Made by a program: the position numbers and the translations under genes | Shown: positions 1 through 58,812 of the stretch, one piece after another | Position numbering within the stretch: the stretch's first letter is position 1 | Layout of the letters: every line of letters begins with the position of its first letter | Assembly (NCBI GenBank): GCA_038043445.1 | Contig: JBBTBY010000058.1 | Location: 1 to 58,812 of the forward strand | Length of the DNA: 58,812 nucleotides | Direction: 5' to 3' | DNA from: Spirochaetota bacterium | GTDB taxonomy: Bacteria; Spirochaetota; Brachyspiria; Brachyspirales; JACRPF01 | The notes under the pieces: generated by a model | Told to the model about the DNA's origin: nothing | Seen by the model: only the letters and a program-made list of their open reading frames with translations | The model's database searches: none

Positions 1-2
1 TC

Positions 3-473
3 GCCGACCGCATTGCGGTCATGAAGGACGGCAGGATCTCCGCCCTCGGCACGCCAAGCGAACTATACCGCACGCCGCCCGATCGGTTCTGCGCGGAATT
101 CCTCGGTGAAGCGAACATACTCGATGCATCGGTAGTGACGGCGGATGCGAAGGCGATGACCGTATCCACCGGTGCGGGAACACTGTCTGCAGCGGCGCGT
201 TCTTCTTATTCTGCGGGAGATGCCGTACACTGTCTTATTCGTCCCGAACATATACGGACGAACGACATCGGCGGTGCGAACCGCATCGACTGCGAGGTTA
301 TCGCGACGGCATTCAGCGGACCGACGATCACCGTTCATCTGCAGGCGGCAGCGCAGCGATTCAAAGCCGTGCTCATCAATCGCGATGCGTATGCCCTTAC
401 CGCAGGTATGCGCGCTTCCTTCTTCATACATCCGGACGATATTATTCTCCTCGCCGAAAAAAAAGAGCGGTGA
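3..473 (+). CDS. ABC importer ATP-binding subunit, C-terminal part (5' end outside window)
   Basis: The frame is open from the left edge of the window, so this is the 3' part of a gene (about 156 codons). It opens with ADRIAVMKDG, the strand that follows the H-loop in ABC ATPases. The join LYRTPPDRFCAEFLGEANI follows, then a TOBE-type OB-fold region (CLIRPEHIR is visible). This arrangement is typical of FbpC/PotA/UgpC-class importers, whose ATPase energises uptake through a two-domain permease. The permease start codon follows the stop by one base, so the two are co-transcribed. The substrate is not readable here; the FbpB-like permease makes ferric iron or a polyamine plausible. The substrate-binding protein would have to lie upstream, outside the window. 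Confidence 0.85.
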   Translation, partial: ADRIAVMKDGRISALGTPSELYRTPPDRFCAEFLGEANILDASVVTADAKAMTVSTGAGTLSAAARSSYSAGDAVHCLIRPEHIRTNDIGGANRIDCEVIATAFSGPTITVHLQAAAQRFKAVLINRDAYALTAGMRASFFIHPDDIILLAEKKER

Positions 474-474
474 T

Positions 475-2148
475 ATGAACAAGACACGCTACATCATCCT
501 TATCCTGATAGCCGCTTTCCTCGGCGTATTCCTTTTGTGGCCGCTCGTTACCGTTTTTCAGAAAGCGTTCGTCGACGGCAAGGGATTCACGCTTTTCTAC
601 TTCGCAGAGCTTATCACGGTGTGGCCGCGCATGCGCGCCGTGTTCACGAGCGTAGAGATTGCGCTCCTCGTTACCGCATGTTCGATGCTGATATCCTTCC
701 CGCTCGCATTCCTCGTTTCGCGGCGCTCGTTCATCGGGCGAAGCCTCGTGTCCGCTCTTGTGCTCATACCGATCATATTGCCGCCGTTCGTCGGCGCTGT
801 GGGTATGAAGCTGATCTTCGCACGTTTCGGCGCACTCACGGCGCTCCTTATGAAGCTCAATATTGTGCAGGGGCCCATTGACTGGCTCGGCGCATTCCCG
901 CTCTTGGGCGTTGTGCTCATGGAATCGCTGCACCTTTTCCCGATACTGTTTCTCAATATGACAGCGGCGTTCTCCACTATCGATCCTACGCTCGAGGAAA
1001 GCGCGGCGAACATGGGCGCCGGACCGCTTTCGGTGTTCCGCCGGGTCACGCTCCCGCTCGCAGCGCCGGGGCTTTTCGCGGGGACCATACTCGTCTTCAT
1101 TTGGTCATTCACTGAGCTTGGGACTCCGCTCGTGTTCGGCATGCGCGGCGTTCTCCCGGTGATGATATACGACAGCGTAAGCGAGATAGGGACGAATCCG
1201 CTGGGATATGCGGAGGTCGTCGTGCTCCTCGCTGTTGCCATCGGCGGATTTTTATTGAGCAAGGCGGTCGCGGGGGGGACAGTCGATACGTTCGGGCGCA
1301 TCAGCGTTTCGCGGAAGGAACAACCGCTTTCGCGCATCGGTACGGTCGCGGCATGGGCTTTTCTTGGTGTGATACTTATCATTGCGCTGCTTCCCCATAT
1401 CAGCGTCGTCCTGCTGTCGATAAGTTCCCGTTGGTTCCTGACGGTAGTGCCGAGCGGGTTTACTTTTGACCATATCAGAACGGCGATGACATCACCCCTT
1501 GCCGTAAGCGCCATGAAGAACAGCTTCATGCTCTCCATCGCGGCAACGGCAGTGATCAGCATCATGGGATTTCTCATCGCGTGGCTCAATGTGCGTGCAC
1601 GGGCGAAAGGCGCTGCAGTGATCGATGCGATAGCGATGATACCGCTTGCCGCGCCGGGCATTGTGCTTGCGTTCGGTTATCTCGGCAGTTTTTCCGGATG
1701 GAAGATCATCGACCCGCGGGTGAACCCGATGATACTGCTCGCGATAAGTTATGCGATACGGCGTCTGCCGTTCATGGTGCGCTCCGCGCATGCGGGGCTC
1801 TCGCAGACAAGCCGCACGTACGAGGAAGCCGCGGCCAATCTCGGTGCGCCTCCCTGGCGCGTGATACGCCGCGTGACGATACCGCTCATCTTCGCGAACC
1901 TTCTTGCGGGCGGCATACTCTGCTTCGCGTTCTCCATGCTCGAGGTGTCCGACAGCATGATACTCGCGCAATCGGAGCAGTACTATCCCATCACGAAAGC
2001 GATCTATGCGCTGAGCGACGGACTTGAGCACGGGGTGAATGTTGCTTCCGCGCTCGGCGTCTGGGCGATGGGGCTCCTCGCATCGGCGATGCTTCTGACG
2101 GCGGTGCTGCTCGGTAAGAAAATGGGACAGATGTTCCGTGCCGGTTAA
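475..2148 (+). CDS. ABC transporter permease, fused two-domain FbpB type
   Basis: This is a 557-residue inner-membrane permease with two BPD_transp_1 domains in one chain, about twelve hydrophobic segments. Each half carries an EAA loop, the contact site for the ATPase: EESAANMGAGPLSVFRR in the first half and EEAAANLGAPPWRVIRR in the second. Such duplicated permeases are known from ferric iron (FbpB/SfuB) and some polyamine or thiamine importers. I start at 475 because MNKTRYIILILIAAF begins the first membrane helix and the codon lies just after the ATPase stop. The frame is open further upstream only as an out-of-frame shadow of the ATPase gene. Substrate is inferred only from family resemblance. 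Confidence 0.88.
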   Translation: MNKTRYIILILIAAFLGVFLLWPLVTVFQKAFVDGKGFTLFYFAELITVWPRMRAVFTSVEIALLVTACSMLISFPLAFLVSRRSFIGRSLVSALVLIPIILPPFVGAVGMKLIFARFGALTALLMKLNIVQGPIDWLGAFPLLGVVLMESLHLFPILFLNMTAAFSTIDPTLEESAANMGAGPLSVFRRVTLPLAAPGLFAGTILVFIWSFTELGTPLVFGMRGVLPVMIYDSVSEIGTNPLGYAEVVVLLAVAIGGFLLSKAVAGGTVDTFGRISVSRKEQPLSRIGTVAAWAFLGVILIIALLPHISVVLLSISSRWFLTVVPSGFTFDHIRTAMTSPLAVSAMKNSFMLSIAATAVISIMGFLIAWLNVRARAKGAAVIDAIAMIPLAAPGIVLAFGYLGSFSGWKIIDPRVNPMILLAISYAIRRLPFMVRSAHAGLSQTSRTYEEAAANLGAPPWRVIRRVTIPLIFANLLAGGILCFAFSMLEVSDSMILAQSEQYYPITKAIYALSDGLEHGVNVASALGVWAMGLLASAMLLTAVLLGKKMGQMFRAG

Positions 2149-2174
2149 CGCGCGCGAAGGTATTTACTGAGAGG

Positions 2175-3215
2175 TTACAGCGTACAGGAAACACCCGCTA
2201 TCGAATACCCGCCGGCCACCGCGGTGAGCAATATCCGCGCCCCGGGTTTGTACGAATATCCCTCCAAGTTCCCTTTGCGCAGGCGGTCGAGCGTTACGGG
2301 AATGCTCGCGCATGACATATTGCCGAGCGTGTTGATGACAGAGGGCATCTTCGTTTCGGGGATGGCCATTTTTTTCGCAAGCTCGCTCATGATGCGCCCG
2401 TTCGCCTGATGCGGTATGATGAAATCATAGTCGTTGAGCGTGCGATCTGACCGTGCTGCCGCAGCGGTAGCGGCGTCGAACATGGCGTTCACCGCATTGC
2501 GCTGTACGAGCGGACCGCCGCCCATGATAATTCGGCTTCCGCTCCGCATGGTGATATGCTCGGCTGAATATCTCGCCTGCGAGAATACGCCGTCGATGCC
2601 GGGCTTCTCCGAACGCGTGAGTATGCATGCCCCCGCTCCGTCACCGAAGAGTATCGCCGTTGTCGGATCGTCGAAGTCGAGAATGTTCGATATGAATTCC
2701 GATGACACCACGAGCACGGTGCGGTATATACCGGCGCGTATCTTCGCATACGCGTCGATGAGCGCATCAAGGAAGCCGCTGCAGGCAGTGTTGATGGTGA
2801 TGCCCCCGGCCTTCGGGATGGAGAGCAGGTTCGTGAGCGTGCAGGCGGGGTTCGGTATGAGCGTACGAGCGGTGAACGTAGCGGCGATGACATAGTCGAT
2901 CGCATCAGTGCCTATGACGGCATCCTTTATCGCTTCACGCGCGGCATGCGCCGCCATCGTTTCCACTTCAGCATATTCCGGGAGCGCATCGTCCGCCGTG
3001 ATATGGCGGCGCGATACGATGCCGGTAACGCGCTCTACCCAGAGATCGAATAGTTCCGCTTCGCTCATTGACTCATACGGAATATCCCTTTTCTTACAGA
3101 ATTCACGTATGCGTGCAATATCGACATTGCGTACGCGGGAATAGAGCTCGGCATTCGGTATGGCCTTTTTCGGAAGGAACGATCCCGTTCCGGCGATAGC
3201 GACATTGAACGTCAT
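2175..3215 (-). CDS. fabH: 3-oxoacyl-ACP synthase III family protein (FabH-like)
   Basis: A 346-residue thiolase-fold condensing enzyme. The catalytic triad of KAS III is in place: Cys145 in NTACSGF, His269 in IPHQAN and Asn299 in TLGNMS. FabH condenses acyl-CoA with malonyl-ACP to start fatty acid chains; related family members act in secondary pathways, and this gene is not in a fab cluster, so the exact role is open. I place the start at 3215 because MTFNVAIAGTGSFLP matches the usual N-terminus and AAGGAAG lies about 6 bases before it. A GTG at 3278, in frame and preceded by AAGGAG, would add 21 residues and is a real alternative. An 18-bp palindrome lies about 130 bp upstream. Confidence 0.85.
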   Translation of the reverse strand: MTFNVAIAGTGSFLPKKAIPNAELYSRVRNVDIARIREFCKKRDIPYESMSEAELFDLWVERVTGIVSRRHITADDALPEYAEVETMAAHAAREAIKDAVIGTDAIDYVIAATFTARTLIPNPACTLTNLLSIPKAGGITINTACSGFLDALIDAYAKIRAGIYRTVLVVSSEFISNILDFDDPTTAILFGDGAGACILTRSEKPGIDGVFSQARYSAEHITMRSGSRIIMGGGPLVQRNAVNAMFDAATAAAARSDRTLNDYDFIIPHQANGRIMSELAKKMAIPETKMPSVINTLGNMSCASIPVTLDRLRKGNLEGYSYKPGARILLTAVAGGYSIAGVSCTL

Positions 3216-3341
3216 GCGTGCGCTTCCTTGTGAGGGTGAAGATGCCGAGATCCTGTCACCGTCAATGACTTCGTACACCGTGGCTCCTTGGTCCTGCCGT
3301 GATCTTCGGGTGCAATGGTAGCATGCGAAAGGCGATTGTAC

Positions 3342-3359
3342 ATAGTGTGAACACACTAT
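3342..3359. promoter_or_regulatory. Palindrome upstream of the FabH-like gene, possible operator
   Basis: An 8-bp perfect inverted repeat (ATAGTGTG / CACACTAT) around a 2-base centre. It lies just upstream of a TACAAT-like -10 hexamer on the minus strand, in the region that should hold the FabH-like promoter. Position suggests a regulator site; no binding protein is identified. Confidence 0.35.
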
Positions 3360-3406
3360 TTTCGTGCAGCGGCAATAACTAGTTATAACATACTAGACCG
3401 TGCATG

Positions 3407-4297
3407 CTATGAAAGCAGGTTCATGAGGTCGACGCGGCTCTTCGCTTTCGTCTTCTGATATATGTTCGCAATGTGATTATTGACGGTGTTCGGCGAGATC
3501 GAAAGGAGATCGCTTATATTTTTGTTCGTCCGCCCCTCGATAAGGAGATCGATGATATCCTCTTCACGCTTGGTGATATGGTGCGCCTTGAGGAAATCAT
3601 GGATGATGCGGCGGTTCTTCGGTTTTGAGAGATAATAGATGAGGTATATCACGAGCGTCAGATTCCACCACAGATGATAGAGCGGCATCGAGAGCATGCC
3701 GAAGGGGTAGCGCATCGTTTCAGCACCGAAGAGGTTATCGAAGAATGAATTGAGCACGATGAGCGGGAAGAACACCGCGGATAGCAGCATGAACACGCGC
3801 ACCGCGTTCTTCGTCGTACGTTCCTGTATGTTCTTGAGCGAATGGAGACTGATGACGATGCAGAATATCACGTCGGCGAAGAATATGGCGTTGAGTATGC
3901 TGAAGAACACGATGTCGTAGTGCATGACAAGATAGAGCACCGTAAGCACGATATACACGGCGTCGACGGAGATAACGATGATGTTCTCACGCATGCCCCA
4001 GGGTCGATGTATCATATGGAACACGGTGAACGGGATGATGTAGATGAGGAACACCATGTTCGCGAACGATATGGCGGTGATGACCATAATGACGATATCG
4101 TTGACGTGAAAGAAGCTTATGTCGTTGTACAGGCGCAGCGCATAGAGGAACAGAAGGAATTGGATGGCCGATTGGAAAATGATGTAGTATTTGAACCAGC
4201 CGATGCGCTCGCGGATATAGAAGAGTATGGACAGGGCAATTGCGGAAAACCCGACGGCGAACGTGAGTATGTACAGAAGGAAAACGATATGTTTCAT
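3407..4297 (-). CDS. Membrane-anchored LuxR-type transcriptional regulator
   Basis: A 296-residue protein. Residues 1 to about 225 contain roughly seven hydrophobic segments, and residues 238-296 form a GerE/LuxR helix-turn-helix (ITKREEDIIDLLIEGRTNKN, then ISPNTVNNHIANIYQKT). The architecture predicts a sensor that sits in the inner membrane and presents a DNA-binding head to the cytoplasm, without a phosphorelay receiver domain. No ligand-binding signature is recognisable in the membrane part. It stands alone between the FabH-like gene and gatB, transcribed leftward, and its targets are unknown. Confidence 0.8.
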   Translation of the reverse strand: MKHIVFLLYILTFAVGFSAIALSILFYIRERIGWFKYYIIFQSAIQFLLFLYALRLYNDISFFHVNDIVIMVITAISFANMVFLIYIIPFTVFHMIHRPWGMRENIIVISVDAVYIVLTVLYLVMHYDIVFFSILNAIFFADVIFCIVISLHSLKNIQERTTKNAVRVFMLLSAVFFPLIVLNSFFDNLFGAETMRYPFGMLSMPLYHLWWNLTLVIYLIYYLSKPKNRRIIHDFLKAHHITKREEDIIDLLIEGRTNKNISDLLSISPNTVNNHIANIYQKTKAKSRVDLMNLLS

Positions 4298-4435
4298 GCG
4301 CTGGACCGCGGTTTCAGGATGAATTCCATTTTCTATGAATTTAAGAATATGTCAAATCACTACCCGAGACTGTCGCGAAAATGCTATGTGCCCATAACGA
4401 AGAATAACGAACATCAAAATTTCATCAGAATCGAT

Positions 4436-4465
4436 GAGAACAGCGGGTTGCAACCCGCTGTTCTC
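4436..4465. repeat. 30-bp perfect palindrome, copy 1
   Basis: GAGAACAGCGGGTTG followed directly by its reverse complement, with no loop. A 30-base stretch overlapping it (4437-4466) recurs exactly at 40591-40620, also in an intergenic region. This looks like a dispersed palindromic repeat and not a terminator, because no T-run follows. Confidence 0.8.
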
Positions 4466-4521
4466 TATTTTCGCAGCAGCCACTACCCGCGATAGCTGCC
4501 CGGATATACCGCCTTCGGCTA

Positions 4522-4549
4522 TTGACGATGCCGGACTATGAAATATACT
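4522..4549 (+). promoter_or_regulatory. Predicted sigma-70-type promoter of gatB
   Basis: TTGACG, 16-base spacer, TATACT. The -10 ends 31 bases before the GTG start of gatB, which has its own AAGGAG ribosome-binding site at 4570-4575. Confidence 0.6.
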
Positions 4550-4580
4550 GTCGCATATTCCTCTCAATGAAGGAGCATCC

Positions 4581-6026
4581 GTGAGTTACGAAGCGGTCAT
4601 CGGACTTGAAGTACATGTGCAGCTGAACACGAAGTCAAAAATATTCTGCGGCTGCAGCACGGCATTCGGCGCCCCGCCGAACACGAACACCTGCCCTGTC
4701 TGTCAGGGGCACCCCGGCGTGCTCCCCGTCCTTAATGAAGCGGTGCTCACCAAAGCGATGAAAGCGGCGCTTGCGCTCGAGTGCGCGGTCGCGGAAGAGA
4801 CGCGCTTTGACCGAAAGCATTATTTTTATCCCGACCTGCCCAAGGCGTATCAGATATCGCAGTTCGACCATCCTCTCTGCAAAAAAGGGAAAGTGCATAT
4901 CAAGGTCGCCGAAGCCGACGGATCGTACGAGAAGGATATCGGCATTACGCGGATACATATGGAAGAGGATGCGGGCAAGCTTGTTCATTCGGAGGACGGC
5001 CGCCCGGTCAGTTTCGTTGACTTGAACCGTGCGGGTACACCGCTCATAGAGATCGTGAGCGAGCCGGACATGCACACGCCGGAAGAGGCGTATCACTATC
5101 TCACCGAATTGAAAAAGATACTGCTCTACATCGACGTGAGCGACTGTAATATGGAAGAAGGATCGCTGCGATGCGATGCGAACGTGTCCGTGCGCCCGAA
5201 AGGGGAAACGAAGCTCGGGACGAAAGCCGAGATAAAGAACATGAATTCATTCAAGAACGTGCGCGATGCGCTCACGTATGAGATAAAACGTCAGATAAAG
5301 GCCGTTGAAAAAGGCGAACGTATCGTACAGGAGACAAGGCTCTGGGATGCGAACAAGGGCGAGACACGTTCGATGCGCTCGAAGGAAGAAGCGCATGATT
5401 ACCGCTACTTTCCCGACCCCGATCTCTCGCCGCAGACGATAACCGCATCGATGGTGGAAGCGGTGCGGACCACGCTCCCCGAGCTACCTCTGGCAAAGGC
5501 GGCGCGTTTTAAGAGCGCGTACGGTCTATCGGACGTTGATATCGGTGTGCTCACGGATGGTCGCGCCATGGCGGAATATTATGAGAACGCAGTGCACGCA
5601 TACCCGAAGCAGCCGAAGAAGATCGCCAACTGGGTCATGGTGGAAGTGAACGCTATTCTCAACGAACGGGGAATAGCGGTAGGCGATCTCATCGTGAAGC
5701 CCGAGGACATCGGCGGCATCATTCGTCTCATTGATGAAGGCGTGATAAGCGGAAAAACAGCCAAGGATGTGTTCAGCGAAATGATAAAGACCGGCGAAAC
5801 GCCGGGTGCCATTGTCGACCGCAAGGGACTTACGCAGGTAAGCGATACCGGCGCGCTTGAAGTCATTATTAGAAAGGTGATCACTGATAACCCGAACGTA
5901 GTCGAGGAATACAAAAGCGGAAAAGAGAAAAGTTTCGGCTTCCTTGTCGGCCAGGCGATGAAGGCGACGAAGGGACAGGGGAATCCGCAGACGATCAATG
6001 AGCTGTTGAAAAAGCTTCTCACATAG
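4581..6026 (+). CDS. gatB: Aspartyl/glutamyl-tRNA amidotransferase subunit B
   Basis: A 481-residue GatB, the usual length. It transfers ammonia onto misacylated Glu-tRNA(Gln) or Asp-tRNA(Asn) within the GatCAB complex in the cytoplasm. Visible hallmarks are the N-terminal GLEVHVQLNTKSKIFCGC, the DLNRAGTPLIEIVSEPD block around residues 140-160, and a YqeY-like C-terminal tail. The start codon is GTG, fixed by AAGGAG five bases upstream. gatA and gatC are not adjacent, so the complex is encoded at scattered loci. The gene appears monocistronic, with its own promoter at 4522. Confidence 0.97.
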   Translation: MSYEAVIGLEVHVQLNTKSKIFCGCSTAFGAPPNTNTCPVCQGHPGVLPVLNEAVLTKAMKAALALECAVAEETRFDRKHYFYPDLPKAYQISQFDHPLCKKGKVHIKVAEADGSYEKDIGITRIHMEEDAGKLVHSEDGRPVSFVDLNRAGTPLIEIVSEPDMHTPEEAYHYLTELKKILLYIDVSDCNMEEGSLRCDANVSVRPKGETKLGTKAEIKNMNSFKNVRDALTYEIKRQIKAVEKGERIVQETRLWDANKGETRSMRSKEEAHDYRYFPDPDLSPQTITASMVEAVRTTLPELPLAKAARFKSAYGLSDVDIGVLTDGRAMAEYYENAVHAYPKQPKKIANWVMVEVNAILNERGIAVGDLIVKPEDIGGIIRLIDEGVISGKTAKDVFSEMIKTGETPGAIVDRKGLTQVSDTGALEVIIRKVITDNPNVVEEYKSGKEKSFGFLVGQAMKATKGQGNPQTINELLKKLLT

Positions 6027-6045
6027 CGACCACCGCGAAAATCGA

Positions 6046-6071
6046 GAACAAGGGGACATGACCCCTTGTTC
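6046..6071. repeat. Hairpin-forming inverted repeat after gatB
   Basis: Ten-bp arms GAACAAGGGG / CCCCTTGTTC with a 6-base loop, 20 bases after the gatB stop. There is no following T-run, so intrinsic termination is uncertain; it may be one of the dispersed palindromes of this genome. Confidence 0.55.
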
Positions 6072-6155
6072 CCTTCGACAAAGTGCATGACATACAGATC
6101 GTATGAGTGTTGATGAAAATGACCGGTATTTTCGCGGAAATCTTCGTAAAGCAAT

Positions 6156-6184
6156 TTGCGTTTTGATGTGAATAGCGATAGAAT
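6156..6184 (+). promoter_or_regulatory. Predicted promoter of rmlC-rmlB
   Basis: TTGCGT, 17-base spacer, TAGAAT, ending 19 bases before the rmlC start. Weak ribosome-binding sequence follows. Confidence 0.5.
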
Positions 6185-6203
6185 ACCAAGCGAGTAGTAA
6201 TTA

Positions 6204-6746
6204 ATGGGCACGTTCACATTCACAGAAACTCCGCTTCCCGGGGCGTATATGATCGTTACAAAAGCGTTCGGCGATACGCGCGGAAGTTTCCGCATGACGT
6301 ACGTTAAGGAAGATTTTGCGGTATGCGGAATAGCATCCGAGTATGTGCAGACGAATATCTCCGTATCAAAGCCGAAGCATACCATACGCGGCATGCATTT
6401 TCAGCTCGGCGATGCGGCACAGGATAAGCTAGTCCGCTGCCTCGTCGGATCGATACTCGATGTCATCATCGATATACGCCCGACCTCGGCTACGTACGGG
6501 AGAACGTTCTCGGTAACGCTCACCGATGCGAATGAAACGATGCTTTTTGTACCGAAGGGGTTCGCGCACGGCTTCTGCACTCTTGTCGATGATACGCAGG
6601 TGATGTATCAGGTGTCAGCGGCGTATACGCCTTCTGCCGAGGGCGGCATTCGATGGGACGATGCGGCGTTCGCCATCAACTGGCCGACGAAGACACCCAT
6701 CCTGTCCGACAAGGATGCGAAATATCCCGATCACAAACTACGATAA
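6204..6746 (+). CDS. rmlC: dTDP-4-dehydrorhamnose 3,5-epimerase
   Basis: A 180-residue RmlC cupin. It epimerises C3 and C5 of dTDP-4-keto-6-deoxyglucose on the way to dTDP-L-rhamnose. RGMHFQ carries the catalytic histidine, DKLVRC the conserved lysine, and the stretch ILDVIIDIRPTSATYGR is diagnostic; the active-site tyrosine lies in the MYQVSAAYTP region. The gene is followed 9 bases later by rmlB, so the two form an operon. rmlA and rmlD are not in view. The product suggests rhamnose in a surface glycan. Confidence 0.94.
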   Translation: MGTFTFTETPLPGAYMIVTKAFGDTRGSFRMTYVKEDFAVCGIASEYVQTNISVSKPKHTIRGMHFQLGDAAQDKLVRCLVGSILDVIIDIRPTSATYGRTFSVTLTDANETMLFVPKGFAHGFCTLVDDTQVMYQVSAAYTPSAEGGIRWDDAAFAINWPTKTPILSDKDAKYPDHKLR

Positions 6747-6755
6747 GGAAGACGA

Positions 6756-7772
6756 ATGGCAACAGTACTGGTCACCGGCGGCGCAGGGTTCATCGGAAGC
6801 AATTTCATACTGCATTATCTCAAAGCGCATCCCGGCGATATCGTCATCAACTATGATGCGCTTACGTATGCGGGGAATCTTGCCAACCTGAAGGCCGTTG
6901 AGCTTGAGAAGCGATACCGATTCGTAAAAGGCGATATCTGCGACGGTGCGCTCCTCACAAGGACCTTGACCGAGCACGCGGTAACGCATGTCGTTCACTT
7001 TGCGGCGGAGTCGCATGTCGATCGGAGCATAACGGGACCCGATACGTTCATACGCACGAACATCGAGGGGACGTTCCGTCTGCTCGAGGCCGTGCGCGCG
7101 TCGAAGGGCGTGGAAAAATTCCTGCATGTCTCCACGGACGAAGTATACGGCTCGCTCGGTGCGACGGGGTATTTCACGGAAACGACGCCGTATGCGCCCA
7201 ACAGCCCGTACTCGGCGAGCAAGGCATCGAGCGATATGCTCGTGCGTGCGTACCATCACACCTACGGGATGAACGTGCTCACGACGAATTGCTCCAACAA
7301 TTACGGGCCGTTCCAGTTCCCGGAGAAGCTCATACCGCTCATGATCATCAATGCGCTTGCCGGAAAGAAGCTCCCGGTGTACGGCGACGGGAAGAACGTG
7401 CGCGACTGGCTCTATGTGCTCGATCACTGCGAGGCGATCGATACGGTGCTCGCGAAGGGGATCATCGGCGAGACGTACAATATCGGCGGCAATAATGAGA
7501 AGATGAACATCGATATCGTGCGCACGGTGCTCTCGCTGCTCGGCAAGGGCGAGGATCTCATCGAGTACGTGAAGGACAGGCCTGGGCACGACAGACGGTA
7601 TGCGATAGACGCATCGAAAATAAAGCGAGAACTCGGGTGGGCGCCGCGGTATACGTTCGATACGGGCATTCGCGAGACGGTCGAATGGTACCTTTCCAAT
7701 AAAAGCTGGTGGGAAGGTATCGTGAGCGGCGAGTACCAGCGGTATTACGAACGGCAGTACACGCAACGATGA
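6756..7772 (+). CDS. rmlB: dTDP-glucose 4,6-dehydratase
   Basis: A 338-residue extended short-chain dehydrogenase/reductase. The N-terminal [11 protein letters not shown] binds [13 protein letters not shown] carries the Thr-Asp-Glu catalytic set, and YSASKA supplies the YxxxK pair. It converts dTDP-glucose to dTDP-4-keto-6-deoxyglucose, the substrate of the upstream epimerase. AAGGAAG precedes the ATG. The MCP gene follows after 22 bases on the same strand and may be read through from this operon. Confidence 0.95.
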
Positions 7773-7794
7773 TCGCTACCGGTGGGGGCAGCGC

Positions 7795-9705
7795 ATGAAT
7801 TTCACGTATCCGTTGACGATGGTGGAGATACTGGTGCCGGCGATCTGCACCGGGCTGTTATTCACCGGTATGTTCTTTTTTTCGTACATCTTCATCAATA
7901 CCAGGTTCCGGCTGCAGCTGTCCTCCGCGATACTCGGTATCGTTGGGCTGGTGTTCGCGCTCGGCGAAACGACGGTGGTCGTCATGGGCGGCAAATACCA
8001 TATCGCTTCCCCGGCGATGCGAATATACAGTATCGAGATACTGGCGACCATGTCGTTCCTTTTCGCTTTCCCCTATATGGCGATGCATTTTCTTACGCTG
8101 TCCAAGGCGTGGCATCGCGTCAATAAATTCATCCTGCTCATCGGAAGCATCATATTCGCCGGTTTTACCGTCATCGCCGTGTTCTTCCCGGACCTGTTCC
8201 TGTCGGTAACGAAACAGAGCAGTGAATCGGTGCAGATAGAATCCTATTTCGGGCGCGGTGTACGCGGGCCGCTCTATCAGGTGCGCGATCTTATCCTGAG
8301 CGTGCTCATGCTCTATGCGCTCGTCGTGTACATCGCCGAGATCGCCATGCATGGGATCAATCGAGCGGTTGCGGTACAGTTCTTCGGAGCGGTATTCATC
8401 ATCTATTCCGCCGTGAACGATCTCTTGCAGGTGTATCTCGGCTACAATATCGACCTGTGGCCGCACATGAAATTCTCCCGTTTCGCCATCGGGGTGACGG
8501 TGTTCATCCTCACCATCATGTTAAGCAGCCTGAATCGTTTTGTGGATGCGCTCCTGAAGGCGAAGCGCGACGAGGAATCGCTCCTTACGCTCAATGGGCT
8601 TAACCAGAAGATAATCCTTTCCGCAAAAGAGAGCATCATGCTCTCCCAGAAGCAGGGAGAAACACTTACCGAAAGCATGCGATTGTCCGGATCGTCGCTC
8701 GAAGAGATGCGGCTGAACCTGTCCACCATCGAAGGGAGCGTTGCGCAGGAACTTGAGCATGTGCGCGAGAGCGACAGGCAGAACGCGACGCTCGGGCTCG
8801 GTGTGCACGGCATCATCGATGCTACGAGCGGCATACGCACGAAGAACACTGAATTCAAACGGCTCGTCGAGGAACAGGCATCGAGCATAACTGAAGTGAG
8901 CGCCGCTACCGAGGAGATATCCGCCAATACGGAGAGCGTGCGTGTCGTTGCGGAGAAAGCGAGCCGCTCCGCGCATGATCTCAATGCGCTCGCGAGCACG
9001 GGCAATTCGCTCATGGAGAACGCCGCGCTTGGCATGGAGAAGGTGAAGAGCGCCACGCAGTCGGTGCGTGAGTTCGTGAAAGTGATATCGACCATCGCGT
9101 CGCAGACGAACCTCCTCGCCATGAACGCGTCCATCGAGGCGTCGCATGCGGGGCAGTTCGGCAAGGGCTTTGCCGTTGTGGCGCAGGAGATACGAAAGCT
9201 CGCCGAGAACGCGAACGGGCAGGCGGGGCTGGCGAGAGAGGCGCTTAAGGGCATTGAGGAGAGCGTGAACGCAACGACCGGCTCGCTTGCAACGGCAACC
9301 GACCGGTTCTCCGGCATCGTCAGGGAAGCGCAGAACGTATCGACGGTGATAGCGGAAGTGTCCAACGCCATGCAGGAGCAGGCCACCGGCATCAATGAGA
9401 TCATAAAATCGATGACGCTCGTTGCGAAGGTCGCCAATGATGTGACGAGCGGTTATGCGAACATCGATGAATTCATATCCGATGTGGTGAACAAGGCGAC
9501 GAACGTGGAAACGGCGTCGCGGACGGTATCGACATCGCTCACGGAGCTTACGCTCCTGTCCGAATCCATAAAGAGGAGCATAGCGGAGATAACGCATGAG
9601 GCCGATGAGATAATGAACGCGATGCATGCGGTCAACGATCTCTCGGCGGAGGCGGCGCAGGGGCTTGTGAACCTGCGCGCGATAATAGACAGGACGGGAC
9701 GCTAG
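7795..9705 (+). CDS. Methyl-accepting chemotaxis protein with 7TM-type N-terminus
   Basis: A 636-residue receptor. The first 250 residues hold about seven hydrophobic segments, resembling the 7TM module found at the N-terminus of some histidine kinases, in place of a periplasmic ligand domain. There is no HAMP domain: coiled coil begins at about residue 255. The hairpin tip at about residues 435-475 reads [18 protein letters not shown] and then [19 protein letters not shown], with His and Gln where most receptors have Arg and Glu. No C-terminal pentapeptide tether is visible. Its stop codon overlaps the convergent dgkA stop by 4 bases. Confidence 0.88.
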   Translation: MNFTYPLTMVEILVPAICTGLLFTGMFFFSYIFINTRFRLQLSSAILGIVGLVFALGETTVVVMGGKYHIASPAMRIYSIEILATMSFLFAFPYMAMHFLTLSKAWHRVNKFILLIGSIIFAGFTVIAVFFPDLFLSVTKQSSESVQIESYFGRGVRGPLYQVRDLILSVLMLYALVVYIAEIAMHGINRAVAVQFFGAVFIIYSAVNDLLQVYLGYNIDLWPHMKFSRFAIGVTVFILTIMLSSLNRFVDALLKAKRDEESLLTLNGLNQKIILSAKESIMLSQKQGETLTESMRLSGSSLEEMRLNLSTIEGSVAQELEHVRESDRQNATLGLGVHGIIDATSGIRTKNTEFKRLVEEQASSITEVSAATEEISANTESVRVVAEKASRSAHDLNALASTGNSLMENAALGMEKVKSATQSVREFVKVISTIASQTNLLAMNASIEASHAGQFGKGFAVVAQEIRKLAENANGQAGLAREALKGIEESVNATTGSLATATDRFSGIVREAQNVSTVIAEVSNAMQEQATGINEIIKSMTLVAKVANDVTSGYANIDEFISDVVNKATNVETASRTVSTSLTELTLLSESIKRSIAEITHEADEIMNAMHAVNDLSAEAAQGLVNLRAIIDRTGR

Positions 9706-10181
9706 CGCGCGGCGATTGCGATGATGCGCTCAACGATCGGTATGATGAGGATGATGACGCCGAGCACGGTGAGATTTATCGTGCAGAGGAGCACGGTGCC
9801 GGACATGATGTCCTTCACTATCTCGATGGTCTTATCGTACTGTTTTTTCACCATATGGTCGCAGATAAGTTCCATGGCGGTATTGATAAGTTCGCAGATC
9901 AGCATGAGCCCGATGGAAAAGACGAGCACTATCCATTTGCCCGGTGTAATGCCGGCGATGACGCCGAGCGCTATGGCGAGCGCCGCGATACCGAGCTCTA
10001 TCTGAAGGCTGCGTTCGTTCTTCACGGCGAATAGAAGGCCCTTCATTGACCAGAAAAAGCTGTTGCTCAATTTTATGAACACCGATGTGTGCGAGCGTTT
10101 TTTCGAATAGATCTTATTTATCACGGCTTTGGTAGCCGTACCGCGGCGATTATTCACGAATTTAGTGCGCATCCGTCTCAT
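9702..10181 (-). CDS. dgkA: Diacylglycerol kinase, prokaryotic DgkA family
   Basis: A 159-residue inner-membrane protein, with a basic N-terminal extension of about 40 residues before the usual core of about 120. NERSLQIE, ELINTAMELICD (the ExxNTAxE signature) and KDIMSGTVLL are the family motifs, and three membrane helices are visible. DgkA recycles diacylglycerol to phosphatidate; some relatives phosphorylate undecaprenol. A promoter at 10188-10215 places transcription initiation essentially at the ATG, so the mRNA may be leaderless. A second ATG at 10172 is possible. It overlaps the MCP on the other strand by 4 bases. Confidence 0.88.
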   Translation of the reverse strand: MRRMRTKFVNNRRGTATKAVINKIYSKKRSHTSVFIKLSNSFFWSMKGLLFAVKNERSLQIELGIAALAIALGVIAGITPGKWIVLVFSIGLMLICELINTAMELICDHMVKKQYDKTIEIVKDIMSGTVLLCTINLTVLGVIILIIPIVERIIAIAAR

Positions 10182-10187
10182 GCGGAC

Positions 10188-10215
10188 AGTATACTACATC
10201 GAAGAAGATTATCAA
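10188..10215 (-). promoter_or_regulatory. Predicted promoter of dgkA, abutting the start codon
   Basis: On the minus strand: TTGATA, 16-base spacer, TATACT, then only 6 bases to the ATG. Initiation would fall at or next to the first codon. Confidence 0.6.
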
Positions 10216-10244
10216 TCACGGATATGAAACTGTTCGCATGCCAT

Positions 10245-10288
10245 TTGCGAATTCGCAACAAGTTGCGCCGGCAGTAGCGAATTCGCAA
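10245..10288. promoter_or_regulatory. Two palindromic enhancer-like sites upstream of the chemotaxis operon
   Basis: TTGCGAATTCGCAA at 10245-10258 is a perfect palindrome; TAGCGAATTCGCAA at 10275-10288 differs by one base. Their centres are exactly 30 bp apart, about three helical turns, and lie roughly 100 and 130 bp upstream of the -24 element at 10381. That geometry suits binding of an NtrC-type activator. Sites with the same TTGC-N6-GCAA form precede the second sigma-54 promoter at 33346. Confidence 0.65.
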
Positions 10289-10380
10289 GGTAACATTTTC
10301 AGATATTATGTTCAGCATCCGCAAAACCCGCATTGCATACAAATTCCTATGAATTCATATACATGTAAACGTTTACATTC

Positions 10381-10397
10381 TGGCATGGTAGTTGCAT
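10381..10397 (+). promoter_or_regulatory. Sigma-54 (RpoN) promoter of the Cys4/chemotaxis operon
   Basis: TGGCATGGTAGTTGCAT matches the -24/-12 consensus, with GG and GC separated by 10 bases. It lies 36 bases before the first gene. Sigma-54 promoters need an AAA+ activator, and one is encoded at 31848-33221. Confidence 0.85.
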
Positions 10398-10432
10398 GCT
10401 AATAAAGGCAAAGTTTGATCTCAGGAGCTGCC

Positions 10433-10600
10433 ATGAAATGCGAATGCTGCGGGAAACGTAAACGGCTCTTTTCAGCCAGGCGGTACACCTCAAGATTCCA
10501 ATTGCTTTGCGGCAGTTGCCTCCTGGACATTATCTTCAAGTCGGCATCGAAAGACGATATCTACACCATTACCGATGATGAGGGCGTTCATGCACGTTGA
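10433..10600 (+). CDS. Small Cys4 (double CxxC) protein, copy 1
   Basis: A 55-residue protein of no family I recognise. MKCECCGKRKRLF opens with CECC, and LLCGSC (second CxxC) follows about 20 residues later, the spacing of a small zinc ribbon; the C-terminus is acidic. The ATG at 10433 has AGGAG 5 bases upstream. It is the first gene after the sigma-54 promoter and overlaps the next gene by 11 bases. Two relatives are encoded at 10590-10745 and 33443-33616; all three share C-x2-C, a basic/aromatic middle, C-x2-C and then a hydrophobic/acidic stretch (LLDII, FIEII, FIELE). Metal binding is inferred. Confidence 0.75.
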   Translation: MKCECCGKRKRLFSARRYTSRFQLLCGSCLLDIIFKSASKDDIYTITDDEGVHAR

Positions 10601-10745
10601 AGAATGCGAGTGCTGCAAAAAGCTGACCTCGAAGCTGTACAACGTATCGCGGTACAGCGATCTGTATACCATGGTCTGCAGCGCTTGCTTCATCGAGATA
10701 ATCAAACGTATCCCGAACGATCTGGAAAGAACGAGGGGGGCATAA
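10590..10745 (+). CDS. Small Cys4 (double CxxC) protein, copy 2
   Basis: A 51-residue protein starting MHVEECECCKKLTSKLYNVS, with a second Cys pair in VCSACFIEII. It is a paralogue of the preceding gene, overlapping its end by 11 bases in another frame, which implies translational coupling. The stop is two bases before the next start. The CSxCFIE segment is almost the same as in the copy at 33443. Function is unknown; a zinc-binding adaptor or redox-sensitive partner of the receptors is a reasonable guess, but nothing in the sequence proves it. Confidence 0.75.
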   Translation: MHVEECECCKKLTSKLYNVSRYSDLYTMVCSACFIEIIKRIPNDLERTRGA

Positions 10746-10747
10746 CG

Positions 10748-11566
10748 ATGCGCGGATTATTCATGGGCATCCTCTACACGGTCTTCGGCGCCGCTGCGGT
10801 GAGCGCTTCGTTCATTCCCGACATACGCCTGCGTGTCGCCGTTATCGCCGCCATCGGCATTGCTGCCGGTGTGCCGGCAATAGCCGCTGCGGTGCATTGT
10901 GCGACACATGAAATGGCGTACCGCATGCTCATGAAAAAGAAAGAGGATATGGAAACATCGCTCAAGAAGAACATGTCCATCATCGCCGACAGCTACAGCG
11001 CCAAGATATCCGAGCTTTCCGTGCAATACACCGATGTCATCGGCGAGCATAAGGCGCGCATCGACGGGCTTACCGGGCTCATTGAACCCGTCGGCACCGT
11101 GCTTGCCGACAAGACGAAGGGATTGTCGGTGCTCATGAGCCAGCTCGATGCGGTCCGCGAACAGATTGAGACCACGGGCATGTCGCTCTCGAAGAATTTC
11201 ATGGAGATAACCATGAAGGCCCGCGGGCAGGCGAAGGCCGCCGCACAGATAGCGGAGCGCTATGCGGTTTCCGGTGCGCTTGAGCAAGGCGACCTTACCG
11301 CGCTTGCCGGCGGTACCGAAGCCCTCGCGAAGGACACGAGCGCGGTGATCATCGCCATGCAGTACCACGATATCATACGCCAGCGCGTGGAGCATGTGCT
11401 CATGCCGCTCGCGGAGTTCAGCGCCGAGATCGATGCGCTCGCCGATTCCATGGGTGCGGTCGCGACCGGAAAAAGCGATCACATCGCACGATGGCTGTCG
11501 CGTTTCTATACGATGAAGGAAGAAAAAGAGATAATGCATAAGACACTTGCGTCACAGCAGGATTAA
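10748..11566 (+). CDS. Membrane-anchored coiled-coil protein with a CheZ-like DxxxQ motif
   Basis: A 272-residue protein. Residues 1-50 form two membrane helices and the rest is predicted helical and coiled. IAMQYHDIIRQRVEHV (about residues 202-217) contains Asp208 and Gln212 with the i, i+4 spacing of the CheZ catalytic pair (D143/Q147 in E. coli). Proteins with a similar QxxD-R-Q segment are often annotated loosely as chemotaxis proteins. In this operon, directly before cheY, a CheY-P phosphatase role is attractive because no CheZ, CheC or CheX is otherwise visible. This is inference; overall similarity to CheZ is not obvious. Confidence 0.7.
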   Translation: MRGLFMGILYTVFGAAAVSASFIPDIRLRVAVIAAIGIAAGVPAIAAAVHCATHEMAYRMLMKKKEDMETSLKKNMSIIADSYSAKISELSVQYTDVIGEHKARIDGLTGLIEPVGTVLADKTKGLSVLMSQLDAVREQIETTGMSLSKNFMEITMKARGQAKAAAQIAERYAVSGALEQGDLTALAGGTEALAKDTSAVIIAMQYHDIIRQRVEHVLMPLAEFSAEIDALADSMGAVATGKSDHIARWLSRFYTMKEEKEIMHKTLASQQD

Positions 11567-11576
11567 GGAGGAGCAT

Positions 11577-11942
11577 ATGGGAAAGCAGATACTGATCGTC
11601 GATGATTCGCCCTCGATGCGGCAGATGGTGACCTTCACGCTCGCCGAGGACGGATTTGAGATCGTCGAGGCGGACAGCGGGACTGCCGCGCTCGATAAAC
11701 TTTCGGGCAACAATGCCAATCTTGTCATCACCGACATCAACATGCCCGGTATGAACGGCATCGATCTTATCAAGAACATCCGTTCGAACGATAAGCACAA
11801 GTTCACGCCGATCATCGTGCTTACGACGGAAAGCGAGACGGCGAAGCAGGACGAGGGCAAGAACGCGGGCGCCACCGCCTGGCTCGTAAAGCCGTTCACG
11901 CCGGAAAAGCTGAAAGAGACCGTGCACAAGGTCGTGGGATAG
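11577..11942 (+). CDS. cheY: Chemotaxis response regulator CheY
   Basis: A 121-residue single receiver domain. Phospho-acceptor Asp53 lies in VITDINMPGMNG, with Asp9/Asp10 near the N-terminus, Thr83 in VLTTES and Lys105 in LVKPFTP. It would carry the signal from CheA to the flagellar switch. The ATG at 11577 follows AAGGAGGA, an unusually strong ribosome-binding site. It lies between the CheZ-motif gene and a cheW-like gene in the sigma-54 operon. Confidence 0.95.
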   Translation: MGKQILIVDDSPSMRQMVTFTLAEDGFEIVEADSGTAALDKLSGNNANLVITDINMPGMNGIDLIKNIRSNDKHKFTPIIVLTTESETAKQDEGKNAGATAWLVKPFTPEKLKETVHKVVG

Positions 11943-11945
11943 GGG

Positions 11946-12419
11946 ATGCAGATGCACAGGGAATTCATACTCGGACGTGTCGGGCATATTACCGTCGCCG
12001 TCCCCGCGGAGCGGATACAGACGATAGTGCGTGATGGCGCGGCGCACGCGCTTGAGAATGCCGGCGAGCTTACGGCCATGATGGCTGTCATGAGCGGCAT
12101 CGCAGTGCCGATATTCGATGCACGTACCGCCGTGGGTCTTGCGCCGCATACGAGCGGACAGAAGCAGGAGATAGCGTTCGCCGGCGATACCCATAACCTG
12201 AGGATCGGCATCGCCTTTGACGAAGTCGTCGGCGTCCATATCTGTGAACAGAATGAGCTTTCGTCGACTGAGGCAGTCAAGCTTTCGCGCTATCCCTACA
12301 TCAGCGATGTATGCACGTATAACGGCGGCACGGTGCTTTTGCTCGACATCGACATGGTCATAGCGACACGGATACCGGAACTTTCGATAGCGGAGATCAA
12401 TCATCAGCATGCGGTATAA
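11946..12419 (+). CDS. Divergent CheW-like coupling protein
   Basis: A 157-residue protein with the outline of a CheW domain: an N-terminal strand (REFILGRVGHITVAVPAERI), IAVPIFDARTAVGL in the middle and LLLDIDMVI near the end. CheW couples receptors to CheA. It is shorter and more divergent than the two canonical CheW proteins at 18446 and 20791, lacking the INLRGNVVPVVDLR signature. It starts 3 bases after the cheY stop. It could be a receptor-specific adaptor for this operon's CheA. Confidence 0.75.
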   Translation: MQMHREFILGRVGHITVAVPAERIQTIVRDGAAHALENAGELTAMMAVMSGIAVPIFDARTAVGLAPHTSGQKQEIAFAGDTHNLRIGIAFDEVVGVHICEQNELSSTEAVKLSRYPYISDVCTYNGGTVLLLDIDMVIATRIPELSIAEINHQHAV

Positions 12420-12434
12420 CCGCGAGGAGGGCGT

Positions 12435-12782
12435 ATGTTCACCATTGAAACGGCTCGAGAAGGAACAGCGACGATCGTGCGTGTGAAGGGAGAGGCGACC
12501 ATTGCGCATGCGAAGGAGATGCACGATGCATCCATCTCCGCAGTCATGGACAGCGATACCGTCATCATTGATACGGACGGGGTTACCGAGGCCGATCTCT
12601 CATTCCTGCAGTTCATCGATGCAACGCATAAGCTTCTTTTGAAGGACAAAAAGAGCATCGGCTTCTACCATGAGAGCATATCGCCTGCGGTGAAACTGGC
12701 GGCACAGAAGACGGGATATTTTACGCAGCATAGGTGCGTTGCATGCACGGGAAAGTGCCTCATGCATGCGCTCATAGCATGA
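12435..12782 (+). CDS. STAS-domain protein with a C-terminal cysteine motif
   Basis: A 115-residue protein with a STAS (anti-sigma antagonist-like) fold. VIIDTDGVTEADLSFLQFID at residues 43-62 corresponds to the conserved loop, with Ser56 near the phosphorylation position of SpoIIAA-like proteins. Stand-alone STAS proteins with a DLTFLQ-type loop occur in chemotaxis operons of several phyla. The C-terminal HRCVACTGKCLMHAL has three cysteines (101, 104, 108), not usual in STAS domains and echoing the Cys-rich proteins at the operon start. GAGGAGG lies before the ATG. Its partner is unknown; the downstream CheA is a candidate. Confidence 0.8.
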   Translation: MFTIETAREGTATIVRVKGEATIAHAKEMHDASISAVMDSDTVIIDTDGVTEADLSFLQFIDATHKLLLKDKKSIGFYHESISPAVKLAAQKTGYFTQHRCVACTGKCLMHALIA

Positions 12783-12833
12783 CGGGTACGGGGAATGACC
12801 GCCGGCAATGACGGTCATGACAAGGCGGGGAGC

Positions 12834-14933
12834 ATGGATACATCGAAATTCGGGGACACGTATCGAGAAGAGGCCTTCGAGCTCATAGCGCTGATAGAGC
12901 AGAAGCTCATCGATCTTGAACGGGCACCCACGGACCGCGACACCATCGACAGCATATTCCGCGCGCTGCATACGATAAAGGGCTCGGGCGCCATGTTCGG
13001 TTTTACGCGCATTTCCTCGTTCACGCATGAATTCGAGGCGCTCTTCGACGGCATGCGCAAGGGTGCCGTTACCGCGAACAAGGATATCATCGACTGTACG
13101 CTTTCCGCCGTGGACCACATAAGCCGTCTTTTGCGCGATGAGGATGTCCCCGAAGCGGAGACCGGTGCCCTTATCGAGCGACTGCGGTCGCAGAGCGGCG
13201 TTGGTACGGAGAAAAAAACGGCGCCGGCAGTGAAGGTACAGGCAGAGGACGTGGCGGGCGTTTCGGCAACCTATCGCATTCAGTTCAAGCCCGCCGAGGA
13301 TATTTTCAAACGCGGTGTGAACCTGGTGCCGATATTCGATGAATTGCGCCGGCTCGGCAATTGCCTCATCAGCGCGCATGCGCTCTCAGGCCCCCTCGAT
13401 GAGGTCGACCCGGAAAGCTGCTACAGTGCATGGACGATGATACTCTCCACGGACAAGGGTGAGAACGCGATACGCGATGCGTTCATCTTCGTCGAGGATT
13501 ATTCGGAAATAAGGATAGAGACGATAGACCGCGAGGGTTTCCTCACGGCCCCCGAGGAATACAAGAAGATAGGCGACATACTCGTCGAACGCGGCGATAT
13601 AACCGTCGATGAGCTTGAGGAGATACTCGCCGAGAAGAAGCTTTTCGGGGAGATAGCGCTCGCCAAGGGGTATGTAACGAAGGCGCAGCTTGACAGCGCG
13701 CTCGTGGAGCAGAAGTATGTGCGTACCGAGCGTGAGAAGCGGCGCGACGAGGCCTCACGCGCGACGATACGGGTAAAAAGCGAGAAGCTCGATTCGCTCG
13801 TGAACCTCGTGGGCGAGCTTGTGACGCTCCAGGCGCGTATTGCGCAGACGGCGGGGAAGAAAAAGGACCCCGAGTTCCGCTCCCTTGCGGAGGCGCTCGA
13901 GCGTCTGGCCAACGAGCTTCGCGAGAATTCCATGATGCTCCGCATGGTGCCCGTCGATGAGATGTTCAAGAGCTTTCACCGCCTGGTGCGCGACCTTTCG
14001 CAGGAGCTTAACAAGGATGTGGAGCTTGTTACGAAGGGTACGGAGACCGAGCTCGATAAGAACGTCATAGAATCGCTCAAAGACCCGCTCATGCATATCA
14101 TACGCAATTCCATCGATCATGGGCTTGAGACACCGGGAGAGCGTACCGCTCACGGAAAGGAAGCGAAGGGAACGGTGACACTCAGTGCATCGCATGAAGG
14201 CGCGCATGTGCTTATCTCCGTTACCGACGACGGCGCGGGGCTCAATCGCTCGAAGATACTCAAGAAAGCCATGGAACGCGGTCTCGTCAAGGAAGGTACT
14301 GACCTTACTGCCCGCGAAGTGCATGATCTCATTTTTCTTCCGGGATTCTCAACCGCAGAGAAAGCGACAAGCGTTTCCGGCCGCGGCGTGGGCATGGACG
14401 TGGTAAAGCGGAATGTCGAGAAGCTCCGGGGCGTGGTGGAAATAGACACGAAGCAGGGCGAGGGTACGACGATAAACCTCCGCATACCGTTGACGCTCGC
14501 TATCGTGGACGGGCTTCTTGCCCGCGTGGGCACGGACCATTTCATTCTTAATCTCTCGAACGTCGACGAGTGCGTGGATCTTACCGAGGAGATACTCGCC
14601 ACCGGCAACGGCAGTTCGCTCGTGAACATTCGCGGCGAGCTGATACCCTACATCAATCTCCGTGAGAAATTCGAGATAGCCGGGGCGAAACCGGAGATAG
14701 AGCGCATGCTCGTTACGAAGAACGGCGAAGGGCGCGTGGGACTTGTCGTCGATGATGTGATGGGCCAGCATCAGACGGTGATAAAAACGCTCGGGAGCGC
14801 GTTCAAGGGAATAGACGAAGTGACCGGCGCGACGATATTAGGCGACGGGACGGTGGCGCTCATTCTCGATGTGAACACCATAATCAGGAAAGAGATAGTG
14901 CGCGAGGAAGCGATGCATAGGGCTGCGGTATGA
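12834..14933 (+). CDS. cheA: Chemotaxis histidine kinase CheA
   Basis: About 699 residues from the ATG at 12834, which has AAGGCGGGG upstream; an ATG at 12795 would add 13 residues. Domains in order: HPt (His46 in LHTIKGSG); a mid-region of about residues 145-232 seen in other CheA proteins; an inserted pair of roughly 24-residue repeats at 246-293 resembling the T2SS GspE N-terminal repeat (IGDILVERGDIT, FGEIALAKGYVT); P3 dimerisation (LVNLVGELVT); ATPase with NSIDHG and GRGVGMDVV; and a CheW-like P5. It phosphorylates CheY. The repeat pair matches the 64-residue protein at 26740. It is the last gene of the sigma-54 operon, followed by a C-rich palindrome. Confidence 0.95.
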   Translation: MDTSKFGDTYREEAFELIALIEQKLIDLERAPTDRDTIDSIFRALHTIKGSGAMFGFTRISSFTHEFEALFDGMRKGAVTANKDIIDCTLSAVDHISRLLRDEDVPEAETGALIERLRSQSGVGTEKKTAPAVKVQAEDVAGVSATYRIQFKPAEDIFKRGVNLVPIFDELRRLGNCLISAHALSGPLDEVDPESCYSAWTMILSTDKGENAIRDAFIFVEDYSEIRIETIDREGFLTAPEEYKKIGDILVERGDITVDELEEILAEKKLFGEIALAKGYVTKAQLDSALVEQKYVRTEREKRRDEASRATIRVKSEKLDSLVNLVGELVTLQARIAQTAGKKKDPEFRSLAEALERLANELRENSMMLRMVPVDEMFKSFHRLVRDLSQELNKDVELVTKGTETELDKNVIESLKDPLMHIIRNSIDHGLETPGERTAHGKEAKGTVTLSASHEGAHVLISVTDDGAGLNRSKILKKAMERGLVKEGTDLTAREVHDLIFLPGFSTAEKATSVSGRGVGMDVVKRNVEKLRGVVEIDTKQGEGTTINLRIPLTLAIVDGLLARVGTDHFILNLSNVDECVDLTEEILATGNGSSLVNIRGELIPYINLREKFEIAGAKPEIERMLVTKNGEGRVGLVVDDVMGQHQTVIKTLGSAFKGIDEVTGATILGDGTVALILDVNTIIRKEIVREEAMHRAAV

Positions 14934-14936
14934 GAG

Positions 14937-14988
14937 AACAACCCCTAACCCCCAGCCCCTTTCCCCTTAGTAAAGGGAAAGGGGGGCG
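14937..14988. repeat. C-rich palindromic repeat after cheA
   Basis: A C-rich stretch beginning AACCCCTAACCCCCAGCCCC, then a TTAGTA centre and a G-rich return arm (AAAGGGAAAGGGGGG), 4 bases after the cheA stop. It belongs to the C-rich palindromes also seen at 18381, 21303 and 27809, and could act as an mRNA 3' stabiliser or terminator. Confidence 0.6.
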
Positions 14989-15043
14989 TTCTTGCTCTAG
15001 CGTAAGTTTCTTTACACAAAGCACAAGGGACGTGCAGTGCAGA

Positions 15044-15340
15044 TCAACCCCGCGTTTTCCACGTATCTTCATGTCTTGTCAGATGAAGTATCGCGACAAC
15101 ATAAATCGTATCCGCCCTGACCGTAAAAAATATTCCGAATGGGAATCTTCTGATCAAGGCACGCCGGACATCGAGATCAATGACGGGAAAGGCAACCGGG
15201 TTTCTTATGATCTCAGCGATCTTTGCCTCGATGCAGCCGATGAACTCGTCGCCAAGACCTGTTCGCTGTTCATCATACCACAGCGAGGATTCAAAAAGAT
15301 CGGTCTCCGCTTCCGGGCGGATGATATGCCGATAGATCAT
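15044..15340 (-). CDS. RelE/ParE-family toxin
   Basis: A 98-residue protein of the ParE/RelE fold. IIRPEAETDLFESSLWYDEQ at the start, LIRRFPFGIFFTVRADTIYV in the middle and a C-terminal HLTRHEDTWKTR fit the family (usually 90-100 residues). ParE toxins poison gyrase and RelE toxins cleave mRNA on the ribosome; the sequence does not decide between them. Its start overlaps the antitoxin stop by 4 bases. The module sits on the opposite strand between cheA and the carbonic anhydrase-MCP gene, interrupting the chemotaxis cluster. Confidence 0.88.
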   Translation of the reverse strand: MIYRHIIRPEAETDLFESSLWYDEQRTGLGDEFIGCIEAKIAEIIRNPVAFPVIDLDVRRALIRRFPFGIFFTVRADTIYVVAILHLTRHEDTWKTRG

Positions 15341-15546
15341 CGACGTGAAAGGCGCTTCTTTACTTCTTCCCAGGTCGAGCCGGCGCTCGGGTCCGCTTTC
15401 AGTGCCGCCAAGCGTTCTTCAAGCACAGCTTTTATTCCTGCATCGAACGGGAGTGCGTTCTGTTCTTCAGCGATGGAATCCCAAATATCCTCGACCAGAA
15501 GCAGTCGTTCCGCCAGCGGCATGGCTTTTATCTCTTGTGACACCAT
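15337..15546 (-). CDS. Antitoxin of the ParE-type module (addiction module component family)
   Basis: A 69-residue protein. IKAMPLAERLLLVEDIWDSI at the N-terminus and WEEVKKRL at the end are characteristic of the short antitoxin family (TIGR02574-like) that pairs with ParE/RelE toxins. It is the upstream gene and overlaps the toxin by 4 bases, the usual coupled order. Promoter elements lie at 15575-15603, and the module likely autoregulates. Confidence 0.85.
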   Translation of the reverse strand: MVSQEIKAMPLAERLLLVEDIWDSIAEEQNALPFDAGIKAVLEERLAALKADPSAGSTWEEVKKRLSRR

Positions 15547-15574
15547 AACAAACCCTCGATTTCAATTTGTTTCA

Positions 15575-15603
15575 ATCATATATAAAGGAACATCAAAAGT
15601 CAA
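15575..15603 (-). promoter_or_regulatory. Predicted promoter of the toxin-antitoxin module
   Basis: On the minus strand: TTGACT, 17-base spacer, TATGAT, 28 bases before the antitoxin ATG. It overlaps the 5' region of the divergent carbonic anhydrase-MCP gene, so the two units may influence each other. Confidence 0.6.
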
Positions 15604-15618
15604 CGAGGAGGCAGAGTA

Positions 15619-18360
15619 ATGAGAAACGGCACGGCATTTCACTTCACGATCATTCTCGCAACATCGTTCATCTTCGGCATGGCGCCGGCGGCCGCGGCGA
15701 AGGATCCGGCGAAGCCCAAGGCGGCACACGGCGCGGCGGCAGCGACGCATGTAACAGCCGTCGGTATATCGCCGGACGCGGCGCTCGCGAAACTGAAGGC
15801 GGGCAATTCCCGTTTCGTCAACGGCGGGCGCATGTATGCCAATCAGACGAAGGCGCGGCTCACCGAAACGGCGGAGAAGGGGCAGAAGCCGTATGTCACC
15901 ATACTCGGCTGCTCGGACTCGCGTGTGCCGCTTGAGCATATCTTCGACGCAGGCGTGGGCGAACTCTTCGTCATACGCGTGGCGGGTAATGTGGCCGACA
16001 CGGACGAGATCGGTTCCATCGAGTACGGTGTCGGTCATCTCAACACGCCGGTGCTGCTCGTGCTCGGTCACAGCAAATGCGGCGCGGTGACCGCGGTGGT
16101 CAAGGGCGATACGGTGCACGGGAGCATACCCGCGCTTGTCGAGAACATAGTCCCCGCGGCGGCAAAAGCGAAGCGGGAGCTTTCCGGGAAGGATACCGGC
16201 GCCGTTGTAGCGAAGGCCATAGAGCATAATGTGTGGCAGTCCATCGAAGATACATTCAGTAAAAGCGCTGAAGTGCGCGAGCTCGTAAAGGAGGGGAAGC
16301 TCGCCGTCATCGGTGCCGAATACAATATCGCTGCCGGCACGGTAAAATGGATGGGTCGTCATCCAAAGGAAAGCATGCTTCTTGCGTCTGAGAGCGCACA
16401 TGGCGCAGTGGCCGCAGGCGAAACAAGCGTTTCTCACTCTTCCTCCTCTTCCATTACATTTGCCGGTACTCCGGCAAATGTTGCGCATGCGAAAACCGAA
16501 GCGAAGCCGGCGGAGAAAAAGGGGAATACGTTCAATGTACTTCCTGTCATTCTCATACTAACCCTTATCGTAGCCGTACTGGCGATAGGATATTTCTTAT
16601 TAAAACGAGGAGGATTTCAAATGAAACTGGGAATTGGAGCAAAACTTATCGCGGGCTTTTCGGCGGTGTGTGCCATCGCTATAGCCATTGGGGTGTTCGG
16701 CATTGTACAGATGCGGACCATTGATGATGCGGATACGAGACTGTTCGAGAAAATGACAAAGCCGCTCGGCGAATTAGTGTACATGGTCGAGTACTTTCAG
16801 CGAACACGTGTTAATCTGCGTGAAATGTTCCTGCAAAAGGGACGCGACGCAGTGAAGTTCAACGAGGCGGCAGAAAAGATCGATGATTTCGAAAAACAGT
16901 TCGACAAGTACGCCGTTATGTACAAAGATTCTCTTATCGATAAAGAGGATGAACGTATGTACAATGAGCTCCTTGAGTCAAAAAAACACTTTTATGACGA
17001 TGCGCATGAGATAACCCGGCTTATAAGAGGCGGAGAAACTGCGGCGGCGATGGCCTTGATGCAAGGAGACGCGTTCAAGACGGCTGAGGCGATGAAAAAA
17101 GAGCTCGAAGAAATGACCGAGCTGAACATAAAAGCCGCGCATGATACTGCAGAACATAATACAGAAATTGCTAATTTCGCTTCTGCAATGATGATAGGCA
17201 CCTTGGCTGGCGGCACGCTCATTGCGCTGATCATCGGCATCGTGCTCACAATATCCATCACCGGGCCGCTTACGCTCGGTGTGAAATTCGCGAACACGAT
17301 AGCGGAAGGGAATCTCAAAACGCATCTTGAAGAGAAAGTACTCAAACGTTCGGATGAGATAGGCAATCTCGCCAAGGCGCTTGACGGCATGTTAAAGAAG
17401 CTCACCGAGATAGTGGCTACGGTCAAAACGGCATCCGGCAATGTGGCGAGCGGTAGCGAACAGCTTTCCACATCGAGCGAGGAGCTTTCGCAGGGTGCGA
17501 GCGAGCAGGCGGCAAGCGTGGAGGAAGTGTCTTCTTCCATAGAGGAGATGACGGCCACGATTCGCCAGAACGCGGACAATGCGAGCCAGACGGAGAAGAT
17601 AGCGGCAAAGAGCGCGACCGACGCCAAGGACGGCGGCAGCGCGGTGAAGGAAACCGTCAAGGCGATGAAGGAAATCGCTAATAAGGTGACCATCATCCAG
17701 GAGATAGCACGACAGACGAATCTCCTTTCGCTCAATGCATCGATAGAAGCAGCGCGCGCTGGTGAACACGGAAAAGGATTTGCGGTTGTTGCAAGCGAAG
17801 TGCAGAAACTCGCCGAGCGGAGCCAGCTCGCGGCGGGCGAGATAGGCGATCTTTCGAAGTCCAGCGTGGAAGTTGCCGAGCGTGCGGGAACAATGCTGGA
17901 AAAACTCGTGCCGGACATTCAGAAGACGGCGGAACTGGTTGCCGAGATAAACGCAGCAAGCAACGAGCAGAACAACGGCGCACAGCAGATAAACAATGCG
18001 GTGCAGCAGCTGAACAGCGTCGTGCAGCAGAACGCATCGGGTTCGGAAGAAGTGGCCTCCACGTCCGAAGAGCTCTCATCGCAGGCCATGCAGCTCCAGG
18101 AGACGATATCGTATTTCAAGATCGATGAGGACAAGATGAAGAAGGATACGATAGCGTGGACGCATAGCGAGAAGAAGCCGGCACATGCGGCAGCTATCCA
18201 TGACACGCTTCATCACGGGAACGGTCACGGCGGCAACGGGAATAAGCAGCATCAGCCTATCGTGAAAGAGCCGGTATTGGCGGGCGCAAAGCCGAAAGGC
18301 GCGACGATCGATATGACGAATGCGGGCGATGCCGAGGATAAGGAATTCCAGAAGTTTTGA
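15619..18360 (+). CDS. Predicted periplasmic beta-carbonic anhydrase fused to a methyl-accepting chemotaxis protein
   Basis: A 913-residue fusion. Residues 1-27 look like a Sec signal peptide (hydrophobic ILATSFIFG core, APAAAA cleavage region). Residues 50-250 are a complete beta-carbonic anhydrase: zinc ligands Cys98 (GCSDSR), His151 and Cys154 (LGHSKCGA), plus Asp100/Arg102. A linker leads to TM1 (306-328), a short basic cytoplasmic turn, TM2 (340-362), a helical periplasmic segment, TM3 (522-548), HAMP, and an MCP rod with the [20 protein letters not shown] tip (700-719). The topology puts both the enzyme and the sensor bundle outside. The tail has a His-rich linker and ends in EFQKF, a CheR-type tether. 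Strong ribosome-binding site GAGGAGG. An internal GAGGAGG before Met335 could also start a free MCP of 579 residues. A sensor for CO2/bicarbonate is the obvious hypothesis. Confidence 0.92.
16607..16623 (+). promoter_or_regulatory. Internal ribosome-binding site and ATG inside the fusion gene
   Basis: GAGGAGG at 16607-16613, then 7 bases, then ATG (codon 335). The residues from here ([13 protein letters not shown]) look like an ordinary MCP N-terminus, as in the next MCP ([13 protein letters not shown]). It suggests either a second translation start or the relic of a once separate MCP gene. Confidence 0.6.
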
Positions 18361-18380
18361 CACTCACCCCCTCACCCCGG

Positions 18381-18424
18381 CCCTCTCCCCCTCTCTCACA
18401 GGGAAGTGAGAGAGGGGGAGAGGG
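18381..18424. repeat. C-rich palindrome, 19-bp arms, after the fusion gene
   Basis: Perfect 19-bp arms (CCCTCTCCCCCTCTCTCAC and its complement) around AGGGAA, between the fusion stop (18360) and cheW (18446). The preceding CACTCACCCCCTCACCCCGG is the flank often seen with such repeats in other bacteria. Confidence 0.8.
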
Positions 18425-18445
18425 TGCGAAGAAAAAGGAGACAAT

Positions 18446-18952
18446 ATGGAAACAAAAAAACAGACGACGGAATCCCGGCAGTACCTGACATTCCTGCTCG
18501 ACAAGGAGATGTTCGCCTTCGAGGTATTGACGGTGAAGGAAGTGCTTGAGATAGCGAAGATAACACGGGTGCCGCGCACGCCGAAATTCATGCCGGGGGT
18601 GATCAATCTCCGCGGGAATGTGGTGCCGGTGGTCGACTTGCGTCTCAAGTTCGATCTCCCGGTGATGGACAGGACGGTGGATACCGCCATCATCATCGTG
18701 GAAACGGAGTACGACGGCGAGAAGATAGTCATCGGTGCGCTCATCGATGCGGTGAAGGAAGTGATACGCCTCGATGAAACGCAGGTGGAAGCGCCGCCCA
18801 AGGTGGGGATGAACGTGAGCGGCGAATACATTCAGGCGATAGGCAAGAAAGGGAATGATTTCATCATTATCCTATCTGCCGCGCATGTGTTCTCGGAAAA
18901 AGAGCTTGAGTATGCGAAGGAAGCTTCGAGAGAGGAAGCGGTAGCGGTGTAG
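18446..18952 (+). CDS. cheW: Chemotaxis coupling protein CheW, copy 1
   Basis: A 168-residue canonical CheW. MFAFEVLTVKEVLEI, INLRGNVVPVVDLRLKF and KVGMNVSGEYIQAIGKKG are the family landmarks. It bridges receptor tips and CheA in the cytoplasmic array. AAGGAG lies 6 bases before the ATG. It follows the carbonic anhydrase-MCP gene across a palindrome and is probably co-transcribed with it. The copy at 20791-21297 differs in protein by one residue (Ser versus Leu near the C-terminus) and by about a dozen bases, with a long identical core. Confidence 0.97.
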   Translation: METKKQTTESRQYLTFLLDKEMFAFEVLTVKEVLEIAKITRVPRTPKFMPGVINLRGNVVPVVDLRLKFDLPVMDRTVDTAIIIVETEYDGEKIVIGALIDAVKEVIRLDETQVEAPPKVGMNVSGEYIQAIGKKGNDFIIILSAAHVFSEKELEYAKEASREEAVAV

Positions 18953-18987
18953 TTTTCAAAAGTGATCTTTGAGATCATATTTTGTTG

Positions 18988-19040
18988 ACGGGGCGGACGT
19001 GCTACTCCCCAAAACGTCCGCTCCGGTGATGAAGTAATCA
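18988..19040 (+). promoter_or_regulatory. Conserved leader element, copy 1
   Basis: GGGCGGAC (18991-18998) can pair with GTCCGCTC (19016-19023, one G-U pair), followed by CGGTGATGAAGT. The same arrangement occurs at 21571-21615, with GTCCGCCC pairing perfectly. Both lie between a cheW copy and the next gene. A structured leader RNA or a small repeat is possible; it does not match riboswitch consensus sequences I know. Confidence 0.45.
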
Positions 19041-19170
19041 GAAAGCAAGGCGAATAGTCGCCGGGAGGAAGTGGATGGTGAAAGATGGGAATACCTCGGG
19101 GATGTTGAAGAAGCATATGTTGTAGCGGATGGCTTGAATTTTCCGCGAGATGAGAACGGAGGGTATATAC

Positions 19171-20778
19171 ATGAAAATGGGAATCGGGAAAAAATTGGGA
19201 TTAGGGTTCGGCATGGTGATCGTCGTCATGGTCGTCCTTGTCGGGTACACGTTCACACAGCTGAACCGGCTTGCCGTACTGCATGACAGGAACGACGAGC
19301 TTAACAGGCAGGCGATCGATATTACCGAAGCAAGTCAGCTTGCCGATCAGCTCTATGGAGTCATCGCTGAAGCGGTGATACAGCATGATCTCGAAAAAAC
19401 AAAAAAGGATTGGGATGCCGCTAAGAAGGAAGCGGCCGATGATCTCGCGAAGATAGAGAAGTACGCGATGGACGACAGCGAAAAAGCGTTCGTGAAGCAG
19501 GCGCGGGACCATATGGACGAGGTCGTATCGCTTTTCGAGAAAGAGATGATCCCCTTGCTGGAAAAGGTCTCGATCGATAAGCGGGTAAAGACCGTAGACG
19601 CGCGCATCGATGAGCCGTTAGGCGAATTCCGTGATCCACTCATGAAATTCAGGGCCTCCGGGGAAGCCGATGCCGATAAGGCCGCTAAAGAATACGATCT
19701 TGTCAATGCGCAGATCATGCTCATATCATCGATATTGACCGTACTTGCAACAATAGCGGCGATATTTATTGCTGTGTTCGTTTTGCGATCGATACTGAAG
19801 GTGGTCGATACGGTGGAAACAGGGGCGAATGTCGTGAGCACCGGGACGGAACAGATATCGACATCGTCAGAAGAACTTTCGCAGGGAACGAACGAGCAAG
19901 CGGCGAGCGTCGAACAGGTCTCATCGTCGGTAGAGGAAATGACGGCGACCATCAGGCAGAATGCTGATAATGCCAGCCAGACGGAAAAGATAGCGGCAAA
20001 ATCCGCCGCCGATGCGAAAGAGGGCGGCGATACGGTACGGCTGACGGTGAAAGCGATGAAGGAGATAGCGGAGAAAGTGAGCATCATTCAGGAGATAGCG
20101 CGGCAGACGAATCTCCTTTCGCTGAATGCGTCCATCGAAGCGGCACGTGCCGGGGATCATGGACGCGGATTTGCCGTCGTTGCGAGCGAGGTTCAGAAAC
20201 TTGCCGAGAGAAGCCAGGAAGCCGCCGGTGAGATCGGCGATCTGTCGAAAACGAGCGTTGAGGTCGCTGAACGCGCGGGGGCAATGCTGGACAAGCTTGT
20301 GCCGGACATACAAAAGACAGCGGAGCTGGTGGCAGAGATCAACGCGGCAAGTGCTGAGCAGTCCAACGGTGCCGAGCAGATAAACAATGCGGTGCAGCAG
20401 CTGAACAGCGTGGTACAGCAGAACGCCTCGGGGTCTGAAGAGTTGGCGTCGACGGCGGAAGAATTATCGAGCCAGGCTATTCAGATGCAGGAAGCGATAA
20501 CATTCCTGAAGACCGGAGCACGGGGAGAGACTGATGCGGCTTCGGCGAAGAAGGCAACATCGAGCAAGAACAAAAAAACGGCAACGAGCGCTGCAGGGAT
20601 ACATGATACGCTTCATCACGGGAATGGCAACGGAAATGGATACGGCACCAACGGACATAAGCAGCATGCGCCTATCGTGAAAGAACCGGTCCTGATTGGA
20701 GCATCGAAGGCGAAGGGTGTTGCGATAGATATGACGAATGCGGGCGACGCCGAGGATAAGGAATTTCAGAAGTTCTAG
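19171..20778 (+). CDS. Methyl-accepting chemotaxis protein
   Basis: 535 residues from the ATG at 19171, chosen because CGGAGGG precedes it by 7 bases; an upstream in-frame ATG at 19150 lacks this. TM1 about 11-29, a helical periplasmic domain 30-180 of four-helix type, TM2 182-206, then the signalling rod without a clear long HAMP. The tip reads [20 protein letters not shown] and is nearly identical to that of the carbonic anhydrase-MCP, as is most of the C-terminal half. The tail has the same HDTLHHGNG segment and ends EFQKF, a likely CheR tether. It is the middle of the repeated MCP-cheW arrangement. Confidence 0.93.
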
Positions 20779-20790
20779 AGGAGTAAGGGT

Positions 20791-21297
20791 ATGGAAACAA
20801 AAAAACAAACGACGGAATCCCGGCAGTACCTGACATTCCTCCTCGACAAGGAGATGTTCGCCTTCGAGGTGCTGACGGTGAAGGAAGTGCTTGAGATAGC
20901 GAAGATAACACGGGTGCCGCGCACGCCGAAATTCATGCCGGGGGTGATCAATCTCCGCGGGAATGTGGTGCCGGTGGTCGACTTGCGTCTCAAGTTCGAT
21001 CTCCCGGTGATGGACAGGACGGTGGATACCGCCATCATCATCGTGGAAACGGAGTACGACGGCGAGAAGATAGTCATCGGTGCGCTCATCGATGCGGTGA
21101 AGGAAGTGATACGCCTCGATGAAACGCAGGTGGAAGCGCCGCCCAAGGTGGGCATGAACGTGAGCGGCGAATACATACAGGCGATAGGGAAGAAAGGGAA
21201 TGATTTCATCATCATCCTTTCGGCCGCGCATGTGTTCTCGGAGAAGGAGCTTGAGTATGCGAAGGAAGCTTTGAGAGAGGAAGCGGTAGCGGTGTAG
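20791..21297 (+). CDS. cheW: Chemotaxis coupling protein CheW, copy 2
   Basis: A 168-residue CheW identical to copy 1 except Leu for Ser near the C-terminus. Nucleotide differences cluster at the two ends, while a central stretch of some 270 bases is identical, which suggests recent duplication or gene conversion. AGAGGAG lies before the ATG, 12 bases after the MCP stop, so it is co-transcribed with that MCP. Its product should be interchangeable with copy 1. Confidence 0.97.
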   Translation: METKKQTTESRQYLTFLLDKEMFAFEVLTVKEVLEIAKITRVPRTPKFMPGVINLRGNVVPVVDLRLKFDLPVMDRTVDTAIIIVETEYDGEKIVIGALIDAVKEVIRLDETQVEAPPKVGMNVSGEYIQAIGKKGNDFIIILSAAHVFSEKELEYAKEALREEAVAV

Positions 21298-21302
21298 AAG
21301 AA

Positions 21303-21535
21303 ACAACCCCTATCCCGGCGCTGCGCGCCACCCTTTCCCCTTTATAAGGGGAAAGGGAATTTCGTACTGAAAGTTAATGCTCCCCTTTCTCCGCTCAGCG
21401 GTGCGCCAAGGACGGCGCAGCTGGCGGCGGCCACGGATGGCCAAAGCCGCCACGCGGGGAAATGGGCCGGGCGTGCGGCACGGATGCCGCAGTGCTGCGC
21501 GAGCCCGGAGGGCGACTCGCGCACGGGATAAGGGT
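21303..21535. repeat. Nested palindromic repeat element after cheW copy 2
   Basis: The 358-base gap 21298-21655 holds no gene. It starts with an ACCCCTATCCCG motif that is answered near 21524 by CGGGATAAGGG, and contains an inner hairpin with 12-bp arms (CCCTTTCCCCTT, 21331-21342, and its complement, 21346-21357). GC-rich inverted segments lie between (for example GGCGGC near 21425 with GCCGCC near 21449). I read it as a composite dispersed repeat inserted between cheW and the leader of the next gene. Confidence 0.6.
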
Positions 21536-21570
21536 GCGTTTTGATGTGCTTTCCCGCTCCCATCTTTTTT

Positions 21571-21615
21571 ACGGGGCGGACGGTTTCCCCGCTGTCCGCC
21601 CCGGCGATGAGGTGT
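21571..21615 (+). promoter_or_regulatory. Conserved leader element, copy 2
   Basis: GGGCGGAC (21574-21581) pairs perfectly with GTCCGCCC (21594-21601), followed by CGGCGATGAGGT. It shares the stem and the YCCGGYGATGARGT tail with the element at 18988. It lies about 40 bases before the next start codon. Confidence 0.45.
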
Positions 21616-21655
21616 ACGAGAGTGCAGATCTCAAGGAAGCTCAAGGAGTATAAAT

Positions 21656-22357
21656 ATGAAAAAACCCGTTCAACTTACCGTCTTGCTGGGTATATGCTTC
21701 ATGCTCACCGACATGCCGGCGTACGGTTGTTCGTTCAGCGCCTATAACGGCATGACCGGCGAGAGGACACTGGCGATAGTTCCAACCGTATATGTACCGA
21801 TGATCCCGGCGTTCGGCGCATTGTCAGATTATATCGCCGCATACGGATTTACCCAGAATATCGATCTCTTTGTCAACTTTGCCACACTTGCGTACGCACC
21901 GGTATTCGGCTATACCGGTTCATGGATCATGCCGCGATTCGATTTCGGCGGGAATAATATCGCAGCATTGCAGGTATTCCTTGACTATTCGGCCGCCGGG
22001 GGGGTAAGGTTCCGGTTCGCGCCTCAGTACCATTTCTTCATTGAGAACGATGCCTATGCCTTTGAGCTCAACGGCATAGTGATCGTACCGTTATCGACAC
22101 CGGCGAACACTTCGATATCGGCCATCATCGCTCCGGTATGGAAGATGATCAAGAATGCCGTGCATCTATTCGTCGAGGTCAATCCTTGCTTTACGTTCGG
22201 AGTGAATACGTTTTCGCTTGCTGTCATTCCCGGGGCCTGTTTATGTTTTTCGGAAAATGCGCATCAGATATGCGTCGGTGTTCCCTGTAATAATGTTACG
22301 TCGGGTACGCTTTCCCTCGGTGTCAATGTCTGGTATACGGGTACGTTCAAACTCTGA
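21656..22357 (+). CDS. Secreted or outer-membrane protein of unknown function
   Basis: A 233-residue protein starting with a lysine pair and a hydrophobic stretch (LTVLLGICFML) followed by MPAYGCS, a signal peptide with a possible lipobox-like cysteine. The rest alternates aromatic and small residues in short strands (FGYTGSWIMPRFDFGG; VRFRFAPQYHFFIEND) and ends in an aromatic-rich strand (VNVWYTGTFKL), which suggests a small outer-membrane beta-barrel. I do not recognise a family. AAGGAG lies before the ATG. It sits between cheW and cheR, so a link to chemotaxis is possible but unproven. Confidence 0.65.
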   Translation: MKKPVQLTVLLGICFMLTDMPAYGCSFSAYNGMTGERTLAIVPTVYVPMIPAFGALSDYIAAYGFTQNIDLFVNFATLAYAPVFGYTGSWIMPRFDFGGNNIAALQVFLDYSAAGGVRFRFAPQYHFFIENDAYAFELNGIVIVPLSTPANTSISAIIAPVWKMIKNAVHLFVEVNPCFTFGVNTFSLAVIPGACLCFSENAHQICVGVPCNNVTSGTLSLGVNVWYTGTFKL

Positions 22358-22407
22358 GCGAAGGCGGCGTTCAGCTGTCATATGCGATACGCAGTAAGGA
22401 GGGATGC

Positions 22408-23262
22408 ATGGAACTCGTTGCAATGAAACCGTATACATTCTCCATGAGCGAGGATGTGCTTTCGCGCTTCTCATCGTACATCGAAAGTAATTTCGGAATC
22501 AAAATGCCTCCGAGCAAACGTTCCCTGCTTGAGGGAAGGCTTTCCAGGCGCATACGGGCGCTTTCGCTCGATTCCTTCGATGAGTATTACGAATATCTCA
22601 TGGGCGAGGGAATGAATGATGAGTACATCCATTTCAGCGATCTCGTATCGACGCATAAGACGGATTTCTTCCGCGAGCGCAAGCATTTCGATTATCTTAC
22701 CGCTTCAGGATTACCCGTGCTCACCGCCTCCGGTGCAGGCACTTCGCGGCCGCTGACGCTCTGGAGCGCGGGCTGTTCGAGCGGCGAGGAGCCGTATACC
22801 ATCGCGATGACGGTCGCCGAATATGAACGCACGAGCCGGAGCATCGACTATTCGATACTCGGTACGGACGTGTCCGCACACACGCTCGCGAAGGGCATAC
22901 GCGGCGTCTATCATGGGCGGCTTATCGATCCCATACCGCCGGCACTTCGTGAGCGATATCTTTTACGCGGCCGCGGCGATAAAGAGGACCTCGTGCGTGT
23001 CGTGCCGGAGCTGCGCGCGCACATACGCTTCAAGGTGCTTAATTTCATGGACGATGTCTACGATGTGCCCGGCCCATTCGACGTGATATTCTTCCGCAAT
23101 GTCCTTATCTACTTTGAGAAAGAAACGCAGAAAAGGATAATCGACAAGCTGGCATCGCTCCTCTCCGATATCGGGTATCTTTTCATTGGTCATTCGGAAT
23201 CGATATTCGGCATGCATGGCAGTCTCATCCCCGTGGCACCGACGGTATATCGGAAAGGTTGA
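22408..23262 (+). CDS. cheR: Chemotaxis protein methyltransferase CheR
   Basis: A 284-residue CheR. The N-terminal helical domain (about 1-90) precedes the SAM-binding core with LWSAGCSSGEEPYTIAM and FDVIFFRNVLIYF. It methylates receptor glutamates using S-adenosylmethionine. TAAGGAGGG lies before the ATG. Three MCPs in this window end in an aromatic-x-x-aromatic pentapeptide to which CheR could bind. No cheB or cheD lies nearby, so the demethylation partner must be elsewhere. Confidence 0.95.
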   Translation: MELVAMKPYTFSMSEDVLSRFSSYIESNFGIKMPPSKRSLLEGRLSRRIRALSLDSFDEYYEYLMGEGMNDEYIHFSDLVSTHKTDFFRERKHFDYLTASGLPVLTASGAGTSRPLTLWSAGCSSGEEPYTIAMTVAEYERTSRSIDYSILGTDVSAHTLAKGIRGVYHGRLIDPIPPALRERYLLRGRGDKEDLVRVVPELRAHIRFKVLNFMDDVYDVPGPFDVIFFRNVLIYFEKETQKRIIDKLASLLSDIGYLFIGHSESIFGMHGSLIPVAPTVYRKG

Positions 23263-23283
23263 AAGCCCGCCGCCTTTTTCAGA

Positions 23284-23312
23284 TTGCATTCCATAACTGT
23301 GCAGAGTATAAT
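23284..23312 (+). promoter_or_regulatory. Predicted promoter of the large histidine kinase, abutting its start
   Basis: TTGCAT, 17-base spacer, perfect TATAAT, then 7 bases to the ATG at 23320. There is no Shine-Dalgarno sequence, which fits a leaderless transcript. Confidence 0.6.
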
Positions 23313-23319
23313 CATTCGC

Positions 23320-26300
23320 ATGAAACTCAAGGGATTCTTCGTACGATACAGCACACCTGCCGCGTCCGTTCTCATCGCCGGCATCTCTCTCGCGGTGCTC
23401 TTGTCATGGATAATGAACGTTCCGGCTGCGTTTACGCTCATGCAGAATTCCATCCCCATGCCCCCGGTAGCGGCCGTGCTCTGCCTGCTTCTGTCGCCGG
23501 CGCTCGTGTTCATGCGTTCGAAGGACCGCGCCATGAAGAAAACGGCGGCGGTACTCGCCGTCATAGTCATTGCTGTCCTTATCGTGCAGACCGTGTTCCT
23601 CTACGGTGCAGCCGATGCGTATCGGCGAATGGTACTGCAGGGGAATTTCATGTTCGGCATCCCCATCGGACACATGTCGCCTATCGGCATTGGCATCGTT
23701 GCTCTCATAGCACTCGCTGTCCTTCTCGAGTCGCTGTCCTATCGTACCCGGCGCATTGTCGATACCGCGGCGCTCCTTGCGATGATCGCCGCCTGCATAA
23801 TAACGACAGGCTACTGGTACGGTGCGCCGTTTCTCTACGGCGGCAGCATCATACCCGTGCCGTTCGTGAGCGCCTCTGTTTTCATTATGGCTGCATTTGC
23901 CGTGCTCATGGCAAAGCCCGATGCGCTCTTCGCGCGCATACTCACCGGGCAGACGGTGTTCGCTTCTCTCATACGCTATCTCGTTCCCGCGATCACCATC
24001 GTCGTTCTTTTTATCGGCTGGCATGAGTCAGCGATAACGATAAAGATGGCAAAGCAGGCAGGCGTTATTGTCAATTCGATAATGACGCTTCTCGCCATAG
24101 CACTTCTCGTATTTGTTTCCGTCGTGATATCCCGCCGTGTCGGGAGAAAGCTCGAGGAGAGCGAGAACCGCCTTGCGGCCACGCTTCGTTCCATCGGCGA
24201 CGGCGTTATCTCGACGGATGATAAAGGGAATGTCATTGCGCCTAACAGCGTTGCTGAAAAGCTCACCGGCTGGGAAACACGGGAAGCATTCGAAAAACCG
24301 CTTGGCGAGGTATTCCCTATCATCAATGCGCAGACGCGGGATATCGCTGAAAACCCCGTTGCACGTGTGCTCAAAGAGGGTATTGTGGTCGGTCTTGCCA
24401 ATCATACGGCGCTTATTGCGAAAGACGGCACGGAGCGTCAGATAGCCGACAGTGCGGCGCCCATTCGTGACGGTGAAGGAAAAATCATCGGCACCGTGCT
24501 TGTGTTCCGCGATGTAACAGATGAATACGCCATGCGTGAAGCGGTGGCGAAAAGCGAGGCACAGTACCGCAAACTTTTTTCCGAGATGATATCCGCGTTC
24601 GCCTACCATGAGATCATCTGCGATGCGGACGGAAAGCCGGTTGATTACCGCTTTCTCGCAGTGAACGAAGCCTTTGAGCGATTGACCGGCTTTCCGCGTG
24701 ACAGCATTATCGGTAAAACCGTGCTCGAGGTCATGCCCGGCACCGAATCGGTGTGGATAGAAAATTACGGACGCGTAGCGCTTTCCGGCGAGCCGATGCA
24801 GTTTGAGAATTACGCCGCGGAAATAGGGAAATATTACGAAGTGCGGGCGTACAGTCCAAAGCGCGGTACCTTCGCCGTCATGTTCCAGGATATTACCGAG
24901 AAAAAGCGCATGGACAGCGAGCGCGAAGCGACCATAGAGATACTGCGCCTGATCAATTCGCGTAATAATTCGCATGAGCTCATACAGGCGGTGACCGGCT
25001 ATCTCAAGGAATGGTCGGGGTGCGAAGCGGTCGGCATACGCCTTAAGGACGGCGATGATTATCCCTACTTTGAAACGCGCGGTTTTCCCGCCGAATTCGT
25101 CGCCATGGAGAATACGCTCTGCGAACGCGACCTCAGCGGACAGGTAAAACGCGATGACATCGGTAATCCCGTGCTCGACTGTATGTGCGGGAATATTCTT
25201 GCGGGGCGTTTCGATCCGTCAAAGCCGTTCTTTACGGAGCACGGGAGTTTTTGGAGCAATTGCACGACGGAGCTCCTTGCATCGACCACCGAGGCGGACC
25301 GACAAGCGCGTACGCGTAACCGCTGCAACGCCGAGGGCTACGAATCGGTGGCGCTCATCCCGCTCAGGTATGGGAAGGGAACGCTCGGTTTGATACAGAT
25401 CAACGATCACCGACGGGACCGTTTTTCTGAAGTTTTCATCGGCATGCTCGAACGCATGGCTGATTCGTTGGCGATAGCGCTTACCCAGCGCAACGCGGAG
25501 CGATCGCTTCGCGAGAACGAGACCATGCTGCAATGCCTCTGGAAAATATCGCAGTTCCGCGCGAAAAGCGTGCAGGAGATACTCGATTTCACGCTTACCG
25601 AATCGGTAGCGCTTTCCGGCAGTACCATCGGATACATTTATCACTACGATGAGGAAAAGAAGGAGTTCACGCTCAACAGCTGGTCACGCGATGTGATGAA
25701 AGAATGCAGGATAATGGAACCGCAGACGGTGTATCAGCTCGATAAGACCGGTATTTGGGGAGAGGCGGTGCGGCAGCGAAAGGCCGTCATTGATAATGAT
25801 TTTTCCAGGCCCAATCCGCTCAGGAAGGGATACCCGCAAGGGCATGTGCATCTTGATACGTTCATGAGCGTGCCGATATTTTCCGGCGAGAAGATAGTCG
25901 CGGTCGCCGGTGTGGGGAACAAGAAGAGCGGCTACAGCGATTCCGATGTGCAAATGCTGTCGCATCTCATGGACAGCGCGTGGAAGATAGTCGAACGCTT
26001 TGAGGCGATGGAGTCGGTGAAAAAGCACGAAGAGGCGCTCATGCAGGCGGATAAGCTTCAGTCCCTCGGCGTGCTCGCCACCGGCATCGTGCATGAGATC
26101 AACCAGCCGCTCATGGCCATATCGATGGCGCTCGACATCCTTGCGCTGAAGGCCGGCGACGGGGCGTACACGGCGGTCAAGGTCGCTTCCATGAAAGAAT
26201 ATGTATCGCGCATCACGAAGATCGTCGACGAGGTCCGCACGTTCGCTCGCGAGAAGCATGACGACACCGGTACGTTCTCCATGAACACCGCCGTGCGCAA

Positions 26301-26736
26301 TGTACTCGGCATGATAGGCACGCAGCTCAAAGGGCATACGATACGTGTCATCGAATCGCTCGATGAAGCGATGCCGACCGTCACGGGCGATCTGTATCGC
26401 TTCGAACAGGTGGTGCTCAATATCGTAACGAACGCGCGATATGCGGTCGAGACATGCGCTGTCAAGCCGGAAGGCGCCGAGATATCGATACGTACGTATT
26501 CGAACGGCCGGAAGGCGATTATGCAGATACGCGATAATGGTGCGGGCATTCCCGAGGGAGTGAAACGCAATCTTTTTACGCCGTTCTACACGACGAAGCC
26601 CGTCGGTGACGGCACCGGACTGGGGCTTTCCATCGCCTACGGCATCATCAAGAGCATGGGCGGGGACATCGATGTGGTGAGCGAGGAGGGGCGATTCACC
26701 GAGTTCACGATAACGCTGCCGGTACGCCAGGAGTAG
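23320..26736 (+). CDS. Large membrane sensor histidine kinase (7-8TM, 2 PAS, 2 GAF)
   Basis: About 1138 residues from the ATG at 23320. Residues 1-265 hold seven or eight membrane segments. Then PAS 1 (about 275-405, SIGDGVISTDDKGNV), PAS 2 (410-520), GAF 1 (about 535-690, cysteine-containing), GAF 2 (700-860), HisKA with GIVHEINQPLMAIS (phospho-acceptor His) and HATPase with VLNIVTNARYA and GTGLGLSIAYG. It lacks a receiver domain and no response regulator is adjacent; the next genes are a small repeat protein and an AraC regulator. An in-frame TTG at 23284 coincides with the -35 element and is an unlikely start. Confidence 0.9.
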   Translation: MKLKGFFVRYSTPAASVLIAGISLAVLLSWIMNVPAAFTLMQNSIPMPPVAAVLCLLLSPALVFMRSKDRAMKKTAAVLAVIVIAVLIVQTVFLYGAADAYRRMVLQGNFMFGIPIGHMSPIGIGIVALIALAVLLESLSYRTRRIVDTAALLAMIAACIITTGYWYGAPFLYGGSIIPVPFVSASVFIMAAFAVLMAKPDALFARILTGQTVFASLIRYLVPAITIVVLFIGWHESAITIKMAKQAGVIVNSIMTLLAIALLVFVSVVISRRVGRKLEESENRLAATLRSIGDGVISTDDKGNVIAPNSVAEKLTGWETREAFEKPLGEVFPIINAQTRDIAENPVARVLKEGIVVGLANHTALIAKDGTERQIADSAAPIRDGEGKIIGTVLVFRDVTDEYAMREAVAKSEAQYRKLFSEMISAFAYHEIICDADGKPVDYRFLAVNEAFERLTGFPRDSIIGKTVLEVMPGTESVWIENYGRVALSGEPMQFENYAAEIGKYYEVRAYSPKRGTFAVMFQDITEKKRMDSEREATIEILRLINSRNNSHELIQAVTGYLKEWSGCEAVGIRLKDGDDYPYFETRGFPAEFVAMENTLCERDLSGQVKRDDIGNPVLDCMCGNILAGRFDPSKPFFTEHGSFWSNCTTELLASTTEADRQARTRNRCNAEGYESVALIPLRYGKGTLGLIQINDHRRDRFSEVFIGMLERMADSLAIALTQRNAERSLRENETMLQCLWKISQFRAKSVQEILDFTLTESVALSGSTIGYIYHYDEEKKEFTLNSWSRDVMKECRIMEPQTVYQLDKTGIWGEAVRQRKAVIDNDFSRPNPLRKGYPQGHVHLDTFMSVPIFSGEKIVAVAGVGNKKSGYSDSDVQMLSHLMDSAWKIVERFEAMESVKKHEEALMQADKLQSLGVLATGIVHEINQPLMAISMALDILALKAGDGAYTAVKVASMKEYVSRITKIVDEVRTFAREKHDDTGTFSMNTAVRNVLGMIGTQLKGHTIRVIESLDEAMPTVTGDLYRFEQVVLNIVTNARYAVETCAVKPEGAEISIRTYSNGRKAIMQIRDNGAGIPEGVKRNLFTPFYTTKPVGDGTGLGLSIAYGIIKSMGGDIDVVSEEGRFTEFTITLPVRQE

Positions 26737-26739
26737 ACT

Positions 26740-26934
26740 ATGTTGTTCGGGGAATTGCTCGTCAGCAAGCACATCGTTACGGAAACGCAGATGCAGATGC
26801 TGCTCGAGAAGGCGCGTGCACGAAATATGATGATAGGCGAGCTCTGCGTAGCTGAGAACATCATCACGCGTGAAGAGCTTATCGAATTCCTCAAAGAGCA
26901 GGGCTATCTCAGGGACGGCGAAACGAAAAAATGA
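26740..26934 (+). CDS. 64-residue protein with two GspE-N-terminal-like repeats
   Basis: Two helical repeats of about 24 residues, LFGELLVSKHIVTETQMQML and MIGELCVAENIITREELIEF, match the pattern 'lGe-lv-x-g-it-x-x-ql' of the type II secretion ATPase N-terminal domain (T2SSE_N/MshEN, some of which bind c-di-GMP). The same pattern is inserted inside CheA at 12834. It starts 3 bases after the kinase stop and overlaps the AraC gene by 4 bases (ATGA), so it is translated from the kinase mRNA. It may serve the kinase as a detached accessory domain. Confidence 0.7.
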   Translation: MLFGELLVSKHIVTETQMQMLLEKARARNMMIGELCVAENIITREELIEFLKEQGYLRDGETKK

Positions 26935-27800
26935 TACGCAAACGGATAGCCGCCATGATGGGCGAGCGCACGGAGCTTCTTCCCGTGTACGAGCGCTTCC
27001 CCTTTTTCATACGCGACAGCCGTATTGAAAGCACTATCGATATGCATGCGCATGAATTCTTCGAGATAGATATGATCCTTGACGGGAGCGGTACGAACGA
27101 GACGCGCACAGGAAAAAACCCGGTGAGCACGGGTGATATCGTGCTCGGCAATCAGTTCGAGGGACATGCGCTCATACCGGGTCCATCGCTCGGCGTCCGC
27201 TCGATAAAATTCGGACGGTCACTGCTCGAGGATGATTTCAGCGCACGGCTCCTCCTGCCGTTCATAAGCCGCCTTCCGGAGTTCCGCGCGAAACTGCCGC
27301 TCGAGAAGAGCGTTCGTGCGGACGTGTTCGCCGTCTCCTCGGCGCTCGTGAGCGAATACGAAGGACAGAAGGCGCATTGGGAGCGTACGGTGGTATCGCT
27401 CTTTTCTGCGGTGCTGACGATGATATACCGTTCGTACGAGACGTATGCGTCGCGCCGCGGCATACGGGTAAGCGAAACGGCGCAGCCGCTCATAACCTCG
27501 ATACTCGCCTATCTGGATGCGAACTATACCACGGATCTGCGCATCGCAGCAATGCTCAAGCAGTTCTCGATATCCGCTTCGCATGCGAACACGGTGTTCA
27601 AACGCGCGACCGGACGCTCGATAAAGGACTATCTTACCGTTAAGCGGCTCGCCAGGGCGCGAAAGCTCCTTGCAGAGACGACAACGCCGATATCCGACAT
27701 CTGCTTTGCCGCGGGCTTCAGCGATATCAGCAATTTCAACCGTGCGTTCAAGGCATTCACCGGCAAGGCGCCGGGGGAATTCCGGAGAGATCCGCGGTGA
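26931..27800 (+). CDS. AraC-family transcriptional regulator
   Basis: A 289-residue regulator. The N-terminal half is a cupin-like sensor (HAHEFFEIDMILDGSG at about 40-55 has the metal/sugar-site HxHxxxE pattern), and the C-terminal 100 residues form an AraC/XylS double helix-turn-helix (ISDICFAAGFSDISNFNRAF). Such proteins usually sense sugars and switch on catabolic genes. The neighbouring GH130 phosphorylase genes are the natural targets. The gene overlaps the preceding small gene by 4 bases and is followed by an 86-base hairpin. Confidence 0.9.
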   Translation: MIRKRIAAMMGERTELLPVYERFPFFIRDSRIESTIDMHAHEFFEIDMILDGSGTNETRTGKNPVSTGDIVLGNQFEGHALIPGPSLGVRSIKFGRSLLEDDFSARLLLPFISRLPEFRAKLPLEKSVRADVFAVSSALVSEYEGQKAHWERTVVSLFSAVLTMIYRSYETYASRRGIRVSETAQPLITSILAYLDANYTTDLRIAAMLKQFSISASHANTVFKRATGRSIKDYLTVKRLARARKLLAETTTPISDICFAAGFSDISNFNRAFKAFTGKAPGEFRRDPR

Positions 27801-27808
27801 CCTAAGTA

Positions 27809-27894
27809 TTACCCCTAACCCCGCGCTATCCCGCCCCCCCTTCCCCCTGTGTACAAGGGGAAGGGGCGGCGCGATAGCGCGGGGTTAGGGGTAA
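27809..27894. repeat. Long perfect-arm palindrome (86 bp)
   Basis: Outer arms of 22 bp match perfectly (left 27809-27830, starting TTACCCCTAACCCCG; right 27873-27894), and an inner C-rich/G-rich stem extends it. It lies 9 bases after the AraC stop. It is the best preserved member of the C-rich palindromes in this window and would fold into a long hairpin; it resembles a small non-autonomous mobile repeat. Confidence 0.8.
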
Positions 27895-27927
27895 ATTGCA
27901 GCAAAAAATGCAAAGCAGCAAATATAT

Positions 27928-27956
27928 TTTACAAAGCCCCCGGCGCGATATACAAT
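27928..27956 (+). promoter_or_regulatory. Predicted promoter of the GH130 pair
   Basis: TTTACA, 17-base spacer, TACAAT, 34 bases before the first GH130 start. A site for the upstream AraC regulator would be expected close by but none could be defined. Confidence 0.5.
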
Positions 27957-27990
27957 TACCTTACTGTCACACATGAAGTAAGGAGAACGC

Positions 27991-29010
27991 ATGAACGATA
28001 TAACGACCGCGCGCTGCATCGTGAGGAGCCCCTCCAATCCGGTACTGACGAGCAGGAACGTGCCCTACGAATCGGAGCTGACATACAATGTCGGCGTCAT
28101 CAAATGGCAGGGAAAATATGTGATGACGTTCCGGAACGATTACGGCGCAAGCGAGAAGGATTTCGACGATCTCAATGCCGGCCGCCGCAGTACGTGGCCG
28201 TCGCTTCGGTCGAACATCGGTCTTGCGTTCAGCAATGACGGCGTAACATGGGACGTGCAGAAAAAGCCCTGCTTTGACATGCACGATGATGAAGTGATAA
28301 AAGCGTATGACCCGCGTATCACCGTTCTCGATGGGCGCGTGTACATGTGTTTCGCTACCGATACAAAACACGGACTGCGTGCGGGCATCGCCGTTACCGA
28401 TGACTTTGAGAAATTCGAAGTGCTCCACCTGACAGTGCCGGACAACCGCAATATGGTGATGTTCCCCGAAAAGATCGGCGGAAAATTCGTGCGCCTTGAG
28501 CGCCCGTTCCCCGTGTACAGCCGCGGCGGGAAGGACCGATTCGATATATGGATGTCCCGTTCCCCCGACTGCCGCTACTGGGGCGATTCTGACCTTGTGC
28601 TCGCCGTCGAGGATGTGCCGTATTCGAACGACAAGATCGGCCCCGCCGCACCGCCGGTGAAGACAAAAAAAGGGTGGCTCACCGCTTTCCACGCGGTGGA
28701 CCGTGACGATGAACACCGCGGCAAGAACGGCTGGGAAAAAAAATGGACGAAGCGCTACACCGCCGGCATCATGCTCCTCGATCTTGCCGATCCCTCGAAG
28801 GTGATAGGCATGTCCAAGGAGCCGCTCATCGCGCCGGAGGTGTCCTACGAGATCTCCGGCGGGCTTCGCAATAATGTCATTTTCCCCGGCGGGATGATAC
28901 TGGAAGACTCGGGCGAAGTGAAGATATACTACGGTGCCGCGGACACGGTGACCTGCCTCGCCACCGCGCATGTTGACGACCTTCTGCGATTGTGCTCCGC
29001 AAAACGATAA
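27991..29010 (+). CDS. GH130-family glycoside phosphorylase, paralogue 1
   Basis: A 339-residue five-bladed propeller enzyme of GH130. AYDPRITVLDGRVYMCFAT (with the family Asp) and KIGPAAPPVKTKKGWL are family blocks, and YYGAADT closes the fold. GH130 enzymes phosphorolyse beta-mannosides (mannosyl-glucose, mannosyl-N-acetylglucosamine, beta-1,2-mannan); the exact acceptor cannot be read by eye. AAGGAG precedes the ATG. No signal peptide, so it acts on imported oligosaccharides in the cytoplasm. Paralogue 2 follows after 16 bases. Confidence 0.9.
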   Translation: MNDITTARCIVRSPSNPVLTSRNVPYESELTYNVGVIKWQGKYVMTFRNDYGASEKDFDDLNAGRRSTWPSLRSNIGLAFSNDGVTWDVQKKPCFDMHDDEVIKAYDPRITVLDGRVYMCFATDTKHGLRAGIAVTDDFEKFEVLHLTVPDNRNMVMFPEKIGGKFVRLERPFPVYSRGGKDRFDIWMSRSPDCRYWGDSDLVLAVEDVPYSNDKIGPAAPPVKTKKGWLTAFHAVDRDDEHRGKNGWEKKWTKRYTAGIMLLDLADPSKVIGMSKEPLIAPEVSYEISGGLRNNVIFPGGMILEDSGEVKIYYGAADTVTCLATAHVDDLLRLCSAKR

Positions 29011-29026
29011 CGATAAGGATATGACC

Positions 29027-30055
29027 ATGGTACAAAAACTCACTTCAAGCAGCATCATCAAGCGATGCGCGAAGAATCCCGTTCTTACGAAAAAGGATGT
29101 TCCCTACGATTCCGAGCTCGTATTCAATGCCGGCATCGTGAAGTATCAGGGAAAATATGTGATGGTGTTCAGGAACGATTTCGGCGCCACCGAAAAGGAT
29201 GTGAACGACTTCTTCACCGGCAAGCGCAAGGATTGGCCGCCATTGCGAACGAATATCGGGCTCGCATACAGCGACAACGGCATCGATTGGAAGGTCGCAC
29301 CGAAGCCCTGTTTTGCCATCGATGATCTTAAGGGAGAGATAACCCACGCCTACGATCCGCGGCTTACCGTCATCGACGGGCGTGTGTATATGTGCTTCGC
29401 CACGAACACGAAACATGGACTCCGCGCAGGCATCGCCGTTACCGACGACTTCGATAAATTCGAGATACTCCATCTCACGACGCCGGACAACCGCAATATG
29501 GTGCTCTTCCCTGAAAAGATCGGCGGGAAATATGTGCGCCTTGAGCGCCCGTTCCCCGTGTATAGCCGCGGCGGCAAGGACCGCTTCGACACCTGGCTTT
29601 CCGCATCGCCTGATATGCGCTACTGGGGCGACAGCGAACTCGTGCTTGCCGTGGAGAACGTTCCCTTCGCCGATGACAAGATAGGCCCCGCCTCCCCGCC
29701 GGTGAGAACGAACAAGGGATGGCCCACCTGCTTCCACGCCGTCGACCGCGACGATACGAACCGCGGGAAGAACGGCTGGGAGAAGACATGGACGAAGCGA
29801 TACACCGCGGGCATCATGCTCCTTGATCTCAACGATCCGTCGAAGGTTATCGGTATGTCCAAACAGCCGCTCATAGCGCCGGAAGCGGCGTATGAAACGA
29901 GCGGCGGCTACCGCAATGATGTCATTTTCCCCGGCGGCATGATACTGGAAGAGAGCGGCGAGGTGAAGATATACTACGGCGCTGCCGATACGGTGGAATG
30001 CCTTGCCACCGCGAACGTGGATGACCTCATTGCGCTGTGTACCGAGAAGAAGTAA
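29027..30055 (+). CDS. GH130-family glycoside phosphorylase, paralogue 2
   Basis: A 342-residue relative of the preceding gene, highly similar over its whole length (for example RLERPFPVYSRGGKDRFD in both). I start at 29027 because AAGGA is 7 bases upstream; an ATG at 29021 is too close to it. Differences concentrate in the loops around residues 50-100, suggesting a shifted specificity. The pair looks like a tandem duplication serving two related mannosides. No transporter or sulfatase gene is adjacent. Confidence 0.9.
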   Translation: MVQKLTSSSIIKRCAKNPVLTKKDVPYDSELVFNAGIVKYQGKYVMVFRNDFGATEKDVNDFFTGKRKDWPPLRTNIGLAYSDNGIDWKVAPKPCFAIDDLKGEITHAYDPRLTVIDGRVYMCFATNTKHGLRAGIAVTDDFDKFEILHLTTPDNRNMVLFPEKIGGKYVRLERPFPVYSRGGKDRFDTWLSASPDMRYWGDSELVLAVENVPFADDKIGPASPPVRTNKGWPTCFHAVDRDDTNRGKNGWEKTWTKRYTAGIMLLDLNDPSKVIGMSKQPLIAPEAAYETSGGYRNDVIFPGGMILEESGEVKIYYGAADTVECLATANVDDLIALCTEKK

Positions 30056-30081
30056 CGATACCTGTTGTACGCCGATCCGTT

Positions 30082-30110
30082 TTGACAAATGTTGTACACT
30101 GGCCTATACT
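30082..30110 (+). promoter_or_regulatory. Predicted promoter of the histidine kinase/NtrC operon
   Basis: TTGACA, 17-base spacer, TATACT: near consensus. It lies 29 bases before the kinase ATG. An out-of-frame ATG sits 7 bases after the -10 and opens a 13-codon frame that overlaps the kinase start. Confidence 0.75.
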
Positions 30111-30139
30111 GACGGGCATGAGATCTGTTCCGGTGCATC

Positions 30140-31876
30140 ATGGCTGCATCGTTCGATAACTATGCGAAAATAGTCGCGGAGCTCCTTGCAGCCCCCGGTG
30201 TCGAATCGATATGCGACTATCTCGGAGAGATCGTGAAGCGCGAATCCGGGGCGGATTATCTTGTCGTCGGTATCTATGACCCGGTAAGCGGGATGAACCA
30301 ACCCCGTGCGGTGCTCGGCTTGGGCGATCGTATGAAGAGCATCATGGGCAGACTTCGAAGCGATCCGCTTAAGGTCCGATTCGGAAGCATTCCTGCCGAT
30401 ACAATGCCGGATCCGGAATTATTCCGGCGCCATATCGAAAAGGTAGAAGGCGGCATCGGCATATTGATGAAAGGGAAAGTGAACAGATCGGTATGTGCTG
30501 CAGCTGAAGCAATGCTCGGCATCACCGGCGTATGGGGAATGGGATTGTTCTCGGGTAATAATGTGTATGGCAGCGTTTCGTTCATCTTCTGCCAAGGACG
30601 AACGCCGGAAAAATCGTCATTCATCGAGTCGCTCGTGAATATGGCCGCGTTGGTGCTGGAACGCAGGATCGCGGAGTACGACAGCAGACAGGATGAGCAG
30701 AAACAGGTCGCCGATCTGCTTGAGCAAAGCCGCGAACGCTATCGCGAGCTTGTGGAAACCCTGCCCGTTACGATCTTTGAAACGGATATTCGGGGGAATG
30801 TTACGTATGCAAATCCGGCGGGGTACTCGCTCTTCGGCTACGACCCCGACGATGTGGCGAATGGGCTGTCGATATTCACGATGCTCGCACCGGAGGAGAT
30901 CGAGAAAGCGAGGGAACGCGTCGGCCGTATCGTGTCGGGGGCTGTTACGGATACAACGAATGATTATTCGATAGTGCGAAAAGACGGTGCGCCCCGGCGG
31001 GTGCGGATACAGGCAACGATCGTCAGGAACGACAGCACCCCCGTCGGCATACGCGGCATAGCACTGGACATCACCGAAGTTGAATCGGCCGAACAGATGC
31101 GCCGGCAGCACGAGCAGATGCTCATACAGTCCGATAAGCTCATGTCGCTCGGCGAGATGGCCGCGGGACTTGCACATGAGATCAATCAGCCGTTGACCGT
31201 CATATCGCTCGCGTCGGCGAACGCTGAGTATGGTGCCGATGACCGTCACCCCGATCTGCCCAGGGTGCGCGAGAAGCTTATCGCCGTTCGGCATGCGGTC
31301 GCGAGGATACGCACCCTCATAGACCACGTGCGCGCGTTCTCCCGCGATGAAGAGTTACGGGGTACAACGTTCAGCGTGCATGAGGCCATAGAGAACGCCC
31401 GTGCATTGTTCTCTGCGCAGTATCGCGAGCATGAGATCGACGTCAGTACCGATCTCGGCTGCACCGTCCCGACGGCGATGGGGAACAGTTTTCGTTTTGA
31501 ACAGGTCATCATCAACCTGCTCTCCAACGCGAAATATGCGATCGATGAAAAACGAGCGTCAGCAGATGCAGCATATCGCGGAACGATACAGATCAGGACC
31601 GGTGAAACGAAGAATCACATCTATGCCGAAATGAATGACAATGGATGCGGCATGAGCGCAGCGGTATTGGGAAGGATATTTGAGCCGTTCTTTACGACGA
31701 AACCGGTATCGCGCGGAACGGGGCTGGGGTTGTCCATATGCTACGCGATAATCCGCGACATGAACGGCGAGATCACCGCGACGAGCGAGGTCGGTGCAGG
31801 AACGACGTTCATCATCATTCTCCCCAAACAGGGGGCGGAGGCTGTCCATGGTTACATTGACGATACTCGTCATTGA
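30140..31876 (+). CDS. Cytoplasmic sensor histidine kinase (GAF-PAS), partner of the NtrC-type regulator
   Basis: A 578-residue soluble kinase with no membrane segments. Residues 1-185 look like a GAF-type domain, 200-320 are PAS (TIFETDIRGNVTYANPAG), a short coil leads to HisKA with phospho-acceptor His346 in AAGLAHEINQPL, and the HATPase has LLSNAKYA and GTGLGLSICY. It should phosphorylate the response regulator encoded next, whose start lies inside its 3' end (29-base overlap). The signal sensed is unknown; a cytoplasmic GAF-PAS pair suggests a redox, gas or small-molecule ligand. No clear Shine-Dalgarno sequence precedes the ATG. Confidence 0.92.
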   Translation: MAASFDNYAKIVAELLAAPGVESICDYLGEIVKRESGADYLVVGIYDPVSGMNQPRAVLGLGDRMKSIMGRLRSDPLKVRFGSIPADTMPDPELFRRHIEKVEGGIGILMKGKVNRSVCAAAEAMLGITGVWGMGLFSGNNVYGSVSFIFCQGRTPEKSSFIESLVNMAALVLERRIAEYDSRQDEQKQVADLLEQSRERYRELVETLPVTIFETDIRGNVTYANPAGYSLFGYDPDDVANGLSIFTMLAPEEIEKARERVGRIVSGAVTDTTNDYSIVRKDGAPRRVRIQATIVRNDSTPVGIRGIALDITEVESAEQMRRQHEQMLIQSDKLMSLGEMAAGLAHEINQPLTVISLASANAEYGADDRHPDLPRVREKLIAVRHAVARIRTLIDHVRAFSRDEELRGTTFSVHEAIENARALFSAQYREHEIDVSTDLGCTVPTAMGNSFRFEQVIINLLSNAKYAIDEKRASADAAYRGTIQIRTGETKNHIYAEMNDNGCGMSAAVLGRIFEPFFTTKPVSRGTGLGLSICYAIIRDMNGEITATSEVGAGTTFIIILPKQGAEAVHGYIDDTRH

Positions 31877-33221
31877 CGATGAAGCGGAGATACGGCGGGA
31901 GCTTTCCGACTTTCTGCGCACGCGCGGCCATGCGGTGCTCGATGTCGGACTTCCGTCGGAAGCGTTCGCCCTCATGCACGAGCGAAAGGTCGACGTGGTG
32001 GTCATCGACATCAAACTTCCAGAAATGAACGGCTTCGCCGTGCTCGATCGCATCAGAGAGGAATTCCCCGGCATCGAATCCATCATGATCACCGGACACG
32101 GCGACAGTACGACCGTGCTTGAGGCATTGCGTCACGGCGCATTCGATTTTTTCCACAAGCCGCTCATGAGCGAGGACATTGAAGCGGCGCTCATGCGCAC
32201 ACGCGCATATATTTCGGTGAAGAGCAGGGCTGAGCGCATGACGCGGGAACGGAACATGCTTGCCGCCATCTTTGACCGCACGGTGGGGGACATCGTGGGC
32301 GAAAGCGCGTCGATCCGCGCCGTCGTTGACCTGGCGGTGAAAGCGGCATCCGCCCCCGGCGCCGCGGTCATGATCACCGGCGAGAGCGGCACGGGAAAAG
32401 AACTTGTCGCGAGGGCCATGCATTCAGCGAGCGATCGCCGTGCCGGTGCGTTCCATACATTGAACTGCTCGGCGATACCATTGGGTCTTATCGAAAGCGA
32501 ATTGTTCGGCCATAAGAAAGGTTCGTTCACCGGGGCTATCGAGGACAGGATCGGGTGCTTTGAGGCGGCGGACGGCGGCACACTGTTCCTTGATGAGATC
32601 GGCGATATGCCGCTCGAGGCGCAGGCAAAGCTCCTGCGTGCGCTTGAGAACCGCGTCATACGACGCGTCGGGGAACAGAAGGATATTGCAGTCGATGTTC
32701 GCGTGGTTTCCGCAACGAACAAGGATGTCCGAAAGGCTATCGCCGAGGGATCGTTCCGGCAGGACCTGTACTATCGGCTCAATGCATTCGTGATAACCGT
32801 ACCGCCGCTGCGTGAACGCCCGGAAGACATCCCTTTACTGGTGGACCATTTTGCCGCACATTATGCGATGCAGCTGAAGCGCGCCGTACCCGTGATAGAG
32901 CGGTCGGCATACGATCTTCTCGCACGGTACTCATTCCCCGGGAACATTCGCGAATTGAGGAACATGGTGGAACGCGCGATGATACTCTGCGATGGAACAT
33001 CGATTACCGATGCCTATTTCTCTGCCGGCGAGGGACCATCGCCTTTGCGCAATGAACACCCCGCGGACGATGTGTTTGACCTGGAAGCCGTGGAAAAGAA
33101 TGCGATCATACGCGCACTGAGGAGAACGGAAGGGAATCAAGGTGGCGCGGCAAGGCTCCTTGGCCTCAGCGATTCGACGCTCAGCAGAAAGATCCATAGA
33201 TACGGCATCGAATACAAATAG
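31848..33221 (+). CDS. NtrC-family sigma-54-dependent response regulator
   Basis: A 457-residue activator. Receiver with Asp54 (VVIDIKLPEMNG), AAA+ domain at about 140-370 with Walker A GESGTGKE and Walker B GGTLFLDEIGD, and a Fis-type helix-turn-helix at the C-terminus (GNQGGAARLLGLSDSTLSRK). The sigma-54 contact loop reads GSFTGA; most family members have GAFTGA. The start at 31848 has GGAGG 6 bases upstream and overlaps the kinase gene. Directly downstream lies a sigma-54 promoter, and a very similar one precedes the operon at 10433; both have matching upstream palindromes, making these its likely targets. Confidence 0.95.
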   Translation: MVTLTILVIDDEAEIRRELSDFLRTRGHAVLDVGLPSEAFALMHERKVDVVVIDIKLPEMNGFAVLDRIREEFPGIESIMITGHGDSTTVLEALRHGAFDFFHKPLMSEDIEAALMRTRAYISVKSRAERMTRERNMLAAIFDRTVGDIVGESASIRAVVDLAVKAASAPGAAVMITGESGTGKELVARAMHSASDRRAGAFHTLNCSAIPLGLIESELFGHKKGSFTGAIEDRIGCFEAADGGTLFLDEIGDMPLEAQAKLLRALENRVIRRVGEQKDIAVDVRVVSATNKDVRKAIAEGSFRQDLYYRLNAFVITVPPLRERPEDIPLLVDHFAAHYAMQLKRAVPVIERSAYDLLARYSFPGNIRELRNMVERAMILCDGTSITDAYFSAGEGPSPLRNEHPADDVFDLEAVEKNAIIRALRRTEGNQGGAARLLGLSDSTLSRKIHRYGIEYK

Positions 33222-33251
33222 CAGCGCATGCCCATCTCGGGCGCCGCTCTT

Positions 33252-33285
33252 TTGCAAATTTGAAAAACCCTTTGCAGCAGTGCAA
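33252..33285. promoter_or_regulatory. Two enhancer-like sites upstream of the Cys4/CZB-MCP operon
   Basis: TTGCAAATTTGAAA at 33252-33265 and TTGCAGCAGTGCAA at 33272-33285. The second has perfect TTGC/GCAA arms; the first matches 11 of 14 bases of the palindrome at 10245. Centres are 20 bp apart (two helical turns), about 70 and 90 bp upstream of the -24 element. Confidence 0.6.
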
Positions 33286-33345
33286 ACTTCTCCTTGCTGC
33301 CTGATCTCCATGCATCAAATTTTGACCGAAAACGCACGTGTTCCG

Positions 33346-33362
33346 TGGCACGGTACTTGCAC
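33346..33362 (+). promoter_or_regulatory. Sigma-54 (RpoN) promoter of the Cys4/CZB-MCP operon
   Basis: TGGCACGGTACTTGCAC, a -24/-12 match with GG-N10-GC spacing. Extended by three bases it agrees with the promoter at 10381 at 17 of 20 positions. It is 81 bases before the Cys4 gene. Confidence 0.87.
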
Positions 33363-33442
33363 GCTCTGTACGGTTCTTTTAATGCTGATGGAGCGGCGAA
33401 ATGCTGTGCAGGTATGGATGGACAACGCCGAAGGGGTTCGGA

Positions 33443-33616
33443 ATGGACCAGGCATGTGACCGGTGCGAGAGATCGACGACACGCCTGTATGACGTGACGG
33501 CGAAAAACGATCGATTCAGGCTCGTCTGCAGCAAATGTTTCATTGAGCTTGAGCTCGGGAAAAAAGCCGCGGGGCATGATGCGAAACCCGCACGGGATGA
33601 CGAGGTGAAGGAGTGA
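33443..33616 (+). CDS. Small Cys4 (double CxxC) protein, copy 3
   Basis: 57 residues from the ATG at 33443: MDQACDRCERSTTRLYDVTA, then LVCSKCFIELEL and a charged tail. The Cys pairs, the RLYDV/KLYNV segment and CSxCFIE align with the protein at 10590. A longer frame begins at 33401, but the similarity starts here. It is the first gene after a sigma-54 promoter and is followed by an MCP with a zinc-type sensor domain, as its relatives are followed by chemotaxis genes. No known function. Confidence 0.75.
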   Translation: MDQACDRCERSTTRLYDVTAKNDRFRLVCSKCFIELELGKKAAGHDAKPARDDEVKE

Positions 33617-33668
33617 TAATGTATTCCATCCATAGGCACACGAATGCTGCACTCGCAGGGAGGACACG

Positions 33669-35576
33669 ATGAAACTTACCATTGGGAAAAAACTTGCGTC
33701 CGGTTTCGGCACCGTGCTCCTGCTCATGACGGGCATTACCACAGGGACATTCATTTCGATCCGCATGATCGTCGATGCGGATAAAAAAGCGACCGATGCG
33801 AAACAGCTGTCGAGCGAAATGCTGCAGCGCGAACGTGATCACCTGAATTGGACGCTGCAATTGAACAGGGACCTGATGGACAGGAAGCAGAAGACGATCA
33901 CCGTGCAGATTGATCCGTCGCAGTGTGCGTTCGGGAAATGGTACTACAGCGAAAAGCGCACGAAAACCGAGGCCATGAGCTCTCGACTTGCGCCGCTTTT
34001 CAGAGAGATAGAATCGCCGCACACAAAACTGCATGAGACCGCACAGCGGATAGCGGAATTGCGGAAGAGCGGAGAAGAACAGGAAGCACGCGCTGTGTAC
34101 CTTGCGCAGACGCAGGCGCATCTTCAGGATGTTCGGCGTATCCTCAATGATACACGGACGGCAGCCGACGAGTACGCCGCCGCGATGGAAACCGAGAAAC
34201 AAGCGAAGACCTCGCTGATACAGGTCGCGGGCAACAGCGGGAGTATTCTCGCGATCCTCATCGGCATAGCCTTTGCGGTGCTCTTGACGCGCAGCATTGC
34301 AGCACCGTTACGGAAAGGGGCGGCGTTCGCACATGAGATCGCGCAAGGCAACCTGACGGTGATGGTCGACGAAGCCATGCTCCGGCGTGCGGACGAAATA
34401 GGCCTCCTGTCGATCGCGTTCAGGGATATGATCGAGAAGCTACGCACTGTTGTGGAGTCTGTTTCCGCCGCGTCCGCGAATATGGCGACCGGCAGTGAAC
34501 AGCTTTCAAGTTCGTCCGTCGTGCTTTCGCAGGGGGCGGGGGGACAGGCAGCAAGCGTTGAAGAGGTATCGTCTTCAATGGAGGAGGTCGCGTCCACGAT
34601 CGAGGAAATGTCATCCAGCGTGGAGGAAGTGTCGTCGTCGATCGAAGAAACGACATCGTCGATCGAGGAGATGTCATCGACGATAGCGCAGAACGCGGAC
34701 AATGCCAGCCAGACCGAGTCCATCGCAAAGAAAGCCGCCGCCGATGCGAAAGCGGGCGGTGATGCGGTGAATTCCACGGTGCGCTCCATGAAGGAGATAT
34801 CGGACAAGGTAAAGATAATCCAGGAGATTGCGCGTCAGACCAATCTTCTTTCGCTCAATGCATCGATAGAGGCGGCTCGTGCGGGCGAGCACGGGAAGGG
34901 GTTCGCTGTGGTCGCGAGCGAAGTGCAGAAGCTCGCAGACAGAAGTCAGCGTGCCGCCGCTGAGATCGAACAGCTGTCGAAATCAAGCGTCGAGGTTTCA
35001 CAGCATGCCGGAGAACTCCTCGTGAAACTTGTTCCGGATATTCAGCGGACGGCGGAATTGGTCGCCGAGATAAGCGCGGCAAGCGCCGAGCAGAGCAATG
35101 GTGCAAAACAGATCAATATGTCCGTTCAGCAGGTGAACACGGTCGTGCAGCAGATAAGCGCATCCGCGCAGCAGATAAGCGGGGCGGTGCAGCAGGTGTC
35201 GTCGGCGGTGCAGAACGTGAGCCAGTCAGCCCAGAATACCGCCTCGAGCTCCGAAGAGGTGGCGTCAACAGCCGAGGAACTGTCCGCGCAGGCGGGGCAG
35301 CTTATGGAAGCGATAGGATATTTCCGAGTGGAGAATTCGCACGCGCAGGAGCGGCACAGTGCACAGTACGGGAAGCAGATATTGACCGGCAGGAAAGAAC
35401 AAGCGGTACTGGAACATCATGCGCCGCCGCCCGCAGGGAACAGCGATGCGGTAAAGAAAATGCCCGCGCAGGTACGTGTCAGGGAAGCGGGGGCGATGCA
35501 GAAAAAAAGCGGCGGGTTCCAGATCGATATGAAGAGTGCGGACGCCGCCGAGGATGCGGAGTATAAGAAATTCTGA
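33669..35576 (+). CDS. Methyl-accepting chemotaxis protein with extracytoplasmic CZB-like zinc domain
   Basis: A 635-residue receptor. TM1 about 8-33, sensor region 34-188, TM2 189-208, HAMP, signalling rod with tip [20 protein letters not shown]. The sensor contains the CZB pattern: His58 (DHLNW), Cys86 (QCAFGKWYY), His118 and His122 ([10 protein letters not shown]), the set that binds zinc in CZB proteins. CZB domains are usually cytoplasmic; here the domain lies between the two membrane helices. The rod has six consecutive heptads ([14 protein letters not shown] and so on) where its relatives have two, matched by six on the return arm. It ends in EYKKF, a possible CheR tether. Confidence 0.92.
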
Positions 35577-35596
35577 CGAAGATCCGCGGAGGGTAC

Positions 35597-36406
35597 ATGA
35601 GCAGATTTGAATCATACCTGAGGGACCTTACGGCTACAAGGCTGAGCATTATCGCCGGCGTGCTTAAGACCCCGAAGGTCAATACGCGAAGACTCGGAAA
35701 ATTCCCGGAATTGCTGTATGCCGCAAAAAAAGGAGCGCTGTCCGACGGAGTACTTGAAGAATACAAAGCGGCGTATCTTGAATATCGGAATGTGTTGAAC
35801 GAGCTTCGCGCCGCGGCGATAGCGGACATGTGTATCAAACACACACGCCTCGATCTGTCAACGCTTTTCCGGTTCATCATCGGAGGGAATATCCGATCCG
35901 GAAAATTCATCGACCATGTCACGAACCGTTGTTTCTCCAATCTGATGGGGACGCTCTGCATGAACGGGAGCGCGAAGAACAATGTATGCTACGAAAATGC
36001 CGTATCGGAAAAGACGATGCTATCGGAGAACGATTTCACTGAAATATCGGTCAAGCGCTCGGAAGAGGAGTATCTTTCGGAACGTACGGCCCCCCATTTT
36101 CTCTATCTTCTGCTGGCGTTCATATTCAATACGGCCATCATGGAAGAAAGCTACGAGATATATCTGAACGAAAAGGAAGTTGAGAACAAGAAATTCTATA
36201 TTTTTGCCGATATGTTCGATGACCGGAGCAATATCGTTACGCTCTGCCTGGACCGGACATCGGTCTTTTCCGATATATTTTTCCGCATTTATCTGGATGA
36301 ACTGACACGGCATCTGAAAGGGACCATCGATAAGGTCGGAAAAAGCGATATACGCCTGACAGAACGCAATCGTCTTGTCCTGCACGACCCGAGCCCGCGG
36401 AGATGA
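35597..36406 (+). CDS. Uncharacterised protein downstream of the CZB-type MCP
   Basis: A 269-residue protein I cannot assign to a family. It is charged, without signal peptide; the only hydrophobic stretch is around FLYLLLAFIFNTAIM (residues 168-182). The second half carries paired aromatic and acidic segments (KKFYIFADMFDDRSNIVTLC; IFFRIYLDELTRHL). GGAGGG lies before the ATG, 20 bases after the MCP stop, so it is in the sigma-54 operon. A cytoplasmic accessory to the receptor is possible; nothing confirms it. Confidence 0.65.
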   Translation: MSRFESYLRDLTATRLSIIAGVLKTPKVNTRRLGKFPELLYAAKKGALSDGVLEEYKAAYLEYRNVLNELRAAAIADMCIKHTRLDLSTLFRFIIGGNIRSGKFIDHVTNRCFSNLMGTLCMNGSAKNNVCYENAVSEKTMLSENDFTEISVKRSEEEYLSERTAPHFLYLLLAFIFNTAIMEESYEIYLNEKEVENKKFYIFADMFDDRSNIVTLCLDRTSVFSDIFFRIYLDELTRHLKGTIDKVGKSDIRLTERNRLVLHDPSPRR

Positions 36407-36466
36407 CAGGCGGATGCCGCGGAGCCGCATGGCAGTATGCATCCCCCGCAGCCTGAAATAATGTTG

Positions 36467-36493
36467 TAAACGCATTCCCATTCCTGCCGATAA
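36467..36493 (+). promoter_or_regulatory. Sigma-28 (FliA-type) promoter of flgL
   Basis: TAAA, 15 bases, GCCGATAA: full match to the flagellar sigma-28 consensus with the right spacing, 49 bases before the flgL ATG. Confidence 0.85.
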
Positions 36494-36542
36494 TGAAGGC
36501 AGAAGTCTATCGTGACCGCACGATAAAAAATGAAGGTACGCC

Positions 36543-37799
36543 ATGATACGCATAACCGAACAATCGCTCGTGAACGGGAATGTCTCCGCCATCCGGCGCA
36601 ATTTCGTCGAGATGGAACAATCGCAGCGGCGGCTTTCCACGGGGCAGCGTGTGCAGTACCCGCATCAGGACGTGTACAGCGCGGTGAACAGCATATTCTA
36701 CCGTACCCGCATATCTTCGATAGACCAGTTCTCGAAGAATATCGACGATGCCAAGGGCATGCTCGATGTGGCCGACGGGGCGCTTTCCTCCATGACACAG
36801 GTGCTCCAGCGTTCGAGGGAACTCGCCGTCATGGGTGCGAACGGTACGCTCGCCAAGGAAGACCGCGTAACGATAGCGACCGAGGTGAACGAGCTCCTTG
36901 AGCGCGCTTACGAACTTTCCATGACGAAACATAAGGACGAATTCATATTCGGCGGCACCAAGTCGACGACGGACCCGTTCCGTACGTTCTATCAATGGAA
37001 CGAATCGATGGGAAAACAGATAATGGTCGGCGTCAATTACGAAGGCGGCGGTTCGGGAAAGAAGCGTGAAATAGAAGAGAACCAATACATCAATGCCTCG
37101 ATTCCCGGCAATTATGCGTTCTGGGGCACGAACAGCGAGCTCATCAGCGGGAAGGATGCTTCAACGTTCGTCGCCGCAGCGGATTCGAAGATAATGATCG
37201 ACGATACGGTGATATCCCTCCATGCCGGAGACAACATTGATGCCGTTGTGGAGAAGATAAACGCCGCCAACACGAACGTGAAGGCCGGCATTGCCGTGCT
37301 TCGTGACGGATCGAAAGTGCTGCGTCTCGAATCGTTCGAGCCGCACAAGATAATGATACAGGACATCGAGGGCGGGCGAGTGTTCCAGGACCTGGGGCTC
37401 ATACGAGAGGGTATGGCGAATTTCCCGGAGAACAATTATCATCCGTCCGCCGGTGTCGGCGGGAAATCCGTGTTCGAATCGCTCATGTACCTCCGCGACA
37501 GCCTGCTCAGGAACGATGAGGCGCAGGTGGGTAAGACTTCGCTCGGTCTCATCGATGCGGGGTTGTCGAACATTCTCCATACGCAGGCGAAGCTCTCCGC
37601 GGCGGTATCGCATATCGATAATGCATCAAAGGGGCTCGCCGATCAGAAAGTGTTCGTGAGCGAGGCGATGAGCAAGAACGAGGACGTCGATTACGCCTCC
37701 GAGATAGTGAATTTCACTATGTGGGAATATGCGCACAAGGCGTCGCTGCAGACGGCGGCGAAGCTGCTCCAGCCGACGCTCATGGATTTCCTCAGGTAG
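36543..37799 (+). CDS. flgL: Flagellar hook-associated protein 3 (hook-filament junction)
   Basis: A 418-residue FlgL with flagellin-like coiled ends. The N-terminus MIRITEQSLVNGNVSAIRR and the conserved SRELAVMGANGTLAKEDR followed by EVNELLE at about residues 92-120 fit spirochaetal FlgL. The C-terminal helix (EIVNFTMWEYAHKASLQTAA) is the paired coiled coil. It joins the hook to the filament. The gene has its own sigma-28 promoter and sits apart from any other flagellar gene in the window; flgK would normally be upstream but is absent here. Confidence 0.9.
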   Translation: MIRITEQSLVNGNVSAIRRNFVEMEQSQRRLSTGQRVQYPHQDVYSAVNSIFYRTRISSIDQFSKNIDDAKGMLDVADGALSSMTQVLQRSRELAVMGANGTLAKEDRVTIATEVNELLERAYELSMTKHKDEFIFGGTKSTTDPFRTFYQWNESMGKQIMVGVNYEGGGSGKKREIEENQYINASIPGNYAFWGTNSELISGKDASTFVAAADSKIMIDDTVISLHAGDNIDAVVEKINAANTNVKAGIAVLRDGSKVLRLESFEPHKIMIQDIEGGRVFQDLGLIREGMANFPENNYHPSAGVGGKSVFESLMYLRDSLLRNDEAQVGKTSLGLIDAGLSNILHTQAKLSAAVSHIDNASKGLADQKVFVSEAMSKNEDVDYASEIVNFTMWEYAHKASLQTAAKLLQPTLMDFLR

Positions 37800-37829
37800 T
37801 TCACTAGCGCTTTGCCCGGCACGATATCC

Positions 37830-37857
37830 TTGTTTTTTCCCCGAATATTGGTATGGT
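37830..37857 (+). promoter_or_regulatory. Possible promoter of the radical SAM gene, abutting its start
   Basis: TTGTTT, 16-base spacer, TATGGT, then 7 bases to the ATG at 37865. The match is weak; it is listed because the geometry repeats that of other genes here. Confidence 0.35.
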
Positions 37858-37864
37858 AAATACC

Positions 37865-38968
37865 ATGAAACGCCCGTTCTCCCTCCTCATAAAACCGGTA
37901 TCCTACCTCTGCAATCTCCGATGCAAATACTGTTTTTACTGCTACGACAATAAAGCCGAGCTCGGGAAAGCCGAGGTCATGAGCGATGCGACGCTCGACG
38001 CGCTTATCACGAACTATGCCGCCGCGGCGCACCCGCCGTATATATTCGCGTTCCAGGGCGGCGAACCGCTCCTTGCCGGCATCGATTTTTACGAACGATT
38101 CATCGAAATGCTCAATCATCGCCTGCCGCCGCGCACATCGGTGAGCGTGGCGATACAGACGAACGGCACGCTCATCAATGAGGAATGGGCGGCGCTTTTC
38201 AAGAAAATGAACGCGCTCATCGGCGTATCCATCGACGGCGACGCGGATATACACGATGCGAACCGTGTGGATGGTTCCGGCAAGGGTTCGTTCGAACGCG
38301 CATACAACGGGTTCCGACTTCTCGTCGAGAACGGCGTGCCGGCGAATGTGCTTACGACGGTCAATGCGCTCACCGCGAAATATCCCGAGCGCATCTACGA
38401 TTTCCTGCGTTCCGAAGCGAAGGTCGATTTCATGCAGTTCATCCCCATATTCGATCTTGATGAGAAGGGCGATGTTCTCCCGCATTCCGTGCGAGCCGAT
38501 GATTATCATCGTTTCCTCAGCGTAATATTCGAGCGCTGGAAAATATCCGATCCGCGCCCGTCGGTACGGCTCTTCGACAATATGTACGAAGCGATACTGG
38601 GTCAGCGCCCGTCAAGCTGCCAGTTCGCACCCAACTGCGGCGGTTATTTCCTCGTCGAGGCGAACGGCAATGTATATCCCTGCGACTTCTACGCGGAGAA
38701 ACGCTGGCTTCTCGGGAATGTTGCACGTGACGAGTTCTCATCGATATTCGAATCGAGCAAGAGCAGGAAGTTCAGTGAGCTGAAACAGCATTACATGAAA
38801 AAGAACTGCGAGGCATGCGAGGTGCGTCATTACTGCTACGGCGGCTGCCCGCATTATTCACGTACGGGATATTACGAATTCTGTTCGGTCAATAAACGAT
38901 TTTTACCGGTGTTCAAGGAATTCGCGGACGGACTTGCCCCGAACGTCGGTGCTGGTGTTAATGCTTGA
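37865..38968 (+). CDS. Radical SAM/SPASM protein, anaerobic sulfatase-maturase-like
   Basis: A 367-residue radical SAM enzyme. The cluster motif is C16-x3-C20-x2-C23 (LCNLRCKYCFYC) and FQGGEPLLAG is the GGE motif. The C-terminal SPASM region has CQFAPNCGG, YPCDFYA, CEACEVRHYCYGGCPHY and FCSV, enough cysteines for two auxiliary clusters. Anaerobic sulfatase-maturating enzymes convert a sulfatase Cys or Ser to formylglycine; no sulfatase is in view, so a different peptide substrate remains possible. The start could also be the ATG at 37853. The 3' end overlaps the convergent purH by 11 bases. Confidence 0.88.
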   Translation: MKRPFSLLIKPVSYLCNLRCKYCFYCYDNKAELGKAEVMSDATLDALITNYAAAAHPPYIFAFQGGEPLLAGIDFYERFIEMLNHRLPPRTSVSVAIQTNGTLINEEWAALFKKMNALIGVSIDGDADIHDANRVDGSGKGSFERAYNGFRLLVENGVPANVLTTVNALTAKYPERIYDFLRSEAKVDFMQFIPIFDLDEKGDVLPHSVRADDYHRFLSVIFERWKISDPRPSVRLFDNMYEAILGQRPSSCQFAPNCGGYFLVEANGNVYPCDFYAEKRWLLGNVARDEFSSIFESSKSRKFSELKQHYMKKNCEACEVRHYCYGGCPHYSRTGYYEFCSVNKRFLPVFKEFADGLAPNVGAGVNA

Positions 38969-40502
38969 AATGCCGCATCTGCGTGCATATCATCGCTATG
39001 CCGAATTCATCGCAGGCGGCGATCACTTCCGCATCCTTGACCGACCCGCCCGGCTGAATGATGGCTTTTACGCCTTCCTTCGCGGCGGTGTCTATCGAGT
39101 CGCGGAACGGGAAGAACGCATCTGACGCCATGGCGCATCCGGCGAGCGGACGCTGGGCTTTTTCTTTCGCTATACGCGCGCTGTCAACGCGGCTCATCTG
39201 GCCCGCGCCGACGCCGAGTATGATATCCTCCGTCGCGTAGACTATGGCGTTCGATTTCACATGCTTGGCTATTTTCCACGCGAAGAGAAGCGCTTTCTTT
39301 TCCGCATCGGTGGGTGCGCGTTTTGTGACGATCTTGAACTGGCTTTCGTCGTAGAGAGGGATGTCTTTTTCCTGAAGAAGGAGACCGCCGGATATGCGCT
39401 TCACTTCCCACTGTGCCTGCTTGTCGGCAAGCGGCGACGTGAACACAAGCACGCGGAGGTTCTTTTTCTCCGCAAGTATCTTCTTCGCTTCATCGGATAC
39501 CGCAGGTGCAAGCACTATCTCGGCGAAATTCTCATTGATAGCCCGTGCTGTCGCTGCATCAACTTCCTTCGTAAGTCCGATGATGCCGCCGAACGCGCTC
39601 GTCGGGTCCACGGAGAACGCTTTGCGGAACGCATCTTCGGCGTTCCTGCCGTATGATGCGCCGCAGGGATTGGTATGTTTGATGATGACCGCGAATGTCT
39701 CATTGCTGAAATCCCGGAGAATGTCGAGACATGCCTGCGCGTCGAGGATGTTGTTGTACGAAAGCTCTTTCCCCTGTACCTTTTCCGCGTTCACGATGGA
39801 CGCTTCTCTGCACGGCGTGTAGTCGCTGTACCACGCCGCCTTCTGATGCGGGTTCTCGCCGTAGCGCAGCGAATATATCTTCTTGAAATTGAGATTAAGC
39901 GCGTCGGGGAAATCCTTCCCTTGTCCGGTGAAATGATTGGCGATGAGCGAATCGTAACGCGCGGTGTGTGCGAACACTTTCTTCATGAGCTCAAAGCGCG
40001 TCGCTTCATCGGTGTCGCCGCTGTCCTTGATCTGTTTGAGCACGGTGTCATAATCGTTCACATCAACGACGACGGTGACGAAGCGGTAGTTCTTCGCCGC
40101 GCTTCTGAGCATGGTGGGTCCGCCGATATCGATGTTCTCTATCGCTTCTTCATTGGAGACGTTCTTTTCAGACACCGTCTTTTCGAACGGATAGAGATTG
40201 ACGCAAACGAGATCGATATATTCTATCTTGTTCTTTGCAACCTGCTCCTGATGCGACTTGCTGTCGCGTATGGCGAGAAGTCCGCCGTGCACGAGCGGGT
40301 GCAATGTTTTGACGCGTCCGTCGAGTATCTCGGGGAATCCGGTGAATTCGCTGATATCCTTCACCGGGATATTGTTCGCCATGAGCTCTTTCTTCGTGCC
40401 GCCGGTGGAGATAAGTTCCACGCCGCAAGACGAAAGTCCGCGGGCGAATTCGATGATCCCTTTTTTATCGGAAACGGACAAGAGCGCGCGTTTTATTTTC
40501 AT
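38958..40502 (-). CDS. purH: Bifunctional AICAR transformylase/IMP cyclohydrolase
   Basis: A 514-residue PurH, which carries out the last two steps of IMP synthesis. The N-terminal MGS-like cyclohydrolase (ALLSVSDKKGIIEFA, LISTGGTKKEL, DGRVKTLHPLVHGG) is followed by the transformylase with the KHTNPCGAS active-site segment. The start at 40502 follows GAGGGAG on the minus strand. Its promoter is near consensus (40525-40552). It overlaps the radical SAM gene by 11 bases at the 3' end. Confidence 0.96.
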   Translation of the reverse strand: MKIKRALLSVSDKKGIIEFARGLSSCGVELISTGGTKKELMANNIPVKDISEFTGFPEILDGRVKTLHPLVHGGLLAIRDSKSHQEQVAKNKIEYIDLVCVNLYPFEKTVSEKNVSNEEAIENIDIGGPTMLRSAAKNYRFVTVVVDVNDYDTVLKQIKDSGDTDEATRFELMKKVFAHTARYDSLIANHFTGQGKDFPDALNLNFKKIYSLRYGENPHQKAAWYSDYTPCREASIVNAEKVQGKELSYNNILDAQACLDILRDFSNETFAVIIKHTNPCGASYGRNAEDAFRKAFSVDPTSAFGGIIGLTKEVDAATARAINENFAEIVLAPAVSDEAKKILAEKKNLRVLVFTSPLADKQAQWEVKRISGGLLLQEKDIPLYDESQFKIVTKRAPTDAEKKALLFAWKIAKHVKSNAIVYATEDIILGVGAGQMSRVDSARIAKEKAQRPLAGCAMASDAFFPFRDSIDTAAKEGVKAIIQPGGSVKDAEVIAACDEFGIAMICTQMRHFKH

Positions 40503-40524
40503 GGAAGACTCCCTCGATGGGGGC

Positions 40525-40552
40525 ATTATAAAAGATATGGTTCGTATGTCAA
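40525..40552 (-). promoter_or_regulatory. Near-consensus promoter of purH
   Basis: On the minus strand: TTGACA, 16-base spacer, TATAAT, 22 bases before the ATG. Both hexamers are perfect. Confidence 0.85.
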
Positions 40553-40590
40553 CTGAATTTCGATAAGCAATGTATAGCGATCGTCATGTA

Positions 40591-40618
40591 AGAACAGCGG
40601 GTTGCAACCCGCTGTTCT
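40591..40618. repeat. 28-bp perfect palindrome, copy 2
   Basis: AGAACAGCGGGTTG and its reverse complement. The 30 bases 40591-40620 are identical to 4437-4466. It lies between the divergent promoters of purH and lemA. Confidence 0.8.
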
Positions 40619-40643
40619 CTGCCATACTGGCAATCAACCGATT

Positions 40644-40672
40644 TTGCTTTTTTCCCATCGGCATGGTATTAT
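40644..40672 (+). promoter_or_regulatory. Predicted promoter of lemA
   Basis: TTGCTT, 17-base spacer, TATTAT. The lemA start at 40717 has GGAGG 6 bases upstream; an in-frame ATG at 40681, 8 bases after the -10, is an alternative start. Confidence 0.5.
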
Positions 40673-40716
40673 CCCCCTGCATGCCGCGGAAAGCGGCTAT
40701 CACGCGGAGGAATGAC

Positions 40717-41328
40717 ATGGACAAGAACAAGATCATCAAATTCGGCATTATCGGTGCCGTCATACTTTTCATCATCTGGTCGATCGCAAGCCTTATCGGC
40801 ACATACAATTCGCTCGTTACGCTCGATGAAAGCGTGAAAAGCTCATGGGCGCAGGTGGAGAACGTATACCAGCGCCGCCTCGATCTTATCCCGAACCTGG
40901 TAGCGACCACCAAAGGATATGCGAAGCATGAAAGCGATACGCTCATCGGTGTCATCGCGGAACGGAGCAAAGCCTCGCAGATAAAGGTGGACCCGAGCGT
41001 GGTCAACGACCCGCAGATGTTCGCGAAGTTCCAGGCGAGTCAGGGTGCGATATCAAGCGCGCTCTCACGGCTCATGGTCGTCGTCGAGCAGTATCCGAAC
41101 CTCAAGGCGAACGAGAACTTCATGAATCTCCAGTCGCAGCTTGAAGGGACCGAGAACCGCATCGCCGTGGAGCGTAAGCGCTTCAACGAAGTTGCGCAGA
41201 CATACAACACAAAGCGCAGAAGTTTCCCGATAATATTCTTCGCCAACATGTTCGGGTTCAAGGAAAAGGCGTATTTCACCGCAGAAGAGGGTGCGAAGAC
41301 CGCGCCGAAAGTCGATTTCTCGAAATAG
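40717..41328 (+). CDS. lemA: LemA family protein
   Basis: A 203-residue LemA: one N-terminal membrane helix (IIGAVILFIIWSIASLI), then the helical domain with the family stretch GTYNSLVTLDESVKSSWAQV and the conserved NVYQRRLDLIPNLV. The body is predicted on the outside of the inner membrane. The biochemical role is unsettled. Two TPM-domain genes follow directly (17-base gap, then overlap), the usual conserved partners, so the three products probably act as one membrane module. Confidence 0.93.
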   Translation: MDKNKIIKFGIIGAVILFIIWSIASLIGTYNSLVTLDESVKSSWAQVENVYQRRLDLIPNLVATTKGYAKHESDTLIGVIAERSKASQIKVDPSVVNDPQMFAKFQASQGAISSALSRLMVVVEQYPNLKANENFMNLQSQLEGTENRIAVERKRFNEVAQTYNTKRRSFPIIFFANMFGFKEKAYFTAEEGAKTAPKVDFSK

Positions 41329-41345
41329 TGTAAAGGCATAAGCCG

Positions 41346-42146
41346 ATGCGCCTTGCGCGCGTATTCCTCATCGCCATCTGCGCGGCGACAGCCCAGCCGT
41401 TCACGCTGCCGACATCGCCGCTCGGGCGTGTGAACGATCATGCGGGACTTCTGTCCGCGGATGCGCGCTCGCGTATCGAAGCGTCGCTTGCATCATATGA
41501 TGAGCGGACAAGTACCGAGATAGTCATCGTCACGTTCAAGTCGCTCGAGGGCGAATCGCTCGAGGATGTGAGCATGCGGCTTGCCGAGAAATGGAAGATC
41601 GGCAAATCGAAAAAAGACAATGGCGTGATACTCGTGTTCTCCGTTGCCGAGCGTTCCGTGCGCATCGAGGTCGGCTACGGGCTTGAGGGAACGATAACCG
41701 ATGCGGTATCATCGTCCATCATACGCACGGCGATCGTTCCGAAATTCCGTACCGGCGATTTTGACGGCGGGATGATGGACGGCGTCGAAGCGATCATGAA
41801 GGCGGCCGAGGGCGAGTATACGGCCGAGGGCGGCACGGATGATGTCTCATCGCTTCTCAATGACCCGAAGGTACGGATGATCGTGCTCATCGTGCTCGCG
41901 GTGATCGTATTCCTCTTCATCATCGATCTCGTGCGGTTCATGACGTACAAACGATCGCAGTCGGGGAACAGCGGCCGCTACGGGCTGCTCGAATGGTTCC
42001 TGCTTTTCAGTGCGCTCCTGTTCTTCATCAAACTGGTGCTGCAGATTGCCTACTATGCGCTTCTTGCGCGCGGCGGCGGCGGGGGCCGCGGCTTCTCCGG
42101 CGGCGGCGGGAGTTTCGGGGGAGGTGGCGCCAGTGGCAAATGGTAA
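41346..42146 (+). CDS. TPM-domain membrane protein
   Basis: A 266-residue protein. Signal peptide (LARVFLIAICAATA), then a TPM domain (PLGRVNDHAGLLSADARSRI at the start, VEVGYGLEGTITDA-like block as RIEVGYGLEGTITDAVSSS), then two membrane helices (VLIVLAVIVFLFIIDLV; LLFSALLFFIKLVLQIAYY) and a glycine-rich tail ending ASGKW. Such proteins (YgcG family) accompany LemA. The TPM domain in relatives has weak phosphatase activity or scaffolds membrane complexes. The 3' end overlaps the next gene by 14 bases. Confidence 0.9.
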   Translation: MRLARVFLIAICAATAQPFTLPTSPLGRVNDHAGLLSADARSRIEASLASYDERTSTEIVIVTFKSLEGESLEDVSMRLAEKWKIGKSKKDNGVILVFSVAERSVRIEVGYGLEGTITDAVSSSIIRTAIVPKFRTGDFDGGMMDGVEAIMKAAEGEYTAEGGTDDVSSLLNDPKVRMIVLIVLAVIVFLFIIDLVRFMTYKRSQSGNSGRYGLLEWFLLFSALLFFIKLVLQIAYYALLARGGGGGRGFSGGGGSFGGGGASGKW

Positions 42147-42588
42147 TATCGTCCGTTCATCGATTCCGTTCTTCTTCTTCTCGAAACGCGATAAGAAGCG
42201 CATCATCGATGCGATCAGATCGGCCGAGTTCGGCACATCCGGCGAGATACGGGTGCATATCGCCCGGCGCGTTGCGGAAGACATCATGGCCGAAGCGGCG
42301 GCGACATTCGAACGCATCGGCATGACGCGCACGGAAAAACGCAACGGTGTGCTCATCTATTTCGCCATTCACGACCGCGCCTTCGCCATCATCGGCGACA
42401 GCGGCATCGATGCCAAGGCCGGGCGATTGTGGGAGCCCGCGGTGAAGGCCATGCAGGAGCGGTTTTCGCGGAATGAATTCGCCGACGGCATCGCTCAGGC
42501 AGTGGCCATGGTGGGAGCCGCGCTCAAGGAGCATTTCCCGTATCAGAGCGACGATGTCAACGAGCTTTCGGACAAGATATCCTATTGA
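42133..42588 (+). CDS. Second TPM-domain protein
   Basis: About 151 residues from a GTG at 42133, chosen because GGGGGAGG lies about 8 bases upstream; an earlier GTG at 42124 lies inside that site. The TPM core runs from KKRIIDAIRSAEFGTSGEIR through NGVLIYFAIHDRAFAIIGD. No signal peptide or membrane helix is visible, so it would be cytoplasmic, unlike its neighbour. The coupled LemA-TPM-TPM order is a known arrangement. Confidence 0.85.
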   Translation: MANGNIVRSSIPFFFFSKRDKKRIIDAIRSAEFGTSGEIRVHIARRVAEDIMAEAAATFERIGMTRTEKRNGVLIYFAIHDRAFAIIGDSGIDAKAGRLWEPAVKAMQERFSRNEFADGIAQAVAMVGAALKEHFPYQSDDVNELSDKISY

Positions 42589-42616
42589 CCGCGCTATCGC
42601 TGCCGGGGGAGTTGCC

Positions 42617-44020
42617 ATGAGAAAGGTCATCACAAGCATGCTTGTCGTCAGCGTTCTGGCGCTTACGGCATATGCCGAACGGCCGGTACGCATCGCCGTG
42701 CTCACGTTCTCGGTGAAGGGACCGGTAAGCACCGCGGACGCGGCGGTCATCGAAGAGCTCATGCGCAGCGAACTCGTCGTATCGGGGAAATTCGATCTCC
42801 TTGACCGCGCGAACATGGCGGCGATACTGAAGGAACATGAATTGGCGGCCAGCGGCTGCACCGAAACGGATTGCGCGGTGAAGGCGGGGAAGCTTCTTTC
42901 CGTTGAACGGATGTGCTATGGATCGTTCATGAAACTCGGCACGAAATATTTCATATCCGCGGGCATGGTCGACGTTGAGACCTCGCGTGTCGTCGCTGCA
43001 GCGCGTGAAGAGATAGCATCGATAGAAAAAGCCGATGAAGCGGTAAAGCGCATCGTGACAGCGCTTGGCGCATCGCTCGGGTCGTCATCGGGCGTTCCCG
43101 GCAAGACCGGACGGATGTTCGACGGCAGGCAATGGAACGCCGTCTACCGCCCGGGACAGGGGCCGTTCTCCGCGCGCAGCGGTCATGCACTTACGGTGTT
43201 CAACGGACGGCTGTGGCTTACCGGCGGATATGAGCCGGCGACAACATCGACGCTTCGCGATGTCTGGCAGTCCCCTGACGGTACGAACTGGCATCTGGTC
43301 GCAGGGAGTGCGAACTATTTCGACCGCAACCGGCATGCGATGGTGCCGTTCCACAACGCGCTCTGGATAGTCGGCGGTTTTCAGGCGAACTCCGGCGGGT
43401 TCAACGGTTCGATGAACGATGTGTGGAGATCGATCGACGGTACGAACTGGACACAATCCATGAGAGCGGCCGCCTTCACGGTGCGCGAAGGACACGCTAT
43501 CGTGCCGTTCGCCGATGCGCTGTGGCTCATCGGCGGGTTCTCGTTCCGAGAGAACACCAATGACGTCATTCGCTCGGTCAACGGCAGCAATTGGGTATCT
43601 ATCAATTCCGGCGCCCCATTTCCAGCGCGCAATGAGCACACCGCATTCGTACTGGGTGATTCGCTGTATCTCGCTGCAGGCCGCGGGGATGATAGAAAGG
43701 CGATGAACGATGTGTGGAGAACGAAGGACGGGAAGCAATGGACGCGTGTGAGCATGGGAGCGTTCACCCCCCGCTTTGGGGCGTGTTCCGTCGTTCTCGG
43801 CTCGACGGTATACCTCATCGGCGGTTCGGACGGGAAGCGGACGATGAACGATGTGTGGACATCGTCCGACGGCGTATCATGGAAGAACGCGGGAGAGACA
43901 CCGTTCCCGGCGCGGTATCTGTTCACCGCCGCTCTGTTCCGCGACCGTATCTGGATGCTCGGCGGCAGTGCGGATAATGGCAACAAGCACTGCCTGAACG
44001 ATATATGGTGTTCTGAATAA
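42617..44020 (+). CDS. Secreted CsgG-like/kelch-propeller protein
   Basis: A 467-residue protein. A signal peptide (VITSMLVVSVLALTAYA) is followed by a CsgG-type domain (RIAVLTFSVKGPVSTADAA to about residue 150, with FDLLDRANMAAILKEHE), then about six kelch-like repeats forming a propeller (blade pattern HALTVFNGRLWLTGG, DVWQSPDGTNW; NDVWRSIDGTNW; NDVWTSSDGVSW). CsgG-type domains occur in periplasmic or outer-membrane assembly proteins of spirochaetes. The propeller half suggests a protein- or glycan-binding face. GGGGGAG precedes the ATG. It starts 28 bases after the TPM gene and may share its mRNA. Confidence 0.85.
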   Translation: MRKVITSMLVVSVLALTAYAERPVRIAVLTFSVKGPVSTADAAVIEELMRSELVVSGKFDLLDRANMAAILKEHELAASGCTETDCAVKAGKLLSVERMCYGSFMKLGTKYFISAGMVDVETSRVVAAAREEIASIEKADEAVKRIVTALGASLGSSSGVPGKTGRMFDGRQWNAVYRPGQGPFSARSGHALTVFNGRLWLTGGYEPATTSTLRDVWQSPDGTNWHLVAGSANYFDRNRHAMVPFHNALWIVGGFQANSGGFNGSMNDVWRSIDGTNWTQSMRAAAFTVREGHAIVPFADALWLIGGFSFRENTNDVIRSVNGSNWVSINSGAPFPARNEHTAFVLGDSLYLAAGRGDDRKAMNDVWRTKDGKQWTRVSMGAFTPRFGACSVVLGSTVYLIGGSDGKRTMNDVWTSSDGVSWKNAGETPFPARYLFTAALFRDRIWMLGGSADNGNKHCLNDIWCSE

Positions 44021-44533
44021 ATGGCAGGAGCGCTTATCGTATACACGGGCGAGGGCAAGGGGAAGACGAGCGCCGCCATCGGTGCGGTCATCCGTACGCT
44101 TTGTTCCGGCGGCCGTGCGGCGATGATACAGTTCATGAAGGGAACAATGGAAAGTGCCGAGTGCGGTATCGTTCGGAACTATCCCGATATCACCATAATT
44201 CGTGCGGGAAGCGGGTTCTTCACCGATGAAAAGCAGCGCGCGGAGCAGGCACAACCCGCCCAACAGGGACTTTTGAAAGCGCACGAGCTCCTTTCCTCCG
44301 GCATGTATCGGCTCATCGTTCTCGATGAGGTCAACAATGCGGTGCATCATGGGCTTCTCGATGAGGCAGCCGTGCTGTCATTCGCCCGCCTGCGCGGGGA
44401 TACGCATGTCATACTTACCGGCCGCGGCGCTCCGTCGTCATTCATCGACAGCGCCGATATCGCGACTGAAATGCGCATGATAAAGCATCATTATGAGCAG
44501 GGCGCTCACGCCATTCCAGGTATCGATCTATGA
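44021..44533 (+). CDS. cobO: Cob(I)yrinic acid a,c-diamide adenosyltransferase (CobO/BtuR type)
   Basis: A 170-residue P-loop protein: Walker A in YTGEGKGKTSAAIG, VLDEVNNAVHHG (Walker B) and HVILTGRGAP near the end. It adenosylates cobalamin or cobyrinate. Its ATG directly follows the previous stop codon, and its own stop overlaps the next start. No other cobalamin gene is here, so it may only salvage imported corrinoids. Confidence 0.92.
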   Translation: MAGALIVYTGEGKGKTSAAIGAVIRTLCSGGRAAMIQFMKGTMESAECGIVRNYPDITIIRAGSGFFTDEKQRAEQAQPAQQGLLKAHELLSSGMYRLIVLDEVNNAVHHGLLDEAAVLSFARLRGDTHVILTGRGAPSSFIDSADIATEMRMIKHHYEQGAHAIPGIDL

Positions 44534-45705
44534 TGCGCTTTCTATACATAACGCTCGCCGTTCTCGGGATATGCTCCTGCGGAACTATCATCTCTCCGCG
44601 CGGGAGCGGTACGCGTGAAAAAGCAGAAGTCATTCCGAGCGATGCATCCATACGCGGGAATATCGCCTACGGCATGCGTTCGTTCTTCCGCATCGCCATG
44701 GACGAGGAAACGCTCCTGTCGATGACCGTTCAGGGCGAGCGCATATCGCTTGCCCTCGAGGACGAGAACGGCCGTACGCTCAAGCGCATCGCAACGATGA
44801 TACCGGGGCAGGCGGAGGCGGTGCCGAACCTCTATCTCTCGAACGGGTCGTATTATCTCATCGTGGAGCGCGCCTATGGGGGCAGTACACGCGAGACCGC
44901 ATACACTGCGGTACTTTCGCGCAAACGAATTTCGGTGTCAAGCGAGCGCGAGGATAATGGGGACGCGGGGCGGGCGCAAGAGCTCACGCTCCCGGCGATC
45001 GTAAGCGGATATTACGCGCCGAGCATGGACGTCGAGCGTGCAGAATCAAAACCCGCATATACGGAAGAGGACTGGTATTCCATCGACGGGAAAGAGAGCG
45101 ACAGCGCCATCGATATAGAACTTTCGCCGGTACCCGGGGTGATCGGCGTGCTCTGTATCGCGGATGATAATGGCACGCTGTTCCTTGCCGACGGCGGTGA
45201 AAGCGGTGAGGGAAAATCGATCACCGGGATACTGCTCCCCGCCATGATGAGGCGATACATCGTCATCCGTACGGAGCGGCAGGTGTCGAGCAAATTCCCG
45301 TATCAGCTCAGGGTGTCGGGAAAGGCCTTGTCGCAGGGATATGCGTATGAACCGAACGACAGCAGAGCGCGTGCGATAGCCCTCGTCGAGGGCATGCTGA
45401 TAAGCGGAAGGATCGACGCCCCGCGCGATGTGGAGATGTTCCGCATACCCCGATCGCCCGCGGACGCCGGCATTCGGATACGCGCGCCAATGGATATCGC
45501 CGTGACCGTTGTGCTTTTTTCCGAAGCGCATGAAGCGACAGCGACTCTGCATACGCCGGCGAATTCCGCCGACATCATCGTGAGCGCAGCGGCTCTTACG
45601 AACGCACGCATGATATCCATACGCGGCACGGTGCGCGGGAGCAGGGATGTGCGGGCGTGGAGCAGGAATCCCTACGAGATAATCTTTTCACGCGCCGTCG
45701 AGTGA
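44530..45705 (+). CDS. Putative lipoprotein with PPC-like domains
   Basis: A 391-residue secreted protein. MMRFLYITLAVLGICSCG is a lipoprotein-type signal, with a likely lipidated Cys at 16 or 18. The body has beta-rich segments; YAYEPNDSRARAIALVEGML at about residue 275 followed by GRIDAPRDVEMFRIP is the pattern of bacterial pre-peptidase C-terminal (PPC) domains, and an earlier stretch around residues 40-110 may be a second one. No catalytic domain is visible. The start overlaps the cobO stop. Confidence 0.7.
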   Translation: MMRFLYITLAVLGICSCGTIISPRGSGTREKAEVIPSDASIRGNIAYGMRSFFRIAMDEETLLSMTVQGERISLALEDENGRTLKRIATMIPGQAEAVPNLYLSNGSYYLIVERAYGGSTRETAYTAVLSRKRISVSSEREDNGDAGRAQELTLPAIVSGYYAPSMDVERAESKPAYTEEDWYSIDGKESDSAIDIELSPVPGVIGVLCIADDNGTLFLADGGESGEGKSITGILLPAMMRRYIVIRTERQVSSKFPYQLRVSGKALSQGYAYEPNDSRARAIALVEGMLISGRIDAPRDVEMFRIPRSPADAGIRIRAPMDIAVTVVLFSEAHEATATLHTPANSADIIVSAAALTNARMISIRGTVRGSRDVRAWSRNPYEIIFSRAVE

Positions 45706-45723
45706 CCGTTCCCCGGCGGTCCG

Positions 45724-46134
45724 CTATCGGCCGGCGGTGATCATCGTCATAAGCGCATCCATGGCACGTCTATTCTCTGCAAGAGAGCGTTCGGTGTAGG
45801 TATGATGTACGCCGGTCAGATGGAGCACCGCATGGACGATGAGCTCTTCGATGGCGGTGCGGCGGTGCGGCGGACGTTCGCGCACGACCCATTCATACGA
45901 GATGATGATATCGCCGAGATGACCGCCTTCCCCGGGGAATGACAGTACATCGGTCGCTTTGTCCTTGCCGCGGAAGTTGCGATTGTACACGCGTATGCCT
46001 TTATTGTCGGTGAAAAGAAGACCGACGCTCTTCCGGATGCAAAGCGCCCGAAGGAGCTTCCGCAGCAGCGTTCGATACGGAGCGCACGCAATGCGGTATG
46101 CGCTCTTGTTGATTATGGTTATATCACTGGACAT
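45724..46134 (-). CDS. ybeY: Endoribonuclease YbeY (rRNA maturation factor)
   Basis: A 136-residue YbeY. The zinc motif is HAVLHLTGVHH, with His101, His105 and His111 as ligands; the residue before the last ligand is His where most homologues have Asp. KATDVLSFPGEGGHLGDIIIS is the second landmark. It matures 16S rRNA 3' ends. Convergent with the preceding lipoprotein gene (18-base gap). Confidence 0.92.
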   Translation of the reverse strand: MSSDITIINKSAYRIACAPYRTLLRKLLRALCIRKSVGLLFTDNKGIRVYNRNFRGKDKATDVLSFPGEGGHLGDIIISYEWVVRERPPHRRTAIEELIVHAVLHLTGVHHTYTERSLAENRRAMDALMTMITAGR

Positions 46135-46159
46135 ATTATCGAATCGGCGCCACCGGCCG

Positions 46160-46187
46160 AGTATAGCACCGATAGGCGCAAAGTAAA
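46160..46187 (-). promoter_or_regulatory. Predicted promoter of ybeY
   Basis: On the minus strand: TTTACT, 16-base spacer, TATACT, 25 bases before the ATG. Confidence 0.55.
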
Positions 46188-46303
46188 GAACGGCGCGGTC
46201 ATAGCCGCATGCAACAGACCGGACGTACGATTATCACCCGCGGTCCGCGGTTCGATACAGAACTGATCAAAGCAGGTAAAAACATTCACTCCCTCCGTTT
46301 CGG

Positions 46304-46331
46304 TTGCGAATTTTCCATGGCGTGGTATAAT
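46304..46331 (+). promoter_or_regulatory. Predicted promoter of the LysM gene and trpCF
   Basis: TTGCGA, 16-base spacer, TATAAT, 47 bases before the GTG start at 46379. The 244-base gap 46135-46378 holds this and the divergent ybeY promoter and no gene. Confidence 0.6.
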
Positions 46332-46378
46332 CCGGCCATTCGCTGTATGACAAATGCACGCGTCAAGGACGGCATACC

Positions 46379-47311
46379 GTGGACGATCAGAAGGATAAGG
46401 TAGAAGAACGCATGGACGATATCCCGGAGCGGAAACGGCCGGCGTCCGTGGACAACCCGAACAGCGAGATGCTCACTGAGATAATCGAGAACAAGAGCGG
46501 GAGAACAATGGATACGAACAAAGATCCCCACCAGGAAGAGAAAAGCGATATACCGCGGGAGATACCCATCATTTCCGGTCCCGTACCCGAACGGCGATCG
46601 TACCTGAGCGTATATTTCATTCCCCTGTTCAGCACGCTCGGGCTTATCGTCATCGTCGTTTCGTTCATCCTGTTCTACGGCAAGCCGCCGTCGGGCCCGC
46701 AATGGTTCCGCGACAAGAGCGTGACGAAAAAAACGGTGATCGTGCCGACGGAAGAGACGAATACGGCCCCGGCAGCGGTGACAGCAACGAACATAACATC
46801 GGCGCCCGAGGTGGGCAATCTCATGCCGACGAACGAGGCGGTGCAGGAACGCCAGCGCGAGACGGTGAAGAAGATGAAGGCGTACGTGAACGAGATAAAG
46901 ACCGGTTCGACGACGTACACCGTGCGCTATCGCGACTCTCTCTGGGACTTAGCCAAACGGAATTACGGCGGCAACGGTTTCTACTGGGTGTTCATCTACG
47001 CGCTCAATGTCGATACGATAAAGAACCCTGATGTGCTCGTTACCGGCACGAAGATAATCGTACCGACCATCCCGCGCGATCTCTTGAGCACGCGTCTTGA
47101 GCGCATACCGGCATCCGTGCGGAGCGGGCTCGCCGAATCGTACTATGAGATCTATGAGATATACATCGCCGTCAATGAGAACGAGCATGCGAAATGGATG
47201 CTCTATCTCTCCGACCGTTTCGATCCGCAGATAATCGAGATGAGCAAGGGTTCGCTCCCGCGTACGGATTATGATTTCGTGCTCCGCGCCCGCACCCGCG
47301 AAGGGAGATAG
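46379..47311 (+). CDS. LysM-domain membrane protein
   Basis: A 310-residue protein with a cytoplasmic charged N-terminus of about 75 residues, one membrane helix (VYFIPLFSTLGLIVIVVSFI), a Thr/Ala-rich linker and a LysM domain (YTVRYRDSLWDLAKRNYGGN to about residue 228) that would bind peptidoglycan. The C-terminal helical part has no known motif. The start codon is GTG with AAGGA about 9 bases upstream; the ATG at 46412 is an alternative. Such anchored LysM proteins are common in spirochaetes. Confidence 0.8.
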   Translation: MDDQKDKVEERMDDIPERKRPASVDNPNSEMLTEIIENKSGRTMDTNKDPHQEEKSDIPREIPIISGPVPERRSYLSVYFIPLFSTLGLIVIVVSFILFYGKPPSGPQWFRDKSVTKKTVIVPTEETNTAPAAVTATNITSAPEVGNLMPTNEAVQERQRETVKKMKAYVNEIKTGSTTYTVRYRDSLWDLAKRNYGGNGFYWVFIYALNVDTIKNPDVLVTGTKIIVPTIPRDLLSTRLERIPASVRSGLAESYYEIYEIYIAVNENEHAKWMLYLSDRFDPQIIEMSKGSLPRTDYDFVLRARTREGR

Positions 47312-47318
47312 TCCCTTC

Positions 47319-48098
47319 GTGCATGGCATCCTTTCGCGCATCGTAGAGGATTCGAAAGCAGGACTTGCCGAACGCAAGCGTACGCGCACGATCGCAGCGA
47401 TACGCGCTCTACTCCCTGTGAGGACGCATGACCGATTCCGGGACATGTTCTCCGGTACGGATATCGTGCTCATCGCCGAGGTGAAGAAAGCCTCGCCGTC
47501 AAAGGGCGTGTTCAGCGATACGTTCGACCCTGCCGCGATCGCCCGCGCGTACAGCGATGCGGGGGCGGATGCCGTGAGCGTGCTTACCGAGGAGAACCAT
47601 TTTCTCGGCGGTATGGACCATTTGACCGCGGTGCGTTCAGCGGTCGCGTTGCCGATACTCCGCAAGGACTTCATCATCGATGATTATCAGATATACGAGG
47701 CATGCGCTGCCGGTGCCGATTCGTTCCTCCTTATCGCCGCAATACTCGATGATGCGGCGCTTACACGATTCATCGCCCTCGGCAGGGAACTTGCCATGAC
47801 GCCGCTCGTGGAGATACATACGGAGCGTGAGCTTGACAGAGCGCTCGCTGCCGATGCCCTCATCATCGGGATAAACAACAGGGACTTGACCGACTTCAGG
47901 ACGACGCTTGCCACGACGACAACGCTCGCACCGAAGGTCCCGAGCGGGCGATGCATCGTGAGCGAGAGCGGTATCGCATCGTACGACGATGTCACGCGTG
48001 TGCGCGCTGCCGGTGTGCATGGCGTGCTTGTCGGAGAGACGCTCATGCGTTCATCCGATGTGAAGGCGAAGATATGGGAACTCAAAGGACGAAAATAA
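47319..48098 (+). CDS. trpC: Indole-3-glycerol phosphate synthase
   Basis: A 259-residue TIM-barrel enzyme of tryptophan synthesis. IAEVKKASPSKGVF, LTEENHFLGG, PILRKDFIID and GINNRDLTDF are family blocks with the catalytic Lys and Glu residues. I place the start at the GTG 47319 (VHGILSRIVEDSKAGLAERK matches the usual N-terminus, AGGGAG upstream); an ATG at 47271 would overlap the LysM gene by 41 bases. trpF follows with a 25-base overlap. Confidence 0.95.
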   Translation: MHGILSRIVEDSKAGLAERKRTRTIAAIRALLPVRTHDRFRDMFSGTDIVLIAEVKKASPSKGVFSDTFDPAAIARAYSDAGADAVSVLTEENHFLGGMDHLTAVRSAVALPILRKDFIIDDYQIYEACAAGADSFLLIAAILDDAALTRFIALGRELAMTPLVEIHTERELDRALAADALIIGINNRDLTDFRTTLATTTTLAPKVPSGRCIVSESGIASYDDVTRVRAAGVHGVLVGETLMRSSDVKAKIWELKGRK

Positions 48099-48682
48099 AG
48101 ATCTGCGGCATCACCGATCCGCGCGATGCCGAGTACTGCAGTGAGGCGGGCGTCGATATCATCGGCGTAGTGCTCGCACCGTCGAAGCGGCGCGTTACCG
48201 CGGAACGTGCGCGCGATATCGTACGCGCATCCATTGTTCCGGTCGCGGGGCTTTTCGTGAACGAGGACATCGCCGTTATGAACCGGCTCGTCCATGCCTG
48301 CGGCTTTTCATATGTACAGCTCTCCGGCGGCGAGAACGAATCGACGGCGCAGAAGATAGAGGCGCGTGTGCTCCGTGTGCTCCATATCCGCGATGAGGCT
48401 TCGTTCGGCGCACTGGCGGCATATCGACGGTATGATGAACTTATCTTCGATTCAGCGGCGGGACCGGGCGGGAGCGGTGTTCCCTTCGACTGGTCGCTTC
48501 TTGCCGGGCGGACGGAACGGTTCTTCCTTGCCGGGGGCATCACGGCGGATAACGCAGCCGAGGCCATGCGCATCGTTCACCCCTACGGCATCGATGTGTC
48601 GAGCGGTGTCGAATCAATGCCGGGGGTGAAGGACCATGGGAAGATACAGGCACTGATCGCGGCGGTACGCGAGCGTGAGTGA
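48074..48682 (+). CDS. trpF: Phosphoribosylanthranilate isomerase
   Basis: A 202-residue TIM barrel. KICGITDPRDA at the start carries the catalytic Cys, and FDSAAGPGGSG, FFLAGGITADN and DVSSGVES are the phosphate-site motifs. The start at 48074 lies inside the 3' end of trpC. It carries out the step before TrpC. The other trp genes are not in view. Confidence 0.95.
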   Translation: MGTQRTKIKICGITDPRDAEYCSEAGVDIIGVVLAPSKRRVTAERARDIVRASIVPVAGLFVNEDIAVMNRLVHACGFSYVQLSGGENESTAQKIEARVLRVLHIRDEASFGALAAYRRYDELIFDSAAGPGGSGVPFDWSLLAGRTERFFLAGGITADNAAEAMRIVHPYGIDVSSGVESMPGVKDHGKIQALIAAVRERE

Positions 48683-49142
48683 CGAAGGAAGAAAGAAGGG
48701 ACGCAACGGCATAGCCCGCGGTTTCCGTGTATTGGTCATCCTCCTGAAACGGACGCGCACGCCGCACCGGCTCGCCCTCGGGTTCGCCATCGGACTTTTC
48801 TTTTCCATTCTGCCGCTGCCGATCATCGGCATGTTCATAGCCTTGGGGCTTGCACTCCTGTTCAGGCTCAATCTCGTATCGACCTATGCCGGTACGCTTG
48901 TCGTGAATTTCGCGACAGGACTCTTTTTTTATCTCCTCGATTATAAAGCAGGGACCATTCTATTCGGTACAAAATTCATTAAGCCGATGCCCTCCGCGGA
49001 TATCGCCCGGTTCGTGGCGGATAACATACGCGAGATCGCTGTTGGCGGGATCTTTGTCGCATCTGTCTTTGGCATTATCAGCTATTTGCTTGTATACGGT
49101 ATCGCACGACTATTCATGCGAAGAGGAAAACCCAGGGCTTGA
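48675..49142 (+). CDS. DUF2062 membrane protein
   Basis: A 155-residue inner-membrane protein. TPHRLALGFAIGLFFSILPL followed by hydrophobic helices is the DUF2062 signature; a further hydrophobic pair closes it. The family is common but uncharacterised, often near lipid or envelope genes. GTG start overlapping the trpF end by 8 bases. The promoter of the next gene overlaps its stop codon. Confidence 0.8.
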   Translation: MSDEGRKKGRNGIARGFRVLVILLKRTRTPHRLALGFAIGLFFSILPLPIIGMFIALGLALLFRLNLVSTYAGTLVVNFATGLFFYLLDYKAGTILFGTKFIKPMPSADIARFVADNIREIAVGGIFVASVFGIISYLLVYGIARLFMRRGKPRA

Positions 49143-49199
49143 CAAATATTGTATTATGTATTATATTATACATGGTATAAAACAATACTAGGTACAATA
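49139..49199 (+). promoter_or_regulatory. Promoter and candidate PerR/Fur box of the regulator gene
   Basis: TTGACA (49139-49144), 17-base spacer, TATATT (49162-49167). A near-perfect 18-bp palindrome ATGTATTATATTATACAT (49156-49173) covers the -10, and outer arms TATTGTA/TACAATA (49147-49153, 49193-49199) enclose it. An AT-rich dyad over its own promoter fits autorepression by a PerR/Fur protein. Confidence 0.65.
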
Positions 49200-49630
49200 T
49201 GATATGCGACAAAGCCGAGACATTGAAAGCCAAGGGGTTGCCGGTAACCGTACAGCGTATCGCGATACTTGAGTACATGGACGGTAATCTCGATCATCCA
49301 TCGGCGGATGATATCCATGCCGCTTTGCATGAAAAATACGCAAGCATTTCCCGGGCTACTATTTACAATAATCTGGTAACGCTCGTTTCATCAGGCCTTC
49401 TCCAGGAAATAGACATCGATCCTGAAAAGGCCCATTACGACAGCAATATAAGTACGCATCATCATTTCTACTGCACGGTGTGCAAGCATCTGTACGATGT
49501 GGCCATCGCCTGCCCCCAGCTTTCGCATCGGGACGTCGACGGCCACCGTATCGAGCAGGTCCAGGGCTATTTTCTCGGGACATGCAGGACATGCCTTGCG
49601 GCGGGAACGGGGGGAGGACACCATGCCTGA
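49199..49630 (+). CDS. perR: Fur-family regulator, PerR-like
   Basis: A 143-residue Fur-family repressor: winged helix at residues 1-80 (ISRATIYNNLVTLVSSGLL), then the metal-binding half. Aligned by eye with B. subtilis PerR, the HHHFYCTVCKHLYD segment has Asp (residue 100) at the position of PerR Asp104, where Fur has Glu; His33 corresponds to the oxidised His37. Structural zinc cysteines are 92, 95, 129 and 132. This points to a peroxide sensor rather than an iron sensor, by comparison only. It overlaps the glycosylase gene by 8 bases, a logical oxidative-damage partner. Confidence 0.85.
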   Translation: MICDKAETLKAKGLPVTVQRIAILEYMDGNLDHPSADDIHAALHEKYASISRATIYNNLVTLVSSGLLQEIDIDPEKAHYDSNISTHHHFYCTVCKHLYDVAIACPQLSHRDVDGHRIEQVQGYFLGTCRTCLAAGTGGGHHA

Positions 49631-50318
49631 ATTACCGGAACTGCAGATAATCATCAATCAGCTCAAAGAGGAACTGCAATACGCGTATATCGATTCCGTC
49701 GTCGCGCGCGATGCGTCGATCAGCGAGGATATCGGTCTTATCAGCGGCCAGAAGGTGATCGAGATAGTCCGTCATGACAAGGCGATATACTTCCAGCTTT
49801 CACGCGATGCGTTCATGCTGTCACTCGGTGAGAACGCGCAGCTCATGATGAGCACGGATAATGCGCGCATTGCGCATACGCGTGTCTTGTTCAGGACAAC
49901 GCGGGGCGATCTGTACCTCGTCGATAAGAGCCGCATGAGCACGGTCACCGTGGTGAGCAAGGATGAGACCTATGTCCCCTTCGCCGGCGTCGATCCCCTG
50001 ACGAAGCAGTTCAACTTCAAGATGCTTTACCGCAATCTGAAAGCGTCAAAGGCGAACATCGGCGATTTCCTGCGCAAGGAAAAGGTCGTCGCGGGTCTCG
50101 GGATACGCTACACCGGGAAGATACTTCGCGCATCACGGCTGCCCGCGCGTCACCCGGCCAACCGCATCCCGCGCTCGGCTGCGGAGAAGCTCTTTTGGAA
50201 CATCAAGAACATACTGCGTGATGCGATAATCAAAAAAAGCCCGAAGGCCCTCGACATGCTCGATGAATTGGACGGGCTCTACGACATGGGTATTCCGGCG
50301 GAAAAAGCGCCTCACTGA
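49623..50318 (+). CDS. Fpg/Nei-type DNA glycosylase lacking the zinc finger
   Basis: A 231-residue relative of formamidopyrimidine-DNA glycosylase. MPELPEL supplies the catalytic Pro2 and Glu3, Lys53 in VRHDKAIYFQL matches the conserved lysine, and a helix-two-turn-helix follows at about 160-200 (VVAGLGIRYTGKILRASRLP). The C-terminal zinc finger of canonical Fpg (about 270 residues, four Cys) is missing; the chain ends with a short charged helix. The start overlaps the PerR-like gene, implying co-induction on oxidative stress. Confidence 0.85.
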   Translation: MPELPELQIIINQLKEELQYAYIDSVVARDASISEDIGLISGQKVIEIVRHDKAIYFQLSRDAFMLSLGENAQLMMSTDNARIAHTRVLFRTTRGDLYLVDKSRMSTVTVVSKDETYVPFAGVDPLTKQFNFKMLYRNLKASKANIGDFLRKEKVVAGLGIRYTGKILRASRLPARHPANRIPRSAAEKLFWNIKNILRDAIIKKSPKALDMLDELDGLYDMGIPAEKAPH

Positions 50319-50336
50319 TACGCCGGGTACGCGGGA

Positions 50337-52967
50337 TCAGCGGTCCAGTACGTCCGGCGCGGGAAGCTCGCGCGGCGCTGCCGGCGGGCTTCCCAGCTCT
50401 GCACGGCGGCCGCTCTCCGCGGTACGGAACGCGGATACCAGGTCCACGAATCGCGTGAAATTCCCGGCGATCTCATCGATGGCCTTTGAAAGTTCGGCGG
50501 TGCCCTGTTTGTTCTTCATGGCAATGGCGCGAAGCTGTTCCATCGATTCGGTTATCTCACGCGCCCCCGATGAATTCTCGGATATGGATGTTGCCACCTC
50601 GGTCGTAATGCGGTCGAGGAGCGTGACCTGCGATTCGACGACGTTGCCGCTCTGCATCTGTTCGTCGACGGAGGCCTTCACCTCGTCGGTTATCTGATTG
50701 AGGTTCTTCACCGTTTCGAGTATGTCGCGTCCGCCCGTCTCAAGTTCATTGTTCGCTGCGGTTATCTCGGCGATGATGTTCGCGGTGCTCCCCGATGCAT
50801 CGAGTATGGTGGTGAGCGATGTGCCGCTCTCGACGGCGAGACCGACTATCTTCTCTATGCGCGTCGATATGTCCTTGACGATGACCGTTATCGACTGCGA
50901 ATTCGCCGCGGTGTTCTCCGCGAGTTTCCGTATCTCGTCGGCGACCACCGCAAAACCCTTGCCGTGTTCGCCCGCGTGCGCCGCTTCAATGGCGGCGTTC
51001 ATGGCAAGGAGATTCGTCTGTTCGGCAATGGACTGAATGACCGTTATGATCTCATTGATCTGGCTCGATGATTCCTCGACCTCGCGTATCGCATCCACAA
51101 GATCGTCGACGCGGTCGCCGCCCGTTTTCGCTTCCGAAAGGAGGCGCTTGGCGAACGTGTCCGCATTGCCCACGTTCTTGGCGACCGACAGTATGTTCGA
51201 TGTCATCTGCTCGATGGCCGATGACGTCTCGGAAATGGCGACGGACTGCTTCTGCATGTTCTCGCTTATCTTGAGTATCGACTTCAGAAGTTCGTCAATG
51301 GCGATGTTCACGCTCGCGAAGGCGTTCTTCTGCTGTTCGGTCGTTGTCCCCACCTGGCCGATGGAGCGCATGATCTCCTCGACGCTCGATACCGAACGCT
51401 CGATGCTCTCTATCTCGGTGGCCGATATCTTCGCCGTTTCGAGCACGGTGGCATGCATGCGCGAGAGATCGGTATTGAGGTTCGCGGTGCCGCCCTTGAT
51501 ATTGTTCACGATATAGTTCATCGTATCGATGAAGTGATTGAAATGGAACAGGAGCTCGCCTATCTCATCGTTCGTTTTCACGGTTATACGGCGCGTAAGG
51601 TCGCCCTTGCCCTGTGCAAGGTCCTTCGATATATCGCGTGCGCGCTCGAGCGGGCCGAGGAATACGTTGAGCGTGATGACGACGGCGGCGGCAACGGCGA
51701 ATATCGATATCCAGAGCGTTATCGCCGCGAAAAGCGCAACGTCATCGATCTCTTTCGTAGCATAGAGGTCGGTCGCGGGGATGGCGAGCGCAATGGAAGT
51801 TTTCGCCGCGAAGGGCAGTATGAACACGGCATGGCGTTTCCCCTCGATGAGCATGGGCGTCCATTGTGCGTTCGTGGATGTGGCGTGGACATCGCGTACG
51901 AACGTCGGGGATGATGCATCGAGAGAGAGGAGCGTTTTCCCTGCATCGTCGACGATGTATGCGCGGTTCTTCGGGAACGACGCAACAAGCAGCGGGCGCA
52001 CATCGCGGACACGTGAAAGGACGGCGCATGTCCCCGATGCAGACGATGCTATCGCGGCGAAATACTCGTTCGTGGAGATATGCATGCGCGACATCGCGGC
52101 GGTAAGATCGGACGGAATGGCGAATTCCCCGTTGGTCGCGGTGCGATGAGAAAAACCGTCCGCTCCCCGTTCCCATACATGAAGCGTGCCGTCAAGTCCG
52201 GCGATGAGCGTGAACGATACGGGTACGTGCGTGCCCCGCAGCAGGATGCTGAGTACCGGGGCGTCATTATCGATCTTTCTTTTTTTCCCGCGCACCGGCA
52301 CGGTATAGATGTCGGCGATGTCCTGTGCGATGACGCGCTGTTCGGCGAGAGCGGACTCTACGGAAGCGGCGCTTTTGCTGAGCGAGGCGAAGAGCTCCCC
52401 GGATTTCTGTGCGCTGACGATGCGTATCTCGGCGCTGTAGTGGATGACGTTCACTATCGTGAGCGAAAGGAGGAACACGAAAAGTATGACCGATATGAAT
52501 TTATCACGCAGCGGTATGCGCAGATCGGTGGCGAGGTCCTCGGCGGGCATATCCCGCACCTGATGGCTGAACCATATCGCGGCGATGGCGTATACCAGCG
52601 CGGTTATGGCGAGCATCCAGAAGGCGCGCATCAATATTACCTGGAAAGAAATACTCCCATCAAGGATAAGGGCGACCTGGCTCCCGATGCCGACCAGAAG
52701 GACACCGACAAGATAGACACGGGTATAGATCTTTCCGAGCGGTATGTGAGCGCCATGCCGCCATTTTCCGATGAAGAACAGTATCACGGCGAATACGGCG
52801 AGAAGGCATACCGCGTAGTAAACGAAGAGCAATGGATGGGAGCTTAATTTCCCGAACAGCAGCGGCGTGAAAATGAAATGTATGCTGAATGCGATAGCCG
52901 GCGCAAGAAGTATGCCCCGCCGCAGTTGTGATGCGGTCTTTCGGCGTATACCATTGATCTCATTCAT
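50337..52967 (-). CDS. Large methyl-accepting chemotaxis protein
   Basis: An 876-residue receptor from the ATG at 52967 (GAGGAG about 10 bases upstream). Residues 20-175 have about five membrane helices, then an extracytoplasmic sensor of some 240 residues with dCache-like alternation (up to about 415), another helix (about 420-445), HAMP ([20 protein letters not shown]) and a signalling rod. The tip reads [20 protein letters not shown]. No C-terminal pentapeptide is seen. It is convergent with the glycosylase gene, 18 bases apart, and its start region overlaps no gene. Confidence 0.9.
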
Positions 52968-52984
52968 GCCCGCACTGCTCCTCG

Positions 52985-53893
52985 CTACCGAACATTCAAT
53001 GCAAACCACGATCCGCCGGCAGGATCACTGAGGAAATGGTCATGGATCGAACGCCCCCGTCCATCCGTACCCGCCGGGGCTGCATCGTTGGGGGCATGCA
53101 TGATGCCGGGGTTCGATGGGCGCATCTCAATGCGTGCATCCGGCCCCCACAGCAACAGCGGCATACGGACCATTCCTCGTGACCTATCGTAATTCAATTT
53201 CGGATTTTGTGCAATCTGATCCAGTATGAGACTGCGTATGCAATGGCCGTAGCGATAGCAATAGGGCTCAGGATAGCGGGTGTAACGCTCATCGGCAGAT
53301 GAGGTAAGATAGGCCACGCGCAGGTTCGGGAATTGCCGACGCATCGTTTCGAGCACGATCATGACACGCGCTTTGAGGATATCCTGATACCGATCATATT
53401 CCATGGCGGATCCGCTCAGGTGCACCCACGCTATCTGCACCTGGGATGCGGCGGCGCCGAACCAGGCAAGACGCGTACCAACGCCGTTCCAGAGCGATGT
53501 CTCCCCGGAAGAGGATGCCCACTCCTTCAGACCGGCTTTCGGCTGTGAACAGTCTACGATGAGGAGCGCGGGCGACATTTTCTTACCCGAGAGATAATTG
53601 ATGAATATCCTGAAATCGGGCGAAGGGTCGGGAAATCCAATGCAGGCGATAACGATGCGCCCGTTCTCCATCGGAGCGCCGGCGGCATCGCGGCTCACGA
53701 TGGAAAGCGCCTCAGCTTGTGCGGCACGGCTGTGGGTGTCGGGTATCTGGGAACGCCCGCTGCCGTAGCGGCCGGCATGCGTCGTTACTGAGCCAAGGGT
53801 ATCGTTCGTTCCGGTGAGCGCATCAGGCGCGGACACGAGCGGTGTTGTACCGAGGATGAATGACAGCAATACTGTCAGTGCTGGGCGGTGCAT
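52985..53893 (-). CDS. Secreted protein of unknown function
   Basis: A 302-residue protein with a signal peptide ([16 protein letters not shown]). It is rich in Trp, Tyr and Pro; the region [20 protein letters not shown] and the later [13 protein letters not shown] look like a Rossmann-type or SGNH-like hydrolase core, but no catalytic triad is convincing. I do not recognise a family. Just upstream on the minus strand lies GCCGATAA (53929-53936), the sigma-28 -10 element, without a convincing -35. Confidence 0.6.
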
Positions 53894-54052
53894 GCATTCT
53901 CCATACTGTAGAGATCATACTATAGGGATTATCGGCTTTTTACGTGTCAGTATGAAGGGATATCGGTTCAACATTACGCATGCGTTTCCCGATAATATAT
54001 CGTATAAAATATCATGCGGGAACGTTTCGGCTGGGTTGTCCGCCCGAAACGG

Positions 54053-54081
54053 TTGCGCACGCGGCTTTTCTGTGATACACT
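54053..54081 (+). promoter_or_regulatory. Predicted promoter of the 54133 gene
   Basis: TTGCGC, 17-base spacer, TACACT, 51 bases before the ATG. An inverted repeat (CGTTTCGG / CCGAAACG) lies just before the -35. Confidence 0.4.
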
Positions 54082-54132
54082 GTGAACGGTGTTCGCAGAT
54101 GCCGGTATGCTTCGGTACGCAAGGAGAAAGCG

Positions 54133-54921
54133 ATGAAAAAAGCAATGTTCCTGTTCCTGTTCGCCTGCGGAATGCTCGTTCCGTATGAGCCTGTGTATAA
54201 CGGTTTCATGAACGTCTATTGGGGCCTTTCGCCGCAGGAGGTCAATGACCGGCTTGCAGCGACGAATTTCATCAAGACAAAAGGGGAAGTGGAACGTGTT
54301 GAGATATATCAGAGCACGTACCCGGACCCCGATCTGGTATGGTTCCACCCGCACCTGTACCGGTGGATGCATTTGGGTTTTACGGCACGGATGGACAAAC
54401 TGATAAAAAGCGATTTTACCATGCGCCATCTGACGCAGATAGAGAGTGCGGATTTTTCACGCATTACCTTCGCCAAGGATGCGCTGACAACACCCAATTC
54501 GTGGGTGTATCGGTTCTATTTCTACAAAGACCGGCTCTTTGCAGTGACACTGCGGTTCGAGAGCGAAAAAATGGTGAACATGTTCTATGAACGCAATCCG
54601 GATAAAAAAAGCATTCACCCGGGATATCCGATGCCGTATTTCGTGTTCAAAGAGAACCGCGAACAGATGTTCAAGAAATACGGCGGCTTCACCACGACGT
54701 TCATTAAGAGCTTTGATCAGTTCTGCGCGCAGTATTACGGCTATTATTATCGCGATCAGGTCAATACGATGATGACCTCGTATTACCAGAAGTACTACGA
54801 TAACTACGTGAATTATACGGTAAGTTATATTGACAATCATACATTGGGCTCGTTGTTCGGGAAGCTGCAGGACCGGTATTACGAAGGCACCGCGGAAAAA
54901 TCCGATATACTCACTTTCTGA
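54133..54921 (+). CDS. Secreted protein of unknown function, tyrosine-rich
   Basis: A 262-residue protein starting MKKAMFLFLFACGMLVP, a signal peptide with a possible lipidated cysteine. Aromatic residues are very frequent, especially in the C-terminal third (QYYGYYYRDQVNTMMTSYYQ). The middle has pairs such as WVYRFYFYKDRLFAVTLRF that suggest a beta-sheet sandwich. No family recognised. AAGGAG lies 6 bases before the ATG. The DUF1015 gene follows after 43 bases. Confidence 0.6.
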   Translation: MKKAMFLFLFACGMLVPYEPVYNGFMNVYWGLSPQEVNDRLAATNFIKTKGEVERVEIYQSTYPDPDLVWFHPHLYRWMHLGFTARMDKLIKSDFTMRHLTQIESADFSRITFAKDALTTPNSWVYRFYFYKDRLFAVTLRFESEKMVNMFYERNPDKKSIHPGYPMPYFVFKENREQMFKKYGGFTTTFIKSFDQFCAQYYGYYYRDQVNTMMTSYYQKYYDNYVNYTVSYIDNHTLGSLFGKLQDRYYEGTAEKSDILTF

Positions 54922-54964
54922 TACGTTCCTTACTCGCGGGATAATCATCTCAGGACGGGCAGTT

Positions 54965-56239
54965 ATGGCGGAGATACATCCATTCACCGGGGTTCGCTAC
55001 GATGAGAAGCGTTTTCCCCTCGATCAGGTAACGGCGCCGCCGTACGATGTCATATCCCCTTCGGAGCGCGATGCGTTCGAGGTGAAGCATCCCAATAATG
55101 TCGTACGGCTCATCCTCGGGAAAGAGGCGCCCGGAGACACGGAGCGTGAGAACAAGTACACGCGCGCCCGGGGATCTCTTGATGCATGGATGCGCGAGAA
55201 GGTGCTCGTGCGTGATGCGGTGCCGAGCTACTATATCCTTTCGCAGGAATACACATCGAAGGACGGCAGGCGCCGCCGCACGCTCGGCATCATCGCCGAG
55301 CTCACGCTCTCGCCGTTCGGCCACGGTGTCGTGCTCCCGCATGAGAAGACGCTCTCAAAACCGAAAGAGGACCGATTGAAACTGTTCACCGCGACGGGCG
55401 CCAACCTCTCGCAGGTGTTCATGCTGTACCGCGATGATGGCGCGGTGCGCATCTATCTTGAGGCGGCCGTGTCGCGTCCGCCGCTCGCATCGTTCACCGA
55501 TACCGCGGGTGTCGTCAATCAGCTCTGGGCCGTTCCCGCAGAAAGCGCGGATGCGGTATCGAGCGCTTTCCGCGACAAGAAGCTTTATATCGCCGACGGG
55601 CATCACCGGTATGAGACCGCCGTACAGTACCGCGATGCTCAACGCGCACTTCACGGACCGAACGGTGCGTATGACCGCGTGATGATCTATATGACCGAAG
55701 CGGACGATACCGCGCTTTCCATCTACCCCACGCATCGCATGGTATCCGGCATACCCGCGCATGCCGTCTCCGCGCTCCCGAAGGCCGTCGGCCCGCTCTT
55801 TACGGTCACGCCGCTTGCGCGCGATGCATCGCACACGAGCGCGCTCGGTCAGGAACGACATTCGTTCGTCTATGTCACGCGTGAGGGCGCGTTCCGGCTT
55901 ACGCTGAAACCGAACGTGGACCTCGGATCGGAAATATCGGGCGCATCGCCGGAAGTGCGTTCGCTCGATGTCACCGTGCTCCATCGGCTCATACTCGAGC
56001 CCGTGTTCGGCATCAATGCGGAACGCCTCTCGGAGCAGACGAACATCACCTATACACGCGATGACGATGAAGCGCTTTCTGCCGTCGCATCGGGCAGCGT
56101 GCAGGCGGCGTTCATGCTGCCTGCCACCCCGCTTGCGAGCGTCCTTGCCGTCGCCGACGAGGGCTCGTTCATGCCGCAGAAATCGACGTACTTTTTCCCA
56201 AAACTCCCGAGCGGCCTCGTGTTCCGCCTCATGCGATAG
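54965..56239 (+). CDS. DUF1015 family protein
   Basis: A 424-residue cytoplasmic protein. IHPFTGVRYDEKRFPLDQVT, APPYDVISPSER and YIADGHHRYETAVQYRD are DUF1015 landmarks; the conserved GHHR pair suggests a catalytic role. The family is uncharacterised but often sits beside serine or threonine-pathway genes (serA, thrH). Here thrH follows after 6 bases. The gene ends shortly before a GTG start with a weak ribosome-binding site, so translational coupling is likely. Confidence 0.88.
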   Translation: MAEIHPFTGVRYDEKRFPLDQVTAPPYDVISPSERDAFEVKHPNNVVRLILGKEAPGDTERENKYTRARGSLDAWMREKVLVRDAVPSYYILSQEYTSKDGRRRRTLGIIAELTLSPFGHGVVLPHEKTLSKPKEDRLKLFTATGANLSQVFMLYRDDGAVRIYLEAAVSRPPLASFTDTAGVVNQLWAVPAESADAVSSAFRDKKLYIADGHHRYETAVQYRDAQRALHGPNGAYDRVMIYMTEADDTALSIYPTHRMVSGIPAHAVSALPKAVGPLFTVTPLARDASHTSALGQERHSFVYVTREGAFRLTLKPNVDLGSEISGASPEVRSLDVTVLHRLILEPVFGINAERLSEQTNITYTRDDDEALSAVASGSVQAAFMLPATPLASVLAVADEGSFMPQKSTYFFPKLPSGLVFRLMR

Positions 56240-56245
56240 GCGGAC

Positions 56246-56863
56246 GTGGGAACACTGTCCGTGATATGCCTCGACCTCGAGGGCGTTCTCGTGCCGGAGA
56301 TATGGATAAACGTTGCCGCGGCTACCGGCATTGAAAAACTGAAACTTACCACGCGAGATATCTCCGATTATGACGTGCTCATGAAAGGACGCATCGGGAT
56401 ACTCAAAGAGAACAAACTCACCCTTGCCGATATCCAGAACGTCATCGCCCGCATGGGACCGCTTAAGGGGGCGCTCGCGTTCCTCGACCGCCTGCGCGGG
56501 CTTTCCCAGGTCATAATACTTTCCGACACCTTCGTTGAATTCGCAACGCCGCTCATGAAGATGCTCGGCTGGCCGACGATATTCTGCAATCACCTCATCA
56601 CCGAGAACGGCATGATAACCGGGTATGCGCTCAGGCAGAACGACGGAAAAAAGCATGCGGTAGAGGCGCTCAGGGGCATCGGCTTTCGCGTCGTCGCCTC
56701 CGGCGATTCGTACAACGATGTGAGCATGCTCGCCGCCGCGCACGCCGGGGTATTTTTCCGTCCGCCTGCGACGATAGCAGCGGAATATCCGCAATTCCCG
56801 ATAACAGAGAACTATGATGAGCTATATGCGGCGATAGAGAAGGGGCTGGAAATTCACCCCTGA
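56246..56863 (+). CDS. thrH: Phosphoserine phosphatase/homoserine phosphotransferase ThrH
   Basis: A 205-residue HAD-superfamily enzyme. Nucleophile Asp10 and Glu12 lie in CLDLEGVLVPE, the second motif in IILSDTF, and ASGDSYNDVSM carries the metal-binding aspartates; ThrH-type helical cap (TTRDISDYDVLMK). It hydrolyses phosphoserine and can move the phosphate to homoserine. The start is a GTG. The last three codons and stop (CACCCCTGA) belong to a C-rich repeat fragment (ACCCCTGACCCC). Confidence 0.93.
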   Translation: MGTLSVICLDLEGVLVPEIWINVAAATGIEKLKLTTRDISDYDVLMKGRIGILKENKLTLADIQNVIARMGPLKGALAFLDRLRGLSQVIILSDTFVEFATPLMKMLGWPTIFCNHLITENGMITGYALRQNDGKKHAVEALRGIGFRVVASGDSYNDVSMLAAAHAGVFFRPPATIAAEYPQFPITENYDELYAAIEKGLEIHP

Positions 56864-56887
56864 CCCCTTTTTCCAATGCTGTTACGT

Positions 56888-57068
56888 TAGAGGGGAAAAC
56901 CACAGAGGGCGCAGAGGGCACGGAGAAAGAGAGAGGAAAAGAATATTTTTGGCGCGGATGAGAGGGGACGATGCGGAAAGGGAATTGACGGAGGGATGGG
57001 AAAGAAGGGAAATCACGCGAAGAAGAGAAGATGTGCCATGCGGAGGCGCGGGGAACGCGAAGAATAAC
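56888..57068. repeat. Degenerate interspersed repeat sequence, left block
   Basis: Purine-rich low-complexity DNA with phrases such as ACCACAGAGGGCGCAGAGG and GCGGGGAACGC, familiar from non-coding interspersed repeats in many bacterial genomes. The segment at 57022-57067 (GAAGAGAAGATGT to AGAATAA) has a related copy at 57951-57999 on the far side of the toxin-antitoxin genes. No gene seen. Confidence 0.5.
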
Positions 57069-57086
57069 GGGAATGTATGACCGTTA

Positions 57087-57440
57087 TTAGGAATATATGG
57101 TGCAGCGGTCATCGGAAAGAAGAAAGCACTTGTCATGCAGCGGCATTTCCATGCAATTGTCGAGGAACCACTGCAGCCGGGATACGATCCGTTGCGCGTC
57201 AGGCTGTTTAAGTGCGATGACGATAATGCCGGCATGCGGTTTATGTTCAAAATTGATCGTGTGAAAAAAATCCTTATCCGTGGTCAGGAAAACGCACTCG
57301 CGGTCCTTTGAGAGCCCGAATACGGTCTTATCATCGCATCCCTCATGACCGGTGCCGCGGATGTCAACGGTTTCATGTCCACGAGAAGCAAGAAGGGCAG
57401 CTGCATCCTTCGGTATATTCTCATCGAGAAAAAAGGTCAC
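57087..57440 (-). CDS. DUF5615 PIN-like protein, putative toxin
   Basis: A 117-residue protein starting FFLDENIPKDAAALLASRGH, with DKTVFGLSKDRECVFLTTDKDF in the middle: the acidic residues (Asp6, Glu7 and the later DKDF) follow the PIN-like (DUF5615/Mut7-C) pattern of metal-dependent nucleases. It overlaps the DUF433 gene by 4 bases, the usual toxin-after-antitoxin coupling. Target RNA unknown. Confidence 0.85.
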   Translation of the reverse strand: MTFFLDENIPKDAAALLASRGHETVDIRGTGHEGCDDKTVFGLSKDRECVFLTTDKDFFHTINFEHKPHAGIIVIALKQPDAQRIVSRLQWFLDNCMEMPLHDKCFLLSDDRCTIYS

Positions 57441-57664
57441 GCCGGTTTTCCGATGGTCACCGTTTCGAATTGCGCAAGTTCGCTGCCGAACCGGAGACAG
57501 GCGCGAATATCATCTTCCGTAATGTTCGGGTAATTTCTTATGATATCCGCCGTGCCTTTGCCGGCTGCCAGTTCCGCCAGTATATTGCTTACTAATACGC
57601 GCGTGTTACTGATGACCGGCTTTCCATGACATATTGCAGGATCTACTGTTATCCGTGCGTCCAT
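57437..57664 (-). CDS. DUF433 family protein, putative antitoxin
   Basis: A 75-residue protein. ITVDPAICHGKPVISNTRVL and NYPNITEDDIRACLRFG are typical of DUF433, a helix-turn-helix family paired with DUF5615 proteins. It is upstream in the pair and probably represses the shared promoter at 57717-57744. Confidence 0.88.
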   Translation of the reverse strand: MDARITVDPAICHGKPVISNTRVLVSNILAELAAGKGTADIIRNYPNITEDDIRACLRFGSELAQFETVTIGKPA

Positions 57665-57716
57665 GGTTTACTCCCGCAACAGCATGCGATCAAGTCCGGT
57701 TCACTGTCGCACACGT

Positions 57717-57744
57717 ATTGTACCATATCAACACATAATGTAAA
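57717..57744 (-). promoter_or_regulatory. Predicted promoter of the DUF433/DUF5615 pair
   Basis: On the minus strand: TTTACA, 16-base spacer, TACAAT, 52 bases before the ATG. Confidence 0.5.
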
Positions 57745-57769
57745 TCGCGAAGGCACTACACAAGGTGTT

Positions 57770-58120
57770 TTAACGCGGAGGGAAGGGGGGCACAGATGGA
57801 GGTCGGGAAAAGTAAGGAGAGGATCGTGACGCTGGGGACGCTGAAAACACCGATGAAGAGGGGGGAATAAGGGGAATAGGCACGCGAAGGCACTTCGACG
57901 GTTCGGCAGGCTCACCGACCACAAGCTCAGTACAAGCGCGAAGACGCGAGGAAGAGAAGATGTATCACGCAGAGATGCGGGGAACGCAGAAAAGAATAAT
58001 TGGGGAGAATTGAACCACGAAAAACCCTTCGACTACGCTCAGGGCGAGCACGAAAGACACGAAAAAGAGAGGTCACAGATGACACGGATGACACAGATGG
58101 AGGACGGGGGAACGACATCT
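57770..58120. repeat. Degenerate interspersed repeat sequence, right block
   Basis: The gap 57665-58166 holds no convincing gene. From 57770 it is made of phrases typical of interspersed non-coding repeats: CACTTCGACGGTTCGGCAGG (57891), CCCTTCGACTACGCTCAGGG (58025-58044), AACCACGAAAAA and repeated ACAGATGACACGGATGACAC. The 57951-57999 segment resembles 57022-57067. Confidence 0.5.
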
Positions 58121-58166
58121 TTTATCGTTCGCTCTGCGTATCATCGGATCAACGGCGGAGGGCTCT

Positions 58167-58397
58167 ATGCGTTCGATAACCCTCTTAATCATATTCGTAC
58201 TCTGCCCAGGTGTATACGGTCTCGCCCATCGCGGGCGGGTATACACTACCGATGGAACGACTTATATCCTCGACGACGGAAGCGGCTTCGTTTCCCGGCG
58301 GGGTATGATAATTACCGTCAATACAGCGCTCTTCATAGATACTACCGACATACAGAGCAGCACGCTAGAGGCAACACGATATCATTTTCCTGTTTGA
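58167..58397 (+). CDS. Possible small secreted protein
   Basis: A 76-residue frame with a good signal peptide (MRSITLLIIFVLCPGVYG) and GGAGGG 6 bases before the ATG. The remainder is polar and beta-like (HRGRVYTTDGTTYILDDGSG). No relative is recognised and it lies in repeat-rich DNA, so it could be a remnant. Confidence 0.4.
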   Translation: MRSITLLIIFVLCPGVYGLAHRGRVYTTDGTTYILDDGSGFVSRRGMIITVNTALFIDTTDIQSSTLEATRYHFPV

Positions 58398-58422
58398 CTA
58401 TCTAATTTGGTACAAATATACT
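58394..58422 (+). promoter_or_regulatory. Predicted promoter of the HicB-like gene, abutting its start
   Basis: TTGACT, 17-base spacer, TATACT, then 6 bases to the ATG at 58429. No Shine-Dalgarno sequence: compatible with a leaderless transcript. Confidence 0.65.
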
Positions 58423-58428
58423 ATGTGA

Positions 58429-58644
58429 ATGGGCAAGTATAAATACGAAGTGATCTTATTTTGGAGCACTGACGACAATGCATTCATTGCCGAAGTCCCG
58501 GAACTTTCCGGATGCGCAGCGGACGGTAAAACATACGAAGAAGCCCTGAAGAACGTCGAGGTCATATTCGATGAATGGATAGAAACAGCGAAGAGTCTCG
58601 ATCGCCCTATACCTGAGCCCAAGGGACGTCTTGCATACGCATGA
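58429..58644 (+). CDS. HicB-family (UPF0150) antitoxin-like protein
   Basis: A 71-residue protein with the HicB fold: YKYEVILFWSTDDNAFIAEV, PELSGCAADGKTYEEALKN and a C-terminal PIPEPKG. HicB normally neutralises the HicA mRNA interferase, but no HicA gene is upstream in the 190 bases checked, and none starts in the remaining 168 bases downstream. It lacks a DNA-binding extension. Either a solitary HicB or half of a broken module. Confidence 0.85.
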   Translation: MGKYKYEVILFWSTDDNAFIAEVPELSGCAADGKTYEEALKNVEVIFDEWIETAKSLDRPIPEPKGRLAYA

Positions 58645-58731
58645 AGTTTTCAGCCTGAGCGTATTATTGATCAATACAGATGAAGAGCGGCGCAGTAGGG
58701 GTGAGGTGGCTGTTCTGGTCCATCGATCATT

Positions 58732-58812
58732 CACTGTGCCGAGAGTCCGCAACACTGTGCCGAAGGTCCGCAACGCTGTGCCGAAGGTCCGCAACACTGT
58801 GCCGAGGGTCCG
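58732..58812. repeat. 21-bp tandem repeat, cut by the window end
   Basis: Unit CACTGTGCCGAAGGTCCGCAA with small variations at 58732, 58753, 58774 and 58795 (the last cut after 18 bases). 21 bp is seven codons; read on the minus strand it gives LRTFGTA-like heptads, but no gene is supported. It is a direct tandem repeat without spacers. Confidence 0.85.

Follow-up and report, generated by a model that had tools for sequence, protein, structure and literature searches.

The closest functional precedent for the genes described here is archaeal. The zinc-finger u-proteins of Haloferax, which we cite as a known comparison and do not claim as homologues (PMC6562870), are shorter than 70 aa, form a C4 finger from CxxC motifs and occur in many copies per genome, and u-protein deletion leads to loss of swarming together with reduced mot/che expression. 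Some of the C4 u-proteins bind no zinc (PMC10716476). The Cys4 microproteins reported below share size, motif and copy number with the u-proteins, but the latter have not been described as sigma-54 operon leaders or in che operons, and HVO_0758, which has an N-terminal helix, was reported to be without bacterial orthologues. How a zinc finger of 50-60 residues controls motility and chemotaxis is the question that Haloferax poses, and the Cys4 proteins are concrete bacterial candidates for addressing it. The N-terminal zinc-binding domain of ClpX, a small domain that binds adaptors and dimerises, has the same C4 topology (CxxC knuckle, hairpin, CxxC, helix) as is predicted for Cys4, but is fused to an AAA+ ATPase, whereas the Cys4 proteins are encoded by free-standing ORFs of 51-57 aa. 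GATA fingers (PF00320), including cases of protein recognition (1y0j, 2vus), are the best short structural neighbours, but their eukaryotic DNA-binding tail is missing in Cys4.

The window, a 58,812-nucleotide stretch of a Spirochaetota genome, holds three Cys4 genes, all on the forward strand. A class I gene with an AGGAG Shine-Dalgarno sequence (10433-10600, 55 aa, MKCECCGKRKRLFSARRYTSRFQLLCGSCLLDIIFKSASKDDIYTITDDEGVHAR) is the first of a pair, of which a class II gene (10590-10745, 51 aa, MHVEECECCKKLTSKLYNVSRYSDLYTMVCSACFIEIIKRIPNDLERTRGA) is the second; another (33443-33616, 57 aa, MDQACDRCERSTTRLYDVTAKNDRFRLVCSKCFIELELGKKAAGHDAKPARDDEVKE) stands singly. The products share two CxxC motifs spaced as C-x2-C-x19/20-C-x2-C, and each is below 70 aa with, in the models, one finger. 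When short ORFs in all six frames were scanned for C-x2-C-x12-24-C-x2-C followed by F, L, I, V or M, exactly these three were returned, bearing out the shared motif and the hydrophobic follow-on residue noted in a preliminary description of this DNA. The basic middle segment claimed there holds for the 55-aa protein (core charge +6) but not for the 51-aa (+1) or 57-aa (+2) proteins, and the claim that each gene comes first after a sigma-54 promoter applies to the 55-aa and 57-aa proteins, the 51-aa protein being second in its operon. As described, chemotaxis genes lie downstream of both window units. The original observation is thus confirmed, and is extended by the family-wide comparisons that follow.

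Cys4 constitutes a new family, absent from the protein-family databases searched, within the known class of zinc-finger microproteins. Pfam and NCBIfam returned no family above cut-off for its members among the matches listed, in keeping with the earlier suspicion that no known family applied, and literature searches found no bacterial family of this kind described. The uncharacterised C4 domains DUF7685 and DUF7573 match 11 of 19 members (best E 9e-5) and nine of 19 (best E 8e-4) weakly, with scores below the curated cut-offs in the genome search and among the matches listed; for DUF7685 (PF24734), the best scores were 19.4 bits among the genome's own members and 18.2 in the genome search, against a cut-off of 27. 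PF00320 matches one of 19 members, at E 0.15, below cut-off. Homology to the ClpX zinc domain was tried and rejected at the level of sequence: PF06689 (zf-C4_ClpX) is absent from Pfam scans of the members and matches clpX alone in the window's genome, and the profile-profile probability was 18%.

Seven Cys4 genes are present in the window's genome (G000, 5.1 Mb) and 14 in a groundwater Spirochaetes MAG (G001), the sole other genome found of the same taxonomic family; 19 of these 21 loci match the family profile at E 1e-15 to 1e-23. Beyond these two genomes, a profile search of 393 Spirochaetota returned at E <= 1e-4 a distant spirochaete alone (G040), which has two copies with the extended profile, and about 30 genomes of the same order yielded no member. 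Matches in G121 and G131 were discounted as weak (E 0.004-0.008) and partial. A narrow-motif scan of the genome collection recovered the sister MAG only, although distant relatives in other phyla could escape so narrow a motif. The family has expanded by duplication within one spirochaete lineage, a rare uncultured group with many copies. A phage or plasmid origin was considered and set aside, as no match was found among viral contigs, phages or plasmids, and presence or absence of sigma-54 was rejected as the cause of the narrow distribution, given that 58 of 61 relatives encode rpoN.

In five syntenic or near-syntenic pairs, dN is 0.28-0.41 whereas dS is 1.5-1.8 or saturated, which indicates protein-coding genes under purifying selection; dN is higher in a GGDEF pair (0.50) and an Fpg pair (0.79). 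Together with the window scan, the profile E-values and the distribution over 393 genomes, these ratios rule out chance C4 ORFs. Only the initiating methionine and the four cysteines are invariant across the family. A poorly resolved tree of the core tends to separate first-of-pair members (class I, CGSCLL) from last-of-pair members (class II, CKKLT...CSxCFLEI), and since this clustering exceeds that of most shuffles, the pair is probably old. Extended Cys4 proteins, with a C-terminal extension, a further CxxC (TKT[IV]CR.C) and 8-10 cysteines in total, are encoded in two GGDEF-EAL units (L054:8926-9225 and L020:13854-14102).

The AlphaFold model of the class II protein, built with alignment rows from the window and L071/L072 only, has a CxxC knuckle, a short beta hairpin and a second CxxC that opens a helix, with residues 1-40 modelled at a pLDDT of about 90, and the class I model has the same topology. 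A CxxC at the helix N-terminus after knuckle and hairpin is the arrangement of a treble clef, and the Cys4 proteins are accordingly modelled as a likely treble-clef-like C4 finger of the GATA/ClpX-ZBD type, consistent with the zinc-ribbon guess in the preliminary description. No solved structure related by sequence was found. The PDB neighbours (FYVE, ZAD, GATA and the ClpX zinc-binding domain) are weak matches of a kind that treble clefs give generally, with unspecific Z-scores of 4.2 or less; in Foldseek/VIA, GATA fingers aligned over 36 residues (rmsd 2.4, Z 2.9) and the ClpX domain scored Z 2.4-2.5. The four invariant cysteines and the predicted fold suggest that the proteins probably bind zinc. 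It was also proposed that they serve as redox or zinc sensors, or as metal chaperones, reporting to the receptors. The C4 site itself is compatible with such a role, as is the CZB zinc-binding domain which accompanies a HAMP domain in the chemoreceptor encoded behind the third Cys4 gene (33669-35576, forward strand); but this site appears closed and structural, with no extra conserved ligand and no exposed conserved thiol, and CZB was present in just one of the units checked, such that we consider this role highly improbable.

Charge and gene spacing bear on whether the fingers might instead bind RNA at the head of the operon and govern translation of the next cistron, in the manner of Com of phage Mu, a translational activator. 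The paired window genes overlap by 11 bases (10433-10600 and 10590-10745), a mere 2 bases separate the stop of the second from the start of the gene at 10748, and the class I proteins of three units (C58:10k, C62 and C14) are fairly basic, with core charges of +5 to +6. Against this, the single Cys4 gene at 33443-33616 is uncoupled from the next gene by a 52-base gap (33617-33668), and most cores are near neutral, as is the family average, which disfavours nucleic acid binding as a common role. We regard RNA binding as improbable on these grounds.

Cys4 genes keep more constant company with sigma-54 promoters than with any chemotaxis cargo. The window's two strict -24/-12 sites both precede Cys4 units: TGGCATGGTAGTTGCA (10381-10396, forward strand) lies 52 bases upstream of the pair's first ATG, and TGGCACGGTACTTGCA (33346-33361, forward strand), a perfect match, lies 97 bases before that of the single gene. 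All five Cys4 units in G000, which encodes rpoN, have a strict site at promoter distance, from a total of 15 strict sites in 5.1 Mb. The Poisson estimate for five of 15 sites falling at these units is about 1e-16, a value to be read in light of the shared ancestry of the units, which are paralogous and hence not independent events. Elsewhere in the genome, matches to the strict pattern are no commoner than in a reversed control, and further strict sites in G000 precede genes that, as read from sequence, concern PII/ammonium transport and glutamate synthase and so belong to the usual sigma-54 regulon. Across G000, G001 and G040, 11-12 of 16 units (five, nine and two, respectively) have a sigma-54 site. 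Scores of at least 0.89 were obtained for C58:10k, C58:33k, C27:126k, C27:118k and C62 in G000, for C12:103k, C12:247k, C18:313k, C14:151k and C1:284k in G001, and for C114 in G040; the site at C10:345k is weaker (0.81), and none was detected at C18:126k, C10:327k and C1:550k in G001 or at C52 in G040. A response regulator gene intervenes between site and Cys4 pair in two units (C62 and C14), and the order in G040 is sigma-54 site, cheD, Cys4, rrf2.

Candidate activators of these promoters are often close at hand. Seven of 20 genes for sigma-54 activators (bEBPs) directly precede a Cys4 unit, in most cases accompanied by a kinase gene, as in the window, where a PAS histidine kinase (30140-31876, forward strand) and an NtrC-type response regulator (31848-33221, forward strand; PF00158, E 1e-67) come before the single Cys4 gene. 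This arrangement raises the possibility of feedback on the sigma-54 input, in which Cys4 would bind the kinase, the NtrC-type activator or the sigma-54 polymerase and thereby limit or sharpen transcription of its own operon. The first cistron is the position from which feedback would be fastest, and the promoter stays constant while the cargo changes among chemotaxis, c-di-GMP and glycosylase operons. Yet about half of the units are missing an adjacent bEBP, and four (C18:126k, C10:327k, C1:550k and C52) are without a detectable sigma-54 site; feedback on the input is thus a tentative proposal. If true, it would add a new type of component to sigma-54 circuits.

Chemotaxis is the commonest cargo. 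Immediately behind the window pair, on the same strand, are genes for a membrane protein (10748-11566), a CheY-type response regulator (11577-11942; VDD, ITDINMPG, TTES, VKP) that is 75-81% identical to syntenic genes in L021, L022, L024 and L028, a CheW-like protein (11952-12419; PF01584, E 4e-13), a STAS-domain protein (12435-12782) and CheA (12834-14933; Hpt, H-kinase_dim, HATPase and CheW domains). The order Cys4(I)-Cys4(II)-[MCP/CheZ-like]-CheY-STAS-CheA-MCP/CheW is kept in the window and in L021, L022, L024 and L028. The MCP/CheZ-like membrane protein, with further copies at L021:5909-7174, L022:7978-9255, L024:7688-8926 and L028:9400-10689, belongs to a family that combines a TM segment with an MCP signalling hairpin, missing from the window copy, and carries a FYTM..EK motif and an invariant C-terminal HDIIRQRVEHV whose D-x3-Q is reminiscent of CheZ.

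The preliminary description had named adaptors among several possible roles at the receptors and proposed a profile search that takes in chemotaxis neighbourhoods; the profile searches made here find a real family in which eight of 16 units are followed or accompanied by chemotaxis genes and the remainder are not. Docking of the Cys4 pair into the chemosensory array encoded downstream would account for the conserved synteny, for the five of eight cheA operons in G000 and G001 that begin with Cys4, and for the Cys4 gene that follows a sigma-54 site and cheD in the distant G040. The tie is frequent but not exclusive, half of the units having other cargo or none and three of the eight cheA operons lacking Cys4, and a dedicated array adaptor is possible, if somewhat doubtful. 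Two units (L020 and L054) head GGDEF-EAL, HATPase/STAS-like and SpoIIE genes, Fpg-type glycosylase genes lie near two (L020, with DUF4912, and L023), and the remaining four have other cargo or none that is clear, some standing alone. The earlier interpretation is in this respect partly supported: leadership of sigma-54 operons is the main signature, and chemotaxis is one cargo among several.

The Fpg-type proteins are short (218-235 aa) and without a zinc-finger domain match; the genes are at 49623-50318 in the window, L020:4353-5009 and L023:7491-8198, and two of the three have a Cys4 unit upstream of them. Replacement of a lost Fpg finger by Cys4 in trans would be a speculative reading, as the window copy, which is also without a finger match, has no Cys4 neighbour.

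A constant C4 finger, varied cargo and a paralogue for each unit fit a regulatory subunit that binds a protein encoded in its own unit. We therefore favour, with chances that we judge to be about even, co-expressed protein-binding zinc-finger microproteins, often a divergent pair, which regulate the signalling module of their unit or its activator. Under this model, each unit would be switched on by sigma-54 polymerase together with an NtrC-type activator, whose gene often sits immediately upstream alongside that of its kinase, and would make one to three Cys4 proteins ahead of the signalling module. The small rigid finger would then dock on a cognate partner from its own unit and tune the module, in a way comparable to the recognition of protein partners by GATA fingers or by the zinc-binding domain of ClpX, and distinct class I and class II versions, found in most chemotaxis units, would perhaps act as a heterodimer. 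The presence of a separate, divergent paralogue in every unit suggests cognate partners. We infer the protein ligand, the identity of the partner and the sign of the effect from this arrangement, and both feedback on the input and docking into the array would be sub-cases of such protein-binding regulation: constancy of promoter and activator favours the input side (kinase or activator), and the preserved gene order that includes the MCP/CheZ-like protein and CheA favours the output side (the array or other signalling proteins). More speculatively, and in our view rather unlikely as a general account, each sigma-54/NtrC-type two-component circuit may own a zinc-finger microprotein as its feedback subunit, duplicated with the circuit and put to use again with cargo for chemotaxis, c-di-GMP signalling and repair-like functions. 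The present work defines a microprotein family missing from the family databases searched, with an unusually tight promoter signature.

Two further features of the window concern its chemotaxis genes. The receptor downstream of cheA (15619-18360, forward strand) carries an N-terminal beta-carbonic anhydrase domain (Pro_CA) ahead of a 4HB sensor, HAMP and MCP signalling domains; a second such receptor at L022:2218-4950 (reverse strand) indicates conservation in two genera, and the domain content is suggestive of a possible CO2/bicarbonate-linked receptor. Lastly, two CheW genes (18446-18952 and 20791-21297) that flank a receptor gene are 97% identical in DNA and at 167 of 168 protein positions, which on sequence comparison marks them as products of a recent duplication or conversion.
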